Below are positions 1-64,000 of a DNA stretch of 64,000 nt, one piece after another. Source of the DNA: Methanosphaera stadtmanae (GTDB lineage Archaea; Methanobacteriota; Methanobacteria; Methanobacteriales; Methanobacteriaceae). A program made the position numbers and the translations under genes. The notes beneath the pieces are model-generated. The model saw only the letters and a list, made by a program, of their open reading frames with translations, was not told the DNA's origin and ran no database searches. How positions within the stretch are numbered: the first letter of the stretch is position 1; each line of letters begins with the position of its first letter. Location of the stretch: positions 40,631 through 104,630 of the forward strand of contig SUTQ01000006.1 in assembly GCA_015062805.1 (NCBI GenBank), written 5' to 3'.

Positions 1-129
1 GGAACAACAAAATTCAACCTACAACTCAACAAACAATACAAACCAGACACATACAAAATAACAACAATATACACAAATAATTTATATTGTATTGAAAATG
101 ATAGTTTTGTAACAGTAAATGAAAACTAA
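1..129 (+). CDS. C-terminal end of an adhesin-like protein (partial)
   Basis: An open frame enters from the left edge and ends at TAA 127-129, giving 42 residues rich in Thr, Asn and Lys. The phrase KPDTYKITTIYTNN resembles the last beta strand of the Ig-like repeats in the other adhesin-like proteins of this window, for example the one ending at 63281. Too little is present to name a domain. It is most likely the end of a secreted surface protein whose body lies outside the window. Confidence 0.55.
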   Translation, partial: GTTKFNLQLNKQYKPDTYKITTIYTNNLYCIENDSFVTVNEN

Positions 130-275
130 ATGTAACATAATATTTGATTAATAGTTTAACTATTCAATTAAATATCCCTATTTTTTTTAATTTCTGCTTT
201 TTGAACTTTTTCTTTGTTCAAATTAATTTTATATATTAAAATTTACATACTTCATTATTAATAGTGGGGATTGTT

Positions 276-1958
276 ATGAGCAATTTTGAAAAAGAATTAT
301 GTGATTTATTAAGAGCTAGATTTCCATTTATACATATATCTACTTATGAAGAAGAAAGATTGATTAACGAATTAACAAGGATAGTTTTCACTCAGGAACT
401 CATTCATACTGTTAGAAAAGTATTCGTATGGAAATCATCAGAAGGCTTTAGAAATGATAATGGACTCATTCAAGAAGATACTGTTGATAAAATAGCAGCA
501 CTAAACTTTATAAAAAATTTTTCAGAACCGGCTTTATTTATTATTTTAGATTTTCACGTATTTTGTGAAAAATCACCTGGAATAACAGATTATAGTGTAA
601 TTAGAAGTTTAAAAGATTTAATGCCAAATTTAAAACAAAGTTTTGAACCTAAAAATGTAATTTTTATTTCTCCAATATTCTCTGTTCCAGATGATCTTAA
701 AAAGGACATTACAGTAATGGATTTTGAACTTCCAACTTCTGAAGAAATAGAAAAAGTTTTAGATGGAATGATAGAAGCTAATTCAAACACCAATCTTAAT
801 GTAAATTTAAATGATAAAGAAAAGGAATCATTAATTAAAGCTGCAGTTGGTTTAACACTTCAAGAAGCTGAAAATGCTTTTGCACGAGCAATGGTAAACG
901 ATGGTAGTTTGAATGCTACTGATGTTGATTTAGTTTTAAAAGAAAAAAGCCAAGTTATTAAGAAAAATGATTTGCTTGAATATATTGATTCTGAAGTAAA
1001 CATAGATGATGTTGGTGGATTAGAAAATCTTAAAAAATGGCTTAGAAAACGTGACAAGTCCTGGCTTTCATCAGCAAAAAAATATGGATTACCTTCCCCC
1101 AAAGGAGTTTTATTAACAGGAGTTCCAGGTTGTGGAAAAAGTTTAATAGCTAAAAGTATTTCATCCATGTGGCATTTACCATTATTGCGATTCGATGTTG
1201 GAAAAGTATTTAACAAATATGTTGGAAATAGTGAATCCAATATGAGAGAAGCTATTAAAACTGCCGAAGCTATTGCTCCTTGCATATTATGGATTGATGA
1301 AATTGAAAAAGGTTTTTCAGGTCTGGGGAATAGTGGGGATAGTGGTACTACTAATCGGATTTTTGGAACCTTTTTAAGTTGGATGCAAGAAAAGACAAAA
1401 CCTGTATTTGTTGTTGCAACTGCAAACAACATCAATAATCTTCCATCAGAAATGATGAGAAAAGGAAGATTTGATGAAATATTTTTTATAGATTTACCTA
1501 CATTTAATGAAAGAAAACAAATATTTAAAGTCCACCTTCAATCAAGATTAAAAAATCCTGATGTAATTGGTGATTTTGTCATTAATGATGAAACTCTTGA
1601 ACACCTAGCAAGTTTAACAGAAGGATTTGGAGGGGCAGAATTAGAACAAATAGTTATAATGGGATTGTTTGATGCTTTTGCTGAAGATCGTAGCATAACA
1701 ATGAATGACTTTGAAAGCTCTATAAAAAATACCATACCATTAAGCGTAACTCAATCAGAACAAATTAGATCAATACGAGAATGGGCAAACATTAGAGCTG
1801 TTGCAGCTACTGCACAAGAAGATAGGAAAGAATATGATAATGAGTCATATATTAATTCTCAACCACCTAATGATTCACCTAAGAATAATGAAAACTATTT
1901 GGATAATGATAACTCGGATATTAATGATTCTAGAGGAGGAAGGACTTTAGATTTCTAA
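276..1958 (+). CDS. AAA family ATPase, Ycf46-like
   Basis: 560-residue AAA+ ATPase. The N-terminal 230 residues are a family-specific non-ATPase part. Walker A is GVPGCGKS at about residue 282, Walker B is ILWIDEIEKG near 338, and the sensor/arginine-finger stretch is ATANN...RKGRFDE. The one-AAA-domain layout with this N-terminus matches the Ycf46/slr0374 group, whose molecular role is poorly defined; ATP-driven remodelling is inferred. A GTG at 264 would add four residues, but that GTG lies inside the GTGGGGAT ribosome site, so ATG 276 is chosen. The C-terminal 45 residues are Asn/Asp/Ser-rich and probably disordered. It stands alone, followed by 280 bp of A+T-rich DNA with no recognised signal. 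Confidence 0.85.
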   Translation: MSNFEKELCDLLRARFPFIHISTYEEERLINELTRIVFTQELIHTVRKVFVWKSSEGFRNDNGLIQEDTVDKIAALNFIKNFSEPALFIILDFHVFCEKSPGITDYSVIRSLKDLMPNLKQSFEPKNVIFISPIFSVPDDLKKDITVMDFELPTSEEIEKVLDGMIEANSNTNLNVNLNDKEKESLIKAAVGLTLQEAENAFARAMVNDGSLNATDVDLVLKEKSQVIKKNDLLEYIDSEVNIDDVGGLENLKKWLRKRDKSWLSSAKKYGLPSPKGVLLTGVPGCGKSLIAKSISSMWHLPLLRFDVGKVFNKYVGNSESNMREAIKTAEAIAPCILWIDEIEKGFSGLGNSGDSGTTNRIFGTFLSWMQEKTKPVFVVATANNINNLPSEMMRKGRFDEIFFIDLPTFNERKQIFKVHLQSRLKNPDVIGDFVINDETLEHLASLTEGFGGAELEQIVIMGLFDAFAEDRSITMNDFESSIKNTIPLSVTQSEQIRSIREWANIRAVAATAQEDRKEYDNESYINSQPPNDSPKNNENYLDNDNSDINDSRGGRTLDF

Positions 1959-2238
1959 TCTTCTTTCTAAACTTTTTTTGATTAATATTATTAATTTATA
2001 AATGATTTTTCTTTAATTTTATTTACAATTATGGAATATTATTATAAAAAAATTTATATACTTTTTATTCCAATTATTATATATAAAACAAATATATCAT
2101 ATTTTTTTGTACAATTTTTTTCTAAATTATAAATTTACTTATTTAAAATTGATTTAGAGAATTATATTTGGAATAAATTTTATGAAAAAATTTAATAATA
2201 AAATCCAAATAAGTAATTAGAACATGTAGGTGATAAAA

Positions 2239-2703
2239 TTGTTAAATTTAGAGAATAACGAAGTTAAATATATAGATGTAATAGATTTAAATAATAAAAC
2301 AATTAAACTACCAGAAAACAGTAATTTCTATGTTACAGATGAAAATGATGTGAATTATTCAACAAGAGTCTGTTTTAAAGAAGATTTTGGTACAATTGAA
2401 AATTATATGAAAACAGCTTATGAACCTGTCCTATTAGAAGAATTTAATGAAAATCAATTAAAAAAAGATAATTATAATGGTAAATTCATATTAAAAATCG
2501 TATTAGATGATAATACAATACTAACACATTATTTTACATTCATAGGATTTGAAGATGAAAAAACAATAAAAGTTATTCCTGTAAAAATACCTAAAATCAA
2601 TATATACACCGTTGATCCAACAAAAGTATTATCATTTAACTGGTATTATTTAGAATCTAATGATATTACAGAATATATAACTTTAGCAATGGAAGATAAT
2701 TAG
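2239..2703 (+). CDS. Hypothetical protein, TTG start
   Basis: About 154 residues, acidic, with no membrane segment or signal peptide and no family recognised. The sequence alternates short hydrophobic stretches with turns, as in an all-beta or alpha/beta soluble protein. The start is decided by the ribosome site: GGTGAT at 2229-2234 is followed four bases later by TTG 2239. An in-frame GTG at 2230 lies inside that ribosome site and is unlikely to be the start. The next gene converges from the other strand. Confidence 0.6.
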   Translation: MLNLENNEVKYIDVIDLNNKTIKLPENSNFYVTDENDVNYSTRVCFKEDFGTIENYMKTAYEPVLLEEFNENQLKKDNYNGKFILKIVLDDNTILTHYFTFIGFEDEKTIKVIPVKIPKINIYTVDPTKVLSFNWYYLESNDITEYITLAMEDN

Positions 2704-2717
2704 CTGAAATACAACTT

Positions 2718-2924
2718 TTATTTTTTCATTACTTTTTTTTCAGCATTCATGAAGTAAATCAACATTTCTTCATCATTCATTTCTTTAATTTCATCTAATT
2801 TTTTTTCTTTCTTTATCATTTTTACGCATTCAAAAAGTGCTTCAATATTTTCAAATTCACATAAATTTTTTATATAGTCCGATAAAGACATTTCTTTTGT
2901 TTCATAATTAATTTCACATACCAT
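2718..2924 (-). CDS. Small acidic hypothetical protein
   Basis: 68 residues, mostly charged and predicted helical (KKEKKLDEIKEMNDEEM), ending in a lysine cluster. A weak GTGA lies six bases before ATG 2924. No homologue is recognised. The absence of a competing frame, the ribosome site and the normal spacing to the convergent gene support it, but its shortness leaves doubt. Confidence 0.45.
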   Translation of the reverse strand: MVCEINYETKEMSLSDYIKNLCEFENIEALFECVKMIKKEKKLDEIKEMNDEEMLIYFMNAEKKVMKK

Positions 2925-3034
2925 TTATATTCACATCCCAATTTATATAATTTAATTTGTTTTATAACGCTTATTAAAGTTTTTTATTATTGAAAAATAA
3001 ATATAATATTAGATAATATAAAGGGTTTTATTAT

Positions 3035-3814
3035 ATGAATAATGTTAATGTACTTACTAAAGAACATGCTATTGATAGATTACAGTATGTAAAAGAGTTA
3101 AATTATACTGATAAAGAATACAAAAAATACTTAAGAAAACACATGTTCAAATACAAAACAAAAGCTAATGGTTTGCTTATTCAAAGATTGTCTGCTGAAC
3201 AAGAATTATTTATGTTTGAAACATATGGTTTTGAAAATTTAAAAAAATACGCTATTGATATTTTAGAACAAAATATAGAATATTGTACAGTTCTTGAAAA
3301 AGAAACACATGATGAACAAATAGAAAAAACAATAGAATTCCTAGAAAAAAGCAATACTAAAGAGTATATTTTTTCATTAAAAGATTTTGCTACAAAAACT
3401 GCATACAACTGGTATATACCTGTTGACAGATTAATTAATTGGATTGATTGTTTCATGATTCAGAGACAGGTATTCTTTGAATATGCATCGAATGAAAAAA
3501 CATACCTATTTGCACCTAATTATTTTACTGACAACGTGTTATTATTAATCGTCGAAACAGATAATATTGCTGAAGATTTCGAAGCGGATATTGATCAAAT
3601 TGTTAAGGTATATGGTGAAGTTGTAAATGGAATAATTAAAATCCTTAAAGAACTACCTAAAGATTCTATGATTGAAAATCTATTCACAATTACTGATGAA
3701 CAGAAACAAAAAAATGGTGAAGAAATCAATCAATTAGCAAAAGATTACTATGAATATATTGAAGCTTCTTCAGAAGATGAAGAATCTGATAAAAAAGAAG
3801 AAAACAACTCATAG
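3035..3814 (+). CDS. Hypothetical cytosolic protein with acidic tail
   Basis: 259 residues, soluble, mixed alpha/beta. The last 25 residues are almost all Asp, Glu, Ser and Lys. No motif was recognised. It is preceded by a T-rich stretch and a plain A+T-rich promoter region, and followed by NAD kinase on the same strand 111 bp later, so co-transcription is possible but not shown. Confidence 0.6.
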   Translation: MNNVNVLTKEHAIDRLQYVKELNYTDKEYKKYLRKHMFKYKTKANGLLIQRLSAEQELFMFETYGFENLKKYAIDILEQNIEYCTVLEKETHDEQIEKTIEFLEKSNTKEYIFSLKDFATKTAYNWYIPVDRLINWIDCFMIQRQVFFEYASNEKTYLFAPNYFTDNVLLLIVETDNIAEDFEADIDQIVKVYGEVVNGIIKILKELPKDSMIENLFTITDEQKQKNGEEINQLAKDYYEYIEASSEDEESDKKEENNS

Positions 3815-3925
3815 TAATTCTTCTCTAAACTTTTTTTAATTAAAATTAATTATTTAAATATGCAAATTAATAAATTGAATAACCTATTTTTAAATATTAA
3901 TATTTATTTAGATAAATAAGATAAT

Positions 3926-4708
3926 ATGAAAATATTTATTAATGTCGATAAAAATAAAGAATTTGCTATTTCTACAAAAGAAAGTCTAATAAATACTTGT
4001 AATGAACTAAATATAACAGTTTGTGAAAATCCATCTGATGCTGATATAATTTGTTCAATTGGTGGTGACGGTACATTCTTAGAATCATCAAGATTATCTA
4101 AAGGATGTCCGACTATCGGAATAAACTGTGGTACTCTTGGTTATTTAACAGATGTAAACCCTGAAGATATTGAGAAGGCTATGAAGGATTTGTTAGATAA
4201 TAATTATTATATTGAAGAACGAATGATGCTTGAAGGGGAAATAATTAAAGACAATGGTGAAATAATTAAGATTCCTCCTGCTTTAAATGATATTGCCATA
4301 TCTAAAAATACATTTGGAGTTGTACGTTTTGACACAATAGTTGATGAGAAGTTAATAAATTCTTACACTGCAGATGGTATAATAGTATGTACACCAACTG
4401 GTTCAACTGCTTATAATTTATCTTGTGGAGGACCAATAGTAGATCCTACTGCCCATATAATTACTGTAACACCTATTGCTCCACATACAGTACTTAATAG
4501 AAGCGTTATTTTATCAGATAATTCATTGGTTGAAATAAAAATCACGGAATTAAGAAATCATAATATGTCTTACGTATTATATGATGGAAGACCCATTGAA
4601 GTAAAAACAGGTGATGTAATCCGTATATTTAAATCTGAACAGATTACAAAAATTATTAAACTTAACTGGAAAAGTTTCATTGAAAACATCAGAAAAAAGA
4701 TACATTAA
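3926..4708 (+). CDS. nadK: NAD kinase
   Basis: Phosphorylates NAD to NADP using ATP or polyphosphate; the only known route to NADP. The 260-residue length fits the stand-alone family. Visible signatures are the GGDGTFLES nucleotide-binding loop at residues 48-56, GINCGTLGYLTD just after it, the NDIAI segment, and the glycine-rich TADGIIVCTPTGSTAYNLS followed by GGP. The C-terminus has the expected beta-rich repeat ending in DGRPIEV. It has no phosphatase fusion, unlike some archaeal NAD kinases. It converges on the cysteine-rich protein gene. Confidence 0.93.
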   Translation: MKIFINVDKNKEFAISTKESLINTCNELNITVCENPSDADIICSIGGDGTFLESSRLSKGCPTIGINCGTLGYLTDVNPEDIEKAMKDLLDNNYYIEERMMLEGEIIKDNGEIIKIPPALNDIAISKNTFGVVRFDTIVDEKLINSYTADGIIVCTPTGSTAYNLSCGGPIVDPTAHIITVTPIAPHTVLNRSVILSDNSLVEIKITELRNHNMSYVLYDGRPIEVKTGDVIRIFKSEQITKIIKLNWKSFIENIRKKIH

Positions 4709-4731
4709 ACTAATAAATATTAAATAAAGAT

Positions 4732-5436
4732 TTAAAGCTGTTCTTTCACTAATTTAAAGAAATCCACAGTTTTTTCCGAATCAACTTTATTTAAATTATG
4801 ATAACATGACGGACAATAAGTGATTACTTTATCTCCACTAAGAGTTTGTTTAGCCATTTTAAGACCTAATTCTTTATTACCTTTTGTAATACCTGCTCCA
4901 AAACCACAACAAGAATTTGCACGTTTTTCTGGAACATTTTTTATAATAGATCTTACTTGTTTATTTCTTTCTAAAGCGTGACAAGGATCATGTATAATAT
5001 GGCCACTTCCATCTATTATTTCATCTTCAAATAAATCCATAGCAAAATTAATTTTAATATTAAAATCGGGATGATTGGAATAATAATCTCTAAATGATTC
5101 ATAACATCCAGGACAAATTGTTATAATCTCTTTAACACCATGTGAATTAAATTTTTCAATATTGGATTTAACTACTTTATCTGCAAGTTTATTTTCATTG
5201 ATAATGTATAACATAATTCCACAACAAGATTCATCAGATAAGGTAGAAAATTCGATACCTTTTTTACTTAAACACTCACTTACGTTATCGATTAATTCAT
5301 TTTCTCTAAACCTACTCGTACAACCCCTGAATAATATTACTTCATGTATCTCATTATCATCTATTATTTCCATATCCGAACCATATGAATTTCCTTTATT
5401 TATTATATTATCAACTATTCTTTCATTATAACTCAT
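4732..5436 (-). CDS. Cysteine-rich (CCG domain) Fe-S protein, HdrB-like
   Basis: 234 residues with two copies of the cysteine-rich CCG domain found in heterodisulfide reductase subunit B and GlpC/LutA-type proteins. The first copy has FRGCTSRF, then DESCCGIM, then CPGCYESF. The second has HDPCHALE, then NSCCGFGAG, then CPSCYHNL. This pattern can bind a noncubane or cubane Fe-S cluster and act in electron transfer to thiols or flavoproteins (known for the family). There is no N-terminal ferredoxin domain and no HdrA or HdrC gene alongside, so its partner is unknown. AGGTAAT precedes ATG 5436. Confidence 0.8.
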   Translation of the reverse strand: MSYNERIVDNIINKGNSYGSDMEIIDDNEIHEVILFRGCTSRFRENELIDNVSECLSKKGIEFSTLSDESCCGIMLYIINENKLADKVVKSNIEKFNSHGVKEIITICPGCYESFRDYYSNHPDFNIKINFAMDLFEDEIIDGSGHIIHDPCHALERNKQVRSIIKNVPEKRANSCCGFGAGITKGNKELGLKMAKQTLSGDKVITYCPSCYHNLNKVDSEKTVDFFKLVKEQL

Positions 5437-5642
5437 ACAATTACCTAAATTATTCTTAATAAGTTATTTTTTAATAATTCTTATTAAATTTTTTTAATAG
5501 AAAAATAAGTTGTATTTTTAATTATTCTTTTTTTTAACAATTTTTATTTATATCTAAATTAAATATATAATATTATAAAAAAAATATGATAATATTAATA
5601 ATTTAATATTAATTATTAATATTTTATAAAAATGGTGATAAT

Positions 5643-6266
5643 ATGAACAAAAAAATTTTAGGGATTATAATTGTAATTCTAGCAATCTTGATTGCGGGAG
5701 CTTATCAATTTGCATATGTTCCATATCAACAAGAACAAAATAATATAGCATATTCAACAGGATTACAAAATGCTAGTGCAATGGAAAAGGAAATAAATAA
5801 TTCTATTAGTGAATTTAATAATATAAATTCATCAAATTTTACTGCTTTTACTGATGCATTTAATAAAAAATATCAAAATGAAATTTCTCCCGAAATTGAT
5901 CAAGAAATTGCTAAATTAAACGAAACTCTTCAGTATACAAATGGTAATAAAACCAAAGAGGATTATATCAATTATCAAATTGAAAGAATACAGTTAGAAA
6001 AAGAAGGTACTGATGTAATAAATAGTAAAATGAATGAACTTAAAGTAGCAGTAGAAAAAAATGATTATAATCAAATGTTAAGTATAGCAAAAAATATGGA
6101 TAATGAAATTAATAATGTTACTGCAAAAATTAAGCCAATTAAGGAAAATATTATTAATTTACTAAATAATAATCCATCATTTAATGAATCTGTACATAAC
6201 TTAACTTTATTCCCTGAGTTCTATGGGGATATTAATATTACAAATGTAAATATTTTAAATAAATAG
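5643..6266 (+). CDS. Membrane-anchored extracytoplasmic helical protein
   Basis: 207 residues. Residues 4-22 form one hydrophobic segment (ILGIIIVILAILIAGAY), an uncleaved anchor or signal, followed by a hydrophilic Asn/Glu/Lys-rich helical region likely to form a coiled coil outside the membrane. Asn-X-Ser/Thr sites are frequent. No family recognised. GGTGAT lies three bases before ATG 5643. The gene is closed by a strong hairpin. Confidence 0.6.
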   Translation: MNKKILGIIIVILAILIAGAYQFAYVPYQQEQNNIAYSTGLQNASAMEKEINNSISEFNNINSSNFTAFTDAFNKKYQNEISPEIDQEIAKLNETLQYTNGNKTKEDYINYQIERIQLEKEGTDVINSKMNELKVAVEKNDYNQMLSIAKNMDNEINNVTAKIKPIKENIINLLNNNPSFNESVHNLTLFPEFYGDINITNVNILNK

Positions 6267-6271
6267 TTTAA

Positions 6272-6310
6272 AAATTGGTAATATATTTATTACCAATTTA
6301 CTTTTTATAT
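6272..6310 (+). terminator. Hairpin terminator after the 5643-6266 gene
   Basis: A perfect 12-bp inverted repeat: AAATTGGTAATA at 6272-6283 pairs with 6288-6299 around a four-base loop, followed by CTTTTTATAT. It starts five bases after the stop codon. Confidence 0.75.
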
Positions 6311-7064
6311 ATTTGTTATTTTTTAATTACCTAGAATATAAACTCATAACCTTTAAAAATACTTTTATTATTGCAATAATTTACATAATAAAAAAAGTAA
6401 AATAGTTTAATTTATTACGAATTGATATATTATTTTTTATAAATTATAAATAATATTTAAATATATTAAAAATTATAATATCTATTATGATATTTAGTTT
6501 TCATTTTTTTCATAAATATCATAATTTAACAAACGGAGATTATAATTAAAGTTGTAGAAATGTATTGATTTTCCATAATAAAACTAAAAAAGAATATTAT
6601 CATCAATTTAATTAAATTTATGGCTCTATTGATTATAAATACTATTGTAATTATAAAAAAAATAAAAATTGATGAATCATAATAGAATTTTGATGTTTTT
6701 TATTAACTATGAAATTGCTGCTATTGGTTAATTATTTATGGATTATTCAAATAAAAATTAATGATTAAATTTAAGAAGTCTTAGAAAGAATTATTTAAAA
6801 TTCTAAAGAATTTCTAACATAATAAATAAGATAGTTTTCTCAACTTTTTGATATACATTGTAAATTTTCTTGTTTACATTGAACAAAAATTATTTTCCAA
6901 TAAGTTAAATAATTACTTCAAAAATGATATTGCTCATATAAAGAAAATATTTCTTTATTGCATATATAACATTATTTAATACCTTAATCATTGTTTTATG
7001 AAAAATAAAATAAAACATTGATTCTCCCCTTTTCTTTTATAAATAATTTTGTGGAAGAAGAAGG
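6311..7064. other. Long A+T-rich gap with a 13-bp inverted repeat
   Basis: No convincing gene was found in any frame. The one clear structure is a perfect inverted repeat: ATTATGATATTTA at 6484-6496 and its complement at 6513-6525, with a 16-base loop. The rest could be an old gene relic, since short readable stretches occur near 6540-6660, but none could be named. Confidence 0.5.
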
Positions 7065-8486
7065 TTAAGAAATATAATTGGTTAATCCAATTGTACCAGA
7101 ACCTTCTTCATTTGGGACTTTGGAGTTGAAAATGTATTTATCCTCATTTTGAGCTTCAAAACTTCCTTTATTTTTTGATTCAAATGTATTATTTCCAATA
7201 TTAACTATTCCGTTTACATCATTAAATATTGTCAATCCTCGAATTTTTTCACCTTCAACCATATTTTTAAATTGATTATCTGTAATTGTTATTTCACCAT
7301 TGTTATTATATATTACTCCACCTCTAGAATAATTACCAATCAAAACATTGTTAAAGATATTGTTTTTGATATTCATTGTTGCATTTCTATTAAATATTAC
7401 ACCACCTTTACTACAGGAAGAAGTTGATGTTGGATCATAATTAATATTATAGTCATTTATAATATTATCAGTAAATTCCAAATTTCCGATTTCATGATAC
7501 AATATTCCACCTCTTAATTCACCAGTAGTATTATCATTATTAAATTCATTATTTTTTATTATCATATCTGATTCATAATTATCAATTATTCCTCCCCTGA
7601 TTACGTCATTTTCTATCATAGAATTTTCTGAAAAGAGATTATCTATAATTTTGGTGTTAGTTTTATTAAATGAATGAATACATCGTCCTTTATTTTTAAT
7701 AAATTTATTGTTTTCAATAGTGTTGTTACCATATGATACCATATAAATTATTGCAGTTCTATCATTATTTTTATTAAGATTCGCTTCATTTTCTTCAAAA
7801 ATGCAATTATTAATATTTAACGAACCACCATATTCACCAATACTCCAAATTGCACCACCTGTTTCTTCAACAGTATTATTTTTAAATGTAGATTTAGTAA
7901 TATAAGCTGAACCCCTATTGGTTATAGCACTACCTTTAATTTTTCCTTTATTATTTATGAATTGACAATTTTCAATATATAAATCAGAGACTGATTCCAT
8001 TGTTATGGCACCTGATGAATTAGATTCACCCGGAATAGTATTTTGAATAGTTAAATCTTTCAATTTCAAATTTGCATGTAATTCCATAAACTGGTGTTTA
8101 TTCTGACCATCAAGTATATGTCCATTTCCATTTATCGTAAACTGTGAGTCTGTACGAGAATCACCACATCTAAAAGTATCAGTAATATTATAATCGCCAT
8201 CATTTAAATTGATGACATAGGATTTATTTTCTAAACTTTTAGTGTAATTAGTAATTACATTTTTTAATTCATTATAACCAGAAACATTAGCAGTTACTAC
8301 TTCATATCTGTCAAATGGTTCATTTTCATCTTTAAATCCAACAAAAGATTTTACAATATTTATATTATCTTCGAGAATTTCTGAAAAATTATTTTTGTTA
8401 TTATTAATATCTAAAGCTAATGAATTTGATATTATAATAACTGATATTAAAATTACAAAGATGATAAAAAAAATCTTCAATTTCAT
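7065..8486 (-). CDS. Adhesin-like protein, parallel beta-helix
   Basis: 473 residues. Residues 1-25 are a signal peptide (hydrophobic IFFIIFVILISVIIISNSLA). The body has many short repeats of the form NNxFxNN, IENCxF, GGAI and GGVIYN, typical of right-handed parallel beta-helix (Pbl/NosD-type) proteins. Methanosphaera and Methanobrevibacter carry large sets of such surface proteins. There is no C-terminal membrane anchor or Ig-like repeat, so it may be released or bound through other wall components. AGGAAGAT precedes ATG 8486. Confidence 0.8.
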   Translation of the reverse strand: MKLKIFFIIFVILISVIIISNSLALDINNNKNNFSEILEDNINIVKSFVGFKDENEPFDRYEVVTANVSGYNELKNVITNYTKSLENKSYVINLNDGDYNITDTFRCGDSRTDSQFTINGNGHILDGQNKHQFMELHANLKLKDLTIQNTIPGESNSSGAITMESVSDLYIENCQFINNKGKIKGSAITNRGSAYITKSTFKNNTVEETGGAIWSIGEYGGSLNINNCIFEENEANLNKNNDRTAIIYMVSYGNNTIENNKFIKNKGRCIHSFNKTNTKIIDNLFSENSMIENDVIRGGIIDNYESDMIIKNNEFNNDNTTGELRGGILYHEIGNLEFTDNIINDYNINYDPTSTSSCSKGGVIFNRNATMNIKNNIFNNVLIGNYSRGGVIYNNNGEITITDNQFKNMVEGEKIRGLTIFNDVNGIVNIGNNTFESKNKGSFEAQNEDKYIFNSKVPNEEGSGTIGLTNYIS

Positions 8487-8584
8487 CTTAATCTTCCTAA
8501 AACATTTTAATAATATTTTAGAATTAATATGTATAAATTTTTTTGTAAAAAAAAAGATTTGAAAAAGAGGGTTAGTTTATTGAA

Positions 8585-9328
8585 TTATATTTCAAATCCA
8601 CCGTCAACTTTAATAACTTGACCATCAATGAATGCAGAATCATCACTTGCTAAGAATAAAGCTACGGTAGCAATATCTTCTGGTTCTCCACATCTTTTAA
8701 CTGGGCATTGATCAATCATTTGTTGTAATGCAGCAGGTCCACCAATACTATCTACCATTGCAGTGTGTATTAATCCAGGTGCTATACCATTACATCTGAT
8801 TTCTGGTCCTAATTCCCATGCTGTTGATTTGGTTAATCCAGCCATAGCATGTTTACTATCTACATATGCTGCAAAACCATGATGAGCTCCAAATGATGCA
8901 ACTGAACAAGTGTTTACAATAACACCTTTTCCTTTTTCTTTCATAACTGGTGCAACTAATTGTGTTAAAACTAAACTTGAAGTAACATTAACATCTACTA
9001 CTGTTTTCCATTCTTCTGTAGATAAATCCATTAAAGGAGACATGCTTAACATTCCTGCATTGTTAAATAGAATATCAACTGTTCCATATGTTTCCATAGT
9101 TACGTCAAATATTTTTTTAACATCATCCATATTTGTCATATCTGCAATTACATATATTGCCTCATTTCCAGCAGCTTTAATATCTTCTACTACTTCTTTA
9201 GCTCTTTCTTCGTTTCTTCCCGTTACAACAACTTTAGCTCCTTCTGCTGCAAATAATTTTGCTGTTGCTCTACCCATTCCTGAAGTTGCACCTGTCGTAA
9301 TTGCTATTTTTCCATCTAGTTTTCCCAT
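8585..9328 (-). CDS. Short-chain dehydrogenase/reductase (SDR), FabG-like
   Basis: 247-residue classical SDR enzyme. It has the NAD(P)-binding TGATSGMGRATA motif at residues 13-24, NNAG in beta strand 4, a catalytic Ser near SCSVASFG, and the Tyr-Lys pair in YVDSK; the C-terminal VDGGFEI is the usual family ending. A basic residue in GRN after strand 2 fits NADP use (inference). The substrate cannot be told from sequence. GAGGTGAAATT gives a strong ribosome site. Its codons are richer in G+C than those of its neighbours, so it may be well expressed or acquired. Confidence 0.88.
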   Translation of the reverse strand: MGKLDGKIAITTGATSGMGRATAKLFAAEGAKVVVTGRNEERAKEVVEDIKAAGNEAIYVIADMTNMDDVKKIFDVTMETYGTVDILFNNAGMLSMSPLMDLSTEEWKTVVDVNVTSSLVLTQLVAPVMKEKGKGVIVNTCSVASFGAHHGFAAYVDSKHAMAGLTKSTAWELGPEIRCNGIAPGLIHTAMVDSIGGPAALQQMIDQCPVKRCGEPEDIATVALFLASDDSAFIDGQVIKVDGGFEI

Positions 9329-9498
9329 AATTTCACCTCAATAATTTATCATAATTAATCATGATAATTATATATTACTTTATTACAAGTAGTATTTAAA
9401 TATTATTAAAAAAAAATAAACAGTTTTCAATGTAATTAATTTTAAACGAATAATAATATATTAATTACTTAAAAACTATAAAAAATAAAATAAGGTAA

Positions 9499-10008
9499 TT
9501 ATGATAAATCCTTCTTAATATCATCTTCGAATGTCTGTTTATCTTTATCAAATTTATCCTTGAACTTTCTATATTCATCTCGGAATTCATCTTCATTAAT
9601 GGTATTACTTTGGAATTTCAATACGGAAATTGCCATTTCACCCAAATTTGTAATAATTTTTTTCATAAATTTTAGATTTAAAACAATACCGTCAATTTCT
9701 TCTTGATCATTTATTCCAACTTTTTGAGTTAAGATGTCATTAAGTGAATTTTCCATCTGTTTAAATATATTATCCATTATTTCATTTGTATCAATAATGT
9801 ACTTATCAAAAAGATCTTTAGCTCCAACGAATGTTCCTAATATTCTAAACAATATATTTAAAATAGCCATATGTGTAAATGACATGAATCTTTTAGTTTT
9901 TTTAGCTAAAAAAATTAAAGTATGTTCATCTAAATTATATTTAGTAAACCCTTTTATTAAAGAATCTATTAAATCATTAAATTTTCCTAATTGATCTTTA
10001 ATTAACAT
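9499..10008 (-). CDS. Hypothetical helical protein
   Basis: About 169 residues, predicted almost entirely helical, with a mildly hydrophobic patch (MAILNILFRILGTFVG) and a very charged C-terminus (KFKDKFDKDKQTFEDD). It may associate with membrane, but has no clear transmembrane segment. No family recognised. An upstream in-frame GTG at 10017 is part of the AGTGA ribosome site that serves ATG 10008, so the shorter start is chosen. Confidence 0.55.
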   Translation of the reverse strand: MLIKDQLGKFNDLIDSLIKGFTKYNLDEHTLIFLAKKTKRFMSFTHMAILNILFRILGTFVGAKDLFDKYIIDTNEIMDNIFKQMENSLNDILTQKVGINDQEEIDGIVLNLKFMKKIITNLGEMAISVLKFQSNTINEDEFRDEYRKFKDKFDKDKQTFEDDIKKDLS

Positions 10009-10308
10009 ATTTGTCACTTTTCATCTAATTCTTATTTTCTATATCATAATATCAATTATTGAATATAAATATATTCCTAATTTAAGAAGGATAATAGGAA
10101 TAATAAATTTTTAGTTAATTATTTAAAAATATTTTCCATAATTTTCATTTTAATATATATTTAATAAAATAAATATATAAAAAGTAGAAAATATTTAAAT
10201 ATTATGTAAAAAATAGAAATAATCATCAGTAATATTAAACAATATTTATTATAGTAATGTTAAATATTTTCTGAAAAAAAAAAATGATAGAGGTTTATCA
10301 AAGATCTT
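10009..10308. other. A+T-rich divergent intergenic region
   Basis: Separates divergent genes. It should hold both promoters: several TATA-like stretches such as ATATATTTAATA near 10152 are present. No repeat or RNA structure worth naming was seen. Confidence 0.4.
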
Positions 10309-12465
10309 ATGAACTACAACTACAAAAAAAGATATAATAATGATTTTAAATTAATCTCCACTAAAGATTGTAAAACTCATTCTACAACAAATATACTCAA
10401 AGAATCATACCAATACATATTTAAATCAATGCAAAATGAGAATTATAAAATTGAATATGATGATTTTGAAATTATACAAGAAATATTGGATAATGAGAAA
10501 GTAGTAGGTATAATATCATTTATAAATTTAGAATCATTCAACCATACTTTATGTATTAATGAAGTTTATATTCTTCCAGAACATAGAAAGAAAGGATTGT
10601 TTTATCAAACATTATTAAATCTACTTTCACAACCAAATCTTAATATCACAATAAGAAATCCCAATAAAACAATAATTGATTTACTGGTAAAATATGAATT
10701 TGCTAAAAAATTAGATAACAATTTAGTTATCAGTATATTAGATTTCTATGTAAATTTTGCAAATAGGTATATAAATAAAAACATTGAGGAGTATTATAAC
10801 TATTTTGAAAAAGAAAATCAAAAAGAGTTAATCAAATCTAATTTCTATGATTTAAACATTAATTCATGCATATTTTTTGATATGGACAATATACTCGAAT
10901 TTAACGAAAATCCTCCTTATATCGAAAAAGCTAGAAGAACGGATTCCAGTGTAGATGATTACTATTTAAAATTAAAAAATGTTGATACAACTTACCTTGA
11001 AGTATTATTTCAAAGGTTTCTGAATATTGACAATGAAATACATAATTTATCTATTCAAACAGAAAAGAAAATAGATAAAAATTTAAATGTAAATGATATA
11101 TTGGGAAGTGAAGAAATCTTAACACCTTTTTTCATAGAAACATTACATCAATACGATTTAACGAGAGAAGATGGTTTTTATATTAGACAACACATCATAA
11201 ATGCATTAAAAGATAATGAAATCATTCCCAAATCAATTATTTTAAGAACCATGTATCTAATTAAACATTTTTACCAGAAAGATATTCGAGTTAATAAATC
11301 CATTGAATTAGGAAACGATATTGAAGAAGAATGCCCATACTGTTCAACAATAAATAATAACTTTTTAGATGTTTGTGCAGAATGTGGTTATAATATTCAA
11401 CGCAATAATCATTTTGAAGATAACTTACCCCAGATTATAGGAAAAAACTTCATATCTAATTATTTAAAATCAGAATGTATATTAAAAGAAGAAATTGATA
11501 TTACACAAAACAAACTAAACGATATTTTTTTAGAAGAAATAAATTACATAGAGTATAATAAAAAAGAAGTTTATGAAAGTCAATGCAAGATTGCAACATA
11601 CCAATTACTAAATGATATTAAAGAGTTTGTTTATTTTGATGTAATTGACTATGACACTTTAAACAAGATTAGACAAGGCAGTACATATAATTATGCAAAG
11701 CAACATAAACTAATTAAATCACAGAATAACTACCAGTTATATTATGAAGTTATGGAAATCTTTTTTTCTGATGAGGAATTAAGAGACATATTAAATAAGA
11801 ACAATTTAAATACTAATGGCCAACGAGAAGATTTAATTATGAGAATTGAATCTGAATTATCCCCAATAGATATATTTGGTAAAAAATATACTTTGACAAA
11901 AAAAGGTTTTAAATTTCTAGAAGAACATAAAAGATATGAATATTATACTGAAAACTTAAGTGATTTTAATTTTTATGAAGTTGCTAATTTTAAAAAACAA
12001 TACACAGGAGACATTAAAGAATTTTATAATTCATTTATTGAATTTATGGAAAAAATCTCAATAGAAAACAATAATTATTATAAATATCATGATGTTATTC
12101 ATCATAAATTAGAAAAATCTAAACGAGATGATTTAAACTATATATTATTGTTTACTAAATTATTCATCATAGAGATAAATAATTGGTTAAAAAATACAGA
12201 ACACAAAAAAGGAACTAAACCTATATCATTAGATATCACAGCCAAATATCCCCATATAAAAGATTTGTTCATAAATAAGGATATCATCAATATATTTAAT
12301 GATGCAAATAGTTCAATTCAAATAGAATATTTAAAAGACAAAGAAGATATTTCCTTGTTTTATTTAATTAAATCTTTGGAATATGATGATATTGAAGATG
12401 TCAATCGTGAAATAGAACAAGATATTTATGAAGCAAGTTATTTAAAATATTTATTAAAAGAATAA
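10309..12465 (+). CDS. GNAT domain / zinc ribbon / SAP domain fusion protein
   Basis: 718 residues joining parts not usually seen together. Residues about 40-150 look like a GNAT acyltransferase (NEVYILPEHRKKGLFYQTLL carries the acetyl-CoA loop pattern). Residues 341-360 are a CPYC...CAEC zinc ribbon. Residues 488-520 match a SAP DNA-binding helix pair (DEELRDILNKNNLNTNGQRE, then DLIMRI). The rest is helical and unassigned. A chromatin- or DNA-directed acetyltransferase is a reasonable inference, but the acetyl-CoA site is degenerate (RKKGLF rather than RGKG), so activity is uncertain. GAGGT lies 15 bases before ATG. The next gene, an ADP-ribosylglycohydrolase, follows after 64 bp. Confidence 0.6.
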   Translation: MNYNYKKRYNNDFKLISTKDCKTHSTTNILKESYQYIFKSMQNENYKIEYDDFEIIQEILDNEKVVGIISFINLESFNHTLCINEVYILPEHRKKGLFYQTLLNLLSQPNLNITIRNPNKTIIDLLVKYEFAKKLDNNLVISILDFYVNFANRYINKNIEEYYNYFEKENQKELIKSNFYDLNINSCIFFDMDNILEFNENPPYIEKARRTDSSVDDYYLKLKNVDTTYLEVLFQRFLNIDNEIHNLSIQTEKKIDKNLNVNDILGSEEILTPFFIETLHQYDLTREDGFYIRQHIINALKDNEIIPKSIILRTMYLIKHFYQKDIRVNKSIELGNDIEEECPYCSTINNNFLDVCAECGYNIQRNNHFEDNLPQIIGKNFISNYLKSECILKEEIDITQNKLNDIFLEEINYIEYNKKEVYESQCKIATYQLLNDIKEFVYFDVIDYDTLNKIRQGSTYNYAKQHKLIKSQNNYQLYYEVMEIFFSDEELRDILNKNNLNTNGQREDLIMRIESELSPIDIFGKKYTLTKKGFKFLEEHKRYEYYTENLSDFNFYEVANFKKQYTGDIKEFYNSFIEFMEKISIENNNYYKYHDVIHHKLEKSKRDDLNYILLFTKLFIIEINNWLKNTEHKKGTKPISLDITAKYPHIKDLFINKDIINIFNDANSSIQIEYLKDKEDISLFYLIKSLEYDDIEDVNREIEQDIYEASYLKYLLKE

Positions 12466-12529
12466 TTTCTTTTAATTTTTTTTAATAGAATTTAATATTT
12501 AATAAAACAAAATATCATTAGTGATTTAA

Positions 12530-13318
12530 ATGAAAGGTATTGTTGGTGCAATATGTGGAGATATAATAGGTTCCACTAGAGAATTTAATTCTATAAAAAG
12601 TAAAAACTTCGATTTGATACCTAAACATTCAACATTTACTGATGACACAGTCTTAACATTATGTCTTGCATCATGGTTAATTAAAGATCAATCCTTTTCT
12701 AAAAAAGTATTAATTAATGAAATTAAATTGATATGTAGTAAATATAATAGAGCGGGTTATGGTCATAGATTTAAATCATGGATAAATTCTGATGAGACAC
12801 AACCTTATAATAGTTGGGGCAATGGTTCTGCAATGAGAGTAAGCCCCGTTGCATGGGTAGGAAATTCATTGAATGAAGTTGAAACACTAGCTAAAATTTC
12901 GGCCGAAGTTACACACAACCATCCTGAAGGAATAAAAGGAGCGGTTGCTATTGCAGGTTCTATATATCTGGCAAGAGAGGGAAAAGATAAGGATTATATC
13001 AAAAAATATGTTGAAACGAATTTTAAATATAATTTATCACGTAAATTAGATGAAATTCGCCCAGAGTATTCATTTGAAGTATCTTGTCAAAAATCAGTTC
13101 CTGAATCTATTATATGTTTTTTAGAGTCTAATGATTATGAAGATACCATTAGAAATGCTATTAGTCTTGGTGGAGATGCAGATACTCAGTCAGCAATAAG
13201 TGGCAGTATTGCTTCTGCTTATTATGATGTTCCGGAAGTGATTTTTTCTAATTGTTTAGATAAATTAGACAAACCTCTTTTAAATATATTCAACGAATTT
13301 AATGAAAAATATTTATAA
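12530..13318 (+). CDS. ADP-ribosylglycohydrolase family protein
   Basis: 262 residues. The family removes ADP-ribose from proteins, or from DNA or RNA ends, using two magnesium ions. Visible signatures are the N-terminal GAICGDIIGS, the metal-binding FTDDT at about residues 37-41, GNGSAMRVSPV in the active-site region, and SLGGDADTQSAI near the C-terminus with the second metal ligands. The length is normal for the DraG-like branch. No ADP-ribosyltransferase lies beside it. AGTGAT precedes ATG 12530. The gene to its left is the GNAT/SAP fusion, possibly in the same transcript. Confidence 0.88.
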   Translation: MKGIVGAICGDIIGSTREFNSIKSKNFDLIPKHSTFTDDTVLTLCLASWLIKDQSFSKKVLINEIKLICSKYNRAGYGHRFKSWINSDETQPYNSWGNGSAMRVSPVAWVGNSLNEVETLAKISAEVTHNHPEGIKGAVAIAGSIYLAREGKDKDYIKKYVETNFKYNLSRKLDEIRPEYSFEVSCQKSVPESIICFLESNDYEDTIRNAISLGGDADTQSAISGSIASAYYDVPEVIFSNCLDKLDKPLLNIFNEFNEKYL

Positions 13319-13536
13319 TAATTAAATATTAATTTATAATAATTAATCATTAAGGATTTTTATTCAATTAATTTTTAATAATGATTACAGAATTTAAAAA
13401 ATAATGAATTATATTTAAAATTGTTTAAAAATAGATTAATTTTTACTAAAAATATCAGTAACACTTAATATATAGTTTTACAATATATTTAATTATATAT
13501 AAAAGCATATTTTTTTGATTATTAGAGGTGTAAAAT

Positions 13537-13800
13537 ATGAGTCCAGAACCATCATTTACCCAGGCATTACGAGAAGAAGGTTTCATTCAAGGTAGTGATG
13601 TTGAAAGTAAAGTTAACGAAACAAAAGATGAAGTAGTCACTCAAGTTGATGAAGAAGTAACAAAAGTAGAAGAAACTGTCAATGAAGAAGTTAAAACAAA
13701 AACTAATCAAGCAAAAAATATCGTTGATGATTCAGCTAAATCAACTTCAAATGACTCATTTATTGGAAAATTAGTTGAAACAATTAAAAATATTTTCTAG
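13537..13800 (+). CDS. Small charged coiled-coil/amphipathic protein
   Basis: 87 residues. Residues 20-70 show a Val/Glu/Lys heptad-like pattern (EEVTKVEETVNEEVKT) resembling apolipoprotein- or LEA-like amphipathic helices, and the last 15 residues (FIGKLVETIKNIF) form an amphipathic end. No family assigned; it may bind membranes or stabilise proteins (inference). GAGGTG precedes ATG 13537, and the upstream gap contains a clear TATA-like element. Confidence 0.6.
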   Translation: MSPEPSFTQALREEGFIQGSDVESKVNETKDEVVTQVDEEVTKVEETVNEEVKTKTNQAKNIVDDSAKSTSNDSFIGKLVETIKNIF

Positions 13801-14148
13801 AAATAAGTAGAATGCGTTTATTCAACTTGTTTTCCTATTTATTTACTTGTGAAACAATTATTTTTTTACAAATCTTTTTTTATATTTTAATTTAACACAA
13901 CAATACCTAAGATAACTAATTTTTCTATTCCTTGAATATTAATAAATCCATGATTTCATCATATTTCTGACTACAAAATCATTCTATATAAGTATTCAGT
14001 ATTTAGATAACATCTTTATAAGCATATGATATTTGAAAAATATAAAAACTTAATTTATAACTTTTATGAAAGAATTCTTAAATAATTAAGTATAATTAAT
14101 AATATACTAATAATAAAAATATCCTAATTTTTTTATCATGTGATTAAA
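13801..14148. other. A+T-rich gap, no gene seen
   Basis: 348 bp containing a T-rich tract after the previous stop and a promoter-like AAACTTAATTTATAAC near 14047. Nothing else stands out. Confidence 0.4.
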
Positions 14149-14493
14149 ATGGAAAATAACTTAGATAATTTAGAAATTACAGAAAATATTAAATTCATGA
14201 TTAAATACTGTGATACTTTTCTTGATTATTGTCATGAAGAAAACTTATCAATTGATGGAAATATTGCTGGTGAAATTGTTGATTCTATTAGTGAAATTGA
14301 AAATTATTTAGAAAATACTCAGGATAACATCAATCAAAAAGATTTAAAAAACATATATGATGAACTTAATAACATATATGAAGGACTAGTTGATTTAAAT
14401 GATATTAAATTATTCAATAACATACATATTGTTTATTCAATTTTATTAAGACAAACGAAAGAAATTTTAGAAAAGAATGATTTATATGAATGA
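14149..14493 (+). CDS. Small acidic hypothetical protein, upstream of trmO
   Basis: 114 residues, predicted all-helical and strongly acidic. No family recognised. GTGAT at 14140-14144 sits four bases before ATG 14149. The GTG at 14140 is in frame but is the ribosome site itself. The end overlaps the start of the TrmO gene by eight bases, so the two are translationally coupled. Confidence 0.6.
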   Translation: MENNLDNLEITENIKFMIKYCDTFLDYCHEENLSIDGNIAGEIVDSISEIENYLENTQDNINQKDLKNIYDELNNIYEGLVDLNDIKLFNNIHIVYSILLRQTKEILEKNDLYE

Positions 14494-14878
14494 TATAAGT
14501 TTTACCCAAATTGGATACATCAAAAGCCCTTTTAAAAGAATAGAAGATGTACCAAAAGCTGTAACTGATGCTATGAAATATGAAGGACAATTAGTTATTG
14601 ATGAAAAATACCTGGAAAGTATGGCAGATATGAAAGAAAACGAGGAATACTTACTTATTTTTTATTTCCACAAATGTAAAGAATATGAACAAACTGTACC
14701 ATTAAAAGGAGTTGGACCTTTAACTGCATTATTTTCTACACGTGCTCCTTGCAGACCAAATCCTATAGGTGTTTCAAACATAATTATCAAAGAAATAAAT
14801 AATAATGTAATTATTTTTAATGGTGTGGATATGTTAGATAATACTCCTATCTTAGATATTAAAAAAGTATTTAAATGA
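14486..14878 (+). CDS. trmO: tRNA (N6-threonylcarbamoyladenosine) methyltransferase TrmO-like
   Basis: 130-residue protein of the TrmO/YaeB (UPF0066) family, which uses S-adenosylmethionine to methylate t6A at position 37 of threonine tRNA. Family marks are the N-terminal IGYIKSPF, the SAM-binding STRAPCRPNPIGVS, and the closing DNTPILDIKKVF, where most members have DGTPLLDIKPY. The archaeal short form lacks the C-terminal extension of the E. coli enzyme. ATG 14486 is chosen because an ATGAT ribosome-like site precedes it; ATG 14477 would add three residues. Confidence 0.85.
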   Translation: MNDISFTQIGYIKSPFKRIEDVPKAVTDAMKYEGQLVIDEKYLESMADMKENEEYLLIFYFHKCKEYEQTVPLKGVGPLTALFSTRAPCRPNPIGVSNIIIKEINNNVIIFNGVDMLDNTPILDIKKVFK

Positions 14879-14988
14879 TTATCTAAAACTAATAGTTTCT
14901 AAAAATTAAAAAGTTTAATTAATAGATTATTGAATAAAACTAAATAAAAAACTCGTTTCTAATAAATAATAATTAAATAGGTGTTAAA

Positions 14989-15201
14989 ATGTTAATTAAA
15001 TGTGATATATGTGGACATGAATTTGATCATACTGAAGCAGAAACATGTGATTGTGGATACGATCCTGCATCTGCAAACTTGAAATGTCCAAATTGTATGA
15101 TGGATTTAATACTTCCTCCGGAACTAGAAGCTGAAAGAGAAAAAGAAATAGAAAAAAATTCGTTATATAGTAAATTAGAAAAGGAATTAAGTCAAAAATG
15201 A
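14989..15201 (+). CDS. Small zinc-ribbon protein
   Basis: 70 residues with three cysteine pairs: CDIC, CDC and CPNC. These suit a zinc ribbon or zinc knuckle. The C-terminal 30 residues are a charged helix. It sits 35 bp before comB on the same strand. Similar small proteins occur near comB or metal genes in methanogens as hypothetical proteins; no function is assigned. Confidence 0.6.
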   Translation: MLIKCDICGHEFDHTEAETCDCGYDPASANLKCPNCMMDLILPPELEAEREKEIEKNSLYSKLEKELSQK

Positions 15202-15236
15202 TAATATTTATACTTTAACTTTTTTTAGGAGATTAT

Positions 15237-15944
15237 ATGAAAATTAAAACTTCATTATTTAACTCAACAACTGACGATTTGACAATAGTTATCGATTTAC
15301 TGAGGGCCAGTACTACTATAATTGTTGCATTGAATAATTTCAACAAAGTTATTCCTGTCAATAATAATGAAAAGGCATTTAAAATAAAAAAAATGTATCC
15401 TAACGCAATACTGGCTGGTGAAAAAGATTTAAAAACTATTGAAGGATATGATATTACTAATTCACCGGAAAAAATTCAGGAATATTCTGGAGATACTTTT
15501 GTAATTAACACAACAAATGGTACTAAAGTGCTAGAAAATATAAAAAAAAGAAATGATAATATCAAGGTACTTATAGGTGCAAGTTTAAATGCAAAAGCAT
15601 TAGCTATAAAAGCACTAGAAATTGCTGATAATGAAATTGAATTAATAATGGCTGGTCGTCACCAAACTTTCAACATCGAAGATTGTGTTGGAGCTGGATT
15701 GATAATAAATGAAATAGTAAATGTTGCCCATGAAAAAAATATTGAATTAGAAATGGACGAATCATCTTTGGCAGCAATGATTTTAGCTGAAGATGAAAAT
15801 CGGGCAAAAGATCTTATTGATAATAGTATGGCTTCTAAAAGATTAAGAAAATTAGGATTAAATGATGATATTGAAATCTGTAAAGAATTAAATACAAGGA
15901 ATATAGTTGGATTATATGAAAATAATGAAATAATAAAAATATAA
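15237..15944 (+). CDS. comB: 2-phosphosulfolactate phosphatase
   Basis: Second step of coenzyme M biosynthesis: removes phosphate from 2-phosphosulfolactate, using magnesium. The 235-residue length fits. Signatures are VIDLLRASTTIIVALNN at residues 18-34 (binding of metal and phosphate), the acidic turn in GEKDLKTIEGYD, NTTNGTKVLE, and IGASLNAKALA. Coenzyme M is the methyl carrier of methanogenesis, so this is among the best evidence that the organism is a methanogen. GGAGAT precedes ATG. Possibly co-transcribed with the zinc-ribbon gene upstream. Confidence 0.92.
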   Translation: MKIKTSLFNSTTDDLTIVIDLLRASTTIIVALNNFNKVIPVNNNEKAFKIKKMYPNAILAGEKDLKTIEGYDITNSPEKIQEYSGDTFVINTTNGTKVLENIKKRNDNIKVLIGASLNAKALAIKALEIADNEIELIMAGRHQTFNIEDCVGAGLIINEIVNVAHEKNIELEMDESSLAAMILAEDENRAKDLIDNSMASKRLRKLGLNDDIEICKELNTRNIVGLYENNEIIKI

Positions 15945-16077
15945 TCATTAACTATTCTTTTTTTTAGCAATTAAATACTATAAAAATATTATTATTAATA
16001 ACTTTAATTAAATTAAAATTTTAGCTTCATTTAAATAATAATACTATTTATACAAGTTTTTACAAACATTTAATTAA

Positions 16078-16225
16078 TTCTCAGGGCGAGGTGTAATTCC
16101 TCACCGGTGGTAAAATTATAAGTCCACGAGCTTGAAAAAGTTGATTTGGTGAAAATCCAAAACCGACGGTAAAGTCCGGAAGAGAGAGAATATTTAATTA
16201 TATCAATCTTATTTTTATAGCCCTG
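16078..16225 (+). promoter_or_regulatory. FMN riboswitch (RFN element) with expression platform
   Basis: The conserved RFN core is readable: AGGGCGAGGTG, CCTCACCGGTGGTA, AGTCCACGAGC, GATTTGGTGAAAATCC and ACCGACGGTAAAGTCCGG. The outer P1 stem can form between TTCTC at 16078-16082 and GAGAA at 16186-16190. Downstream GCCCTG at 16220-16225 is the exact complement of CAGGGC at 16082-16087 inside the aptamer, the alternative pairing used as a switch in bacterial ribB leaders. FMN binding should favour the aptamer and reduce ribB expression (established for the class; its action here is inferred). The ribosome site GAGGTAAT and ATG 16260 follow 22 bases later. Confidence 0.93.
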
Positions 16226-16259
16226 TTTCATTTATTAAATATACAAGAGGTAATAATAT

Positions 16260-16892
16260 ATGAATCATGAAGAAATGTTAACAGGAAATTACATTGAACG
16301 TGTCGAGACAGCAGTTGAAGCAATAAAGAATAAAAAAGGTGTAATAGTAACTGATGATGAATCCCGTGAAAATGAAGGAGATATGTTTTTTTCAGCTCAA
16401 CACGTTACAGAAGAACAAATGGCATTATTAATAAGAGAAGGTAGTGGAATAGTCTGTTTATGTATGACTGAAGATAAAGCAGATGAACTAGAATTACCAT
16501 TAATGGTTGAAAACAATACCAGTACCTATGGAACCGGTTTTACCATAACCATTGAAGCTGCAGAAGGTGTTACTACAGGAGTATCTGCTGCAGATAGAGT
16601 AACAACAGTTAGGGCAGCATCAAATGATGGTGCAAAACCTGAAGACTTAAATCATCCAGGACACGTATTCCCATTAAGAGCTAAAAATGGTGGAGTACTG
16701 GAAAGAGATGGTCATACAGAAGCAAATATTGAATTAATGAAACTGGCAGGACTTAAACCTATGGGAGTTTTATGTGAAATAACAAACCCTGATGGTACAA
16801 TGGCAAGAATGCCTGAAATCATTAAATTTTCAAAAGAACATGATATGCCTATCGTAACTATTAATGATATTATTCAGTATTTAACTGAATAA
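16260..16892 (+). CDS. ribB: 3,4-dihydroxy-2-butanone 4-phosphate synthase, bacterial type
   Basis: Converts ribulose 5-phosphate to dihydroxybutanone phosphate and formate for riboflavin synthesis. The 210 residues are a stand-alone RibB without the RibA domain. Active-site marks are [11 protein letters not shown], where the acidic loop binds magnesium, GHTEA, and [20 protein letters not shown]. From memory this last stretch and the [11 protein letters not shown] region are far closer to enterobacterial RibB than to the methanococcal enzyme, whose acidic loop reads differently. Together with the upstream FMN riboswitch this points to transfer from bacteria. Strong GAGGTAAT site before ATG 16260. 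Confidence 0.94.
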
Positions 16893-16943
16893 TTTACTAT
16901 TTTTCTTCAAAATTAAAAAAAATAGAATATTGGAGATAAAAAA

Positions 16944-17342
16944 ATGTTCTACGAATGCCTATCTGTAGGATTAGGAGGATTTATAGGTAGTGTTTTACGA
17001 TATCTCCTAGGATTTCTACCAATTAAAGAATCAACCACATTTCCTATAAATACATTTATCATTAATATATTGGGTGCAATATTAATATCCTTCATTGCAT
17101 TTTATATAACCAACAATAATTTATATAACATTAATCCGACAACCCTAAAAAACATTATCTTATTCCTAAAAGTAGGTGTCTGTGGCGGATTTACAACTTT
17201 TTCAACATTTGCCTTAGAAACCGGAGATTTAATTAGAAATGGCAATATTGAAATAGCATTTTTATATGTATTGTTGAGTGTTGTTGTTGGAGTAACTGTA
17301 ATATTTCTACCCGAACTATTATTCGATACTCAACCTATTTAA
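16944..17342 (+). CDS. crcB: Fluoride ion channel CrcB/Fluc
   Basis: 132-residue, four-helix membrane protein that exports fluoride as a dual-topology dimer. Signatures are GGFIGSVLRYLLG at residues 11-23, NTFIINILGA in helix 2, and GVCGGFTTFSTFALE in helix 3, with the phenylalanines that line the pore. GGAGAT precedes ATG. It lies 51 bp after ribB on the same strand, so it may be read through from the ribB promoter. The gap is too short to hold a separate fluoride riboswitch. Confidence 0.92.
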   Translation: MFYECLSVGLGGFIGSVLRYLLGFLPIKESTTFPINTFIINILGAILISFIAFYITNNNLYNINPTTLKNIILFLKVGVCGGFTTFSTFALETGDLIRNGNIEIAFLYVLLSVVVGVTVIFLPELLFDTQPI

Positions 17343-17343
17343 A

Positions 17344-18999
17344 TTATTTTAACGAATTTATAATCTCAAATTCTTCTAATTTTTCCATAAATACCTTTCT
17401 TTGATTATACTTATTTCTCAAAACTGAAATTAAATTATTGACTATTTTTGTACTATTTTTGTATGTCAGCATGATTTCAAGATAATTTATAATTAAAGTA
17501 TAACCTGAGATATTCTTTGAGGTCTTTGCTTCATTTAATACAATATCATTATAAAATTTCAAAATATCATCGTTATGCTTTTCTTCATAATATTCCCTAT
17601 ACTTTTCTAAAAGAGTTATTTGGCAATTGTTAATTATATTTAAATATAAACTATCATAATCTTCTTCTTCTACATAAATTTCATTTAAAAAATCAAATGA
17701 ATAATTTTCATTATAAAAATCAATTAAGGATTCTTTTTCAAGAACCCATTCATTTTCCATTAATTCTTTTAATTCTTTTATAAAATCCATATCCTTAATA
17801 TTAAAATTATAAATGATTGTTTTTAACTCATTGATAGCATCTTCTTTATTATTAATAGATTTATATAAAGAATAAAGTAAAATCGTATCCTCTAATGAAT
17901 AAGTTTCTCCATGGATACATTTATTTTGGTTTAAATAATCAATAGCTTTTTCAAAGTTTTTATTTTTTATTTCTGAATCGATTAAGATTCTCATGATTTC
18001 TTCCTGAGATTTATTATTTTCTAAGAAATTGTGTTGATCTGTTAAAGGATAATCAAGTAGTTTCATCAAATCATATTTTGCCAATAAAATATTTACAGAT
18101 ACTTCTTCATGTTCATTAATTACTTCATTAATAGTTTTATCCAATTGTTTTAGAAGGGATTTAGAATTGAATTTATCTAAACATATTTTAATTAAATATT
18201 TGGTGGTTTTTGAATTGTAATCATAGCGTATTTCATTAATCAAATAATTAAAAATTTCTTCATTTTCAATAGAATCTTGAACATCAATAATTTTTTCCAT
18301 ATAGTAATTACATTCTTTTAATATATCCTCTACTTCAATATATTGAGTTACGTCTACTTTCTGAGAAATATTTTCATAGATTATATACAATAATTGAACA
18401 ACATATGAATATTCTTTGTTTTTAAACAATAAACTTATTTTATCATTTAAAAAGCTTTCTAAGTATTTTTGAAATGGTGTTTCTTGGAAAAATCCATTTT
18501 CATTATATAATTCTATTACATCAATATTGAATATATTTTCTAGCATGTTTTCATAATTGTCAAAATCTTCTGGAGTAAATTCATTTTGAAATCTATTTAT
18601 AAATTCTTCCTTGAAATTATTATCATATTTAAACTTCTCATAGATAAATCTACGTAATTGAGTTTCATCAACAGTATCTATCAATTGTGTAAAAATAGAA
18701 TCGTCATCTTTATCAATGATATTAGAAACCGTGTTATTGTTTATTTCATCCATTTTATAAAGGGTTGCAACCATATGTTTACAATTAAAATCAGCATATG
18801 AATAAGGACAAGTACAATATAAAGAATCTATTTTATCATCTTGAAAATTAATTTTGACATCATATATCTTAGATCGGGAACCTTCCACTTTACTGGTTAT
18901 AGAATTCTCAGTTAAAATTACGTCATATACTCTGTTTTCAAGATAATATTTAAATCCCCTGTCTAATCTATCCTCATCAAACAAACTTTTCCAATTCAT
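17344..18999 (-). CDS. SWIM zinc-finger domain protein
   Basis: 551 residues. The SWIM finger is at about residues 57-71 (CTCPYSYADFNCKH), which binds zinc and in other proteins contacts DNA or proteins. The remaining 470 residues are acidic, helical and repeat-like, resembling TPR- or HEAT-type solenoids seen in bacterial SWIM proteins. There is no SNF2 helicase domain, although SWIM proteins often work with one. Converges on crcB with one base between stop codons. No clear ribosome site, so the start is less certain. Confidence 0.75.
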   Translation of the reverse strand: MNWKSLFDEDRLDRGFKYYLENRVYDVILTENSITSKVEGSRSKIYDVKINFQDDKIDSLYCTCPYSYADFNCKHMVATLYKMDEINNNTVSNIIDKDDDSIFTQLIDTVDETQLRRFIYEKFKYDNNFKEEFINRFQNEFTPEDFDNYENMLENIFNIDVIELYNENGFFQETPFQKYLESFLNDKISLLFKNKEYSYVVQLLYIIYENISQKVDVTQYIEVEDILKECNYYMEKIIDVQDSIENEEIFNYLINEIRYDYNSKTTKYLIKICLDKFNSKSLLKQLDKTINEVINEHEEVSVNILLAKYDLMKLLDYPLTDQHNFLENNKSQEEIMRILIDSEIKNKNFEKAIDYLNQNKCIHGETYSLEDTILLYSLYKSINNKEDAINELKTIIYNFNIKDMDFIKELKELMENEWVLEKESLIDFYNENYSFDFLNEIYVEEEDYDSLYLNIINNCQITLLEKYREYYEEKHNDDILKFYNDIVLNEAKTSKNISGYTLIINYLEIMLTYKNSTKIVNNLISVLRNKYNQRKVFMEKLEEFEIINSLK

Positions 19000-19065
19000 T
19001 TTTTAAGCCCCTTAATTAATAATATATTTATTAATCAATTTAGAAAAAAGTTTGTAAAAATATAA

Positions 19066-19515
19066 TTATTTGATTAATTTAATGGATATTATGCCCAATT
19101 TGTTTCTATACTTATCTTTTAGTCTGGGATGAAGTGTGAATTTAACTTCTTTATATTCTTCCATATTGTTAAATATTTTCTTAGGTAATGTAAATGAAGT
19201 AGTTGGTATCCTGTTGTTTTTATTATGATTTTTTCTTCGGGTAATTAATTTAGATTTTATGCTAATTATAGGTAAAGTAGGAGCTGTATCCGTTAGAATT
19301 ATCTCGTAATCTTCATTGTATTCTTTAACTAAATAAACATAATCCTCTTTAATTTCTAAAAATTCATATAATTCTTGTGGAAAACTTGTAAAATAACTAT
19401 AATATATCTTTTCTTGCCCATTTTTATTTTTAATTTTCCTTGAATCCTTATTTATCTTCAAAATCCAAGTAGTATATACAGTATTATCTTTATCATTAAT
19501 AATTAACTGAATCAT
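19066..19515 (-). CDS. Unknown protein, paralogue of the 29922-30365 gene
   Basis: 149 residues, basic. It aligns by eye with the 147-residue product of 29922-30365: KIKNKNGQEKIYYSY against KIKNKTGETKKYTSY, the following SFP segment, a FTLPKKIF / VTIPKSIM segment, and a similar ending. The second half (TLPKKI followed by an alternating beta pattern) is reminiscent of swapped-hairpin AbrB-type DNA-binding domains, possibly in two copies; this is inference only. AGGTGG precedes ATG. A 635-bp noncoding region lies upstream, as in the paralogue. Confidence 0.6.
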   Translation of the reverse strand: MIQLIINDKDNTVYTTWILKINKDSRKIKNKNGQEKIYYSYFTSFPQELYEFLEIKEDYVYLVKEYNEDYEIILTDTAPTLPIISIKSKLITRRKNHNKNNRIPTTSFTLPKKIFNNMEEYKEVKFTLHPRLKDKYRNKLGIISIKLIK

Positions 19516-20150
19516 AATACCACCTGTAATTTTTTAATTTCAACAGGAAAAATCGCTAAAGATATTAAATTATTAATTTGAGATTCAAAAGTGATTAAAA
19601 TCATATACAAATGTAAATTTTCTCTTATATTCTTATTTAATATAGTAAACATAATATTACCTTTTTTAAATCAATACAAGAGCATATAATATTTAAATAA
19701 GAAAAATCGCTATGTTTATTAATTGTTAATAATAAACACATAAATGTACATTGTAAAATGTATACCATAATTATAGGATATTTCTAGTTATCATTATTCT
19801 CGTATACGCCAATATACAAGATAAGAATAATATAACTAGTTAATATTCTTATTTTCATATTAAATACTCGTTTTTATTATTTATTTTCTAAAATACTTAA
19901 ATTTTTACTTATTAATTATTTTATATCATTTACTTAATAAAATATCCAAATTTCCCTATACAATGATTAATGATTTAACAACTTTTTAAATATTTTCTTT
20001 TAAAAACCATTTATTATCTCTAAATAAAAAAATTAGATACTTTCCTAACTATTATAGCTAATTTAAGTTATTAATTATTTATTTAAATTAGATTTTTGAA
20101 TAGTAACAATATCTGATTTTTAAAAGTTAATTTATAATTATGGTGATATA
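19516..20150. other. Noncoding region with a long imperfect hairpin
   Basis: No gene in any frame. Two exact copies of GAAAAATCGCTA lie at 19547-19558 and 19701-19712. A long imperfect inverted repeat spans 19784-19839: its outer arms CTAGTTAT and ATAACTAG pair exactly, and the inner ATTATTCT and AGAATAAT pair after one bulge. It may be an operator region or a structured RNA upstream of the gene ending at 19515, or the promoter side of the gene at 20151. Confidence 0.5.
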
Positions 20151-20630
20151 ATGAAACAATGTACAAACTGCAATTCTCTAAATGAAGACCATGCAAATAA
20201 TTGTATACAATGCGGAACTCCTTTTAATAAAAATTTCAATAGTTTGGAATATCAAAACAATAACGTAGAGGTTCATAGATTTGAAAATGAACAAATACAA
20301 ACATATAATAATCAAGAAATGCAAATTCCTCAACAAAATTATCAACAGTTCAATAATCAAAATCAATACCAACAGTTTCAAAATAACGTTCCCCAAAATA
20401 AAAAAAGCAAAGTTGTTGGTTTAATTTTAAACATGTTAGTAGTCGGATTAGGCTATGCTTATGTAGGTAAATGGGGAGAAGGTATAGTTTTATTAGTACT
20501 CTATCTTTTAATGTTTATTTTAGGATTCCTTTTATTAGTTCCATGGATAATCGCATTAGGTTTATGGATTTATTCATTATTTAAAACTAATAACATGATT
20601 GATAAATATAATCAGGGAATCCCTTATTAA
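20151..20630 (+). CDS. Zinc-ribbon membrane protein, TM2-like
   Basis: 159 residues. N-terminal zinc ribbon CTNC...CIQC (residues 4-24), then a Gln/Asn-rich linker of about 60 residues, then two hydrophobic segments (VVGLILNMLVVGLGYAYVG and LLVLYLLMFILGFLL) like a TM2 domain. The ribbon should face the cytoplasm. Such layouts are common among archaeal membrane proteins of unknown role. GGTGAT precedes ATG. Ends before a shared hairpin opposite cbiM. Confidence 0.75.
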   Translation: MKQCTNCNSLNEDHANNCIQCGTPFNKNFNSLEYQNNNVEVHRFENEQIQTYNNQEMQIPQQNYQQFNNQNQYQQFQNNVPQNKKSKVVGLILNMLVVGLGYAYVGKWGEGIVLLVLYLLMFILGFLLLVPWIIALGLWIYSLFKTNNMIDKYNQGIPY

Positions 20631-20651
20631 ATATTATCATAAAAAAAATTA

Positions 20652-20679
20652 TTAACCTCCAACTTTTTTTGGAAGCTAA
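20652..20679. terminator. Hairpin between convergent genes
   Basis: TTAACCTCCAA at 20652-20662 pairs with TTGGAAGCTAA at 20669-20679 at nine of eleven positions, with a T-rich loop. It lies between the stops of the TM2-like gene and cbiM and could end transcription from both sides. Confidence 0.5.
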
Positions 20680-20693
20680 TTATAAATAAAGAA

Positions 20694-21413
20694 TTATTCA
20701 TTTAAAACTGGAGTTAATTCTGGTTTAACTTTGTGTAATGCATTCATAACAAATACTGTAACAATTCCTTCAAGTACACCAACTATTGCTTCAACAGATG
20801 TGATAACTGTTAAACCATAAGATAACGGAAATGTACCTGCCAAGGCATACTCGACACTTACCAATATCCCTAGTAAAGTTATAGTGATAAATCCGGAAAG
20901 GAATAAAGCAACATTTTTATTGATCTTATTTGTCAATTTATAAACATAATATGCTATTAATGGAGCAATGATTGCTAAATTAAATAAGTTATAACCAAGT
21001 GTACTTATTCCTCCTTCTCCGAGGAATGCCTGTATTATCGTTACAAATGTAAATATAATCATAGACATGTCCAGATCATATAATGCTAAAACTGCAATTA
21101 ATGAAATGTGTGCACATGCTGCAACTGGTAAAGGTATTTCAATCAATTGTACTATGACAACCGCAACAGTAAATAATGCTATTGTTACGATATCTTTCTC
21201 TGTATGATTTTTTCTATATTTGTTAAAGATTAAGATTAACAATATTATTGAAATTATTGCAAAAAATATTAATTGATATGTTGGATCAAAAATTGCTTGA
21301 CCTACCGGACTATTTTCCAATAGTTCATGAATATGTCCATGGGCATGTTCATGTCCATGTTCTATAACTTCAGCAAATGGATTACTTCCAATTAAACCAT
21401 CAGGAATATGCAT
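20694..21413 (-). CDS. cbiM: Cobalt/nickel ECF transporter substrate-binding protein CbiM-like
   Basis: Membrane S-component for Co or Ni uptake, about 239 residues with six to seven transmembrane segments. The start matters: in this family Met1-His2 of the MHIPDG terminus coordinate the metal. AGGTGA lies five bases before ATG 21413, which gives exactly MHIPDG; the in-frame GTG at 21422 is part of the ribosome site. Further marks are PVAACAHIS and a His-rich loop (HGHEHAHGHIH) near residue 20 that may hold metal. The usual partners CbiN, CbiQ and CbiO are not beside it. Whether it prefers Co or Ni cannot be told. Confidence 0.88.
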   Translation of the reverse strand: MHIPDGLIGSNPFAEVIEHGHEHAHGHIHELLENSPVGQAIFDPTYQLIFFAIISIILLILIFNKYRKNHTEKDIVTIALFTVAVVIVQLIEIPLPVAACAHISLIAVLALYDLDMSMIIFTFVTIIQAFLGEGGISTLGYNLFNLAIIAPLIAYYVYKLTNKINKNVALFLSGFITITLLGILVSVEYALAGTFPLSYGLTVITSVEAIVGVLEGIVTVFVMNALHKVKPELTPVLNE

Positions 21414-21874
21414 AAATTTCACCTACTGTATTAAATTTTATAATCTAATTTCCTTATAATTTTTTTTAATTAAAGTCATATAAATAGTTTATTTAACTTA
21501 TACGGATAATATTTTACTTTTTATTGAATTTTATTAAGTTAATTTTTATTTTTATTAATAATTCTTATGAATATAATGATAAGAACAATTTAACATATGA
21601 ACAGACATTAATATGTAAATTTATTTGATTAAAATTAAAAAAAGTAATATATAAAAAAATGTGAATAGGAAATCTAAGAAGGATATTAAATAATTAATGA
21701 GATTAGAAGATTATAATAATTTTCTAAACAGTTAATAAAAAACAAATAAATAATAACAAAAACAACAACACAAATAACACAAAAGTATTAATAAATATAT
21801 AAAAAGAAATAATGTAAAATACTTTTAAATAAAAAAAATATAATAATTATTATAAAAAAATAGGAGTGTTTATA
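21414..21874. other. A-rich divergent intergenic region
   Basis: Holds the promoters of cbiM and of the small gene at 21875. The stretch 21735-21790 is strikingly A/C-biased (many ACAA and AACA words) without forming clear repeats. No riboswitch-like element was recognised upstream of cbiM. Confidence 0.45.
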
Positions 21875-22069
21875 ATGGTTGATGCAAATTTTATTACAGA
21901 TGCATTAAGTGATGGAAAATTATCAACAAAAGAAATAACCGATTTGGTTGCTCAAAAAAGTCCTCTTCCTGTACCTACAGCTATAATACAAGGATTATTG
22001 GACCAACTTGTTGCTAAAGGTACAATCAAAAAAACTGAAGAAAATGGAGAAACATATTACCATTTATAA
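21875..22069 (+). CDS. Small winged-helix-like protein
   Basis: 64 residues. The pattern of helix, helix, then a hairpin (GLLDQLVAKGTIKKTEENGE, then TYYHL) fits a minimal winged-helix fold; DNA binding is inferred. ATG 21875 follows GGAGTG with six bases between. The in-frame GTG at 21866 belongs to that site. Alone on its strand, with a poly-T tract after the stop. Confidence 0.6.
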   Translation: MVDANFITDALSDGKLSTKEITDLVAQKSPLPVPTAIIQGLLDQLVAKGTIKKTEENGETYYHL

Positions 22070-22100
22070 TTAATAATAAATTCTTTTTTAAAATTTTTTT

Positions 22101-22832
22101 TTAATCACAAATCTCATTTAAAATAGCAAGTGCATTATGTACTCTTGGAAAACCAAGATATGGAACTAAAACCGTAATAACACTTATTAATTTTTCTTTA
22201 CTATTCCCTATTTCCAAGTTTCCCTTAGTATGTATTCTCAACTGATTTTCACAACCCCTTAAGGACATTATGAAAGTAAATGAAATCAACTCTCTAAGAT
22301 TATCTTCCAAACCGTTTCTACTATAAAAGTCTCCAAAAGCGTAGGACGATATAAAATCCCATATATGTTTCTGACCTTCAGGACAATTTTGAATACTGTT
22401 ATCTATAAACTCTTTACCAAAATTTCTAACTTGAATATCATAACCTACTTCTAATCTATCATCATAATTTATAGTAGCTTGATTTTCTAAAGGCAAATTA
22501 ATATTATATTCGTTAAATATTTCATTAGTCTTTTTAATAAAGTCATAAGTTTTTGATAGCCCAATATAAGCTAATGATTGATAAAGTATTTCTTTAATTT
22601 CTACTGGTGTAACACCTATATCAAGTGCTACTTTAACAACATTTTCATATAAATTCAATGACTGATTACTTACAAGACATGCTAATGTTACAATCAGACG
22701 TTCTTTATCACTGAGAATACTTTCTTCAAACACTTGTTTTAATAAAAAATTATCTAATATTAATGTTAATTCAGGATCTGTTTCTTTCAACGAAGAATCG
22801 TAATTTGAAATAAGTTCTAACTTTTTATTCAT
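22101..22832 (-). CDS. Carboxymuconolactone decarboxylase (CMD) family protein
   Basis: 243 residues with two CMD/AhpD-like helical domains. The first has the SDKERLIVTLACLVSNQS pattern, the second LRELISFTFIMSLRGCENQL followed by H at the usual place. The AhpD CxxC pair is absent, so peroxidase-partner activity is unlikely. Members of this two-domain kind are common in gut microbes and mostly uncharacterised. ATG 22832 is chosen over GTG 22841. Confidence 0.8.
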   Translation of the reverse strand: MNKKLELISNYDSSLKETDPELTLILDNFLLKQVFEESILSDKERLIVTLACLVSNQSLNLYENVVKVALDIGVTPVEIKEILYQSLAYIGLSKTYDFIKKTNEIFNEYNINLPLENQATINYDDRLEVGYDIQVRNFGKEFIDNSIQNCPEGQKHIWDFISSYAFGDFYSRNGLEDNLRELISFTFIMSLRGCENQLRIHTKGNLEIGNSKEKLISVITVLVPYLGFPRVHNALAILNEICD

Positions 22833-22999
22833 ATTAAACACTGAAAATAATTATATTTATTAAATTTATTTAACAATTTATATTAAACTAGTTAAATTAT
22901 TTAAAGAAAATTTAACATAATTAAATAAGTTATTTAAAAAAAAAGAAAATTGAGTAAAATGTATATTTCATCATTTTAACAAGTTTACTCAGTTGAAAA

Positions 23000-23533
23000 T
23001 TAATTAGTTATAATTTTGATTGTTTCTTCAATATTTGTAGTAACGATGAACATCATCTTATCTTTTTCTGGAACAAAACCAAGTTCAATCATCTCGTTAA
23101 ACATGCTTAATAACTTATCATAATAATGATCAATATTTAAGATAATGATAGGTTTTTCATGAGATTTAACCTTTTTTAATGTTAAAACTTCAAAAAATTC
23201 ATCCAATGTTCCAATTCCACCAGGAGATATGATAAACAAATCAGATACATCTATAAACTTTAGTTTACGTTCATCCATAGTTTTCGTGTAAACTATCTCA
23301 TCACACTTATCAAATAATTCCTCAAATTCGCCCATCCATTCCGGCATTATTCCAATAATTTTTCCTTTATTTTCATAACACCCACGTGCTACAGAACCCA
23401 TCATACCATCATTACCTCCACCAAAAACGAGGGTATGCTTATGGGATGCAATCATTTTACCTAATTGATAACCAAAATCTAGAAATTTCTTATCAATATT
23501 TTTACTTCCAGCACCAAATAGACAAATTTTCAT
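23000..23533 (-). CDS. LOG family protein (TIGR00730-type)
   Basis: 177 residues of the LOG family, phosphoribohydrolases that release a base from nucleoside 5'-monophosphates. The motifs are VFGGGNDGMMGSVA at about residues 41-54 and the catalytic PGGIGTLDEFFE at about 106-117, where Arg and Glu act on the ribose phosphate. In an archaeon the natural substrate is not known. The start is set by AAGGAGTG five bases before ATG 23533; the longer frame from 23557 has no ribosome site. Confidence 0.88.
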   Translation of the reverse strand: MKICLFGAGSKNIDKKFLDFGYQLGKMIASHKHTLVFGGGNDGMMGSVARGCYENKGKIIGIMPEWMGEFEELFDKCDEIVYTKTMDERKLKFIDVSDLFIISPGGIGTLDEFFEVLTLKKVKSHEKPIIILNIDHYYDKLLSMFNEMIELGFVPEKDKMMFIVTTNIEETIKIITN

Positions 23534-23578
23534 ATTAACACTCCTTATTGAGGCCATAGAAATAAATACAATTTTTTA

Positions 23579-24082
23579 CTATTGATTTTCATAAAAATCT
23601 AAAAAATTAATAGAATCCTTATTAGTTCTTATTTCAGACCAAATAATTTCTGCTTCTTTCATATTAATTAATTCATTTTTATAAGCGTTGATTAACAAAT
23701 TACTCATTGAAATATAATTTAAATCAAACTCATCGACATAATCCCATTGATGGTTAGAAAGAATCGTTAAACTGTTATATTTTGCAATAGTTATTGCTGC
23801 GGATTCACATTTACCTCTACATCTACATTCAATACCTTTTTTTAAAGAACTATATAATTTAAATTCTGGACTATTTATTTCAAAATCTTCTAATATAACA
23901 AATTTACTTCTTGTTAAACTTTTTATAGTACGCTGAATTTCTAAATCCATCCTATTTTTCAATTCATCATAGGCTATTCTAGGAATAATGATATTAGAAA
24001 AAACTTTTTTCAAAATTTTTCTATCTATTAGAAATATAGAATTTAAACAATCAAATTCATAAATTAATAGTTTATCATGCAA
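23579..24082 (-). CDS. PIN-like nuclease domain protein, third gene of XRE/ImmA operon
   Basis: 167 residues with a PIN-type pattern: an early acidic residue in YEFDCLNSIF, IIPRIAYDELKNR, the central GKCESAAITIAKYNSL, and LSNHQWDYVDEF at the end of the core. PIN domains are magnesium-dependent RNases and frequent toxins. The first catalytic position is not the classic DTN, so activity is not certain. Starts at TTG 24082, overlapping the ImmA-like gene by eight bases; no other start is available. Translational coupling links it to that gene. A Cys cluster (CRCRGKC) is unusual for PIN proteins. Confidence 0.65.
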   Translation of the reverse strand: MHDKLLIYEFDCLNSIFLIDRKILKKVFSNIIIPRIAYDELKNRMDLEIQRTIKSLTRSKFVILEDFEINSPEFKLYSSLKKGIECRCRGKCESAAITIAKYNSLTILSNHQWDYVDEFDLNYISMSNLLINAYKNELINMKEAEIIWSEIRTNKDSINFLDFYENQ

Positions 24083-24818
24083 TTAAATCATCCGTTTCTA
24101 TGTAATTATATACAAGATTTTCACAAAATCCGTCAATTAATAATTCATCTTTTTTACTTTTTCCAATTAGCTTATTATCATAAGCTTTTTTAACCATATG
24201 AATATAATTTCCTAATATTAAATTATCATCTTCTGAATATGGTTCATATAATTTAATATCATATCCTCTTAATTGAGCATTATATTTTATGGAAGGCAAA
24301 TATTCTTCTGCAGTTCCTTCAGAAATTCTACCTAAATCTGTAAGTTTTCTTAACATTGCTTTATGACTGATTTGGAAGTATTGTTCTGCTTGAATAACTT
24401 TATCTAAATTCCATTCTTTAATATTATTTTCCATTTCATAATTAAATAAAGCTCCATTACTCATCAGTAAAGCTGATGCAAATTTATCTGCTTTCTCTTC
24501 AATTAAATCATTACCATGATCTAAATCACAGACACCAAATTGATCATCATATTTTAAGTGGTATATTTCATGAGCTAAAGTAAATCTTTGTCTACCTAAT
24601 GAGTGTTTAGAATTGATAAATATGATATTTTGATCCTTGATTTTTACTGATGAACCACTAAGATTTTCTTCTGTTTTAAAAAAACATATCGTAACATTTT
24701 CAACTTTTTCCAATACTACTCTGAAAATATCTATAGGTATAAATTCATCAATACCCCATGATTTACGACACATATTAGCTTTTTCAGATATTTCTAAATA
24801 ATTATCATTTTGTTCCAT
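24075..24818 (-). CDS. ImmA/IrrE family zinc metallopeptidase
   Basis: 247 residues. The zinc site is LAHEIYHLKYDDQ at about residues 85-97 (HExxH), with a third ligand in EEKADKFASALLM, the M78/ImmA-IrrE signature. Enzymes of this family cleave XRE-type repressors encoded beside them, as in ICEBs1 ImmA and Deinococcus IrrE/PprI. The XRE gene ends five bases upstream. ATG 24818 lies four bases after GTGAT; the in-frame GTG 24827 is the ribosome site. A C-terminal region of about 120 residues is family-variable and may sense the trigger. Confidence 0.85.
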   Translation of the reverse strand: MEQNDNYLEISEKANMCRKSWGIDEFIPIDIFRVVLEKVENVTICFFKTEENLSGSSVKIKDQNIIFINSKHSLGRQRFTLAHEIYHLKYDDQFGVCDLDHGNDLIEEKADKFASALLMSNGALFNYEMENNIKEWNLDKVIQAEQYFQISHKAMLRKLTDLGRISEGTAEEYLPSIKYNAQLRGYDIKLYEPYSEDDNLILGNYIHMVKKAYDNKLIGKSKKDELLIDGFCENLVYNYIETDDLIA

Positions 24819-24823
24819 AAAAA

Positions 24824-25159
24824 TCACTCATCAATGTCCTTTGTGATATCAGATAAAAATTCAACATTTTTAATAATTTTATTCATATCGGCAATTGTAT
24901 CCAAGTTTAAATCTTTAACATTGGACCGAAATGCTAATTTATGATTGTAATTATCTTCTATACCCTCTAAGATATAGTCTTCATCACAATTGTATAACTC
25001 ACATAATTTTTCAAGTGAAGAAACTTTTAATTTTCTCTGATTATTTTCTAATTTTGCAATTTGTCCTTGTTGAAAATCCAAATACTTAGCAATTTGTTTT
25101 TGAGTAAAATGATGTTGTTTTCGTAACGATTTTAAACGATCGCCAATTGTATCAGTCAT
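24824..25159 (-). CDS. XRE family transcriptional repressor
   Basis: 111 residues with an N-terminal helix-turn-helix of the Cro/CI type: RLKSLRKQHHFTQKQIAKYL, then FQQGQIAKLENNQRKL, residues 8-45. The C-terminal 50 residues are helical and probably the segment that the neighbouring metallopeptidase acts on or that dimerises. First gene of a three-gene operon with the ImmA-like and PIN-like genes. AGAGGT precedes ATG 25159 and is embedded in a palindrome, so autorepression is likely. Confidence 0.88.
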   Translation of the reverse strand: MTDTIGDRLKSLRKQHHFTQKQIAKYLDFQQGQIAKLENNQRKLKVSSLEKLCELYNCDEDYILEGIEDNYNHKLAFRSNVKDLNLDTIADMNKIIKNVEFLSDITKDIDE

Positions 25160-25193
25160 CTTTAAAACCTCTTTAAAGTAGTATTAATAATAC
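25160..25193. promoter_or_regulatory. Two palindromes at the XRE operon start, probable operator
   Basis: CTTTAAA at 25160-25166 and TTTAAAG at 25172-25178 form a 7-bp inverted repeat with a five-base centre that covers the ribosome site of the XRE gene. Directly beside it GTATTAATAATAC at 25181-25193 is a perfect palindrome around one base. They lie between the divergent XRE and DnaQ-like genes, where a repressor would control the operon and perhaps both directions. Confidence 0.5.
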
Positions 25194-25259
25194 ATATAAT
25201 AATAATATGGAATAAATAATATATATACTATTTTATAGCATTATTCCAGGAGTAAATTT

Positions 25260-26234
25260 ATGAACGATTATATTGTTTTAGATATAGAAAGTCCAAATAC
25301 CTTAACTCGCTCAGTTTCTGCAATAGGTATTGTAATTATCAGAGATAATAAAATTGTGGATACAATCTATTCATTAATTAATCCAGAAGATTTTTTTGAA
25401 GATGAAATAATAAGTTTAACAGGTATTACCCCAGATATGGTAAAGGATGCGCCAAAATTCAATGAATATTGGAAAGAAATTGAAAAATTATTATTAAATA
25501 ATCCAATAATAGGTCATAACATTAAATATGATTTAACAGTTATTAGTCGTTCATTATATAAATATGGAATAAATATTCCCCAATTTGAATACATATGTAC
25601 TTTAAATTTGAGTAGAAAATATTTAAAATTAAATAGTTATGCTTTAACTTCTATAATGAGCGATTTAAATATTACATATGAGGCTCATAATGCATTAGCA
25701 GATGCAGAAGTTACATTTTATTTATTCCAATATTTAGAAAAATTCAAAGAACAGACTATTCTGGATACACATAAGTTCCACCTGAAAACTAATGCTAAAA
25801 AAGAGATTAATGACTATATTACACCAAATAAAAATGAATTATATGGTTTATTGCAAGAACTAATGTATAAGGAAGAAATAACAGACAAACATTTAAATTT
25901 AATTAAAAAGTGGATTTCAAATAATTCAAAAAATAAAAAATATGTAGAAATTTCCAATATTACTAAAAAACTTGAATTTTTTATAAATAAAAAAGATATA
26001 ACAAAAAAAGACTTGAATAGATTAACAGTTTTAATAACTTCTGTATCTAAATCAGAAAAATATTCTAGAGAAGAACTTAATTATCAAATATTAACAGGAA
26101 TTCTTGAAATGGTTTACTGTGATGATAAAATTTGTCAAAATGAATATAATTATTTAGAAAAATGGTTAAATTACTATGAATTACCAATTGAAGTAAACAA
26201 AAAAGAGATTATGTCTTCCTTAACAGTTAAATAA
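25260..26234 (+). CDS. DnaQ-like 3'-5' exonuclease with helical C-terminal region
   Basis: 324 residues. Residues 1-165 are a DEDDh exonuclease: VLDIESPN (first acidic pair), GHNIKYDL (second), and the HNALADAEVT end motif with His and Asp. The other 160 residues are helical with two or three repeats of a charged pattern, ending in EMVYCDDKICQNEYNYLEKW, loosely TerB-like; this part is unassigned. AGGAG precedes ATG. It is transcribed away from the XRE/ImmA/PIN operon with only 100 bp between, which suggests joint control. Confidence 0.83.
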   Translation: MNDYIVLDIESPNTLTRSVSAIGIVIIRDNKIVDTIYSLINPEDFFEDEIISLTGITPDMVKDAPKFNEYWKEIEKLLLNNPIIGHNIKYDLTVISRSLYKYGINIPQFEYICTLNLSRKYLKLNSYALTSIMSDLNITYEAHNALADAEVTFYLFQYLEKFKEQTILDTHKFHLKTNAKKEINDYITPNKNELYGLLQELMYKEEITDKHLNLIKKWISNNSKNKKYVEISNITKKLEFFINKKDITKKDLNRLTVLITSVSKSEKYSREELNYQILTGILEMVYCDDKICQNEYNYLEKWLNYYELPIEVNKKEIMSSLTVK

Positions 26235-26293
26235 TTACTTACCTGATTATAAAAACTTGTTAAAAAATAGTTTGGAATTGGTTATTAATTCAT

Positions 26294-26629
26294 TTATAAA
26301 AACAATTGGAACAAAATTATTTTAAAAATTCTGGCCATTAGAATTAATCCAATTGCTCCAACAAAACCTGTAATAAAACGTAAAATATTATTACTTTCTC
26401 TGAATTCAAAAAATTGGGTTGTTCCATCAATAATATATGGCAGTTGAAATATTATAGATAAAATTAACAATTTATATGAATAAAATATTGGAACAAAATA
26501 GGAATATATACAAAAAATTATAGTACCTACAACAAAACCTGTACATCTAGCACATAACGGAAGTTGATGTCCATGAATAAAAAAAGATCTATCAGGTCTT
26601 TGATGACATAGATATTTGAAAATACTCAT
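26294..26629 (-). CDS. DUF2085 family membrane protein
   Basis: 111 residues. The start ATG 26629 gives MSIFKYLCHQRPDRSFFIHG, then HQLPLCARCTGFVVG, the typical DUF2085 opening with its Cys-His and CxRCxG motifs, followed by three membrane segments. A longer frame back to 26827 runs through the tag gene and is rejected. No function is known for the family; the conserved Cys/His suggest metal or redox chemistry. Divergent from tag. Confidence 0.75.
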   Translation of the reverse strand: MSIFKYLCHQRPDRSFFIHGHQLPLCARCTGFVVGTIIFCIYSYFVPIFYSYKLLILSIIFQLPYIIDGTTQFFEFRESNNILRFITGFVGAIGLILMARIFKIILFQLFL

Positions 26630-26679
26630 AATTAATATATTATCTGAAGTAAATATATATTTATTTAATTGGTGATAGT

Positions 26680-27231
26680 ATGGAAAATAAACGACGATGT
26701 AAGTGGGTTGAAGGAAAAGATGAAATATATCTAAATTATCATGATAAAGAATGGGGAAAAGCTGTGTATGATGATAAAATATTATTTGAAATGCTAATTT
26801 TAGAATGTTTTCAAGCAGGATTATCATGGATAACCATATTAAAAAAAAGAGAATCCTTCAGGAATGCCTATGATAATTTCGATATTGAAAAAATTATTAA
26901 ATATGATGAAAATAAAGTTGATGAACTAATGAAAAATGATTCAATCATAAGAAATAAACTAAAAATAAAAGCATCCATCAATAATGCCCAAGTTTTTAAA
27001 GAAATTCAGAAAGAATTTGGTAGTTTTTCAAAATATATTTGGAATTTTACCGACAACAAAATTATTAAAAATAGTGAAGAAAACTATTTAACAAAATCAC
27101 ATACTTCAAATATTATTACACAAGACCTGAAAAAAAGAGGAATGAAATTTGTTGGATCCGTAACAATTTATTCATATTTAGAAGCTGTAGGTATAATAGA
27201 CAACCATACAAAAGAATGTTACTTATATTAA
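26680..27231 (+). CDS. tag: DNA-3-methyladenine glycosylase I
   Basis: Removes 3-methyladenine from alkylated DNA as the first step of base excision repair. 183 residues. Signatures: RCKWVEGKDEIYLNYHDKEW at the start (zinc Cys and His, Trp), LECFQAGLSWITILKKRESF (aromatic pocket and Glu), and the C-terminal HTKECY zinc site. Tag is a mainly bacterial family, so a bacterial origin is likely. GGTGAT precedes ATG. The last four bases overlap the convergent DUF2284 gene. Confidence 0.92.
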   Translation: MENKRRCKWVEGKDEIYLNYHDKEWGKAVYDDKILFEMLILECFQAGLSWITILKKRESFRNAYDNFDIEKIIKYDENKVDELMKNDSIIRNKLKIKASINNAQVFKEIQKEFGSFSKYIWNFTDNKIIKNSEENYLTKSHTSNIITQDLKKRGMKFVGSVTIYSYLEAVGIIDNHTKECYLY

Positions 27232-27824
27232 AATAAGATTCCCATTAATAATGTCAAATATTCTGGAATCTTACCTTCATCCATATCAATCCATTTAATT
27301 TCTGTATTGAATAAGTCCTCTGTAGTTTTAGTAACCAATGCCCCTATTGATTCAATACTATACAATTTATTTTTTGGATATCTACACATTAATCCTTCTT
27401 TTTTTGTACATATTGGACAGATATTACAATAACCTGTTGATAATATCATGGTATCTGTTAAATTTTCATCTTCACTGATTTTTCTATGTATTTCTTGAAG
27501 TAATTTCTTTTTTTCGTTAAATAAAGTTAGATGTAAAATTGTATCAATATCCTCTTTTGAATGAGTATTATTTGTTATAAAATCATCATAGTGTAATTGC
27601 ATGAGTATCAAATGAATATTTTCATATTTTTTCCAGAAATTTGTTACATCATTTTCAAATGGTGGACATGACCAGTTATTACCATACATTTCACATATTT
27701 TACATGATTCTGAGGTTTCATTAAAATTCACATATTTACTATAATACTCTTCTGTGGTCATAGTTTTTTCATATTTCTCAAGGGTATATGATTTTTCCAA
27801 TCTTAACATTTGATTATTATACAT
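27228..27824 (-). CDS. DUF2284 metal-binding protein
   Basis: 198 residues. Cysteine motifs are CKICEMYGNNWSCPP near residues 41-55 and GYCNICPICTKKEGLMCRYP near 137-156, followed by the conserved SIESIGALV. This is the DUF2284 family, thought to bind a metal or Fe-S cluster; no reaction is known. GGAGGTAACA gives a strong ribosome site for ATG 27824. Common in methanogens and clostridia. Confidence 0.83.
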   Translation of the reverse strand: MYNNQMLRLEKSYTLEKYEKTMTTEEYYSKYVNFNETSESCKICEMYGNNWSCPPFENDVTNFWKKYENIHLILMQLHYDDFITNNTHSKEDIDTILHLTLFNEKKKLLQEIHRKISEDENLTDTMILSTGYCNICPICTKKEGLMCRYPKNKLYSIESIGALVTKTTEDLFNTEIKWIDMDEGKIPEYLTLLMGILF

Positions 27825-28134
27825 TGTTACCTCCCCAAATTTTATTTAAAATATTGAATGTTATGAATTAATATCATTTAATTTTTTTTCTTATCTAATA
27901 TTTTATCTATTATCAAAAAGGTTATATAATTTTTTTAAATAAAATTAGTTAGATTGATTTTTTTAAAAAGTACTTGAAAAAATGATAATTTTTTAAACTA
28001 AAACTGATACACATCAAATAAAACTCATTTATATTGTTTAAAATACATTTTTATTGAAAATAGGTATATATACTCTCATTAAATAAACTATAGGTATTAA
28101 AGTTATTAATTACTGAGTTAAATGAGGTATAAAA
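27825..28134. other. A+T-rich divergent intergenic region
   Basis: 310 bp between divergent genes. TATA-like TTTATATTG occurs near 28029 and TATATATAC near 28064. No repeat or hairpin of note. Confidence 0.4.
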
Positions 28135-28497
28135 ATGTTAAAATTTTCTTTAGGACAGGATATAAGCAAAGTTAATTATGAAATTAAAGAAATTGGTGAA
28201 GATATAGAAATTAACATTACTGGTGGAGAAATTCGCATAGGTGGTGTTGGTTTAGTTTCCGGTGGAGTCTACAACATATTATCTGTTAATGACCATAAAG
28301 AATTTGAATTAATACAACCTATAGCAGACAGATTAAAAAAATATACTGAATTGAATATTTTAATAACTGCGGGAATACATATTGATGAAATAACATTAGA
28401 TGAAATAAAAGAAATTCTAGAAAATAATAAAATAGCTATTGATAAAATTGATAAATACCTAACATCAGAATATGAATTATTCCACGAATTCAATTAA
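28135..28497 (+). CDS. LpdD-like (prenylated-flavin decarboxylase accessory) family protein
   Basis: 120 residues. The pattern ITGGEIRIGGVGLVSGG, then NDHKEFELIQPIAD, then ILITAGIHIDEITLDEI matches the LpdD-type small proteins associated with UbiD-like decarboxylases, where LpdD is thought to help cofactor handling. The histidine in the usual HIG motif is replaced here (RIGG). No UbiD or UbiX gene is nearby, so the partner is unknown. GAGGT precedes ATG. Confidence 0.6.
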   Translation: MLKFSLGQDISKVNYEIKEIGEDIEINITGGEIRIGGVGLVSGGVYNILSVNDHKEFELIQPIADRLKKYTELNILITAGIHIDEITLDEIKEILENNKIAIDKIDKYLTSEYELFHEFN

Positions 28498-28510
28498 AAA
28501 AAATTTCATC

Positions 28511-28622
28511 TATTTTTTTAGTCTTAACTAAAAATTCAAATTTAAATTTAGTCTCAACTAATAAAAATTCTTTAAATTTAGTTTTAACTAATATTTTTTC
28601 TTTAAATTTAGTTAAACTTAAA
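28511..28622. repeat. Array of four 30-bp operator-like repeats upstream of the cation efflux gene
   Basis: TTTAGT begins at 28517, 28547, 28577 and 28607, exactly 30 bp apart. The first three units contain TTTAGTYTYAACTAA, an inverted repeat (TTAGT and ACTAA), and are separated by A/T-rich linkers that also match each other. The fourth, TTTAGTTAAACTTAAA at 28607-28622, ends 10 bp before TTTATAAA at 28633. The same 16-bp motif, with one base changed, sits 10 bp before the TATA of the ferredoxin gene (46909-46924). Thirty bp is close to three helical turns. Confidence 0.65.
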
Positions 28623-28689
28623 AAAAATCATATTTATAAAGAAATAAATCATAATATTATTTAAAGAATTTAATAATAGAAGGGATTCT

Positions 28690-29583
28690 ATGGAAGACTA
28701 TTATGATAAAGTTAGAAGAGTTTTATTGATAGTATTATTTTCTAATTTAATTTTAGGATTAATAAAAGTATTATATGGATATAATACCCAAGTATTGAGT
28801 ATTACTGCCGATGGATACGATTCCTTATTAGACGCATTGACAAATATCATTGGAATTGTTGCAGTATATATCTCAGGAAAACCATCGGATAATGAACATA
28901 GATATGGACATACAAAAGTTGAAACTTTTGCATCATTATTAATTTCGGCAACATTATTTATAGTTGCTTATGAAATAATCACAGCAGCTATAGAAAGATT
29001 TTATAACCATGTTATTCCTTCAATTAGTCCGTCAACATATGCTGTATTAGTTATTACATTACTATTAACTATTCTAGTATCACGTTATGAGAAAAAAATG
29101 GGTGAAAAATTTAACAGTGCTTTGTTAATAACCGATAGTGAACACATTAAAAGTGATGCATTAGCAACAGCTATCATTATAATAAGTTTAGTATTTATTC
29201 AAACTGGTTTAACAATATTGGATCCTCTTTTATCATTAGGAATTTCATTATTAATTATTAGAACCGGTTTTAATATCATGAAGACTAATTTGGATATTTT
29301 ATTGGATATTAATATATTAAACTGTAATGACATTAAAAATGAAATAGATCACATTTATGGAGTTAAAAATGTCCATAATATCCGAACTAGAGGAACCAAA
29401 TCTGCTGTACATGTTGATATGCATTTAGTAGTAGAGGATAATATTTCAATTACTCAAGCGAATCAAATTTCTAAAAGCTGTAAAAGAACATTATATAACA
29501 AATTTCCTGAAATAAAAGACATTCTTATCCAAGTAGAACCTAGTAGTGGAATCCATGATGAAGTACATTATAAATTAGACTAA
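28690..29583 (+). CDS. Cation diffusion facilitator (CDF) family transporter
   Basis: 297 residues, six membrane helices and a C-terminal cytoplasmic metal-binding domain. The metal sites are DGYDSLLD in helix 2 and HIKSD in helix 5, giving the DxxxD plus HxxxD arrangement of the FieF/YiiP group (Zn, Fe or other divalent cations, by proton antiport). EHRYGHTKVE is the conserved intracellular loop. The C-terminal domain has the expected VHNIRTRG...VHVDMHL core. AGGG precedes ATG. Expression is probably controlled by the repeat array just upstream. Confidence 0.9.
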   Translation: MEDYYDKVRRVLLIVLFSNLILGLIKVLYGYNTQVLSITADGYDSLLDALTNIIGIVAVYISGKPSDNEHRYGHTKVETFASLLISATLFIVAYEIITAAIERFYNHVIPSISPSTYAVLVITLLLTILVSRYEKKMGEKFNSALLITDSEHIKSDALATAIIIISLVFIQTGLTILDPLLSLGISLLIIRTGFNIMKTNLDILLDINILNCNDIKNEIDHIYGVKNVHNIRTRGTKSAVHVDMHLVVEDNISITQANQISKSCKRTLYNKFPEIKDILIQVEPSSGIHDEVHYKLD

Positions 29584-29610
29584 CTTTATCATTTAATTTT
29601 TTTTAATTAT

Positions 29611-29690
29611 ATTTGTATAAAAATTGTACAAATTAGAAAACTTTATATATAAAAACCATAATATTATAATTGTGTACAAATATTGTACAC
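29611..29690 (+). promoter_or_regulatory. Promoter with TGTACA palindromes, no gene downstream
   Basis: GAAAA followed by CTTTATATATA at 29641-29651 is a strong archaeal BRE/TATA. At the expected start point lies GTGTACAA-ATA-TTGTACAC (29672-29690), a perfect 8-bp inverted repeat. A second inverted repeat, ATTTGTA and TACAAAT, spans 29611-29633 upstream of the TATA. This layout looks like a repressible promoter, yet no gene follows on this strand. Confidence 0.55.
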
Positions 29691-29875
29691 TATTATCCAT
29701 AATATAGACATATAAACTAAAATAATCACCCTTAAAAAAACATTTATTAGCCTCCTAAATAAATGGGTTTGAAACTTAAATGAAATAAATCAAAAAACAT
29801 AAAATAAGAGATTTAAGTTTCAAATAAAAACATAAGTTAAATTACATAAAAACTTATTTCTTTTTTTCTTTTTTT
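29671..29875 (+). ncRNA. Candidate structured small RNA
   Basis: Predicted to begin at the promoter above and to end in a T-rich tract at about 29859-29875. It contains a perfect 14-bp inverted repeat (TTTGAAACTTAAAT at 29768-29781 and its complement at 29811-29824) and a second hairpin, ATAAGTT/AACTTAT (29832-29838, 29851-29857), just before the T tract. No frame longer than a few codons is present. It matches no RNA family I know. Confidence 0.35.
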
Positions 29876-29921
29876 AAAATATTTCAGTGAAAAAAAAATA
29901 AAAGGAAGCATAAAATAAAAT

Positions 29922-30365
29922 TTATGATAAGTAAACTTCCAACAATCCCTGTTTACCATTGATATAATCTTTTTGATTACAATGTAATATATAATTTAAT
30001 TTATCATAATTTCCTACATCTCCCATAATAGATTTAGGAATGGTAACTAATTTAGCCCATGGTTTATCAATATTCTCTTTAGAAGATTTTTGAGAAGAAT
30101 TTTTTCTACAATGCAATGATACTTTTTTAAAGGAATAAAGATCAGATGGCTTAACATTTGTCACATATGTTTTTCCAGAATATTCATAGAAATAAACTAA
30201 ATTTGGGTTGTCCAATAGTTCAATGAATAAGTAAGGGAAACTACAATTATAAGAAGTATATTTCTTGGTTTCACCAGTTTTATTTTTTATTTTAGTTGTA
30301 TTTTTGATTAAATTATAATTATCAATTAATTGAATATCCTCAGAATTTAAATCTACTGTCACCAT
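29922..30365 (-). CDS. Unknown protein, paralogue of the 19066-19515 gene
   Basis: 147 residues. It shares with the 149-residue paralogue the KIKNKTGETKKYTSY opening block, SFP, an LxYFYEY-like strand, the VTIPKSIM segment and the closing beta pattern. The repeated short hydrophobic strand/turn pattern suggests two swapped-hairpin (AbrB-like) units, unproved. GAGGTATTATT precedes ATG. Upstream lies 570 bp of repeat-rich noncoding DNA and downstream a candidate small RNA, so the gene sits alone between structured regions. Confidence 0.6.
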   Translation of the reverse strand: MVTVDLNSEDIQLIDNYNLIKNTTKIKNKTGETKKYTSYNCSFPYLFIELLDNPNLVYFYEYSGKTYVTNVKPSDLYSFKKVSLHCRKNSSQKSSKENIDKPWAKLVTIPKSIMGDVGNYDKLNYILHCNQKDYINGKQGLLEVYLS

Positions 30366-30935
30366 AATAATACCTCAAAGTAATTAATATGATGGAATAA
30401 TAATGATTAGAATAAGCATTTATACCACAATTATAGAACATTTCTTAAATCATTATTTGATATCTGTAATAAATTCATAAATAACACCAAATCAAATTAC
30501 ACTTATTTCCACCATTTAACAATACCCCCAAAAATATTGTAATATATAATTATAATTTATAAATTATTTAAAGATTTACAGACAATATTAGTAATTAATA
30601 CCCCTTCCCCTATTATTATCAACCGCCCTTAGATTAAATCTAATTAACCCACATATTACTTATCAATACCCCCCATATTACTTATCAAAAGCATTTGGAT
30701 TTGATTTATATATCAATTAAATTAACATTAATATATCTAAATAAGGATGATGTATATAGACTTATCTAAAAGTTAGGAAGATCTATAACACATATCTTAT
30801 AATATAGACTTACCTTTAGGAGGATCTATAACATCAATTATTTTTTTTCTTTATCGATACGCTTCTAATAAATTTCAAAAAAATGACTTTAGCTTATTAT
30901 ATACTATTAAGTGCAATCTAATAATAGGTGTAATA
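30366..30935. other. Repeat-rich noncoding region
   Basis: No gene. C-rich blocks, rare in this DNA, occur near 30525, 30601-30610, 30625 and 30669-30674. CATATTACTTATCAA occurs twice, 30652-30666 and 30674-30688, with a period of 22 bp. A 32-37 bp element beginning ATATAGACTTA and ending GATCTATAACA occurs at 30754-30790 and 30802-30833. The candidate RNA described separately lies inside. Confidence 0.6.
30735..30850 (+). ncRNA. Candidate small RNA with two repeated hairpins
   Basis: TTGATTTATATATCAA near 30700-30715 can serve as TATA. The two copies of the ATAGACTTA...GATCTAT element each fold on themselves with TATAGA/TCTATA arms, and the second is followed within about 6 bases by eight T residues near 30840. 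The longest frame is nine codons (from ATG 30747). It could also be the leader of the gene at 30936. Confidence 0.3.
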
Positions 30936-31358
30936 ATGGAATTATTTAATCAAGTCAATTTAAAACAATTTGAAACCTTAAAATATATCATTAATAATGT
31001 TCAAGATGATCACATTATGTGTAAAATAAATTGTGAACTTAGAACTGATAAAATAGACGCCCCTTTTTATTTAGATACTGAAATATCAATATCTCATTGT
31101 ACTGGAATGTATAATAAAGGAATATTACATGCAATGGATGTGTTTAGACATCATAGAATGTACAATATTAAAGAAGACAAATACAATGAAATCAAATACA
31201 TTCTAGATAAAACATTTACTGAAGATGAACAAAATATTACTAGAGAAAAATCAGATGGCTATGATATTATCAAAATAGAAGTTTTAGAAGTATCTGATTT
31301 AAAAGCAATTTTTGAAAAATATAATGAATTTTTTAAAACCATAGATGAATTAGCATAA
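30936..31358 (+). CDS. Hypothetical protein
   Basis: 140 residues, soluble, with two His-containing segments (SISHCTGMYNKG and DVFRHHRMYNIK). No family recognised. AGGTG precedes ATG 30936 and an archaeal TATA-like ATTATATACT lies about 40 bp upstream, so this gene probably has its own promoter. Confidence 0.6.
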   Translation: MELFNQVNLKQFETLKYIINNVQDDHIMCKINCELRTDKIDAPFYLDTEISISHCTGMYNKGILHAMDVFRHHRMYNIKEDKYNEIKYILDKTFTEDEQNITREKSDGYDIIKIEVLEVSDLKAIFEKYNEFFKTIDELA

Positions 31359-31526
31359 ACATTTAATTCTTTTTTTAATTTTAAAATTTGTTTATTAAAT
31401 ATCTAAGCTAATTTTTAATTTAAATTTCTAAATATATTAAAATTAGAACTTATATAATAATATATTAATAAAGATATTTTATCTTAAATTAAAATATCCA
31501 TATTACAATTAAAGTAGGGGAAAAAT

Positions 31527-33698
31527 ATGTCTTTGTTAGATAAATTTAATGATTTAAATTCAGAATCTGATGATAATGAATTATATAAAAATCAGTACGA
31601 AGAATTGGAAACTCAATTATCTAAAGCAAATGAAGTTAACAAAAGAAACGTTGAGGAATTAAATGAGTTAAAAATTCTTTTATCAGAATATACCAAATAT
31701 ACTGAAAATTTAAAACAATCCTATCTAAGTACTATAGAAAATTTAAAAAACCAATTAAATTATGAAAAAGAAATTAATGAAAAATACTTACAAAAAATAG
31801 TCGATTCTAATAAAGATTTAAATGATGATATTAAAACATTAAATAATAAGTCAGAAGAAAATCTTAAGGAATTATCCACATTATTTGATAATAATAAAAA
31901 TGAATTGTCTGATTCCACAAATAAGATAATTGATGAACTTTCAAATGTTAATACAGAAAAATCTCAAGATAAATCTTCTGAAGAAATTGATGATTTGAAA
32001 AAACTAATAAATACAAATAATCAGGAATTATTAAATATCATTAATCAATTTAAGGACTACATGGATAATTCTAATCAGAAAATAGTTGATGAATTAAATA
32101 CCCAAAATACTAATATATCCCAACTTAATGATTCTGATGACAAACTTCTTAATATTGAAGAGTTAATCAAAAACAACTATAAAGAAGTTTCAGATTTAAT
32201 TAATCAAAATCATGAAACTTATTCATCAAAGATTATACAAGAAATAAATAATCAAAAATTAGAAAATGATTCAAATATTAATTCTACTATGATTGAAGAA
32301 GTTAAAGAATTAATTAATCATAACAAAGAACAAATAAACAATTTAACTTCAAAAAATAAAGAAGCTCATAATCAAACAACTAATAAAATTATTGAAGAAA
32401 TTTCTAATAATAACCAAGAAACCCTATCAGACGATTTCTTAACAAAAGTTCAAGAATCTATCAAAGAAAATCAACAACTATTAATTGAATCATTGGATAA
32501 CACTTCAGAAATTACCAAGATAGAAATATTAAATAAAATTTCTAATGATTTAAAAGATGGAAATTATGTTAATTTACTAGCGTACAAAAAGATTAAAGAT
32601 ATGAACTTATTTGATGAAATATTCTATAAGAAATCATATAATTATAACTTAGATATTGACCCATTATTACATTTTATTTATAAAGGATATGAAGAAAATA
32701 AAAGACCTCGTAAAGACTTCAACCCGTTACAATATAAAAAGTCTAATAAAAAGATAGAAGAATCAACGTTAAATCCATTAGTTTATTTTGTAACTGAAGG
32801 TATCCACGAAGGAAATATCAAAATAAATGAGAATTTTGTAGAAATAGATCATATCAATAAATACGAAATCGATGAAAAATTAAATTCATTTACAGATAGG
32901 GGAGTTAAAAAGAGTAAAAGAAAACCTAGAATAATTGTTTCTTTAACATCAATACCTGAAAGAATGTATGATGTTCATTATACCCTCTATTCTTTGTTAA
33001 ATCAACAAGTGAAACCAGATAAAGTTATTTTATGGTTAAGTAAAGATGATTTTCCTAATGAAGAATTAGATTTACCTAAAGAAGTTTTAAGACTTCAAAA
33101 AAATGGTTTATCATTAAGATTCTGTGATGATTTAAAATCTTACAAAAAAATTATTCCTGCTCTAGAAACTTATCCTAACGACATCATAGTAACAGCTGAC
33201 GATGACATATATTATCCACCAGATTGGTTAAAATTATTATATGAAGATCATAGAAGAAATGAAAATGATATAATTGCACACAGAGTACGTAAAATACAAT
33301 TTAATGATAAAGGTAAAATTGATGATTATAATAATTGGATGTTAAATGAGAAAGAAGATGATTATTCATTCCTAAATTTACCAACAGGTGCAGGAGGAGT
33401 TTTATATCCACCTAATTGCTTCTATAAAGATGTCATGAATAGTGATATATTTTCAAGTAGATGCAGATATTCAGATGATATCTGGTTATGGGCAATGGCA
33501 GTTTTAAATCATAAAAAAATTAAAACACCTAAGGAAAGAATTGAATCTTTAATTTATGTTAATCCTGCAAGAGAGAAAAATTTAACCAATGAACATAATT
33601 TAAGTACTTTAAATGTATTGAAAGGTTATAACAACACACAAATGAACAATATAATCGATAAATACCCACAAATTTTAGAAATTATTAAAACTAATTAA
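31527..33698 (+). CDS. Coiled-coil protein with C-terminal glycosyltransferase-like domain
   Basis: 723 residues. Residues 1-330 are a long Asn/Glu/Lys-rich coiled coil with loose repeats of about 40 residues (LINQNHE...IIQEINNQ type). Residues 340-430 form a short domain with LDIDPLLHFIYKGYEENKRP, seen beside bacterial glycosyltransferases. Residues 465-723 look like a nucleotide-sugar-binding fold: IIVSLTSIPERM, LYSLLNQQVKPDKVILWLS, and an acidic VTADDDIYYP at about 555-564 as metal-binding motif. Likely modifies surface glycans; sugar and acceptor unknown. No signal peptide, so cytoplasmic or membrane-peripheral. AGGGG precedes ATG. Confidence 0.75.
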   Translation: MSLLDKFNDLNSESDDNELYKNQYEELETQLSKANEVNKRNVEELNELKILLSEYTKYTENLKQSYLSTIENLKNQLNYEKEINEKYLQKIVDSNKDLNDDIKTLNNKSEENLKELSTLFDNNKNELSDSTNKIIDELSNVNTEKSQDKSSEEIDDLKKLINTNNQELLNIINQFKDYMDNSNQKIVDELNTQNTNISQLNDSDDKLLNIEELIKNNYKEVSDLINQNHETYSSKIIQEINNQKLENDSNINSTMIEEVKELINHNKEQINNLTSKNKEAHNQTTNKIIEEISNNNQETLSDDFLTKVQESIKENQQLLIESLDNTSEITKIEILNKISNDLKDGNYVNLLAYKKIKDMNLFDEIFYKKSYNYNLDIDPLLHFIYKGYEENKRPRKDFNPLQYKKSNKKIEESTLNPLVYFVTEGIHEGNIKINENFVEIDHINKYEIDEKLNSFTDRGVKKSKRKPRIIVSLTSIPERMYDVHYTLYSLLNQQVKPDKVILWLSKDDFPNEELDLPKEVLRLQKNGLSLRFCDDLKSYKKIIPALETYPNDIIVTADDDIYYPPDWLKLLYEDHRRNENDIIAHRVRKIQFNDKGKIDDYNNWMLNEKEDDYSFLNLPTGAGGVLYPPNCFYKDVMNSDIFSSRCRYSDDIWLWAMAVLNHKKIKTPKERIESLIYVNPAREKNLTNEHNLSTLNVLKGYNNTQMNNIIDKYPQILEIIKTN

Positions 33699-33733
33699 TA
33701 ATTTTAATTTTTTTTTAATATGAATGTGATAAT

Positions 33734-34711
33734 ATGTTAGAAAGTTATGAAAAAGCTGGAAAAATTGCTTCAAAAGTTCGTAAAGAAGCAGCAAAAAAAA
33801 TTACTGCTGGTATGAAAGTTGTTGATTTCATTGAATGGATTGAATCCGAAATAACTAAAACGGGTGTAGGTTTATCTTTCCCATGTAATATATCAATTAA
33901 TCAAATCGCAGCACATTATACTTCACCACCGAATGATGATACTGTTTTTTGTAATGGTGATATAGTTAAAATCGATTTAGGTGCAGAAGTTGATGGATAT
34001 ATTTCAGATACTGCAGTAACTGTTGTTGTTGAAGGGGATAACATTGATCCTGTAGATGAAAATGGAAATGTTTTATCTATGCCTGGAAGATTAGATGATG
34101 GGAATCCTATTGTTACAGATGAAGATTTAGAAGAAAGATACAATTTAATCGAAGCCAGTAGTAATGCTCTTGAAAATGTTTTAAGTATTGTAAAAGAAGG
34201 TGTAACGTTAAATGATATAGGTAAAACAGTTCAGGATACTATTACTTCCTATGGTTTTACACCTATTGTTAGTTTAGCAGGTCATAGTCTAGAACAAAAT
34301 AATTTACATGCAGGTCTTTCTATTCCAAATTATCCTGATGGAAGTACACATGAACTAAAAGAGGGAGATCATGTGGCTATTGAACCATTTGCAACTAGCG
34401 GTGCAGGTATTACCAGCGATATTCCACAATATTACATTTTTTCATTTGTTAATAATAAACCAATCAGGAATCCTCAAGCTAAGGTTTTATTAAAAAATAT
34501 CTCTAAACATAACAGATATTTCCCTTTTGCTCAAAGACATGTTAAAACCAGCATGGATGATGCAAAATTTATACGTGCTATGCGCCCTTTAATTATGTCT
34601 GGTGCAATATATCCTCATGCTGTACTGAAAGATAAGGCTGATGGTATGGTAGCTCAAACAGAACATACTGTGATTGTTGAAAAAGAAGGTTGTGAAATAA
34701 CAACATTATAA
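33734..34711 (+). CDS. map: Methionine aminopeptidase, type II
   Basis: Removes the initiator methionine. 325 residues, slightly longer than usual for archaea because of an insertion after the second metal ligand (region DPVDENGNVLSMPGRLDDGN). Ligands visible: D in KIDLGAEVDGYISDTA (two Asp), H in GHSLEQNNLHAG, E in AIEPFATSG, and E in QTEHTVIV. The GHSL loop differs from the common GHGI. The 60-residue type II insert is present near residues 215-290. GTGAT precedes ATG. Confidence 0.92.
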   Translation: MLESYEKAGKIASKVRKEAAKKITAGMKVVDFIEWIESEITKTGVGLSFPCNISINQIAAHYTSPPNDDTVFCNGDIVKIDLGAEVDGYISDTAVTVVVEGDNIDPVDENGNVLSMPGRLDDGNPIVTDEDLEERYNLIEASSNALENVLSIVKEGVTLNDIGKTVQDTITSYGFTPIVSLAGHSLEQNNLHAGLSIPNYPDGSTHELKEGDHVAIEPFATSGAGITSDIPQYYIFSFVNNKPIRNPQAKVLLKNISKHNRYFPFAQRHVKTSMDDAKFIRAMRPLIMSGAIYPHAVLKDKADGMVAQTEHTVIVEKEGCEITTL

Positions 34712-34818
34712 TTATTTTTTTTTGAATAATTTAGTAACCTTTATATACTAAAAGAACATACTTTTAAATAAAAATGTAAAAAGATATAAAAAATATTTTC
34801 TGACAGGAAAGATAAATA

Positions 34819-35544
34819 ATGAGATTCAATTTAAATGATATGCAAAATATTGATATAAACAAATCAATGAAATATCTAATATTTCTATCATTTGTAACTC
34901 AATGGTCATTCTTATCCATGATTGTAAACTTATTTACAATGGGAATAATAGGTATTCCATTATTTATATTGATGATATTAGATGCTTTGACAATGCTGAA
35001 ATTTGAAGATAAAACTATTAAAAGACCATCCTTTGTTTTAACCAAAATATGGGATGTAATTGATGCTATTTCAAATAAAAAAAATATGAACAATCAAACT
35101 TATTACCAAAAAGGTTCTTCTTCAATAATTAGAATATTTGATAAAATCTCTAGTAAATTAGATGATGTGACGAATATAATTAAAAATCTTATCAATAATT
35201 TTGATAAAGATGAAGTTACTAACAATAAATATTATAAAGAACGTGAATTAAATAAATTTAGTAATGAAATTGGTGAAGAAATTATAATTGAATATACATC
35301 CCAAGAGAATATTTTAAAGAAAAAGTCATTTATATATAAGGATAGAGCAACAACTTTTATCAATATGTTAGAATCAAATGGATATAAAAATTATTCAAAA
35401 TACAATGTTGATCCAGAAAATGGTTTAACATACCTTGTGTTTAATAAAAATAGAGATATTGTGGATGTATTTACTAATAAAATTCAAATAGAACATGATG
35501 ATAAGAATTATAAAATCATCACAGAAGGTTGGCCTGAAAAATAG
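34819..35544 (+). CDS. Hypothetical protein with N-terminal membrane hairpin
   Basis: 241 residues. Two hydrophobic segments at about residues 20-60 (LIFLSFVTQWSFLSMIVNLF and IGIPLFILMILDALTML) followed by a hydrophilic helical domain of 180 residues, probably cytoplasmic. No family recognised. AGGAAAGAT precedes ATG. Confidence 0.6.
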   Translation: MRFNLNDMQNIDINKSMKYLIFLSFVTQWSFLSMIVNLFTMGIIGIPLFILMILDALTMLKFEDKTIKRPSFVLTKIWDVIDAISNKKNMNNQTYYQKGSSSIIRIFDKISSKLDDVTNIIKNLINNFDKDEVTNNKYYKERELNKFSNEIGEEIIIEYTSQENILKKKSFIYKDRATTFINMLESNGYKNYSKYNVDPENGLTYLVFNKNRDIVDVFTNKIQIEHDDKNYKIITEGWPEK

Positions 35545-35591
35545 TCAACAATAAACTCCCTTCTTTTTTTTTAAAAAAAAAACATTGTTAG

Positions 35592-35934
35592 TTATATTTT
35601 AATATCAATATAACTATTTTCTTTATCACTGAATAATGATAATAATCCAGAAATTATTAACCAAATACCAATAATTGTTCCCAAAACAGATGGATCTCGT
35701 ACAAACATACCTGCTAATACTGTGATTAATCCAAATATTATTATAATTAATCCAATAATACTAAACGGTGCAAAGTATGAACCGCTTAATAAAGCAATAA
35801 TTCCTAAAAATATTATATTATACCTGTCAGCACTCCAATGGTACTGGTAGATATAATATGAAATGCCAATGTATAATTCCAAGAACTATCATGATTACAG
35901 CCGTTGTCTGATCGTTTAAAAAGGACAAATTCAT
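35592..35934 (-). pseudogene. Decayed DUF308/HdeD-like membrane protein gene
   Basis: The intact paralogue is at 56807-57307. Here ATG 35934 follows GGAGAT and begins NLSFLNDQTTAVIMIVLGII, matching the paralogue's SFLSEKSSSILMIILGII. The frame is then lost: the next part (HIISTSTIGVLTGII) is in another frame, and a second shift leads into LGIIALLSG. About 60 middle residues are missing. The end (GTIIGIWLIISGLLSLFSD) matches the paralogue closely. Two frameshifts plus a deletion make it non-functional. Confidence 0.8.
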
Positions 35935-36037
35935 TATTTTATCTCCAATTAAATATCATATTCTGTTTTAATTATTAGTTTTCATTAATTAAATATTATT
36001 ACTAAAAATGTACAAAGTTTATATAAGAGGATTTAAC

Positions 36038-36490
36038 ATGAAATTACTAGTTCAAAGAGTTTCTGAAGCAAAGGTAGAAGTAGATAATAAAATTGTTGGT
36101 GAAATTAAAAAAGGATTAATGGTACTTGTAGGATTTGGAGTTGAAGATTCTAAACGAGAAGCCGATTTCTTATCAAAAAAACTATTAAAATTACGTATAT
36201 TCGAGGATGAAAAGGATAGAATGAATCAATCCGTTTTGGATATAAATGGTGAATTATTATTGGTTCCACAATTTACGCTGTATGCATCAACTAAAAAGAA
36301 TAGACCCTCTTTCCACAGAGCTTTATCTCCAAGTGATGCAACTGAACTTTTTGATTATTTCTGTAAAAAATGTGCTGAAGAAATACATGTTGAAAAAGGA
36401 GAATTTGGTGCTCATATGAATGTTAGTCTATTAAATAATGGACCGGTAACAATTTTGCTAGAAAAAGAATATGATGAAAAGAATAAATAA
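36038..36490 (+). CDS. dtd: D-aminoacyl-tRNA deacylase, bacterial/eukaryotic type
   Basis: Hydrolyses D-amino acids and glycine wrongly attached to tRNA. 150 residues. Marks: MKLLVQRVSEAKVEV start, QFTLYAST region, and NNGPVTILLE at the end carrying the cross-subunit Gly-Pro motif. The first motif reads PQFTL rather than SQFTL, a change in a usually conserved Ser. Archaea normally use an unrelated DTD2, so this DTD1 gene was probably acquired from bacteria. AGAGGAT precedes ATG 36038; the longer frame from 36008 lacks a ribosome site. Confidence 0.9.
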   Translation: MKLLVQRVSEAKVEVDNKIVGEIKKGLMVLVGFGVEDSKREADFLSKKLLKLRIFEDEKDRMNQSVLDINGELLLVPQFTLYASTKKNRPSFHRALSPSDATELFDYFCKKCAEEIHVEKGEFGAHMNVSLLNNGPVTILLEKEYDEKNK

Positions 36491-36565
36491 AAATATTAGT
36501 AAAGTTATACATAATTAAATATAGACATAATTATGATAAACAAAAATAGAGTATTAGGTGACTAT

Positions 36566-36901
36566 ATGACTGAAAGACCATCAAGCCAATTTTTAAATGC
36601 TATTAATATGAAGTTTCCAAACTTACGTAAAAGTGAAGATGAATCACCGCTTTCATTATTAATATTCGATGAAATATGTAAATCTGACAAAAATGCATTT
36701 TTAGACATGTATAACAGATATATTACTGGAATAACTGATGAAAATGCTGAAGTTTCAGCAATTAAAGAAACAACCAGTAAAGGAATTACTTATGATTACG
36801 TATTCATTACTGAATTATATATAGAAGTTAACGGAAAACATACCACATTATACTACTATTTAACAAGGAAATCAACAAGAAACATGAAAAAATGGAAATA
36901 A
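36566..36901 (+). CDS. Hypothetical protein
   Basis: 111 residues, soluble, alpha/beta. The last 40 residues (YDYVFITELYIEVNGKHTTL) suggest a beta-sheet core. No family recognised. GGTGA lies six bases before ATG 36566; the frame extends to 36533 without a ribosome site. Converges with the gene ending at 36950. Confidence 0.55.
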   Translation: MTERPSSQFLNAINMKFPNLRKSEDESPLSLLIFDEICKSDKNAFLDMYNRYITGITDENAEVSAIKETTSKGITYDYVFITELYIEVNGKHTTLYYYLTRKSTRNMKKWK

Positions 36902-36949
36902 CTCCATTTCTTATTTTTTTAAAAAAAATAGTTTTATTATCCTCTTCTT

Positions 36950-37342
36950 CTATAATTTTAATCTTCTTCTATAAATAAATGATTGCTGTACAATACTTAC
37001 CGCATATTGTACATCAAATTTGGTTTTTACTTTATATGTAACTATATCAACTCTGTCTTCAGTTGCATAAGGTTGAACTTCACACTTTCTAGACATATCC
37101 AATATGCGATCATATGGCAATTCACAAACAACTTTAATATAATCCTCTTCTTTTATTAGTGTTACAAAAGTCATATCTTTAGTAGTAAATATTATCTTAT
37201 CTTCCTCTTCAATAAGTTGTTTATCACCAGTACCTGTTAGATTATCAATTCTTTGTTTTAAATCTTCCAGTATTTCATCGGAAATATCTAAATCTTCATC
37301 AGTTAAAGGTAATTTTTCTTGTTTACGTTTTCGTCTTCGCAT
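36950..37342 (-). CDS. Hypothetical protein with Arg-rich ends
   Basis: 130 residues. It opens with MRRRKRKQEK and ends in YRRRLKL. The middle is an acidic helix followed by a beta-rich domain (IIFTTKDMTFVTLIKEEDYI). The basic ends suggest nucleic-acid contact (inference). ATG 37342 follows GGGGAAA; the TTG at 37357 would add five residues. Divergent from the helicase gene. Confidence 0.5.
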   Translation of the reverse strand: MRRRKRKQEKLPLTDEDLDISDEILEDLKQRIDNLTGTGDKQLIEEEDKIIFTTKDMTFVTLIKEEDYIKVVCELPYDRILDMSRKCEVQPYATEDRVDIVTYKVKTKFDVQYAVSIVQQSFIYRRRLKL

Positions 37343-37525
37343 AGCTATTTTCCCCAATTATCTTATATTATATTTATATTACTTCTATTTAATAGTTGAC
37401 AAATTTTAAAGGTTAAAACGATAATAATAATTATTAATGAACAAACTATAAGTAATACTTTTGAAATAATAAATAATACTTGTAGGGAATAATATTTTTC
37501 AATAATATAAAAAAAATGTGATATC

Positions 37526-40024
37526 ATGATAATCATTGATTCTAAAAATGATCTAATCAAATTCTTCAAAATTAACAAAGACAATAAACATAATGAAAAA
37601 ATATTATTCAAAGGATTTTTTAAAATAAGTAAGAAGGATAATATCAAAAAAATTCAAGAATTCACAATAGAATATTATTCTAAAAATATATCCTTGACAG
37701 ACGGGGAAGCAATCAATCTTTTAAAAAACGATGATATAATTCTAATTAATGAAAATAACGTAATCACCACCTTCTTAAAACAGGAAAAAATAAATTATTC
37801 ATCTAAATTGTTATGTTATAACTGTAAAAAAAATTATGAAATAAAATTATTAAATAATGATGGATGTTTCAGATACAAGGATAGAACTTATTGTAAACTA
37901 TGCGCAAAAGAGTTAATTGACTATCTGATATATACATATGGATACGTTATTTTCATGCAAAGAAAATATGATTATTTGTTGGAAAAGTATCAAAATATTG
38001 AAGACATATTAAAAATTATGGAAGAGGATTACAATCCATTGGTAAATGATAATTTAACGCTATATGATACATTACCTGTTACGGAAAATGAATATGAAAA
38101 AATAAAAATAGATGATTTGGATTTACCTGATGAACTAAAGGATATCCTATCCAAACGAATTGATAACTTATTGCCTGTACAAATTTCATCAATAAAAAGT
38201 GGACTTTTAGATGGTGAAAATCTATTGGTCGTATCCCAAACAGCATCGGGGAAAACCTTAATTGGTGAACTTGCCGGAATCCCAAAAGCAATGAATAATA
38301 AAAAAATGATTTATTTATCTCCTTTAGTTGCATTGGCTAATCAAAAATATAGGGATTTTAAAAGAGATTATGAAAAACTGGGATTATCCGTAGCAATTAA
38401 AGTAGGTCATAATAGAATTAAAACGGAAGATGAATTGTATATTCAAGATAAACCTATTAATGATGCTGATATAATTGTTGCTACATATGAGGGTTTGGAT
38501 TTTATATTGAGAAGTGGGAATTATAAAGATTTGGAAGATTTGGGAACTGTAGTTATAGATGAAATACATATGCTGGAAAATGAAGAAAGAGGTCACAGAT
38601 TAAATGGATTGATAAATAGATTAACATCCATATTTCCTAAATCCCAGATAATAGGACTATCGGCCACTATAAAAAATGCAAATTTGCTTGCACATGAATT
38701 TTCCATGAAACTGGTTGAATATAACAAAAGACCAGTCAAAATAGAAAGGCACTTTGTCAGTGCTGAAGATGATAAAGAAAAGAATAATTTAATTGTTAAT
38801 CTATGTAAGAAAGAATTTGAAATGACCTCTTCAAAAGGTTTTCACGGTCAAACAATTATTTTTACAGATTCAAGACGAAAAACACAAATTTTAGCATCCA
38901 AATTAAAGAAAAATGGTGTTAATGCAGAATATTATCATGCCGGACTAACCTATTCAAAAAAAATAGAAATAGAAGAATCATTTATCAACCAGGAAATATC
39001 AACCGTTGTAACAACTGCAGCACTTGCAAATGGTATAGATTTTCCTGCTTCGATGGTAATATTCGAATCCATTCATATGGGTATAGACTATTTGACAAAC
39101 AATGAATTTCATCAAATGGTTGGAAGAGCGGGTAGACCTACATATCATGACATTGGAAAGGCATACACCATAGTTGTTTCACCAGATAATGTGGAAAACA
39201 ATTTTAATAGAAATGACTATAAAATTGCATTAGAACTATTAAAAAACGACGTCGATAGCATACAAGTATTATATGATAAAATGGATGTATATGAACAAGT
39301 CTTATCAGATATATGTGCAATACCTAACGTTGATTTGGATAATTTAAAAAACAGATATGACAATATGTGGATTCCAATAACATTTAATGAATCAATCTCT
39401 TTACTTGTTGAAAAGAATATGATTGTATATGATAATGTAAACAGTACCTACTTTGCAACAGAATATGGAAAAGCCGTATCAAAATCTTTTATTACTGTTA
39501 TGGAAGCAGAAACCATTAAAAGTAAAATATTTGATGACATTATTGAAATTGTCATTACTCTAGAATTAATTCATAATGCATACTTTAGTGATGCCATATT
39601 AAATAAATTATCCTCAATTTTCAATTATAATGTTGGATCCAATATATTTTCAGATAGAAGTAAGGAAATAATTGTTGAAGGGGGCTATATAAACTATTTA
39701 GGTCAAAGATTTCAGAATAAACTGATAAATATCAATAAGGATTTAATGGAATGTGATTGCTTTAATCATTACTGCGACTGTTTTAAAAAAAATATATCAA
39801 GACATATAATTAATAGAAGAATTCAGGGATGGACACCCAATGAAATCAACAGAGAATTTTTAAGAGAATATGAAATAATTATATACTCCGGTGATATCTA
39901 TTCTTATCTTAATCAGGTTGTTATGAAACTAGAGGCAATAAAAAAAATCAGTTATTCATTGAACATTACAAGTACCGGAAAAAAATGTGAGAAGTTAATA
40001 AATAAAATAGAAGAAGGAAGATAA
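37526..40024 (+). CDS. DEAD/DEAH-box helicase, Ski2-like, with zinc-binding N-terminus
   Basis: 832 residues. An N-terminal region carries a C-x2-C ... C-x2-C cluster (CYNC, CKLC; about residues 97-128). Helicase motifs follow: QTASGKT (I, near 237), VVIDEIHML (II, near 343), GLSATIK (III), and HQMVGRAGRP (VI, near 529). The order and spacing fit superfamily 2 enzymes of the Ski2/Hel308 kind. The C-terminal part has a second Cys-rich patch (CDCFNHYCDCF) and matches the DUF5814-type tail of methanogen helicases. A role in DNA repair or RNA turnover is inferred. GTGAT precedes ATG. Confidence 0.85.
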   Translation: MIIIDSKNDLIKFFKINKDNKHNEKILFKGFFKISKKDNIKKIQEFTIEYYSKNISLTDGEAINLLKNDDIILINENNVITTFLKQEKINYSSKLLCYNCKKNYEIKLLNNDGCFRYKDRTYCKLCAKELIDYLIYTYGYVIFMQRKYDYLLEKYQNIEDILKIMEEDYNPLVNDNLTLYDTLPVTENEYEKIKIDDLDLPDELKDILSKRIDNLLPVQISSIKSGLLDGENLLVVSQTASGKTLIGELAGIPKAMNNKKMIYLSPLVALANQKYRDFKRDYEKLGLSVAIKVGHNRIKTEDELYIQDKPINDADIIVATYEGLDFILRSGNYKDLEDLGTVVIDEIHMLENEERGHRLNGLINRLTSIFPKSQIIGLSATIKNANLLAHEFSMKLVEYNKRPVKIERHFVSAEDDKEKNNLIVNLCKKEFEMTSSKGFHGQTIIFTDSRRKTQILASKLKKNGVNAEYYHAGLTYSKKIEIEESFINQEISTVVTTAALANGIDFPASMVIFESIHMGIDYLTNNEFHQMVGRAGRPTYHDIGKAYTIVVSPDNVENNFNRNDYKIALELLKNDVDSIQVLYDKMDVYEQVLSDICAIPNVDLDNLKNRYDNMWIPITFNESISLLVEKNMIVYDNVNSTYFATEYGKAVSKSFITVMEAETIKSKIFDDIIEIVITLELIHNAYFSDAILNKLSSIFNYNVGSNIFSDRSKEIIVEGGYINYLGQRFQNKLININKDLMECDCFNHYCDCFKKNISRHIINRRIQGWTPNEINREFLREYEIIIYSGDIYSYLNQVVMKLEAIKKISYSLNITSTGKKCEKLINKIEEGR

Positions 40025-40034
40025 TGTTAGTTTC

Positions 40035-40931
40035 TTAAAAAACATATTTTTGAACATATTTTATCAATACATATGCTACCAATAATGTTGCAATATAAGT
40101 TTCAATCAAAGCTACACTACCCAATAATAGATTATAATTGCTTATGATAAATATCTTTGTAGAAGCAATTGCACTAATTACAAATGGAAATGTAAATGCA
40201 CTGTAACTAGGATAAAAAGGAATTTTTCTATACGTAATAAACTTATATAAACTGTATAAGTAGAAAATTGAAGCTATTATGTATAATGAGAACAGAAAAT
40301 AGGTATTGATAGAAGTAAAACTATTCACATAACCGACAATCAATATGTTTATTAGTGCCGCATAAATACATTTTAAAGGTTTATTCTGCTCCAATATTAC
40401 AGGATAACTGATATATCTGTAGGTAACTAATGGCAATGTTATAAGCATCATAACAAATCCAAATATAAAAAATATCCTGGAAAAGTTTTGTATATTGAAG
40501 GATAAACCGGTTATACTTGCCATTGTTATTCCAACATATACCACCCAATAGCTTGCATATACATTTTCAATTTCGAAATTTTTAAAAACGTACCTGTATG
40601 AAAATACTATAATCAAAAGTGAATGCAAAATTAATCCAATAGTCCATACTGTTATTGCAAAATAATAATTTAAATTGATTAAAAATGTACTAAATAACAT
40701 TGTTGCCATGGAAAAGGTTCCAGAAGTACTTAACACTACCAATTGTTCCAATTCTTCTTTTACAATATTTCTATAAAATATAATTTTGGATAACAACAAG
40801 CTTAAAAGTATAATGCCAACTAACAAAGTTAAACTCTTTGGAAATGTTAAATCATATAAATTAGCTAAGGAAAAAATGGCCAAGAGCAGTCCACTGCTTG
40901 CGATTGGTAAATTCTTAATTATTTTTTTCAT
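40035..40931 (-). CDS. TDT/SLAC1-family transporter-like membrane protein
   Basis: 298 residues, about ten membrane helices, with the PIASSGLLLAIFSLANL start and FYPSYSAFTFPFVISAIAS near the end that mark the tellurite-resistance/dicarboxylate transporter (TDT) family. Members move small anions such as sulfite, malate or chloride. The substrate here is unknown. It converges on the helicase gene with ten bases between. Confidence 0.82.
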   Translation of the reverse strand: MKKIIKNLPIASSGLLLAIFSLANLYDLTFPKSLTLLVGIILLSLLLSKIIFYRNIVKEELEQLVVLSTSGTFSMATMLFSTFLINLNYYFAITVWTIGLILHSLLIIVFSYRYVFKNFEIENVYASYWVVYVGITMASITGLSFNIQNFSRIFFIFGFVMMLITLPLVTYRYISYPVILEQNKPLKCIYAALINILIVGYVNSFTSINTYFLFSLYIIASIFYLYSLYKFITYRKIPFYPSYSAFTFPFVISAIASTKIFIISNYNLLLGSVALIETYIATLLVAYVLIKYVQKYVF

Positions 40932-41020
40932 TATTTAATCAATCCTTAATTTTATATTATGTTTTAATCACTAAAATTTTTTCATTAAAAATAATATAAA
41001 GAAATAAGATAAATAATAAT

Positions 41021-41422
41021 ATGTTCAAAAGTATTATAGATGTTAGTTCAAGGGATACTGATTCTTTAGGTCATGTGAATAATACATCTTTACCATTATG
41101 GTTTGAAACAGCTAGAAATCCTGTTTATAAAATTTTTAATCCAACAATGGAATTAAATCCCCACATATGGAACTTAATAATGGTACATACTGAATTTGAT
41201 TATTTAAATCAGATATATTACGGTTTTGAAGTTGAAATAAGGACTTACATTGAAATAATTGGTAATACTTCATTTACTGTTTATCAAGAAGCTTGGCAAA
41301 AAGGCAAACTTAGAGCTACTGGTCGTGCAGTTTTAGTTGATTTTGATTTCAATAAACAAGAGAAAGTAGAAATTCCAGAAGATATAAAAAGAGAATTGGA
41401 AAAACATTTGTATAAAAAATAG
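41021..41422 (+). CDS. Acyl-CoA thioesterase, 4HBT hotdog fold
   Basis: 133 residues. SRDTDSLGHVNNTSLPLWFE carries the hotdog active-site Asp (in DSLGHVNN), the 4-hydroxybenzoyl-CoA thioesterase-like pattern. The rest (HTEFDYLNQIYYGFEVEI, then TSFTVYQEAW) is the expected beta sheet. It would hydrolyse an acyl-CoA thioester; the substrate is not known. No ribosome site precedes ATG 41021, so it may be a leaderless transcript. A small gene follows after ten bases. Confidence 0.85.
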   Translation: MFKSIIDVSSRDTDSLGHVNNTSLPLWFETARNPVYKIFNPTMELNPHIWNLIMVHTEFDYLNQIYYGFEVEIRTYIEIIGNTSFTVYQEAWQKGKLRATGRAVLVDFDFNKQEKVEIPEDIKRELEKHLYKK

Positions 41423-41432
41423 GGTGTAAAAA

Positions 41433-41639
41433 ATGCTATATAAATATCATGTTTCAATTATAAAAGATCAAGTTGTTGTCACCGATAAATATTATCAAGC
41501 AGATGAAAAACCTGATGATGAAGAATATAAGAAATTGATTCAACAGTATGATGCTGACACACTAATTTTAAATACCGTTAGTGATACAGAATTAGAATTA
41601 TTTGAAAAAGAACCTATAGATATTAAATCATTAAAATAG
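41433..41639 (+). CDS. Small acidic protein downstream of the thioesterase
   Basis: 68 residues, acidic, with a beta-strand start (YKYHVSIIKDQVVVTDKYYQ) and a helical second half. No family recognised. GGGTG precedes ATG. The ten-base spacing shows it is in one operon with the thioesterase. Confidence 0.6.
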   Translation: MLYKYHVSIIKDQVVVTDKYYQADEKPDDEEYKKLIQQYDADTLILNTVSDTELELFEKEPIDIKSLK

Positions 41640-41687
41640 GTATATTACTATTTTTATAAAAATTTTTAAAAAAAAATAGATGATGAT

Positions 41688-43163
41688 TTAAAAATCATCT
41701 CTAGTAGCTTTATGGCGTGTAATTAAGTATGGGACTATAAACATTATTGCTAATAACAGCAATTCTATAATCATTGTTACATTGTCAACAAATATTACAT
41801 TAGTTAAAACTGCTTGTATCCATAATATGAATGATATTACTGGAATAATATAAGTACAAAGAATAATCCACTTTTTACCTAATTTAAGGAATGTTGCATT
41901 CTTATTAATTCCAGGTAACAATTTTTCCAATCCATAAATTCCAGCTATCAATACAGTTTGAATTACTACGTTTAACAGTAAACCAAATTGATTTACAAAT
42001 GTATCAAATACACCAAGCAATGTTCCACCAAATGAAGTTGCAAAAATTAATGAAATTACAAATGCTACTGAACATATCATAGTCACTGCTCTACTTCTTG
42101 AAATGATAAATTTATCCTGTATGGATAAAGCTAACGGTTCAATAATTGAAATATTTGAAGTAATTCCTGCAAATAATAGACATAAGAAGAATAATGGTCC
42201 AATGATATATCCTAATGTACCCATTACATTAAATATTTGTGGGAATGCTACAAATGCTAAACCTGTTCCTTGTGAAACCAATTCACCTATAGGTATATTG
42301 TTTGAAGTACTCATAAATCCTAAAATACTGAATACCCCAGTAGCAGTAAAGACTTCAAAACTACTGTTAGCTATAGCTACTGTTAATGCACTTCTAGGGA
42401 TATTTGTTTCATCAGGCAAATAACTTGCATATGCCAACGTAATTGTCATACCTATACTCAATGAGAACAGAATTTGACCAAATGCTGCTACCCATATATT
42501 TGGATTTAACACTGCATTCCAATCAGGAGTGAATAATGTTGCTATTCCTAATGAAGCACCAGGAAGAGTAACTGCAAACCCTACGATTATTATCATCATT
42601 AAAAACAATAATGGTGTTAAAATTCTATTTGCTTTACCTACACCATCATTTAAATTTTTATGAGATATATACCATACGATAAACCATACAATTAACAGAG
42701 CTATTAAAACATAGATTGCTATGTGAAAAATACCGCTCGGATCTGTAGTTCCCTCCAATAATACAGTATTAAAGAAAACTTCTGGATTGTCTCCCCATCC
42801 TTTTACAAAACTTAATGGAACATACAATAAGTCCCATGCAACTACTACAACATAATACGTTAATATTAAGAATGGTGATGCTTGAATAAACCATCCTAAA
42901 TATTCATATTTACTATTAATCTTATGAGCTATTTTACTTATTCCTGATCTAAATTTATAACCAGATCCATATTCTATAAACAATAATGGAATTCCCAAGA
43001 ATAAAATAGATAATATATAAGGAATCAGAAAGGCTCCTCCACCATTAGTATAAGCTACATATGGAAATCGCCATATATTACCTAAACCCACAGCCGAACC
43101 AATCATTGCAAGTAAAAAACTAAGATTACTATTCCATTTTTCATTTCTTTGTTCATCTGTCAT
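41688..43163 (-). CDS. Sodium-dependent transporter, NSS (SNF) family
   Basis: 491 residues, about 11-12 membrane helices. SAVGLGNIWRFPYVAYTNGG in helix 1 is the family signature holding the sodium and substrate sites. Bacterial and archaeal members take up amino acids with sodium. The helix-6 region (LFSLSIGMTITLAYASYLP) fits as well. GTGAG precedes ATG 43163. It stands alone. Confidence 0.92.
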   Translation of the reverse strand: MTDEQRNEKWNSNLSFLLAMIGSAVGLGNIWRFPYVAYTNGGGAFLIPYILSILFLGIPLLFIEYGSGYKFRSGISKIAHKINSKYEYLGWFIQASPFLILTYYVVVVAWDLLYVPLSFVKGWGDNPEVFFNTVLLEGTTDPSGIFHIAIYVLIALLIVWFIVWYISHKNLNDGVGKANRILTPLLFLMMIIIVGFAVTLPGASLGIATLFTPDWNAVLNPNIWVAAFGQILFSLSIGMTITLAYASYLPDETNIPRSALTVAIANSSFEVFTATGVFSILGFMSTSNNIPIGELVSQGTGLAFVAFPQIFNVMGTLGYIIGPLFFLCLLFAGITSNISIIEPLALSIQDKFIISRSRAVTMICSVAFVISLIFATSFGGTLLGVFDTFVNQFGLLLNVVIQTVLIAGIYGLEKLLPGINKNATFLKLGKKWIILCTYIIPVISFILWIQAVLTNVIFVDNVTMIIELLLLAIMFIVPYLITRHKATRDDF

Positions 43164-43296
43164 ATACTCACATTATTTATATTTTATTTTTTGATATATG
43201 AATGGTATTATTTATGTAAAAAATAGATAATAAAATTTTCTTTTTAATAAAAAAAGATTTAAATAAATAATTTTTAAAAAAAAATAATAAATAGAG

Positions 43297-44457
43297 TTAT
43301 TTACCAAATAAAGCATTAGCTTTTTTCATTACTTCTATGATTTCAACTCCAAAAGGACATCTTGTTTCACATTTTTTACAACCAAAACAATCTGATGCAT
43401 GTGATTCTAAATTATTATAATGTTCTTGAATACTTGAGGGGATCTCATCATGAATTTCTGCCAAATCATATAGTTTGTTAACCATTGCGATATTAATTTC
43501 CATTGGACATGGAGCACAATGCCCACAATATGTACATTTTCCCAAGAAGGAATGTTTTGGTGCAGTTGTTAATATTTTTGAGTAGTCTTTTTCTTCTTCT
43601 GAAGCTGTTTCGTATTTCAATACACCATTTAATTCTTCCACATCATTAATTCCAACCAATATTGATTTGGCTGATGGTCTAGTTAATGCATAATGAATAC
43701 AGTGAATAGGAGTTAATGCTACATCAAAAGGTGAATCATCCTTATTTAATAATCTTCCACCTGCAAATCCTTTCATTACTGTAATGGAGGTATCAGTATC
43801 CAAACATTTCTGATATAATTGTGATCTAATAGGTTGAATACCACCAAGATCTTCTGCATATTTATCTTTTTCAAAGTAATCATCCAATACTACAGGTGGC
43901 ATCATATCAAAGGCGGGATTCAAACTAATCATGATTAATTCAATTTCAGAATTATCTGCTGCTAATAAAGCTACTTCCGGATTATGTGTACTAATACCTA
44001 TGTGATGAATAATATTTTCTTGTTTTAAGTGTCTTACATAATCAATGAATTCATTTTGCATAATTTCTTTGTATTCATTAACTTCATCAACGTAATGAAT
44101 CATTCCAAATTCAATATAATCTGTTTGTAGTCGCTTTAACAAATCTTCAAATGCTGGTATTACCTTATCCATTTCGCGAGTTCTAACATATTGTCCCTTT
44201 TGCCAGGTTGAACCTATATGTCCCTGTATTATCCAATGTTCTCTATTTTTATTTATAGCTTTTCCCAAACTGCTTCTTACTTTTGGGTCTGACATCCAAC
44301 AGTCTAAAAGATTTACTCCAACTTTTTCACAATGACGAACTAGTTTTTCAACTTCATCATCATTTTTTTCAGCCATCCATTCTGCACCAAATCCAATTTC
44401 ACTAACTTTATAATTGGTTTTACCAATCTGATTATATTTCATCCTTATTCTACTCAT
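43297..44457 (-). CDS. Aldo/keto reductase with C-terminal 4Fe-4S ferredoxin domain
   Basis: 386 residues. Residues 6-290 form an aldo/keto reductase barrel (IGKTNYKVSEIGFGAEWM, NLLDCWMSD, IQGHIGS) and residues 310-380 hold two Fe-S cluster motifs: CTYCGHCAPCP and CFGCKKCETRCP. The family is common in anaerobes and probably exchanges electrons between a ferredoxin and an unknown carbonyl substrate. The catalytic Tyr position reads LLDCW rather than the usual D...Y, so activity may differ. The start at 44457 has no ribosome site; ATG at 44442 is an alternative. Confidence 0.87.
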   Translation of the reverse strand: MSRIRMKYNQIGKTNYKVSEIGFGAEWMAEKNDDEVEKLVRHCEKVGVNLLDCWMSDPKVRSSLGKAINKNREHWIIQGHIGSTWQKGQYVRTREMDKVIPAFEDLLKRLQTDYIEFGMIHYVDEVNEYKEIMQNEFIDYVRHLKQENIIHHIGISTHNPEVALLAADNSEIELIMISLNPAFDMMPPVVLDDYFEKDKYAEDLGGIQPIRSQLYQKCLDTDTSITVMKGFAGGRLLNKDDSPFDVALTPIHCIHYALTRPSAKSILVGINDVEELNGVLKYETASEEEKDYSKILTTAPKHSFLGKCTYCGHCAPCPMEINIAMVNKLYDLAEIHDEIPSSIQEHYNNLESHASDCFGCKKCETRCPFGVEIIEVMKKANALFGK

Positions 44458-44646
44458 TTAACTTTTATAATTATTTTATTGTCATTTTAAATATTTATTT
44501 TTAGTTATTCAAAATTTATTTTTTAATATTAATCAGATAGTAAAATATATTTAGTTTCTTTAACATATATAGTATTAATAAAAATTTAAAAAGTAATAAT
44601 ATTTTATTGAAACTTTTTAATAATTACTTTATTATAGAGGAATTTT

Positions 44647-45540
44647 ATGAATAACGATTCTAAAAAAACAGGAATTTTAATAGTAGGACATGGCAGTAAA
44701 CTACCTTATAATAAAGAAGTAGTTTCTGAAATTGCAGAAAAACTTAATGATAAAATTGATTATATCGTTGAACGTGGATTTATGGAACTTGTTTTACCAA
44801 ATATACCTCAGCAAGTTGATAAACTGAAAGAACAAGGTATGGAAAGAATAATTGTTGTTCCAGCATTTTTGGCTCACGGAGTTCATACAAAGGTAGATAT
44901 CCCTACAATATTAAAATTACCTCATGAACATATAGGATTAGATCATTCACATACACATCACCACCACCATCACCACCATCACCATCATGGTGAAGATGAT
45001 GAAAGAGAAGCAAAGTCCGATTTAATAGACTTTGATGGTGAAGTAATATATCTTGAACCATTCGGAGCTGATGATAAAGTGGTGGATGTCGTTGAAAACA
45101 GAATCAATGAATGTATTTCCAATAATAATTTAAACAATGAAAATTCAGGAATACTTTTAGTTGGTCATGGCAGTAGTTTACCTTTCGGAAAAGAAGTTTT
45201 AATGGGTGTTACAAATAAGATTAAAGAACGAATGTCAGAATATGAAATAGACTGTGGTTTTATGCAAATTGAAACACCATTAATACCTGAATCTTTCAAG
45301 AAATTACAAGACAATGGATTTGAAAATATGATTGTTGTTCCAGTATTTTTAGCAGATGGTTTACATACAAAAAATGATATTCCAAATAGATTAGGTCTTG
45401 AACCTATGGAACTCGATTTCAATTATCGTAAACTTGAAAAACAAATTGATTATGATGGAAACATATATTTCTTAAATCCTTTGAAAGCCGAAGATGAAAT
45501 TGTTGATATGATTGAATGTAGAATTCAGGAATATATTTAA
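44647..45540 (+). CDS. cbiX: Duplicated CbiX/CfbA-type chelatase with His-rich linker
   Basis: 297 residues made of two copies of the small chelatase domain: GILIVGHGSKLPYNKEVV, then FMELVLPNIP, in the first; GILLVGHGSSLPFGKEVL, then FMQIETPLIP, in the second. The catalytic His is in each VGHGS. A linker near residues 103-117 has eleven successive His then an acidic run, well suited to binding Co or Ni. CbiX/CfbA inserts cobalt or nickel into sirohydrochlorin for cobamide or F430. GAGG precedes ATG. Short forms act as homodimers; here the dimer is fused. Confidence 0.9.
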   Translation: MNNDSKKTGILIVGHGSKLPYNKEVVSEIAEKLNDKIDYIVERGFMELVLPNIPQQVDKLKEQGMERIIVVPAFLAHGVHTKVDIPTILKLPHEHIGLDHSHTHHHHHHHHHHHGEDDEREAKSDLIDFDGEVIYLEPFGADDKVVDVVENRINECISNNNLNNENSGILLVGHGSSLPFGKEVLMGVTNKIKERMSEYEIDCGFMQIETPLIPESFKKLQDNGFENMIVVPVFLADGLHTKNDIPNRLGLEPMELDFNYRKLEKQIDYDGNIYFLNPLKAEDEIVDMIECRIQEYI

Positions 45541-45992
45541 TTTCATAATTCAATTAACCATAATTTATTCAATAGAATTTGTATTAAGTTATTAAAATTT
45601 TATTAATTTTTTAATCAATTAACATAGATTTAAATAAAATAATAGTAATACTATCTTTATACCTTAGGGTATATCTCTATTGAAACTTATTAATTTAAAA
45701 ATATATTTTATAATCATATGTTTAATTTGAAATGTTTTAACAATTGAATATTATTGTTAATTTTTCTTATTATCATATGTAAAATATATTGTTAGACTAT
45801 GAATTAAGAAAACTATTTTTATACTTTTTTACAAATTTATTTTATCTTTTAGTCAAGTTACTAATGAATTTATATTCTTTAAATTATAGAAAAAATAATA
45901 ATTGAAAATATATAGAAAATATAATTTTGTTAGTGATTAAAAGTAAAAAAAGTGAATTATAAAAATTATTGGAAAACTTTAAATCTGTTAAT
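45541..45992. other. Convergent gap with a hairpin and an operator-like palindrome
   Basis: No gene. TATACC-TTAG-GGTATA lies at 45658-45673. On the + strand TTAACAAT at 45737-45744 pairs exactly with ATTGTTAA at 45753-45760 around eight bases and is followed by TTTTTCTT: a terminator-like element, perhaps for cbiX or for a short transcript starting near 45690. Confidence 0.45.
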
Positions 45993-46187
45993 TTAATATC
46001 CATAATGTTTTATAGGTGGATATCTATTAAATGATTTACCCATATTATTGTCTTTGGAATAATCAAACTCATTTTTTGGGAATGATCTGATTTTTGATAA
46101 ATATTCTAATAATAATGCTAGTAAAATTAAAAATATAGCAAATACTTTGAATACTACTCCTCCTATTTTAAAAAAGATGTTCATTAT
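45993..46187 (-). CDS. Small membrane protein, probably metal-regulated
   Basis: 64 residues: one hydrophobic segment (VVFKVFAIFLILLALLLEYL, residues about 10-29), then a hydrophilic Tyr-rich tail ending KHYGY. No family recognised. GGTGAT sits four bases before ATG 46187; the GTG at 46196 is the ribosome site. The promoter at 46286-46334 carries the same palindrome as the feoA promoter, so a role in iron or divalent metal uptake is inferred. Confidence 0.6.
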   Translation of the reverse strand: MMNIFFKIGGVVFKVFAIFLILLALLLEYLSKIRSFPKNEFDYSKDNNMGKSFNRYPPIKHYGY

Positions 46188-46509
46188 TATCACCACTTCA
46201 AATAGTCTTTACTGACATTATCACTCAAGTTTTTTAGATATCTTTTAAGATTAGTTAAATAATAATAAAAGAATAATACTATACCTATACCCCTAATAGT
46301 ATAATTATTATTATCAACTTAATAGTATATAAATATATCAATTAAAAATGATAATTTTTTTAAATTTAATTTAATTAGTTTATATTGTTTAAAATGAATT
46401 TATGTTTAAATGAAATAAAATAAAAATAGAGCAACTAATCAACCATAACTACTATTAGTTACTGGCCGATTATAGATAATCGTTTTGATTAAAATAACGA
46501 TGTGAAAAT
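46188..46509. other. Leader and promoter of the small membrane protein; 3' hairpins of feoA
   Basis: Holds the operator-promoter described next. Right of it two short hairpins follow feoA: TAACTA-CTAT-TAGTTA near 46443 and CGATTAT-AG-ATAATCG near 46470, then T-rich sequence on the minus strand. Confidence 0.45.
46286..46334 (-). promoter_or_regulatory. TATACC-N6-AGTATA operator and TATA box
   Basis: On the minus strand ATTTATATA at 46326-46334 is the TATA. TATACC-N6-AGTATA at 46286-46303 lies at the expected start point, preceded by another TATACC half site at 46280-46285. The 18-bp motif is the same as in the feoA and 47.4-kb promoters. Confidence 0.6.
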
Positions 46510-46734
46510 TTATTCTAAGATAATTGATTGAGCTTCTTCTTTTCTTAAAGCTAATGAAAATCCTTGAATTTTAATTTCAACAGGATATCCTAAAGGTGCC
46601 CTTCTTTGTAATTTTATTGGTATTCCATTTATCAAACCCATTTCTCTAAGGTGTTTTCCCATTTTTCCTTTTATATTGTGTTTTTTAATAACTCCACTTT
46701 CTCCAGGTTTTAAATCATCAACAGTTTTTATCAT
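46510..46734 (-). CDS. feoA: Ferrous iron transport protein A
   Basis: 74 residues, an SH3-like beta-barrel protein that supports the FeoB ferrous iron permease. Marks: HLREMGLINGIPIKLQRRAP and GYPVEIKIQGFSLALRKEEA. No feoB lies in this window. GGAGG is seven bases before ATG 46734; the ATG at 46758 would add eight residues and has no ribosome site. The promoter has two palindromes, so regulation, presumably by iron, is likely. Confidence 0.9.
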   Translation of the reverse strand: MIKTVDDLKPGESGVIKKHNIKGKMGKHLREMGLINGIPIKLQRRAPLGYPVEIKIQGFSLALRKEEAQSIILE

Positions 46735-46757
46735 ATTGTTTCCTCCATATATTAACA

Positions 46758-46806
46758 TATACCCCTATGGGTATAATATATACTATACCCCCCATAGTAT
46801 ATAAAG
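46758..46806 (-). promoter_or_regulatory. Double TATACC-N6-RGTATA operator over the feoA promoter
   Basis: Minus-strand TATA at 46798-46806 (CTTTATATA) with upstream GAAACC. Site one, TATACC-N6-AGTATA at 46784-46801, overlaps the TATA by four bases. Site two, TATACC-N6-GGTATA at 46758-46775, lies at the start point. The two are 26 bp apart. Binding there should block transcription, as DtxR/IdeR-type repressors do; the regulator is not identified. Confidence 0.7.
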
Positions 46807-46908
46807 GTTTCGCTATAAAAAAATAATAATTTAAAAAAAAAACATAACTAAACCAAACAATATTTATTTACACATCATAAAAAGAAGGATATTCCCTAAA
46901 AAATCAAT

Positions 46909-46943
46909 TTTAGTTAAACCTAAAATAACAGACATTTATATTA
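46909..46943 (+). promoter_or_regulatory. TTTAG palindrome 10 bp upstream of the ferredoxin-gene TATA
   Basis: TTTAGTTAAACCTAAA at 46909-46924 is a palindrome (TTTAG, CTAAA) and differs by one base from the motif at 28607-28622 upstream of the CDF gene. In both cases TTTATA begins exactly 10 bp after the motif (here 46935). It resembles a loose DtxR-type box. A second TATA-like stretch near 46970 is also possible. Confidence 0.45.
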
Positions 46944-47017
46944 AATGAAAACATAATATAATATATAAATTTATATAATATATTTTAATATATTAATTCA
47001 AAAAATAGGTGATAAAT

Positions 47018-47194
47018 ATGGCAAACCCTTATGTAATTAAAGATAATTGTGCAGGATGCGGATTATGTGCTCAAGCATGTCCTACAAACTGTATTGCTGA
47101 AGGATCCCCTTACGTTATCGATCAAAACGTATGTGTTGGATGCGGATTATGTGCAAACGCATGCCCAGTAGATGCTATTGAACAAGTACAATAG
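47018..47194 (+). CDS. 2[4Fe-4S] ferredoxin
   Basis: 58 residues with two CxxCxxCxxxCP clusters: CAGCGLCAQACP and CVGCGLCANACP, plus the extra Cys in TNCIAEG. A low-potential electron carrier for methanogen enzymes. Its codons are much richer in G and C than those of its neighbours, as in strongly expressed genes. GGTGAT precedes ATG 47018; GTG 47009 is part of it. Promoter motif noted upstream. Confidence 0.93.
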   Translation: MANPYVIKDNCAGCGLCAQACPTNCIAEGSPYVIDQNVCVGCGLCANACPVDAIEQVQ

Positions 47195-47280
47195 ATCTAT
47201 TAAACTTTAATCAACTAACCCCCACAAAAACTTTTTTTAAACTAATATCTAAATTTTTAAAATAATATTAATTAAGTTAA

Positions 47281-47436
47281 TTTAATATAAAAAAAAGGTT
47301 TTTCAACTATAATCATTATAGTTGAACAGCTTATATAATTATAAACTTCCGTCTTAAATTAATTGGTAATTTTAAATGTTTTTTGTTTTTAAATAGGAGT
47401 AAAAATAATTTTTTACTTATACCATTACAGGTATAC
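47281..47436 (-). ncRNA. Candidate metal-regulated small RNA
   Basis: Predicted start about 47436, 25 bp from the TATA; end at a strong terminator: TTCAACTATAAT at 47302-47313 pairs perfectly with 47315-47326 around a single base, and on the minus strand a run of eight T follows. Length about 150 bases. The only ATG in it opens a two-codon frame, so it does not code. It lies antisense-adjacent to, but does not overlap, the ferredoxin gene. It could instead be the leftover leader of a lost second feo gene, or the end of the J-domain transcript. Confidence 0.45.
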
Positions 47437-47466
47437 TATATACTATACCCCCTATGGTATATAAAG
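47418..47466 (-). promoter_or_regulatory. Double TATACC-N6-GGTATA operator and TATA, copy of the feoA promoter
   Basis: TATA CTTTATATA at 47458-47466 on the minus strand. Operators TATACC-N6-GGTATA at 47444-47461 and 47418-47435, 26 bp apart, the first overlapping the TATA by four bases. Spacing and overlap are identical to the feoA promoter, and the 49-bp stretch aligns without gaps and with few changes. It arose by duplication or is held by selection. Confidence 0.7.
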
Positions 47467-47527
47467 TTACTCTTAAAAAGTATCAAAAACTATTGATAAA
47501 AAATAAAAAAATAGTTAATTTAAAAAT

Positions 47528-48010
47528 TTACCTTCTTCCTCTTCTCCTATGCCTTCTTTTACTGTGTCTACCATGATTCATTCCCGATAATCCACCCGTT
47601 TTTCTAAAAGGATGAGAAGCATTTGAACCTATAATAGTATTTAAAGTCTTTGAAAGAATACCCGTTTCATTTTCAAAATTTACTGCCAATTCTACACCTT
47701 TTGATATAGTATCCAAAGGATTAGATTTTTTCTTTCTATTAACCGTAGTTAAGTTGGACTTCGATATTTTTTTAGGAAGATTAGTTTTTGCTGAAGAAAT
47801 TAATTTATCATAATTTTGTCTTTTTATATCATCAGATAACACCACATAAGCTTCTTGAATAAGTTGAAATTTTTTATTGGAGTTATCTTCTTTATTGACA
47901 TCTGGATGATACTTAAGAACGGCCTTTTTATAAGCTTTTTTAATCTCATCTTCATTTGCATTAATGGATACATCTAATATTTTATAATAATCACGGATAT
48001 ATTTGACCAT
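47528..48010 (-). CDS. J-domain (DnaJ-like) protein
   Basis: 160 residues. Residues 5-70 are a J domain ([20 protein letters not shown], the HPD in KYHPDVNK, then [14 protein letters not shown]), which stimulates the ATPase of an Hsp70. It lacks the Gly/Phe and zinc regions of true DnaJ, and ends in an Arg/His-rich tail ([14 protein letters not shown]) that may bind nucleic acid or ribosomes. AGGAGT precedes ATG 48010. Confidence 0.87.
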
Positions 48011-48191
48011 AATATGTACTCCTAATTATTAATATGTATTTCAACACATTTACTATAAGTATATATGTTTATTTAATTAGTAATAGTTCGTTAATAATAT
48101 TTTTTATAAAAATTTTTTCACACTACAATAATGATAAATATTAATATAACAATTAATAAAAATAGCAATAGAAATGAATGGAGGCAATATA

Positions 48192-48461
48192 ATGGCAGAA
48201 AAAAATATGATAATTGCTTTAGTATTATCTTTTTTAATAACTGGATTAGGATTAGTATATGATGGTCTAATTAAAAGAGGAATTGTTTCATTTGTAATTG
48301 GAGTAATAGTTGCTTTGTTAAACTATTATGTTTCATCAATTTTCTCAATAATTGGTTTAATTTGGGCACTTTATGTTTTATATGATACATATCAATGTAC
48401 AAAAGCAATTAACAATAATCAAGCAATACCTTTATTTTTAACACAAGTAGATTTAGAATAA
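48192..48461 (+). CDS. Small TM2-like membrane protein
   Basis: 89 residues with two or three hydrophobic segments (IIALVLSFLITGLGLVYDGL and FVIGVIVALLNYYVSSIFSI) and a hydrophilic end with YQCTKAINNNQA. TM2-like family. A frameshifted paralogue lies at 60704-60974. GGAGG is 7 bases before ATG 48192, so the ATG at 48174 is rejected. Confidence 0.7.
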   Translation: MAEKNMIIALVLSFLITGLGLVYDGLIKRGIVSFVIGVIVALLNYYVSSIFSIIGLIWALYVLYDTYQCTKAINNNQAIPLFLTQVDLE

Positions 48462-48601
48462 ATCTACAATTACTTTTTTAATTTTATTTAGGAAATATTA
48501 TTTATAGAGACTTTTGTTTTTGAGGTTGTATTAAATTATTTTTCGTTTTAGAATTAAATTTGTTAAAAGAAGATAAGTTAGATTATAATCAAAATTATTT
48601 A

Positions 48602-49351
48602 TTATAATCCTAAAATTTGTTTTTTCTTAGCTTCAAATTCTTCCTCTGTAATGACACCTTTTTCTTTTAGTTCATGCCATTTAAGTAATTCATCAGTATC
48701 AGAAACTGTTGAAGTAACATGTACTGGATTACTATTATTAATCATATTCGTTTTGAAAGTCTGGAATTTATAATGTAATAAATCATAAAATTTCTGAATT
48801 TGTCTTTTATCATATTGTTGTAATATTATGCCGGGGCTACCTGCCATTGTAAGAACAATATAATTATATGTGATTCCTAAATCAAGGTCTATACTAGTTA
48901 CATCTTGAAACAATACAGTTTTACTTCCTTTACTCATTTTACTGAACATACCTATTTTTTTAATAATTATTTTATCATCAAATATTGTTACTAATGCATC
49001 TTGAGTATCTGTTGTTTTTTCGGTTGTAATTCTTTCCCGTTCTTCTTGCAATAAACATTTAAATTCTTTTAATGATGGATCCTGTTCTAATTGTTTAATA
49101 GGAGGTGAATTATTTTCTGAAATGTATTTTAAGTATGTATAAATTTTTTGAGCGTTTTCTTTTCCTTTTTTAGTTATTGTTATTCTTAAAAGATCATCAT
49201 AAAATGGAATTATATCCAATAATCCTCCTGTCAGTCTACCCGGTTCTTTATATCGCACTTCCCTTATATCTGATAATGGTATAACCCTTTTTTTATTAGA
49301 TGATTCATATATTATTTCATTATCAGTTAGTTCTAATTTTTCATTTTTCAT
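48602..49351 (-). CDS. PH-like domain protein with C-terminal SHOCT motif
   Basis: 249 residues. Two PH-like beta-rich domains are suggested by the alternating strands of residues 5-60 and 118-190 (ALVTIFDDKIIIKK...SKTVLFQDVTSI). The last 30 residues form a SHOCT helix (LKWHELKEKGVITEEEFEAK). Such proteins are often oligomeric or membrane-associated; no function is known. GGTGGAT precedes ATG 49351. Confidence 0.75.
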   Translation of the reverse strand: MKNEKLELTDNEIIYESSNKKRVIPLSDIREVRYKEPGRLTGGLLDIIPFYDDLLRITITKKGKENAQKIYTYLKYISENNSPPIKQLEQDPSLKEFKCLLQEERERITTEKTTDTQDALVTIFDDKIIIKKIGMFSKMSKGSKTVLFQDVTSIDLDLGITYNYIVLTMAGSPGIILQQYDKRQIQKFYDLLHYKFQTFKTNMINNSNPVHVTSTVSDTDELLKWHELKEKGVITEEEFEAKKKQILGL

Positions 49352-49481
49352 ATAATCCACCTTTATATTGAATAATATTATTTATATTGAATTATTATTA
49401 TATTTTTTATTACTTCTAAAGCATGAAATATGTTTAAAGAATAGAAAAATTAAATAAATATATTTTATACAACATATTTAT

Positions 49482-49841
49482 ATGAAAGTTAGATATGCAA
49501 CATTAATAGTAAATAATATGCAGGATAGTGTGGATTTTTATACAAAAATTCTTAATTTTGAAATTGAAGAGGAATTTAATTTACCTTCTGGAAAAATTAC
49601 GTTATTAAAATGTGAAGGAGATGCAGGAATAGAGCTGATTGAAAACCCAGTATTTGAAACAGGAATGTACTCCATAGGTATAGATGTTGATGATATAGAA
49701 GAAGTCATGGTTAATCTTAAAGGAAAAGGCGTAAATATTGCTATGGATATTACACCAATATCTGTTGGTTTAATGTCCAGAATCATAGATCCAAATGGAA
49801 TTAACATAGTGTTCATAGAACATGAAAATAAGATGAAATGA
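49482..49841 (+). CDS. VOC family (glyoxalase-fold) protein
   Basis: 119 residues: one glyoxalase/bleomycin-resistance/dioxygenase module with the SVDFYTKILNFEIEEEF start and DPNGINIVFIEH end, a metal-binding Glu/His pattern. It could act on a small electrophile or be a binding protein. No ribosome site precedes ATG 49482, suggesting a leaderless transcript. Confidence 0.82.
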   Translation: MKVRYATLIVNNMQDSVDFYTKILNFEIEEEFNLPSGKITLLKCEGDAGIELIENPVFETGMYSIGIDVDDIEEVMVNLKGKGVNIAMDITPISVGLMSRIIDPNGINIVFIEHENKMK

Positions 49842-49957
49842 TTTGATCTGTATATTAAAAAAATATTTTAAAATAAAAAAAAGTTCTTTCTAATAATTAA
49901 AAAAAATAATAAGAAATATAATAACTAAAAGTGGAAAATAGTTTAAATTTCTATTTC

Positions 49958-52552
49958 CTATATTAATGTGATCGTTTCTTCTATTGATGTTGGGTTATAG
50001 TTTTTGTTTCCTTTGTATACTATCGTCATATTGTATGTTCCTGTTGTTAATGGTTTATAAATAACTGAGAATTCTGCTTTAGAATCTGTGAGTAAATGAA
50101 TCTGAATACCATTTATGTAAACAAATATATTGGCATTTTTTAGTTTTGTGTTTGATTGATCAACTAGTTTTCCACTAATGTAACCTCCCACATCTCGTAT
50201 ACCTGTGCTTTTAGTGTTTGATATTATTGTTGTGTTTCTTTTTAGTGTAGTGAATGTTTTTGTTATTATCTTATTGTTGTATGATATTTTTAGTGTGTTT
50301 GTTCCTGCAATACTAGATATACATTTATATTCAATAATTCCATTTTCATCCGTTTTTACTGGAATAGTCTCATTATTTATCGTTAAATTTACATAAATAT
50401 TTTTTAGTTCTTTATTGTTTTCAGTTAACAATGCCAAAATTGTAATGTTATCTCTGTAATATGATGATTTAATAATTAAATCAGTTTCGACTACAAAAGT
50501 TGTTGAAATATTGCTTGATTTATAATTTTTATTTCCTTTGTAAAATATTGACAAATTATATGTTCCTATTTTTGTAGGAGTGTAGTTTATTGAATATAAT
50601 CCATTCTTATCAGTTAAAACATGATATTGTTGATTATTAACTGTAACGAATATATTTGCATTTCTAAGTTTTGTATTGGTTTTGTCCGTCAAATTTCCTT
50701 TTAAAACTGTAGGTCTATTAATAAAAGCACCTGTAAAATTTAAATTAATGGTAGTTTTTCTTTTATTGACATTGAATGTTGTTGTTGTATTAGTTGGTAA
50801 AAAACGGCCTTTACCATTAAATATGGCTTTAATAGTATAAATACCGGTAGAATTTAATCTAATAGTGGTTGAAAATTTACCATTATGCTTTGTCTTAATC
50901 TTTATAATATCATTATTTACCAATAATGTGATATTTAAAAAGTCATTGACTGTTTGGTTTGCATTTACTGTAATATTACCACTGATAGTTATATTATCCC
51001 TATAATCTTTTTCAGTTATGTTTTTTAAATATATTGAAGTTTTTCCCATCTCATTATATATATCATCGTCCTCATTTGCTTTATTATTTTTAAAAGTGGA
51101 ATGTTTAATATTTAAAATTGAACTATAATTATAAATCGCACCACCAGCTATTGCGTTGTTGTATGTTAAATTTGAATTAGTAATAGTATAAGTTCCCATA
51201 TAAGCTCTGATAGCTCCACCATATTTGGCTTTGTTGTTAGTTAATATTGAATTTACAATATTATAATTACCGTTGGATGCACATATAGCTCCACCATAAT
51301 CTCCATAGTTTAATGATAGTGTTGAATTAATTATGTTATATATTCCGTTAAATGAATAGATAGCACCACATTCAGATGCTGTATTGTTTGTTATGATAGA
51401 ATTTGTTATATTGAAACTTCCCCCATGAGAATGTATAAAAGCTCCATCATAGGTTACTTTGTTGTTTGTAATGTTTGAATTATTGAAAACAAAATTTGAA
51501 TATGATGCATAAGTTATTCCACCATCCGTAGCTTTGTTATCTGATAATGTTGAATTGACTATAATATAATTATCTTCTTTTGATTCGATACATCCAGATT
51601 GACTAGCAATGTTATTAGTTAATGTTGAATTAATAATTTTAGCATTTACTCTAAATGAGTAGATTACTCCACCTAGGTATCCTGAATTATCACTTAAGAA
51701 AGATTGGTTAAAAGTTATATTTCCCCGATTTAGATTAATTACGCCACCTTTGTCAGCATTGTTATTAATAAATGTTGAATTGAAAATATTAGTATTACTA
51801 CTGTAAGAATAAATTGCTGCACCATTCCTTGCTTGATTATTTGCAAAGAATGAATCCAATATAGTCAGATTACTAGTATAAGAGTATATAGTTCCACCAT
51901 CATATTTTGCAGTGTTGTCAGTCATATTAGAATTAATCACAGTTAGGCTACTATTATTTGAATAAACAACTGTACCTCCACCATATACCTGATTATTAAT
52001 AAATAAGGAATCAACAAAGGTTAAATCACTATTTTTAATATTAATTATTCCATTTGAACCTGTTTTATAATTTTTTAATGTAATATTTTTTAATTTTAAA
52101 GAACAATTGTTTAGTGTTAAAAAGCAATATTTTTCTTGTCCATCCAATATCAAATTATTTCCATCAATTGTAATATTATAATTTATTCCATTATTTGGAT
52201 TAATTACCATGTTTGATGTTGCATTATAATTTCCTGTTTTGAGGTTGATTGTATAATCTTTTTGTGTTCCCTGTTGAATACTGTTGATTTGACTAACTAA
52301 CTCATTATAACTATTTACATCAACTTGTGTTAAAACTGCTTCTTTTACTGTTTTATCAGTTTTTTTGGTTATTTCTTTAGTATCTGTATAAATGATGTCA
52401 TTTTGTACTTGTTCTATGTCTTTGACTGTTGATTGTTCTGTAGATATATCAATTGTTTCATCATTGTCTAACTCAGTTGCACTTACTAAGTTGATACTTA
52501 TTATGAATGTGAGTAACATCATAACAAAAAGTATCTTTCTATTTTTACTCAA
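49958..52552 (-). CDS. Adhesin-like protein: beta helix plus Ig-like repeats
   Basis: 864 residues. Residues 1-25 are a signal peptide (ILFVMMLLTFIISINLVSA). Residues 80-510 are a parallel beta-helix of short repeats (SNLTILDSFF, GGAIYSYS and similar). Residues 520-864 hold three or four Ig-like domains of the Big_3 kind with strands such as GTYNLSIFYKGNKNY and NIFVTVNNQQYHVLTDKNG. No membrane anchor at the end. Starts at TTG 52552 after GGAGGTG. Surface binding to host or bacterial glycans is inferred for this family. Confidence 0.85.
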   Translation of the reverse strand: MSKNRKILFVMMLLTFIISINLVSATELDNDETIDISTEQSTVKDIEQVQNDIIYTDTKEITKKTDKTVKEAVLTQVDVNSYNELVSQINSIQQGTQKDYTINLKTGNYNATSNMVINPNNGINYNITIDGNNLILDGQEKYCFLTLNNCSLKLKNITLKNYKTGSNGIINIKNSDLTFVDSLFINNQVYGGGTVVYSNNSSLTVINSNMTDNTAKYDGGTIYSYTSNLTILDSFFANNQARNGAAIYSYSSNTNIFNSTFINNNADKGGVINLNRGNITFNQSFLSDNSGYLGGVIYSFRVNAKIINSTLTNNIASQSGCIESKEDNYIIVNSTLSDNKATDGGITYASYSNFVFNNSNITNNKVTYDGAFIHSHGGSFNITNSIITNNTASECGAIYSFNGIYNIINSTLSLNYGDYGGAICASNGNYNIVNSILTNNKAKYGGAIRAYMGTYTITNSNLTYNNAIAGGAIYNYSSILNIKHSTFKNNKANEDDDIYNEMGKTSIYLKNITEKDYRDNITISGNITVNANQTVNDFLNITLLVNNDIIKIKTKHNGKFSTTIRLNSTGIYTIKAIFNGKGRFLPTNTTTTFNVNKRKTTINLNFTGAFINRPTVLKGNLTDKTNTKLRNANIFVTVNNQQYHVLTDKNGLYSINYTPTKIGTYNLSIFYKGNKNYKSSNISTTFVVETDLIIKSSYYRDNITILALLTENNKELKNIYVNLTINNETIPVKTDENGIIEYKCISSIAGTNTLKISYNNKIITKTFTTLKRNTTIISNTKSTGIRDVGGYISGKLVDQSNTKLKNANIFVYINGIQIHLLTDSKAEFSVIYKPLTTGTYNMTIVYKGNKNYNPTSIEETITLI

Positions 52553-53388
52553 AAATACACCTCCATCATATTATTAATTATTTTAAATAACTTATTTGTT
52601 AAAAAATTATAATTAATATTATTAATTATGTTTTTAGAGAAATTAAAGTTAACTTTTTATTCCCCTGTTTTTTCAATTATAATTTCTAATTTGATAAAAT
52701 TAGTTATATCGTTAAAGCAAATAAACGCATTCCACTTTTAAATAGATAAAAAAACAAAAATTTAAAATTCAAAATAGTAAAAATGGATTCAATATGGAAG
52801 TCTCAATAACGATTCACCATATAAAAAAAATTAAAATAATTTATTAAGATGAAAAAATATAATGGGATATGCATAATTTCATTAAGTACTTAAAAAAAAC
52901 TAATTTAATTTTGGTAAAAAAAGAAAGTCATATCTAATAAATAATTATGTATTAGAATATTAAATTTAGTGGATAATATTCGCAAAGCATCATATACCAA
53001 TAGAATATGTACTATTCCGTTAAACCATGTTAATATTTCATTATAAATGCATATTAAAGATGAAATTATAAAATCTAACATAATATTATAACCCATTGAA
53101 TGGTGGTTTATTATCAGTTGTAGCTAGACCTATCGGGTAATGAAAGAATTGAAGGGTAGTTACCACTACATAACACTCCCCTTAATTTGTGAGTAAATCA
53201 TTTGAATTGATAAAATATATATTTTTCGAATCAGTTATCATGTATTTAAATTTTTAAAACTTTGAGTTATTGTTAAATAATAAAAATAATGTTGTAAAAT
53301 AGATTCTATGGAAAATCTATATAATATTTCAATGTTTTGACAACTTAAACTTAAAAAAATAATAAGATAAAAAAAGGAAGTTTAATGT
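52553..53388. other. Long gap, possibly an old gene relic
   Basis: 836 bp, mostly A+T-rich. 53090-53190 has more G+C and reads, on the minus strand, LQFFHYPIGLATTDNK followed by a stop; a 63-codon frame lies at 52905-53096. None could be named, and no ribosome site precedes the frame. Best treated as noncoding or decayed. Confidence 0.4.
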
Positions 53389-53616
53389 TTAAAATCCTGG
53401 TTTAAAGTTAAATATTTTCATAGCCAATTTAAATGATATCTTATTTACAAATAACGTCACTAAGAAATAGGCTACTACCCAACGTAATGGCCAGTATAAT
53501 AAACATATTTCCAAAGGCATTCCGCTTGGGATTGCAAAGATAAGTGGCATCAACAAACTCATTATAAGACTTATAAAAAAAGCTATTGGATTCCAAAAAA
53601 GTTGTTTATAATTCAT
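53389..53616 (-). CDS. Small membrane protein, DUF2798-like
   Basis: 75 residues, two membrane helices (PIAFFISLIMSLLMPLIFAI and WVVAYFLVTLFVNKIS), basic end. The spacing of the helices and the W-x3-Y in the second recall DUF2798 proteins. GGGAGGTAA provides a very strong ribosome site for ATG 53616. Confidence 0.65.
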   Translation of the reverse strand: MNYKQLFWNPIAFFISLIMSLLMPLIFAIPSGMPLEICLLYWPLRWVVAYFLVTLFVNKISFKLAMKIFNFKPGF

Positions 53617-53771
53617 TAATTACCTCCCTTTTACATAATTAATTAATGAATTCAAAGTATATTAATTTTATAATAAAAATGGTCAATAATATGACTATTT
53701 TTTTAATATAAAAAAAGTTTAAATAGATATACCCATAAACCTTTATGTAACCCTTAAAGAGGTGGAAAAAG

Positions 53772-54278
53772 ATGAATATAAAAAAAATATTAATAATTGG
53801 ATTAGTTTTAATTGCTGTTAGTGCAAGTTTAACTGCTCTTAGTGCAGAGACCAAAACAACATCACATACAAAAATTCTAGAAAACAACAAATTAACCTTA
53901 GATGACATTAATTTTATAATTCCTGATGGATATAAAGAAGTAGAAACTGAGACTGATTCAACCGAAATTGATGACGATAATGAAAATGACACTGAAGACA
54001 TTGATGGAACTCCCGTAGATGATTCAACAAAATGTGAATTCAAAAATAGTCAGGGTGATGAAATAGAAATAGAAGTAGGAATTAAAGCAAATAATGAAAA
54101 AATTGAAAGTATAAATCCTGCAAACTCTGAACAAAAAACTATTGCAAATAAAGAAGGTTATCTTATTAAAGATACGAATGATGGTAAAGAACAATTCAAA
54201 TTTGAATACTTAGAAAATGGTAAAATAGTTAAAATTGTTGCTAATAGTGAAGATATTATTGGTCAAATAATAGGATAA
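53772..54278 (+). CDS. Secreted acidic protein
   Basis: 168 residues. Residues 1-25 are a signal peptide (IIGLVLIAVSASLTALSA). The mature part is Glu/Asp-rich (EIDDDNENDTEDIDG) followed by a beta-rich region (NKEGYLIKDTNDGKEQFKFE). No family recognised; similar small secreted proteins are typical of gut methanogens. GAGGTGG precedes ATG. Confidence 0.7.
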   Translation: MNIKKILIIGLVLIAVSASLTALSAETKTTSHTKILENNKLTLDDINFIIPDGYKEVETETDSTEIDDDNENDTEDIDGTPVDDSTKCEFKNSQGDEIEIEVGIKANNEKIESINPANSEQKTIANKEGYLIKDTNDGKEQFKFEYLENGKIVKIVANSEDIIGQIIG

Positions 54279-54322
54279 ACTTTTTAAATTACGTAACTTT
54301 ATTTTGTCCTTCTCACCCCATT

Positions 54323-54900
54323 TTATTTTGAAATTTTACAATAGAGAACTAAAAATTCATTTTTTAAAATAGAATATAACTCCAGATTGCTGTATGATCC
54401 ATCAATATTCTTTTGTCCATCACGTAATTTTCCTTCATAGATCATAACAACTTTTTGCAGGACTTTTTTTGATCCAACCTTTCCTTTATGGCAAGAAAAA
54501 ATATATCCTATGAAAATAAACTTCATTAAATGCCTGACTTAACACGTTTCTAACCGCTTCAGTAACTAACCTTATTCCACCAATTACTTCCCAAAGATGC
54601 CCTAACTCTGCAAAATCATTATCTCCTACATTAAAAAGAGCTATGGAATCTACAATCTTTTTTTATACATTATCATTGAAGAGTAATGTTTAAGATTATC
54701 CTAATACTATGCAACATTAAACTCAATGAATTCTTTATTTTTTTCCAAAAAATTCTATGGAATCCAAGAAATAAAATTATGAACTTCTTTGTCAAAAGCA
54801 GAATTTTCATATATCTCTTTAAAATTATCTTCTTTAAATGGTCTTATTTTAATCTATTAGTTTTTAAAATTTTTGTTCCGTTATGAGTAATATTTGACAT
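54323..54900 (-). pseudogene. Decayed RimJ/RimL-like N-acetyltransferase gene
   Basis: Reading from ATG 54900 gives MSNITHNGTKILKTNRL, then after one frameshift RPFKEDNFKEIYENSAFDKE and a series of in-frame stops, then VDSIALFNVGDNDFAELGHL, then RLVTEAVRNVLSQAFNE, then after another shift NIDGSYSNLELYSILKNEF. Order and content match a RimJ/RimL-type GNAT. At least two frameshifts and several stops show loss of function; the ending is recognisable. Confidence 0.75.
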
Positions 54901-55154
54901 ATATTTCCTTTAATAAAAGTTAATCTATTTTTTCTAAATATTGTTAATTAATCAAATCTAAAATAATTATATTAATAACTCAATATAAGGTTTGATAAAT
55001 ACCTTTAATGAAAACTATATAATTACATTAGTAAAATGATTACTTCGTAAAGTTTTTAAAATAAAAAATATAAACTATTTAAATAAGTTAAACGAAAAAT
55101 TAGTGTTTTAATTTAATATTATCTGAAATAATTCAAACATAGGAGACAAATTAA

Positions 55155-56378
55155 ATGAAAATTACAGTTGCAGGTGTAGGATATGTAGGGCTTTCTCTTG
55201 CTGTTCTACTAGCACAAAAACATGACGTTACAGCTATTACAACAACAGAATCAAAAGCAGAAAAATTAAATCAGTTTATCAGTCCTATACAAGATGATGA
55301 AATAGAAAGATTTTTTAAAGAAGCACGTGAAGGACAGAGAAAACTGAATCTTCATACAACAACTGACAAGGAAACTGCTTATAAGGATGCAGAACTTGTT
55401 ATTATAGCTACTCCAACAAATTATGATGATGTTGATAATTTCTTTGATACATCAGCTGTTGAAGATGCCATTGAATGGACCCTTAAAGTTAATCCAGATG
55501 TTCTTATGGTAATCAAGTCAACAATACCTGTTGGTTATACAGATTTCGTGCGTGAAAAGTATGGAGTAGATAATATTATTTTCAGTCCAGAATTCCTCCG
55601 CGAATCAAAAGCACTTTATGATAATCTTCATCCAAGTCGTATAGTTATTGGATGTGATGAAAATCAGAAAGAAGAAGGACAGATGGTTGCAGATCTTCTT
55701 TTGGAAGGTGCACGAGAAGAGGAAAAAAGAGCAGACATGCCTGAACAAGATATTCCTGTGTTGATAGCAAATTTAACAGAAGCTGAAGCTATTAAACTTT
55801 TTGCCAATACATTCCTTGCTGTAAGAGTAAGTTACTTTAATGAACTCGATACGTATGCTCAGACCAAAGGTCTTGATACACAAATGATTATAGATGGTGT
55901 ATGTATGGATCCTCGTATTGGTGGACATTACAATAATCCATCATTTGGATATGGTGGATACTGTTTACCTAAAGATACGAAACAGTTGTTGGCAAACTAT
56001 AAAGATGTTCCACAGACCATGATAGAGGCTGTAGTTAACTCCAATTCAGTACGTAAGGATTTTATTGCAGACCAGATTATTTCAAAGAATCCAAAAACAG
56101 TCGGAGTTTATAGGCTTACAATGAAGAGCAATAGTGACAATTTCCGTTCATCAGCTATACAAGGAGTAATGAAACGTATTAAGGCAAAAGGAATACCTGT
56201 CATTGTCTATGAGCCAACATTAGAAAATGGAAGTGAATTCTTCAGATCCGAAGTGGTAAATGATATAGATCGTTTCAAGTCTGAAAGTGATGTTATTTTA
56301 GCAAATCGATTTGATTCGGATATCCTCGGCGATGTTGCTGATAAGGTATATACAAGAGATATCTTTAGAAGAGATTAA
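55155..56378 (+). CDS. ugd: UDP-glucose 6-dehydrogenase
   Basis: Oxidises UDP-glucose to UDP-glucuronate with NAD. 407 residues. Marks: [10 protein letters not shown] nucleotide loop at residues 7-16, the [10 protein letters not shown] and [20 protein letters not shown] substrate region, and [16 protein letters not shown] around the catalytic Cys. From memory the sequence is of the bacterial Firmicutes/Bacteroidetes kind. Codons such as CGT, CTC and CGC are more frequent than in neighbouring genes, supporting acquisition. GGAG precedes ATG. Glucuronate would feed surface glycan synthesis. Confidence 0.92.
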
Positions 56379-56806
56379 TAGTTCCATAAAGAACTATATT
56401 AAACATCTTTTTTTGAATTTTTTTCCCGATAATCTATTAATTTTTAGATTTATTATATATATTGAACTCTTTATTGATGAATAAAAGGATTCAGAATATA
56501 TTTTTTTACTTAAATTATTTAAAGCCATTTATTAAGAAAGTTAATACAATACGTTGTTATTAATCAATTAATACATTTATGTAACTATACCTTGATATGC
56601 CAATATGTTTTATAATACTCAATTCAAATTCTTTTTTTAAAAAAAAAAATCATTAAAAATCTTAAATTAATTTAAGAATTAATTAATTTAAGTTAATAAG
56701 TAATAGTTAATCTTTTATGAAATTTAAACATGTGAATTTTTATGTAAATTTAATATAGAAAAATATTATAGGAATAAATTAAAAATAAATAGTTAGGAGG
56801 TTAAGT
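56379..56806. other. A+T-rich gap, no gene seen
   Basis: 428 bp with a T-rich tract after ugd and TATA-like stretches near 56755. No repeat of note. Confidence 0.4.
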
Positions 56807-57307
56807 ATGAGTTTTTTAAGTGAAAAATCTAGTTCTATACTCATGATTATTTTAGGAATTATAGCTATATTATTTCCTATGATTTCTACAGAAACAATAG
56901 GTTTTCTTAGTGGAATAATATTTATATTAATAGCAGTTGCCTTTATAAGTTCAGGTATTGCTGAGTTGATAATAACTAAATATTTTGGAGTTATATATCT
57001 TATTTTTGGAATATTAAGTTTAATAGCAGCTTATTATTTAATATTTGATCCGGCATTTGTATCAGGATTAATAGGATTAATAATTTATATATTCGGATTT
57101 ATGTTAATTTTATTAGGTATTGTTGGATTGTTTATGGGACCATTCAGTATAATGGGTGTAATTACACTTATATATGGTTTAGTAACATTAATAATATCTT
57201 ATTACATGAATGATCCTAGAATATTAGGTACCGTAGTAGGTATCTGGTTATTAATATCAGGAATAGTATCCTTATTTACAGATAATAAAGAATACATAGA
57301 TGTATAA
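56807..57307 (+). CDS. DUF308/HdeD-like membrane protein
   Basis: 166 residues, six short membrane helices with repeated Gly-rich turns (IMGVITLIYGLVTL, VVGIWLLISGIVSL). HdeD-type family, in bacteria linked to acid stress; no function known here. A decayed paralogue is at 35592-35934. GGAGG precedes ATG. Confidence 0.82.
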   Translation: MSFLSEKSSSILMIILGIIAILFPMISTETIGFLSGIIFILIAVAFISSGIAELIITKYFGVIYLIFGILSLIAAYYLIFDPAFVSGLIGLIIYIFGFMLILLGIVGLFMGPFSIMGVITLIYGLVTLIISYYMNDPRILGTVVGIWLLISGIVSLFTDNKEYIDV

Positions 57308-57965
57308 TTTTTACCAAATTTTTTTATTTTTTTAATTTATTTTTATTTGTTCACAGTTATTTCCTATGACTGGTTGTTTTATAGTTAAATGTTGGTGTTT
57401 GAACATACTTTTAAGCATATCACATTGCATTCATTCATTTTCTATTAATTCTAGTTTTATCATATTTTGAAAAAGTTCTTTTGCCGCTGATCCTGTAACA
57501 GGATTTCTTCTTCTATATATAATGATTTTTTTTGTTGCTTTCTATTTAGGATATCTTCTTTTATTGTTATATTTTTGCATCAATGTCATCATCTTTTTTT
57601 ATTTCCTTTTCTTTTTTCATGCCAAAAGCCGGTAGGTAACTGTCTACCTTAGTACTGTGTTTGAGTAGTTTATTTCATGTTTTTATTTAAAATTCTGTTA
57701 AATGTTTTTATTGCTTTTATTATTCCTTCTTCTATTTAAACATTGAAAAACGTTGTGAATATGTATTCGCCTTCTATTTTAATCTGTTCAAGATATTGCC
57801 AACTATGCTCTGTACTGTCATGTAGTAGTTTGGAAATATTATTCCAACAAGGTCATCCTTTATATTTTATTCCTCTTTTTTGCTGGAGTATGCTTTATAA
57901 TTCATCATTTAATGATTGTGCTATGTATATGTTATTACCTGTTGATGTAAAGTATAATCATATGA
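57308..57965 (-). pseudogene. Decayed open reading frame, unidentified
   Basis: Minus-strand reading gives broken stretches such as WQYLEQIKIEGEYIFTTFF, IEEGIIKAIKTFNR, VDSYLPAFGMKKEKE and VTGSAAKELFQNMIKLELI, each cut by several stops and frameshifts. A coding origin is likely, but neither a transposase nor any other family could be recognised. Confidence 0.4.
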
Positions 57966-58127
57966 AACATCCGAAAATTTTTTGTACAGGAACAACAACC
58001 ATCAAAATCAATATATGATAACGTATTGGAATTCATTAAAGCAGACTATCAAGTATCAGTAGACGGAATAAAAACTATTATTGAACTAATGGATTCAGGA
58101 ATATCCGACATAACAACATATATTTAA
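57966..58127 (+). pseudogene. Gene fragment, C-terminal part
   Basis: An open frame without its own start, 53 codons, ending at TAA 58125-58127. The residues (SIYDNVLEFIKADYQVSVDG then IKTIIELMDS) look like the helical end of a larger protein. Parent unknown. Confidence 0.4.
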
Positions 58128-58346
58128 AGAAAGTTATTTCTAATTAATTTGTTTAACAATTATTTGAAGTAATAATATCAATTCAATATTTAATTATAAT
58201 TAAATTATTTTTTACTACTATCATTAATGGATATCAAGCCAACTAATTCATTTTTTATTAAATTTAAATATTTTGTTAAATAAACATAGATATAACAGAT
58301 AGAAGTAATTTAGAAAGATTATCTAAAAAAATGAATTGGTGTAAAT

Positions 58347-60494
58347 ATGACGTATTTTGATTTATCTTCATCTCAGAAAATGTTATTATTTTCAGAGATT
58401 AATAATCCCCATAATGACTCCTTTTATCTATAATTTAGAAAAGATTATAACTTAAATGATTTCGAAAATGTAAAACAATCAATAAAATTCATTTCTGAAA
58501 AATATTTGAATCTTAAAATTAAATATGATGAAAATGGAGAGTATAGACAACATTATGACGATTTTAAAGTTAATGTTGAATCATTTGAAATATCAAATGA
58601 TAATCTTGATAAATTTCTTGTTGAATATTTAGACAATCCTTTTGATAATATTTTTGATTCACCATTATACAAATGGGCAGTATTAAAAACAGAAACTGCT
58701 ACAGTACTTATCGGTGTCGTCCAGCATATACTCTTAGATGGTACTTCATTATTCTCAATTATACCCCAAGAATTAGAAAAATATATGGAATCAATAAAGA
58801 ATAATGAAAAGTATATACCAATAAATTATTCTTATGAAAATTATGTTAATGAGGAATTGAAGTATTTAAATTCTAATCAATCAGTTGAAGACAAACAATA
58901 CTGGTTAAATTCCCTAGAAGATTATTCTCAAGATTGGTATTCTTTTAATAATTCTGAATTAGGATTTTATGAAGTACTCTTAGAACAAATTCCCAAATTT
59001 GAATATTCCCCATTCGTAACTGCATTATCACTTAACTTTTTATATTTTGCAAAATCCAAACAGGATAATAAATCCTTCAAGGATATTGTAATGAATACTT
59101 CTGTTCATGGAAGATACTTTGGACAGGATAATGCTTTAGGAATGTTTGTAAATACAATTCCATTAAGACTTAAATATAATGAAGAGTTGACATTCGATGA
59201 ATTATTATCCTATTCCAAATCTGTTCTAAAAGAAGGATTAACACATGCAAAATTACAGTTCAGTGAATATACTACTGATTTAAGAAATCAAAAGATAGAT
59301 CCCGATTGTATTTCAATGATTTCAATAGTATCCAATTCCACAGATTGTAATTCAAAGTTCCTAACACTACAAAAGGACATTAAATTCCCATTACACTTCA
59401 GAATAAACAAAAATTATTCCGATAAAAGAGGATTGCAATCAATATTCATCGAATACGATAAATCCTGTTTTAGTTATAATGAAATTGAACAAATTGCAAA
59501 TGGTCTTAAATATTTAGTAAAACAGGTTATTGAAGATTCATCTAAAAAATGTAAGGATTATAACGTGGAAGCAGTTGACTTTTTCAAGGCAGAAAACTAC
59601 TATAATAATCTCATAAATTCATTTGATAATCCAACTGCCATATCACCTGATGTAAATGGAGATGAAGAGATATTCAAATCAATATCCAAAGTTCTGGATG
59701 TGGATAAATTGAATGATTTGTCAAAACAGTACAATTTAACTAAAGATAAATTGGTTCTGGCTACTTTCTTATTTAATTTAACCAAGTTTTCATTTTCAAA
59801 AGATATTCTGATTACATACAATAAACAGGCTTGTGGATATCATTTTAATACTGATTTATCAGTTAAAGAATATTTAGATGATTTTAAACAATGTTTTGAA
59901 GAATTTGATAATTATCCGTTATTAAATAATAAAAAATTAAATTTTAACAGCGAAATATTATTTTTCAATCATGATTATGATAAAAAAGATTATAAATTCA
60001 TATTTAATTTTGAAAGTTCAAAAAGGAATATCAGTTATGATAATTCTTTTTACTCTGAAGAACTAATTAAAACTTTCCTCGATTCCATGGATGTTTTGTT
60101 AGAAAGATTCAAATCAAAGCAAGCGTTATTAAGAAATATTTCAATAAGAAAAGAACTTGAATATGATGAAGACTTTAAGATAGAACTAGCAAATGAGGGC
60201 ATAATCAACAAAATATTTGAAAATATTGCATCCAAAAATCCTGATAAAACAATACTGATTGCTGAGGATGGAGAATTTACTTATGATGAGCTTAACAAAA
60301 AAGCAAATAAAATTGCTAATGCTTTAATCAAAAGAGGAGTAGGCATTGAAGATAGAATAATGTTCATGATGAGAAGAAATAGTGATTTGATTGCTACTGT
60401 ATTAGGTATTGTTAAAGCTGGAGCAGCATTTATTCCTATAGATCCAAATTATCCGATAAATAGGTTAATAAATCAAATACTAATTAATACCTGA
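58347..60494 (+). pseudogene. NRPS relic: condensation domain with stop codon, truncated adenylation domain
   Basis: ATG 58347 with GGTGTAA upstream gives MTYFDLSSSQKMLLFSEINN, then TAA at 58431-58433, after which the same frame continues to 60494. The condensation domain reads VQHILLDGTSLF (the HHxxxDG motif with its first His as Gln) and GMFVNTIPLRL. The adenylation domain starts near 60200 (FTYDELNKKANKIANALIKRG) and stops after KAGAAFIPIDPNYP, before its core motifs, with no carrier domain. One stop and a lost end make it non-functional. NRPS genes are rare in archaea but known in rumen methanogens. Confidence 0.85.
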
Positions 60495-60703
60495 TTTACT
60501 CTTTTTTTTAAAATAGTCCCTGTGACTATCTCTTTTTTTTTTAAACAATTTTAGAAAAAAATAGAAAATAACTATTTTAGGTATATATTTCGTTATCTTC
60601 ACATTTAACTATCTAAAAGATTTTTACCCTATTCAATTTTTAGAATATATTTTATAATTGATTAAATAAAACAACATATAGCGAATTATAAGTGGATATA
60701 TGA
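60495..60703. other. A+T-rich gap after the NRPS relic
   Basis: About 210 bp, T-rich near 60497-60545, with a CGTTATCTTCACATTTAAC stretch near 60592. No gene. Confidence 0.35.
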
Positions 60704-60974
60704 TGGCTGATAAAAACATGGCACTTGCTTTAATATTTTCTTTTTTAATTACAGGTGCAGGTAATATTTATAATGGATTAGAAAAAAGAGGGCTTGTTGA
60801 ATTTTTTGTTGGAATATTTCTTACTGGTTCATCATGGTTTTTTCTAGCATGATTTTGAGAATAATAGGAATAATTTGGTTTATCTATGTTTTATATGATA
60901 CATATCAATGTACTAATGCTATAGCTAACAATCAACCAGTACCACCATTATTAACCAAATTTAATTTAGAATAA
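60704..60974 (+). pseudogene. Frameshifted paralogue of the TM2-like gene at 48192
   Basis: Opens MADKNMALALIFSFLITGAG, matching the intact copy's MAEKNMIIALVLSFLITGLG. The frame ends at TGA about 50 codons in; after a one-base shift MILRIIGIIWFIYVLYDTYQ, then CTNAIANNQPV, continues to TAA 60974, matching the intact C-terminus. One frameshift is the visible lesion. Confidence 0.8.
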
Positions 60975-61226
60975 TTAATCATTTCCTTATAATATCTATT
61001 TTTTTAAATTATAAAATTTTAAATATATACACAATACAATAAGATAAGTAATTGAATTATGTTAAATTGTTTTTTTTTGGGTATCGTAAAATGATTCATG
61101 TTATTTTTTAGTCTAAACTTCTCCATTATCCTCATTTTTTTAATGAATCTAAATATTTTTAAAAAGAAGAAATATATCTATATACATGGGCTTTTAAAAT
61201 GCTCAAAAATATTTAAGGAGGATACT

Positions 61227-63281
61227 ATGTTAAAAAATGTTAAAAAGATTTTCTTATTTATTACACTATTATTATTACTAATAGGCATAGTAAATGCTTC
61301 AGAAAACATTACAGATACTATAACAACAGATAGTTTATCTCATGACTTAACTGATACTAGTACTGATAATAGTATAACTAAAGAAAAGATTATAGAAAAA
61401 CATGATACTAATATCAACACTAAATCTGTCCAAAAACAGACCATAGTTAGTTTAAATGATATTAATGATGTTGAATACTCCAAATATACACAAATAAATG
61501 GTTATTATCGTGATCAAGAAAATAAAAATTTAAGATACACCACAATGATTATTGATGTGGATGGAAAAAAATATTATGCAAAAACAAACAATGAAGGATA
61601 CTTCTCTTATAATTATAAAACAAATAAAACAGGAATAAATACTGTAACAGTATATTATCCCGGAAACTCTAATTATGCTGGAGCAAATGCAACAAAGACA
61701 TTTACAGTAAATCCTAAATCAACTAATGTTATAATCAAATCCATTTATCCAACCAATATAAAATATGGAGATTCAGCAACCATTAATGGAGAATATGTTG
61801 ATAATGAATCTAATGGACTTAGATACACCACCATGATAATTGATGTAAACGGTAAAAAGTATTATACAAAAACAGATGTTTTCGGATATTTCGAGTATAA
61901 TTTTATACCAAAAGGAGGAAAAAATAACGTAACAGTTTATTATCCAGGTAATACTAATTATGCTGGTGCATCTACATCCAAATTAATAACAGTAACTCCA
62001 AAAGAAACATATATAACTTTAGATTGGAACTATCCTTGTTATTATGCTAGTAATACAACAATTAGTGGAAATTATAAGGATGATGAAGATAATAATCTTA
62101 GATACACCACAATGATTATTGATGTGGATGGAAAAAAATATTATGCAAAAACTGATGCATATGGACATTTCAAACTTAACTATAAATCATCATATAAAGA
62201 AACTAATAATATTACAGTTTATTACCCTGGAAATAACAACTACAAATCAGCAAAGGAAACAACTACCATTTACTTTGATAATAAACCTACAGAAATCATA
62301 TTAAACCCTATTCCAAAGGTTAATAAAGGAGATACTGTAAATATAAGAGGAAAATATATTGATATGGAAGGAAATCCACTAAAATTCACTAATATGAGAA
62401 TAACAATTCCTCAAAAGGGTTGGTGGCAAACTAAATTTACTAATGAACAATATAAATATTTAAAAACATATTATTCAAGAACAGATGGAGAAGGTAACTT
62501 CAATTTCAGTTATACAACAACATATGAAGGAACTGTAGAAGTACGGGTAGAGTATCCTGGAACTAAATATTATGATTCTGCTCAAAACAAAGTAAAGTTT
62601 ATAGTTTCACGTGAAAATACTAATGTTTTCTTGTATCCTATCAATACTAATGCCAGTACCTTAGAAATTGAAGGGACTTATGAAGATTCTGATAATAAAC
62701 CGCTCCGTTATACAACAATGACAATTAATATAAATGGAACTAAATACTATGCAAAAACAGATCAAGATGGATACTTTAAAATCAACTATAAAGCAAATAA
62801 AACAGGTACATATGAAGTAAATGTATCTTATTCTGGAAATACAAGATATATCGGTGGTTCTGATGCAAAAATATTCACTATTGAAGATACTAACACATAT
62901 AAAACTATAGAGTTAACTATGTATCCTGATGAAAAAGAAATTGTAAAAACAATTGATAATTATCCATTCATTGCTAGATATAGTGATTATTGGTCCCAGG
63001 TTTTAGTTAGTTATCAAAATGATGAGGATAACCTTCCTAAGATTATATTAACTAATGGAATATTTTTCTTAAAAGATAAAAAAGGAAATATTATATCGGA
63101 ACCTTTTGATGGTGGACAAACACATCATTTATATAATTATTATAATAAAAATTATACACCTTATAAAGTTTCAGTATCCTATCGTGAAATGACCAAACTA
63201 GAGTTAAAATATGCTGAAAAAGGTTATGAATATCAACGTAGAGGCAATGAAATATCTTGGTGTATTATAATGGGTGAATAA
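61227..63281 (+). CDS. Adhesin-like protein with five Ig-like repeats and unique C-terminal domain
   Basis: 684 residues. Signal peptide at residues 1-25 (IFLFITLLLLLIGIVNA). Then five repeats of about 90 residues containing LRYTTMIIDVDGKKYYAKT and VYYPGNSNYAGA, the Big_3-type Ig fold (one repeat, PLKFTNMRITIP..., is divergent). The last 130 residues (QVLVSYQNDEDNLPKIILTN...) form a different domain not seen elsewhere here. ATG 61227 follows AAGGAGGAT; a longer frame from 61098 is rejected. Closed by a strong hairpin. Confidence 0.85.
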   Translation: MLKNVKKIFLFITLLLLLIGIVNASENITDTITTDSLSHDLTDTSTDNSITKEKIIEKHDTNINTKSVQKQTIVSLNDINDVEYSKYTQINGYYRDQENKNLRYTTMIIDVDGKKYYAKTNNEGYFSYNYKTNKTGINTVTVYYPGNSNYAGANATKTFTVNPKSTNVIIKSIYPTNIKYGDSATINGEYVDNESNGLRYTTMIIDVNGKKYYTKTDVFGYFEYNFIPKGGKNNVTVYYPGNTNYAGASTSKLITVTPKETYITLDWNYPCYYASNTTISGNYKDDEDNNLRYTTMIIDVDGKKYYAKTDAYGHFKLNYKSSYKETNNITVYYPGNNNYKSAKETTTIYFDNKPTEIILNPIPKVNKGDTVNIRGKYIDMEGNPLKFTNMRITIPQKGWWQTKFTNEQYKYLKTYYSRTDGEGNFNFSYTTTYEGTVEVRVEYPGTKYYDSAQNKVKFIVSRENTNVFLYPINTNASTLEIEGTYEDSDNKPLRYTTMTININGTKYYAKTDQDGYFKINYKANKTGTYEVNVSYSGNTRYIGGSDAKIFTIEDTNTYKTIELTMYPDEKEIVKTIDNYPFIARYSDYWSQVLVSYQNDEDNLPKIILTNGIFFLKDKKGNIISEPFDGGQTHHLYNYYNKNYTPYKVSVSYREMTKLELKYAEKGYEYQRRGNEISWCIIMGE
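61533..62152 (+). repeat. 53-bp identical repeat inside the adhesin gene
   Basis: Bases 61533-61585 and 62100-62152 are identical and encode the RYTTMIIDVDGKKYYAK part of two Ig repeats. The copy between them (from 61820) differs at several bases. This indicates recent duplication or gene conversion. Confidence 0.8.
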
Positions 63282-63782
63282 TTTATATTAATTAAATCGA
63301 AACTAAAAATAAATTCAAATGTTAAATAGAATTGATTTAATAATCAATTCTTTTTTTATTTTTCGATTTAAAACACTTATTTTTATCTAAATACCTATTT
63401 TTTTAATTAATAACTATACACTTCGAAAACATAAATTAAATATTATTAGATAATTTTATTTAGAATTAATATTTATGTTAATTCTACTTATCAAATATAA
63501 TTTTTTAGTGATAAATAATATAATATAAGTCTAAACTTTTCGTTATCTTTTTTTAACAACTCTTATTTATTTTCGTCTAATTTAATTCGTTATCTTAAGT
63601 CTTTAACGAACAAATAATACTTTAGTATTTCTAAATAATTATAACTATTGATTTTATGAATATGGAAGAATTTTAAAAGGTTGGGATTATTATTTTAAAC
63701 AGTTTTTTTGTTGATGTTTTAAAGTATTAGTTGTTTAGTATTTTCTTTCTAAATAAAAAAATAGTTATGGATGTGAGTAATA
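63282..63782. other. A+T-rich gap after the adhesin gene
   Basis: About 500 bp. The terminator lies at 63328-63357. CGTTATCTT occurs near 63541 and 63590. No gene on either strand. Confidence 0.4.
63328..63357 (+). terminator. Hairpin terminator of the adhesin gene
   Basis: AGAATTGATT at 63328-63337 pairs perfectly with 63342-63351 around TAAT, followed by a run of T through 63357. Confidence 0.8.
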
Positions 63783-64000
63783 TTATTTAAAAAGAATTAA
63801 ATTAGGAGTATTTATTGGTAATGCGAAGAATAAACCTATTAAAAACAAAGTTAGAGAATATTCCATGTATCCAATTTTATCTAACTTATTTTTTTCAAGA
63901 ATATTTAAATTAAAAATACTGTCAATTTTATCTATGAAAATATATGCATGCAGATGTACAATTAATATAGCTAATATAATCTTTGGAATAATAGAACCAC
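63783..64000 (-). CDS. C-terminal part of a membrane protein (partial)
   Basis: Open at the right edge; stop TAA at 63783-63785. The 71 visible residues hold two hydrophobic segments (IIPKIILAILIVHLHAYIF and YSLTLFLIGLFFALPIN). No family can be assigned from this part. Confidence 0.55.
   Translation of the reverse strand, partial: GSIIPKIILAILIVHLHAYIFIDKIDSIFNLNILEKNKLDKIGYMEYSLTLFLIGLFFALPINTPNLILFK

What the first reader, a model, noticed from the sequence alone, without database searches (positions are those of the whole stretch)
16078..16892. A complete FMN riboswitch with a bacterial-type ribB in an archaeon
Seen: RFN core motifs, an outer stem, and GCCCTG at 16220-16225, the exact complement of CAGGGC inside the aptamer, as in bacterial ribB leaders. 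The protein carries the [20 protein letters not shown] block of enterobacterial RibB, not the methanococcal form as I recall it. Known: FMN riboswitches are overwhelmingly bacterial. Inference: regulator and gene moved together from a bacterium, and the RNA may still work in archaeal transcription or translation.
Basis: partly seen in the sequence, partly recalled or inferred. Interest (0 to 1): 0.85.

Follow-up and report, generated by a model that had tools for sequence, protein, structure and literature searches.

The report
Imported bacterial FMN riboswitch in archaea
A vitamin-B2-sensing RNA switch and the enzyme gene it controls entered gut methane-producing archaea as one package from bacteria of the E. 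coli kind; in the lineage of Methanobrevibacter smithii the same switch now sits in front of the archaeal gene instead.

Summary
Window 16073-16195 scores 115.5 bits with RF00050 (cut-off 66.2), and GCCCTG at 16220-16225 complements CAGGGC at 16082-16087. The downstream ORF is a RibB of the proteobacterial monofunctional kind, and it is the genome's only DHBP synthase. The window genome belongs to genus g1, which contains Methanosphaera stadtmanae. The element is not unique: 94 of 152 Methanobacteria genomes carry one copy. All 32 genomes with bacterial-type RibB have it directly upstream. Those RibBs form one clade inside proteobacterial RibB. The homology runs through the leader into the start codon (GCCCTGATTCT[A/G]GTA...SD...ATGAATCA), so regulator and gene came together. 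The window genome has lost its native archaeal ribB, leaving a 67-nt gap in an otherwise intact neighbourhood. In the M. smithii group the same leader, with its first codons, precedes the native archaeal ribB at the native locus: the switch was captured by the host's own gene. Likely mechanism: FMN stabilises the aptamer, freeing GCCCTG-TTC to pair with the start codon and repress translation. The start-codon helix covaries; the direction of switching is inferred from bacteria. An archaea-only U-tract before GCCCTG may add termination or pausing. No experiment exists here.

The parts
16073..16195 (+). FMN riboswitch aptamer (RF00050), complete, with outer stem P1
   Evidence: 115.5 bits, model 1-138/138
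16082..16087 (+). CAGGGC in the aptamer (junction after P1), partner of GCCCTG in the alternative pairing
   Evidence: exact complement found; pairing this way crosses P1, so the two exclude each other (fold)
16212..16216 (+). U-tract (T5) just before GCCCTG; possible archaeal pause or termination site
   Evidence: T-run of 5 or more within 14 nt in 69 of 76 archaeal leaders, 0 of 10 bacterial; background 2-6%
16220..16225 (+). GCCCTG, switching element shared with proteobacterial ribB leaders
16224..16237 (+). 5' arm of the predicted start-codon helix
   Evidence: MFE fold; the geometry shared by the other genera and bacteria covaries
16246..16251 (+). Shine-Dalgarno-like AGAGGT, 8 nt before ATG, in the loop of the helix
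   Evidence: sequence
16254..16267 (+). 3' arm of the start-codon helix, including the ATG and codons 2-3
   Evidence: MFE fold
16260..16892 (+). ribB, 3,4-dihydroxy-2-butanone-4-phosphate synthase, proteobacterial monofunctional type; the only DHBP synthase of the genome

Best explanation
This is a bacterial-type FMN riboswitch-ribB unit that entered methanogens of the Methanobacteria from a proteobacterium and replaced the native archaeal ribB in this organism. Shown by sequence: aptamer, expression platform, start codon and coding body are all homologous to proteobacterial ribB, and the native ribB is gone from its conserved locus. Proposed mechanism (inferred): when FMN is plentiful it locks the aptamer and P1; the downstream GCCCTG-TTC... 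segment is then free to pair with the start codon and codons 2-3 (ATGAATCA), with the Shine-Dalgarno in the loop, and translation of ribB falls. When FMN is scarce, GCCCTG pairs with CAGGGC inside the aptamer, P1 opens, the start-codon helix is weakened and ribB is translated. The conserved U-tract before GCCCTG probably adds an archaeal pause or termination point. In the M. smithii group the same leader, with its first codons, now controls the native archaeal ribB, which shows that the leader is a portable module.
For: Aptamer 115.5 bits. 94/152 genomes, one copy each. All 32 genomes with bacterial-type RibB have the aptamer directly upstream. RibB clade of g1+g6+g9 100/99 support, nested in proteobacterial RibB; nearest named bacteria are Enterobacterales (66-70% identity), and 13 of 20 bacterial relatives checked carry RF00050 upstream. 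Bacterial leaders end GCCCTGATTCTGGTA...TTACC-ATGAATCA; archaeal ones GCCCTG[A/G]TTCTAGTA...TTACT-ATGAATCA. Start-codon helix: 86% of cells paired against 25-47% when slid; 17 double changes against 7.1 in shuffles (0/500). The helix loses about half its energy if GCCCTGN is occupied (g10 -8.3 to -3.2, g9 -10.2 to -5.1, bacteria -16.1 to -7.7 kcal/mol). Ligand-free folds favour the GCCCTG pairing by roughly 1-5 kcal/mol on group means. Native ribB deleted between two intact neighbours in the window genome.
Against: Folding does not predict that the ATG becomes unpaired in the alternative state (P unpaired changes little), and the two pairings overlap by only 2-3 nt. The window's own helix is one of the weaker ones (-5.2 kcal/mol, z -0.2 against shuffles; a U-U mismatch). 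The covariation is largely one bacterial-to-archaeal shift, so it is few independent events. No ligand binding or expression data exist for any archaeal member found here. The donor clade is not resolved.
Confidence: 0.8

Rival explanations
1. Control is by archaeal transcription termination at the U-tract rather than by translation: the FMN-bound aptamer favours termination or pausing at T5-8, and the GCCCTG/start-codon pairing is only a bacterial leftover.
For: U-tract of 5 or more within 14 nt before GCCCTG in 69/76 archaeal leaders, 0/10 bacterial, background 2-6%; archaeal RNA polymerase terminates at U-tracts (own knowledge); the folding evidence for start-codon release is weak.
Against: The start-codon helix, SD spacing and codons 2-3 are conserved down to the captured archaeal genes. 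Distance from P1 to the U-tract varies from about 5 to 190 nt, so no fixed aptamer-terminator geometry exists.
Confidence: 0.25
2. The riboswitch was ancestral in Methanobacteria and was lost in most lineages; no bacterial import.
For: It is found in 6 of 20 genera, in separate parts of the species tree.
Against: The RibB it accompanies in g1, g6, g9 and g16 sits inside proteobacterial RibB; the native ribB loci scanned in other genera and in g1 have no aptamer; leader and start match proteobacteria.
Confidence: 0.05
3. Contamination or mis-binning of bacterial DNA.
For: Most genomes are metagenome bins; G025 (g2) has its element on a 3.6-kb contig and a misplaced rpoA1.
Against: The window lies on a 106-kb archaeal contig; the element is in closed single-contig genomes (M. 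ruminantium M1 2,937,203 bp, M. smithii 1,853,160 bp); the sequences form archaeal clades and are AT-rich.
Confidence: 0.02
4. A relic: the RNA is conserved in sequence but no longer regulates in archaea.
For: One relative in the M. smithii group (G121) has a decayed aptamer but keeps the gene, so loss is tolerated; M. smithii itself has a weakened start-codon helix.
Against: 93 of 94 copies score above the curated cut-off across four well-sampled genera; most of 24 distinct platforms keep the helix; relics in these AT-rich genomes decay visibly, as G121 shows.
Confidence: 0.1

Closest known systems
FMN riboswitch (RFN element, RF00050) of proteobacterial ribB, e.g. E. coli
   Same: Full aptamer, GCCCTG switching element, ATTCTRGTA arm pairing with the start region, ATGAATCA start, monofunctional RibB downstream.
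   Different: Archaeal host; AT-rich shortened leader; a U-tract before GCCCTG; the window has GCCCTGTTTC with a U-U mismatch. E. coli adds Rho termination (PMC10085680); archaea lack Rho (own knowledge).
FMN riboswitch of Methanobrevibacter ruminantium M1
   Same: Same element before the same bacterial-type ribB; found here at 193837-193975 of the 2,937,203-bp genome.
   Different: Leader about 140 nt longer. I recall this hit being listed in the Infernal user guide tutorial; I could not check it in the paper library.
TPP riboswitches of euryarchaea
   Same: Metabolite riboswitch in archaea; in 2007 the only class known outside bacteria (PMC2258182).
   Different: Different aptamer and gene set.
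Archaeal RibB (M. jannaschii type, 1pvw)
   Same: Same reaction and superfamily (PF00926).
   Different: About 32% identity to the window protein; native neighbours ribK etc.; no aptamer outside g10 and g2.

Membership tests
FMN riboswitch RF00050 | Covariance-model score above the curated cut-off over the whole model | tested here: met
   115.5 against 66.2 bits, positions 1-138
FMN riboswitch RF00050 | Conserved core of the binding pocket | tested here: met
   Alignment keeps CAGGGC, CCACGA, GAUuuGGUGAAA, CCGAC and GUCCGGA; the FMN-contact roles (A48, A85, A99 of the F. nucleatum structure) are from memory
FMN riboswitch RF00050 | Upstream of a riboflavin synthesis or transport gene | tested here: met
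   64 nt before ribB
FMN riboswitch RF00050 | Binds FMN and changes expression | not testable with these tools
   needs in-line probing or a reporter
Proteobacterial ribB-type expression platform | GCCCTG complementary to the aptamer, and an arm pairing with the start codon region | tested here: met
   the helix is weak in the window itself
Proteobacterial ribB-type expression platform | Ligand-dependent exposure of the start site | tested here: inconclusive
   Ligand-free folds favour the alternative pairing by roughly 1-5 kcal/mol but ATG exposure hardly changes
RibB (DHBP synthase), bacterial monofunctional type | TIGR00506 above cut-off and placement with bacterial RibB | tested here: met
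   260 against 177 bits; clade inside proteobacterial RibB
Archaeal-type RibB | Clusters with M. jannaschii / Methanobacteria RibB | tested here: not met
   separated by the longest branches of the tree

The most novel reading that the evidence does not exclude
In vertebrate-gut methanogens an imported bacterial riboswitch became a portable archaeal control module. After entering with bacterial ribB it was captured by the native archaeal ribB in the M. smithii group, keeping its start-codon helix (hence the extra MNQE N-terminus), and it gained an archaeal U-tract so that it acts through archaeal transcription as well as translation.
Probability: 0.4. Interest if true: 0.8.

Novelty: new member of a known kind. 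Interest (0 to 1): 0.62.

Why it matters
Natural riboswitches other than TPP and fluoride are little documented in archaea, and none of the papers searched describes an FMN riboswitch in an archaeon. Here a bacterial RNA switch crossed the domain border with its gene, was kept across dozens of gut methanogen species, and in one lineage was re-attached to the archaeal gene. That makes it directly testable whether an RNA switch evolved for bacterial machinery works with archaeal RNA polymerase and ribosomes. It also suggests that flavin analogues such as roseoflavin, or FMN-riboswitch ligands such as ribocil, might act on gut methanogens including M. smithii. The element occurs in gut genera from two independent gut colonisations (Methanosphaera, and Methanobrevibacter in the wide sense).

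Tried and rejected
Contamination: rejected (closed genomes, long contig). Rfam scan of native ribB loci for hidden FMN elements: none. G121 without aptamer: decayed remnant seen by eye, no RF00050 hit even at E up to 1. Thermodynamic folding to prove ATG release: inconclusive. Aptamer tree to date the capture: too few columns. It groups g1/g2/g6/g9/g10 aptamers together (90/83, unstarred) but puts G142 with proteobacteria (97/86), whereas the RibB tree puts G142 with the archaea (94/86), so a second import into g16 stays open. The route by which the leader reached the native gene (both forms sit next to ribK, but on different sides of it) is not resolved. Phylum-wide search added nothing beyond the class; other archaeal phyla could not be searched. 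Literature: 10 searches, no paper describing archaeal FMN riboswitches found in the held library.

Full report
WHAT IS THERE. The window carries one RF00050 match, 16073-16195 (+), 115.5 bits over the full model, the only one in the genome. GCCCTG at 16220-16225 is the exact complement of CAGGGC at 16082-16087; these are the only two occurrences of GCCCTG in the window, both strands counted. ORF 16260-16892 is a 210-aa RibB, 87 phmmer bits to the M. jannaschii-type enzyme but 309 bits to the enterobacterial one. PF00926 has one match in the genome, so this is its only DHBP synthase.

THE ORGANISM. The genome's genus g1 contains a genome of a single 1,767,403-bp contig (G017), the published size of Methanosphaera stadtmanae DSM 3091; likewise G043 is 2,937,203 bp (M. 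ruminantium M1) and G066 is 1,853,160 bp (M. smithii PS) (PMC6120340 table).

HOW COMMON. 94 of 152 Methanobacteria genomes have one FMN element each, 93 above the cut-off, in 6 of 20 genera: g1 (Methanosphaera, 12), g9 (Methanobrevibacter proper, 15), g10 (M. smithii group, 61), g6 (4), g16 (1), g2 (1, on a 3.6-kb contig and possibly mis-binned). A 2026 phylogeny treats Methanosphaera and the vertebrate Methanobrevibacter clade as independent gut lineages (PMC13135261); the rpoA1 tree here agrees that they are separate.

TWO KINDS OF GENE UNDER ONE SWITCH. In g1, g6, g9 and g16 the next gene is bacterial-type ribB; all 32 genomes with that protein have the element directly upstream. In g10 and g2 the next gene is the archaeal-type ribB, 40-56 nt downstream. 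Bacterial-type archaeal RibBs of g1, g6 and g9 form one clade (100/99), with G142 (g16) added at 94/86, inside proteobacterial monofunctional RibB. The g10 RibB is the native archaeal one, nested in Methanobacteria RibB next to g3. Synteny agrees: the native locus is ribK (CTP-dependent riboflavin kinase, PF01982) followed by ribB, near a CobB/CobQ-like gene and a fumarate-reductase-like gene. The g10 element sits between ribK and ribB at that locus; in g6 and g9 the bacterial unit lies in the same neighbourhood and the native ribB is gone; in g1 it lies elsewhere. G003 and G004 (g1) still have both genes. The window genome keeps the whole native neighbourhood, but native ribB is missing: only 67 nt separate its former neighbours.

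THE LEADER CAME WITH THE GENE. Proteobacterial leaders end GCCCTGATTCTGGTA ... SD ... TTACC-ATGAATCAG. Archaeal g9 leaders end GCCCTGATTCTAGTA ... AAGGAG ... TTACT-ATGAATCA; g10 leaders end GCCCTGGTTCTAGTA ... AAGGAG ... TTACT-ATGAATCAAGAA. The N-terminus MN[QH] occurs in 41 of 44 riboswitched archaeal-type RibBs and in none of the 19 native starts without a riboswitch that were compared; the 17 nt around the start match the g9 form at 16-17 positions in 41 of 44, against 7-13 in native genes. So the captured gene carries the imported start.

WHY THE START IS KEPT. TGATTCT[A/G]GTA pairs with TAC[T/C]A-U-GAATCA, that is with the start codon and codons 2-3, with the SD in the loop. This is the minimum-energy structure in most leaders. 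On 24 distinct platforms 86% of cells pair, against 25-47% when the helix is slid by 1-3 columns; 17 double changes against 7.1 expected (0/500 shuffles), mainly G-C in bacteria against A-U in archaea at one pair and a variable outermost pair. Many of these are shared by descent. GCCCTG also pairs with the aptamer, which excludes P1; ligand-free folds prefer that state by roughly 1-5 kcal/mol on group means, and occupying GCCCTGN takes away about half the start-codon helix energy. The folds do not show the ATG coming free, and in the window itself the helix is weak (-5.2 kcal/mol). The sign of regulation (FMN represses) is therefore taken from the bacterial homologue (PMC10085680; general sequestor logic PMC2258182), not computed.

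ARCHAEAL ADDITION. A T-run of 5 or more lies within 14 nt before GCCCTG in 69 of 76 archaeal leaders and in 0 of 10 bacterial ones, against 2% of other leader windows and 6% of window-wide 14-mers. Since U-tracts terminate archaeal transcription (own knowledge) this may be a pause or terminator; that is inference.

STANDING. The element is an FMN riboswitch by every test that sequence allows. An archaeal case is not entirely new: G043:C1:193837-193975 is, as I remember, the FMN hit printed in the Infernal user guide for M. ruminantium. In 2007 TPP was the only class known outside bacteria (PMC2258182). I found no paper on FMN riboswitches in archaea, on their origin, or on the capture by native ribB, in a library that lacks most subscription journals.

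Noticed in passing
L085 (G121), upstream of ribB: A g10 genome with a decayed aptamer (recognisable remnants such as ctgatttggtgaaatttcaaac) but the imported SD and MNQ start kept: natural loss of a riboswitch.
   Followed up: partly
L119 (G027, g3): Native riboflavin kinase and DHBP synthase are fused into one 350-aa protein, PF01982 + PF00926.
   Followed up: partly
L068 (G066, M. smithii PS) and L066 (G061): The start has changed to MSKND and the start-codon helix is much weaker than in other members of the group.
   Followed up: no
window 16944-17342: CrcB-type fluoride exporter directly after ribB, without a fluoride riboswitch hit.
   Followed up: no
L080 (G025): g2 genome has a g10-like riboswitched ribB on a 3.6-kb contig while its rpoA1 branches elsewhere: likely mis-binned contig.
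   Followed up: partly

Follow-up and report, generated by a model that had tools for sequence, protein, structure and literature searches.

A truncated and probably recently inactivated nonribosomal peptide synthetase gene in Methanosphaera stadtmanae

Introduction

The first archaeal nonribosomal peptide synthetases (NRPSs) were reported from Methanobrevibacter ruminantium M1, in which mru_0068 opens with a module containing a condensation (C) domain, ends in a release/reductase domain and lies next to a MATE gene (PMC2812497). A total of 687 NRPS clusters have been published from 125 archaeal rumen genomes, and closely related methanogens occur with and without such clusters (PMC8241843). 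Rumen Methanobrevibacter commonly carry NRPSs, and the statement in a preliminary description of the locus studied here that these genes are few in archaea is outdated, given the published clusters and the intact orthologues that we identified in 20 Methanobrevibacter genomes.

These orthologues, which include genes from M. thaueri and M. millerae MAGs, share the start and the C-C*-A domain order of the gene described below, where C* is a partial second condensation domain and A an adenylation domain. Our scan of named genomes returned 23 relatives, of which 20, all from Methanobrevibacter, begin at the same start and stay open for 2,587–2,653 codons. The ancestral gene plan corresponds to approximately 2,605 amino acids arranged as C-C*-A-T-C-A-T-reductase; in the one intact orthologue scanned in full we identified C, A, thiolation (T), C, A and T domains followed by a terminal NAD-binding reductase. 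The intact copies examined are followed by a MATE exporter gene, and several have anti-sigma or PPTase genes upstream. As judged from its published description (PMC2812497), mru_0068 follows the same two-module plan; its orthology is a lead only.

Of the named profiles, that of AusA, the aureusimine/phevalin NRPS (NF047350), gave the best match to the intact orthologue, covering residues 552–2599 (E = 1e-297). The score of 991 bits falls below the cut-off of 2500 for this NCBIfam profile, and the archaeal orthologue is therefore not filed as AusA, from which it also differs in having a complete additional C domain at its N-terminal end. Here we analyse a truncated copy of this gene in a window of 64,000 nucleotides (C20:40631-104630) from a draft genome of M. 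stadtmanae (2.1 Mb in 50 contigs, 99.9% complete).

Results

The relic and its lesions

The relic consists of 715 codons colinear with the 5′ end of the NRPS gene, plus a final TGA at 60492-60494, and its translation opens MTYFDLSSSQKMLLFSEINN. Compared with 13 representative intact copies, it is colinear from the start codon, C* included, with 72–77% amino acid identity over 709 codons, which is far beyond chance; identity at codon positions 1, 2 and 3 is roughly 0.80, 0.90 and 0.54, respectively. This colinearity marks the ancestral gene as a two-module NRPS of the Methanobrevibacter type. A single in-frame TAA, at codon 29, interrupts the 715 codons, and the first in-frame ATG downstream of it, at 58785, already lies within the C domain. 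Homology to the intact gene stops near position 60482 in all frames, so that the relic represents a truncation and not just a frameshift. Whereas the Methanobrevibacter copies are intact and adjoined by the MATE gene where examined, the relic lacks the last ~73% of the gene; it is flanked by genes for an adhesin-like protein and a DUF308-like membrane protein, and neither a MATE exporter nor the anti-sigma or PPTase genes were found among the neighbouring genes checked. The coordinates of all features are collected in Table 1.

Two related loci show other states of this gene family. The Methanosphaera copy in genome G005 has an uninterrupted frame of 2,603 codons that reaches the contig end and shows 64–65% identity. 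In Methanobrevibacter sp. MAG79 (L085:10001-18071), a related NRPS is divided between two overlapping frames of 588 and 2107 amino acids, reflecting a frameshift, a sequencing error or an early lesion.

Table 1. Features of the NRPS relic and of the neighbouring 37-bp repeats (window positions unless a contig or locus is named)
Feature	Position	Strand	Evidence
NRPS relic, 5′ end of ancestral ~2,605-codon gene	58347..60494	+	Frame, Pfam, orthologue comparison
In-frame TAA, codon 29; sense codon in intact orthologues	58431..58433	+	Frame and alignment
Condensation (C) domain, residues ~1-410	58347..59576	+	PF00668 in two stretches; family profile matches linear gramicidin synthase C domains
Condensation active-site motif, QHILLDG here vs canonical HHxxxDG; identical in 12 aligned intact orthologues	58722..58742	+	
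Partial second condensation domain (C*, C-lobe only), residues ~411-600	59577..60146	+	tblastn; low-confidence model
Adenylation domain start, Pfam AMP-binding 1-86 of 384; nucleotide-/substrate-binding core absent	60216..60470	+	Pfam
End of homology (~60482), then three unrelated codons and TGA	60483..60494	+	Homology comparison
37-bp repeat, intact copy	63575-63611		
37-bp repeat, decayed copy	about 63529-63560		
37-bp repeat, more copies	C20:104216, 105226, 106609; L055, L131-L139		

Domain content

The relic translation was run against Pfam with the TAA read as X. This analysis identified a Condensation domain (PF00668, E = 1e-27), which the TAA interrupts near its start, and an AMP-binding domain (E = 1.4e-19) confined to the beginning of the profile; whole-genome domain searches recovered both (C20:98989-100194 and C20:100846-101103). 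In tblastn comparisons, residues ~411-600 aligned with the C-terminal half of C domains from the intact NRPSs of this genome, and we therefore read this region as C* and not as a linker. The order of secondary-structure elements in a low-confidence model of the C-C* region also agrees with this assignment, although the mean pLDDT of 61.7 was insufficient for fold searching. Pfam detected neither a thiolation (carrier) domain nor a release domain (TE or R) in the relic. Of the parts of a functional NRPS, the relic thus contains a condensation domain and lacks a complete adenylation domain, a thiolation domain and a release domain, and because of this it cannot make a peptide. The preliminary description had recognised the relic of an archaeal NRPS, with one stop in its C domain and an A domain that ends early, and the colinear orthologues bear this out.

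Other NRPS genes in the genome

When an intact 2,605-residue orthologue was searched against the whole genome, residues 3-713 matched the window at 77% identity and only paralogues at 34–50% were found elsewhere. The genome contained no close counterpart of the ~1,890 residues that the relic lacks, the release end of the gene included, and a search for the 3′ part as a complete gene at another site, the finding that would have spoken against a relic, returned none. Contig C48 retains a pair of intact NRPSs, 3169 and 4195 amino acids long. The former is an intact three-module enzyme at a locus separate from the relic; across residues 601-2604 of the intact orthologue the two are 50% identical.

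A second NRPS remnant (C42:49356-50642, L169) corresponds to the carrier/reductase 3′ end of another NRPS; it carries its own in-frame TAA and is followed by an intact MATE gene. We considered this remnant as the missing 3′ half of the relic and rejected it, as it derives from a different NRPS with 41% identity to the intact orthologue. On visual inspection it is similar to the end of the 4195-residue enzyme. Its presence makes NRPS decay plausible in this genome.

Selection on the relic branch

A codon branch model gave an omega of 0.055 for the relic branch against 0.073 for the background, and nine other tips ranged from 0.04 to 0.12. Neutrality on the relic branch was rejected, omega = 1 costing 84.6 log units. 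The gene shows disabling lesions, namely the in-frame TAA and the 3′ truncation, and no relaxed constraint. The relic carries changes at 19 of 357 otherwise invariant sites, the most of all copies (others 2–14), and is also the longest branch. Strong past purifying selection with no relaxation indicates that nearly all of the divergence accumulated under selection and that the break came late, unless the piece is still used. A low omega is expected of a pseudogene whose break is recent, and we infer both that the break is recent and that its recency is the reason for the low value. The G+C content of the relic (0.261) is near that of the window (0.248), whereas the intact copies have 0.34–0.36; the gene has adopted the composition of its surroundings and is thus probably a long-term resident.

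Origin and possible movement of the gene

In two trees the relic groups with five Methanobrevibacter copies (support 96/98 or 95/94), apart from the other Methanosphaera copy. This placement suggests that the gene may have been transferred from Methanobrevibacter, although a Methanosphaera-only clade was not rejected by the AU test (p = 0.27).

A 134-base match to the relic gene at 92% identity was identified in another Methanosphaera genome, G009 (L055, G009:C118, 9912-10072). The longest matches between the two genomes in 9.4 kb of other chromosomal genes reach only 70–73% identity, a contrast which suggests, for this short stretch, that the gene or a piece of it moved within the genus. Counted by eye, the ~124-base overlap holds four nonsynonymous and four synonymous changes, too few to use. 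G009 also contains a frameshifted C* remnant (G009:C8, L054:1-467), approximately 49% identical to the relic; an intact NRPS was not found in this genome.

Arrays of 37-bp repeats

A 37-bp CRISPR-like element, GTCTAATTTAATTCGTTATCTTCAGTCTTTAACGAAC (and variants), begins exactly where the G009 match ends. Its core was detected in 9 of 20 Methanosphaera genomes and in none of 119 other Methanobacteriaceae, and a reversed-pattern control gave zero. The copies lie ~0.4–9 kb apart with ordinary whole genes between them, and in each array a conserved leader-like stretch typically follows one of the copies; in three genomes a Cas2-Cas1 pair adjoins this stretch. Repeat pairs from different genomes often have only one flank in common. 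In the present genome, Cas1 is encoded on C42 next to a conventional CRISPR, which has about 91 repeats at ~66-bp spacing.

These arrays look like gene capture at a CRISPR-type repeat. An integron reading is not favoured: the leader-adjacent genes are Cas1/Cas2, and a paper on archaeal integrons makes no mention of Methanosphaera (PMC9668308). In the open-access literature searched, only partly aimed at this question, we found no description of repeat arrays spaced by whole genes, which is weak evidence of novelty.

Discussion

Our analysis indicates that the locus is very probably what remains of a two-module NRPS gene after truncation and recent inactivation. The 3′ ~1,890 codons would have been deleted or replaced in this lineage and a stop would have arisen at codon 29; the order of the two lesions is one we infer. 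Domain order and general knowledge of such enzymes suggest that the ancestral protein loaded a pair of amino acids, linked them to each other and let the product go in a reductive step. This product would probably have been a dipeptide aldehyde that could close into a pyrazinone ring, and the first C domain may have added an N-acyl group.

An array of genes bounded by repeats starts 3 kb downstream and could have made the lesion, which would supply a cause for the truncation and not an alternative to it. The 92%-identical G009 piece ends exactly at a 37-bp repeat at the leader-distal end of an array, the position that the relic occupies here. The 3′ end of the relic itself contains no significant repeat, since the best match, at 60583-60609, is no better than shuffled sequence and was rejected as a decayed copy; we therefore consider this cause unlikely. 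We likewise regard it as unlikely that a Methanosphaera gene-cassette array, built of 37-bp repeats with a leader and a solitary cas2-cas1 pair, moves and cuts pieces of this NRPS gene. In that case the relic would be a leader-distal remnant at the array edge, and the G009 fragment a stretch of this NRPS gene that was either captured or cut short.

An improbable reading is that expression of the shortened C-C* piece continues and that it serves as a free-standing condensation or acyltransferase protein, in which case the TAA at 58431 would be a sequencing error or translation would begin downstream of it. The omega of this piece is not raised, and a low value would be equally expected if it were still used, which counts against our main reading. 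A precedent may exist in the M. stadtmanae SIG23 MAG (G019, L053:3453-5435), where an intact 660-residue C-C* frame has no A domain and no NRPS was found elsewhere in the 87%-complete genome; this frame is a possible repurposed condensation protein. Its product is only 46% identical, however, and the relic retains 86 A-domain positions that would not be expected in a designed C-C* protein. The TAA at codon 29 also speaks against this reading, as the first in-frame ATG beyond it lies inside the C domain. MAG79 was rejected as a further parallel, as its NRPS goes on in the next frame. An assembly artefact, in which an intact gene exists but is hidden in the draft contig by a false join near 60482 and a wrong base at 58431, could be favoured by the T-runs 20–60 bp past the junction and the 50-contig assembly, but is very improbable given that no contig of the nearly complete genome carries a close 3′ part, that the contig extends 5.6 kb more and that another NRPS remnant, likewise interrupted by a TAA, lies in the same genome.

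Inactivation remains our reading of the locus, and with one stop in 715 codons and no rise in omega it agrees with the earlier view of a freshly broken gene. The proposal that peptide synthesis was both gained and lost in this lineage holds in part: one gene was lost, whereas the capacity was not, because the two intact NRPSs remain. As to gain, the grouping with Methanobrevibacter (95/94) suggests transfer, and the AU test does not reject a Methanosphaera-only clade.

The relic leaves knowledge of NRPS function unchanged; it is an ordinary, though tidy, instance of gene decay and a clear new example of a known phenomenon, and its larger value may be as a pointer to the adjacent repeat-bounded arrays, which are more novel than the relic. 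It presents an archaeal NRPS caught soon after inactivation, with intact relatives at hand for comparison. The already-reported differences between related methanogens in the presence of NRPS genes include outright gene breakage, and the family is now placed in Methanosphaera as well as in Methanobrevibacter.
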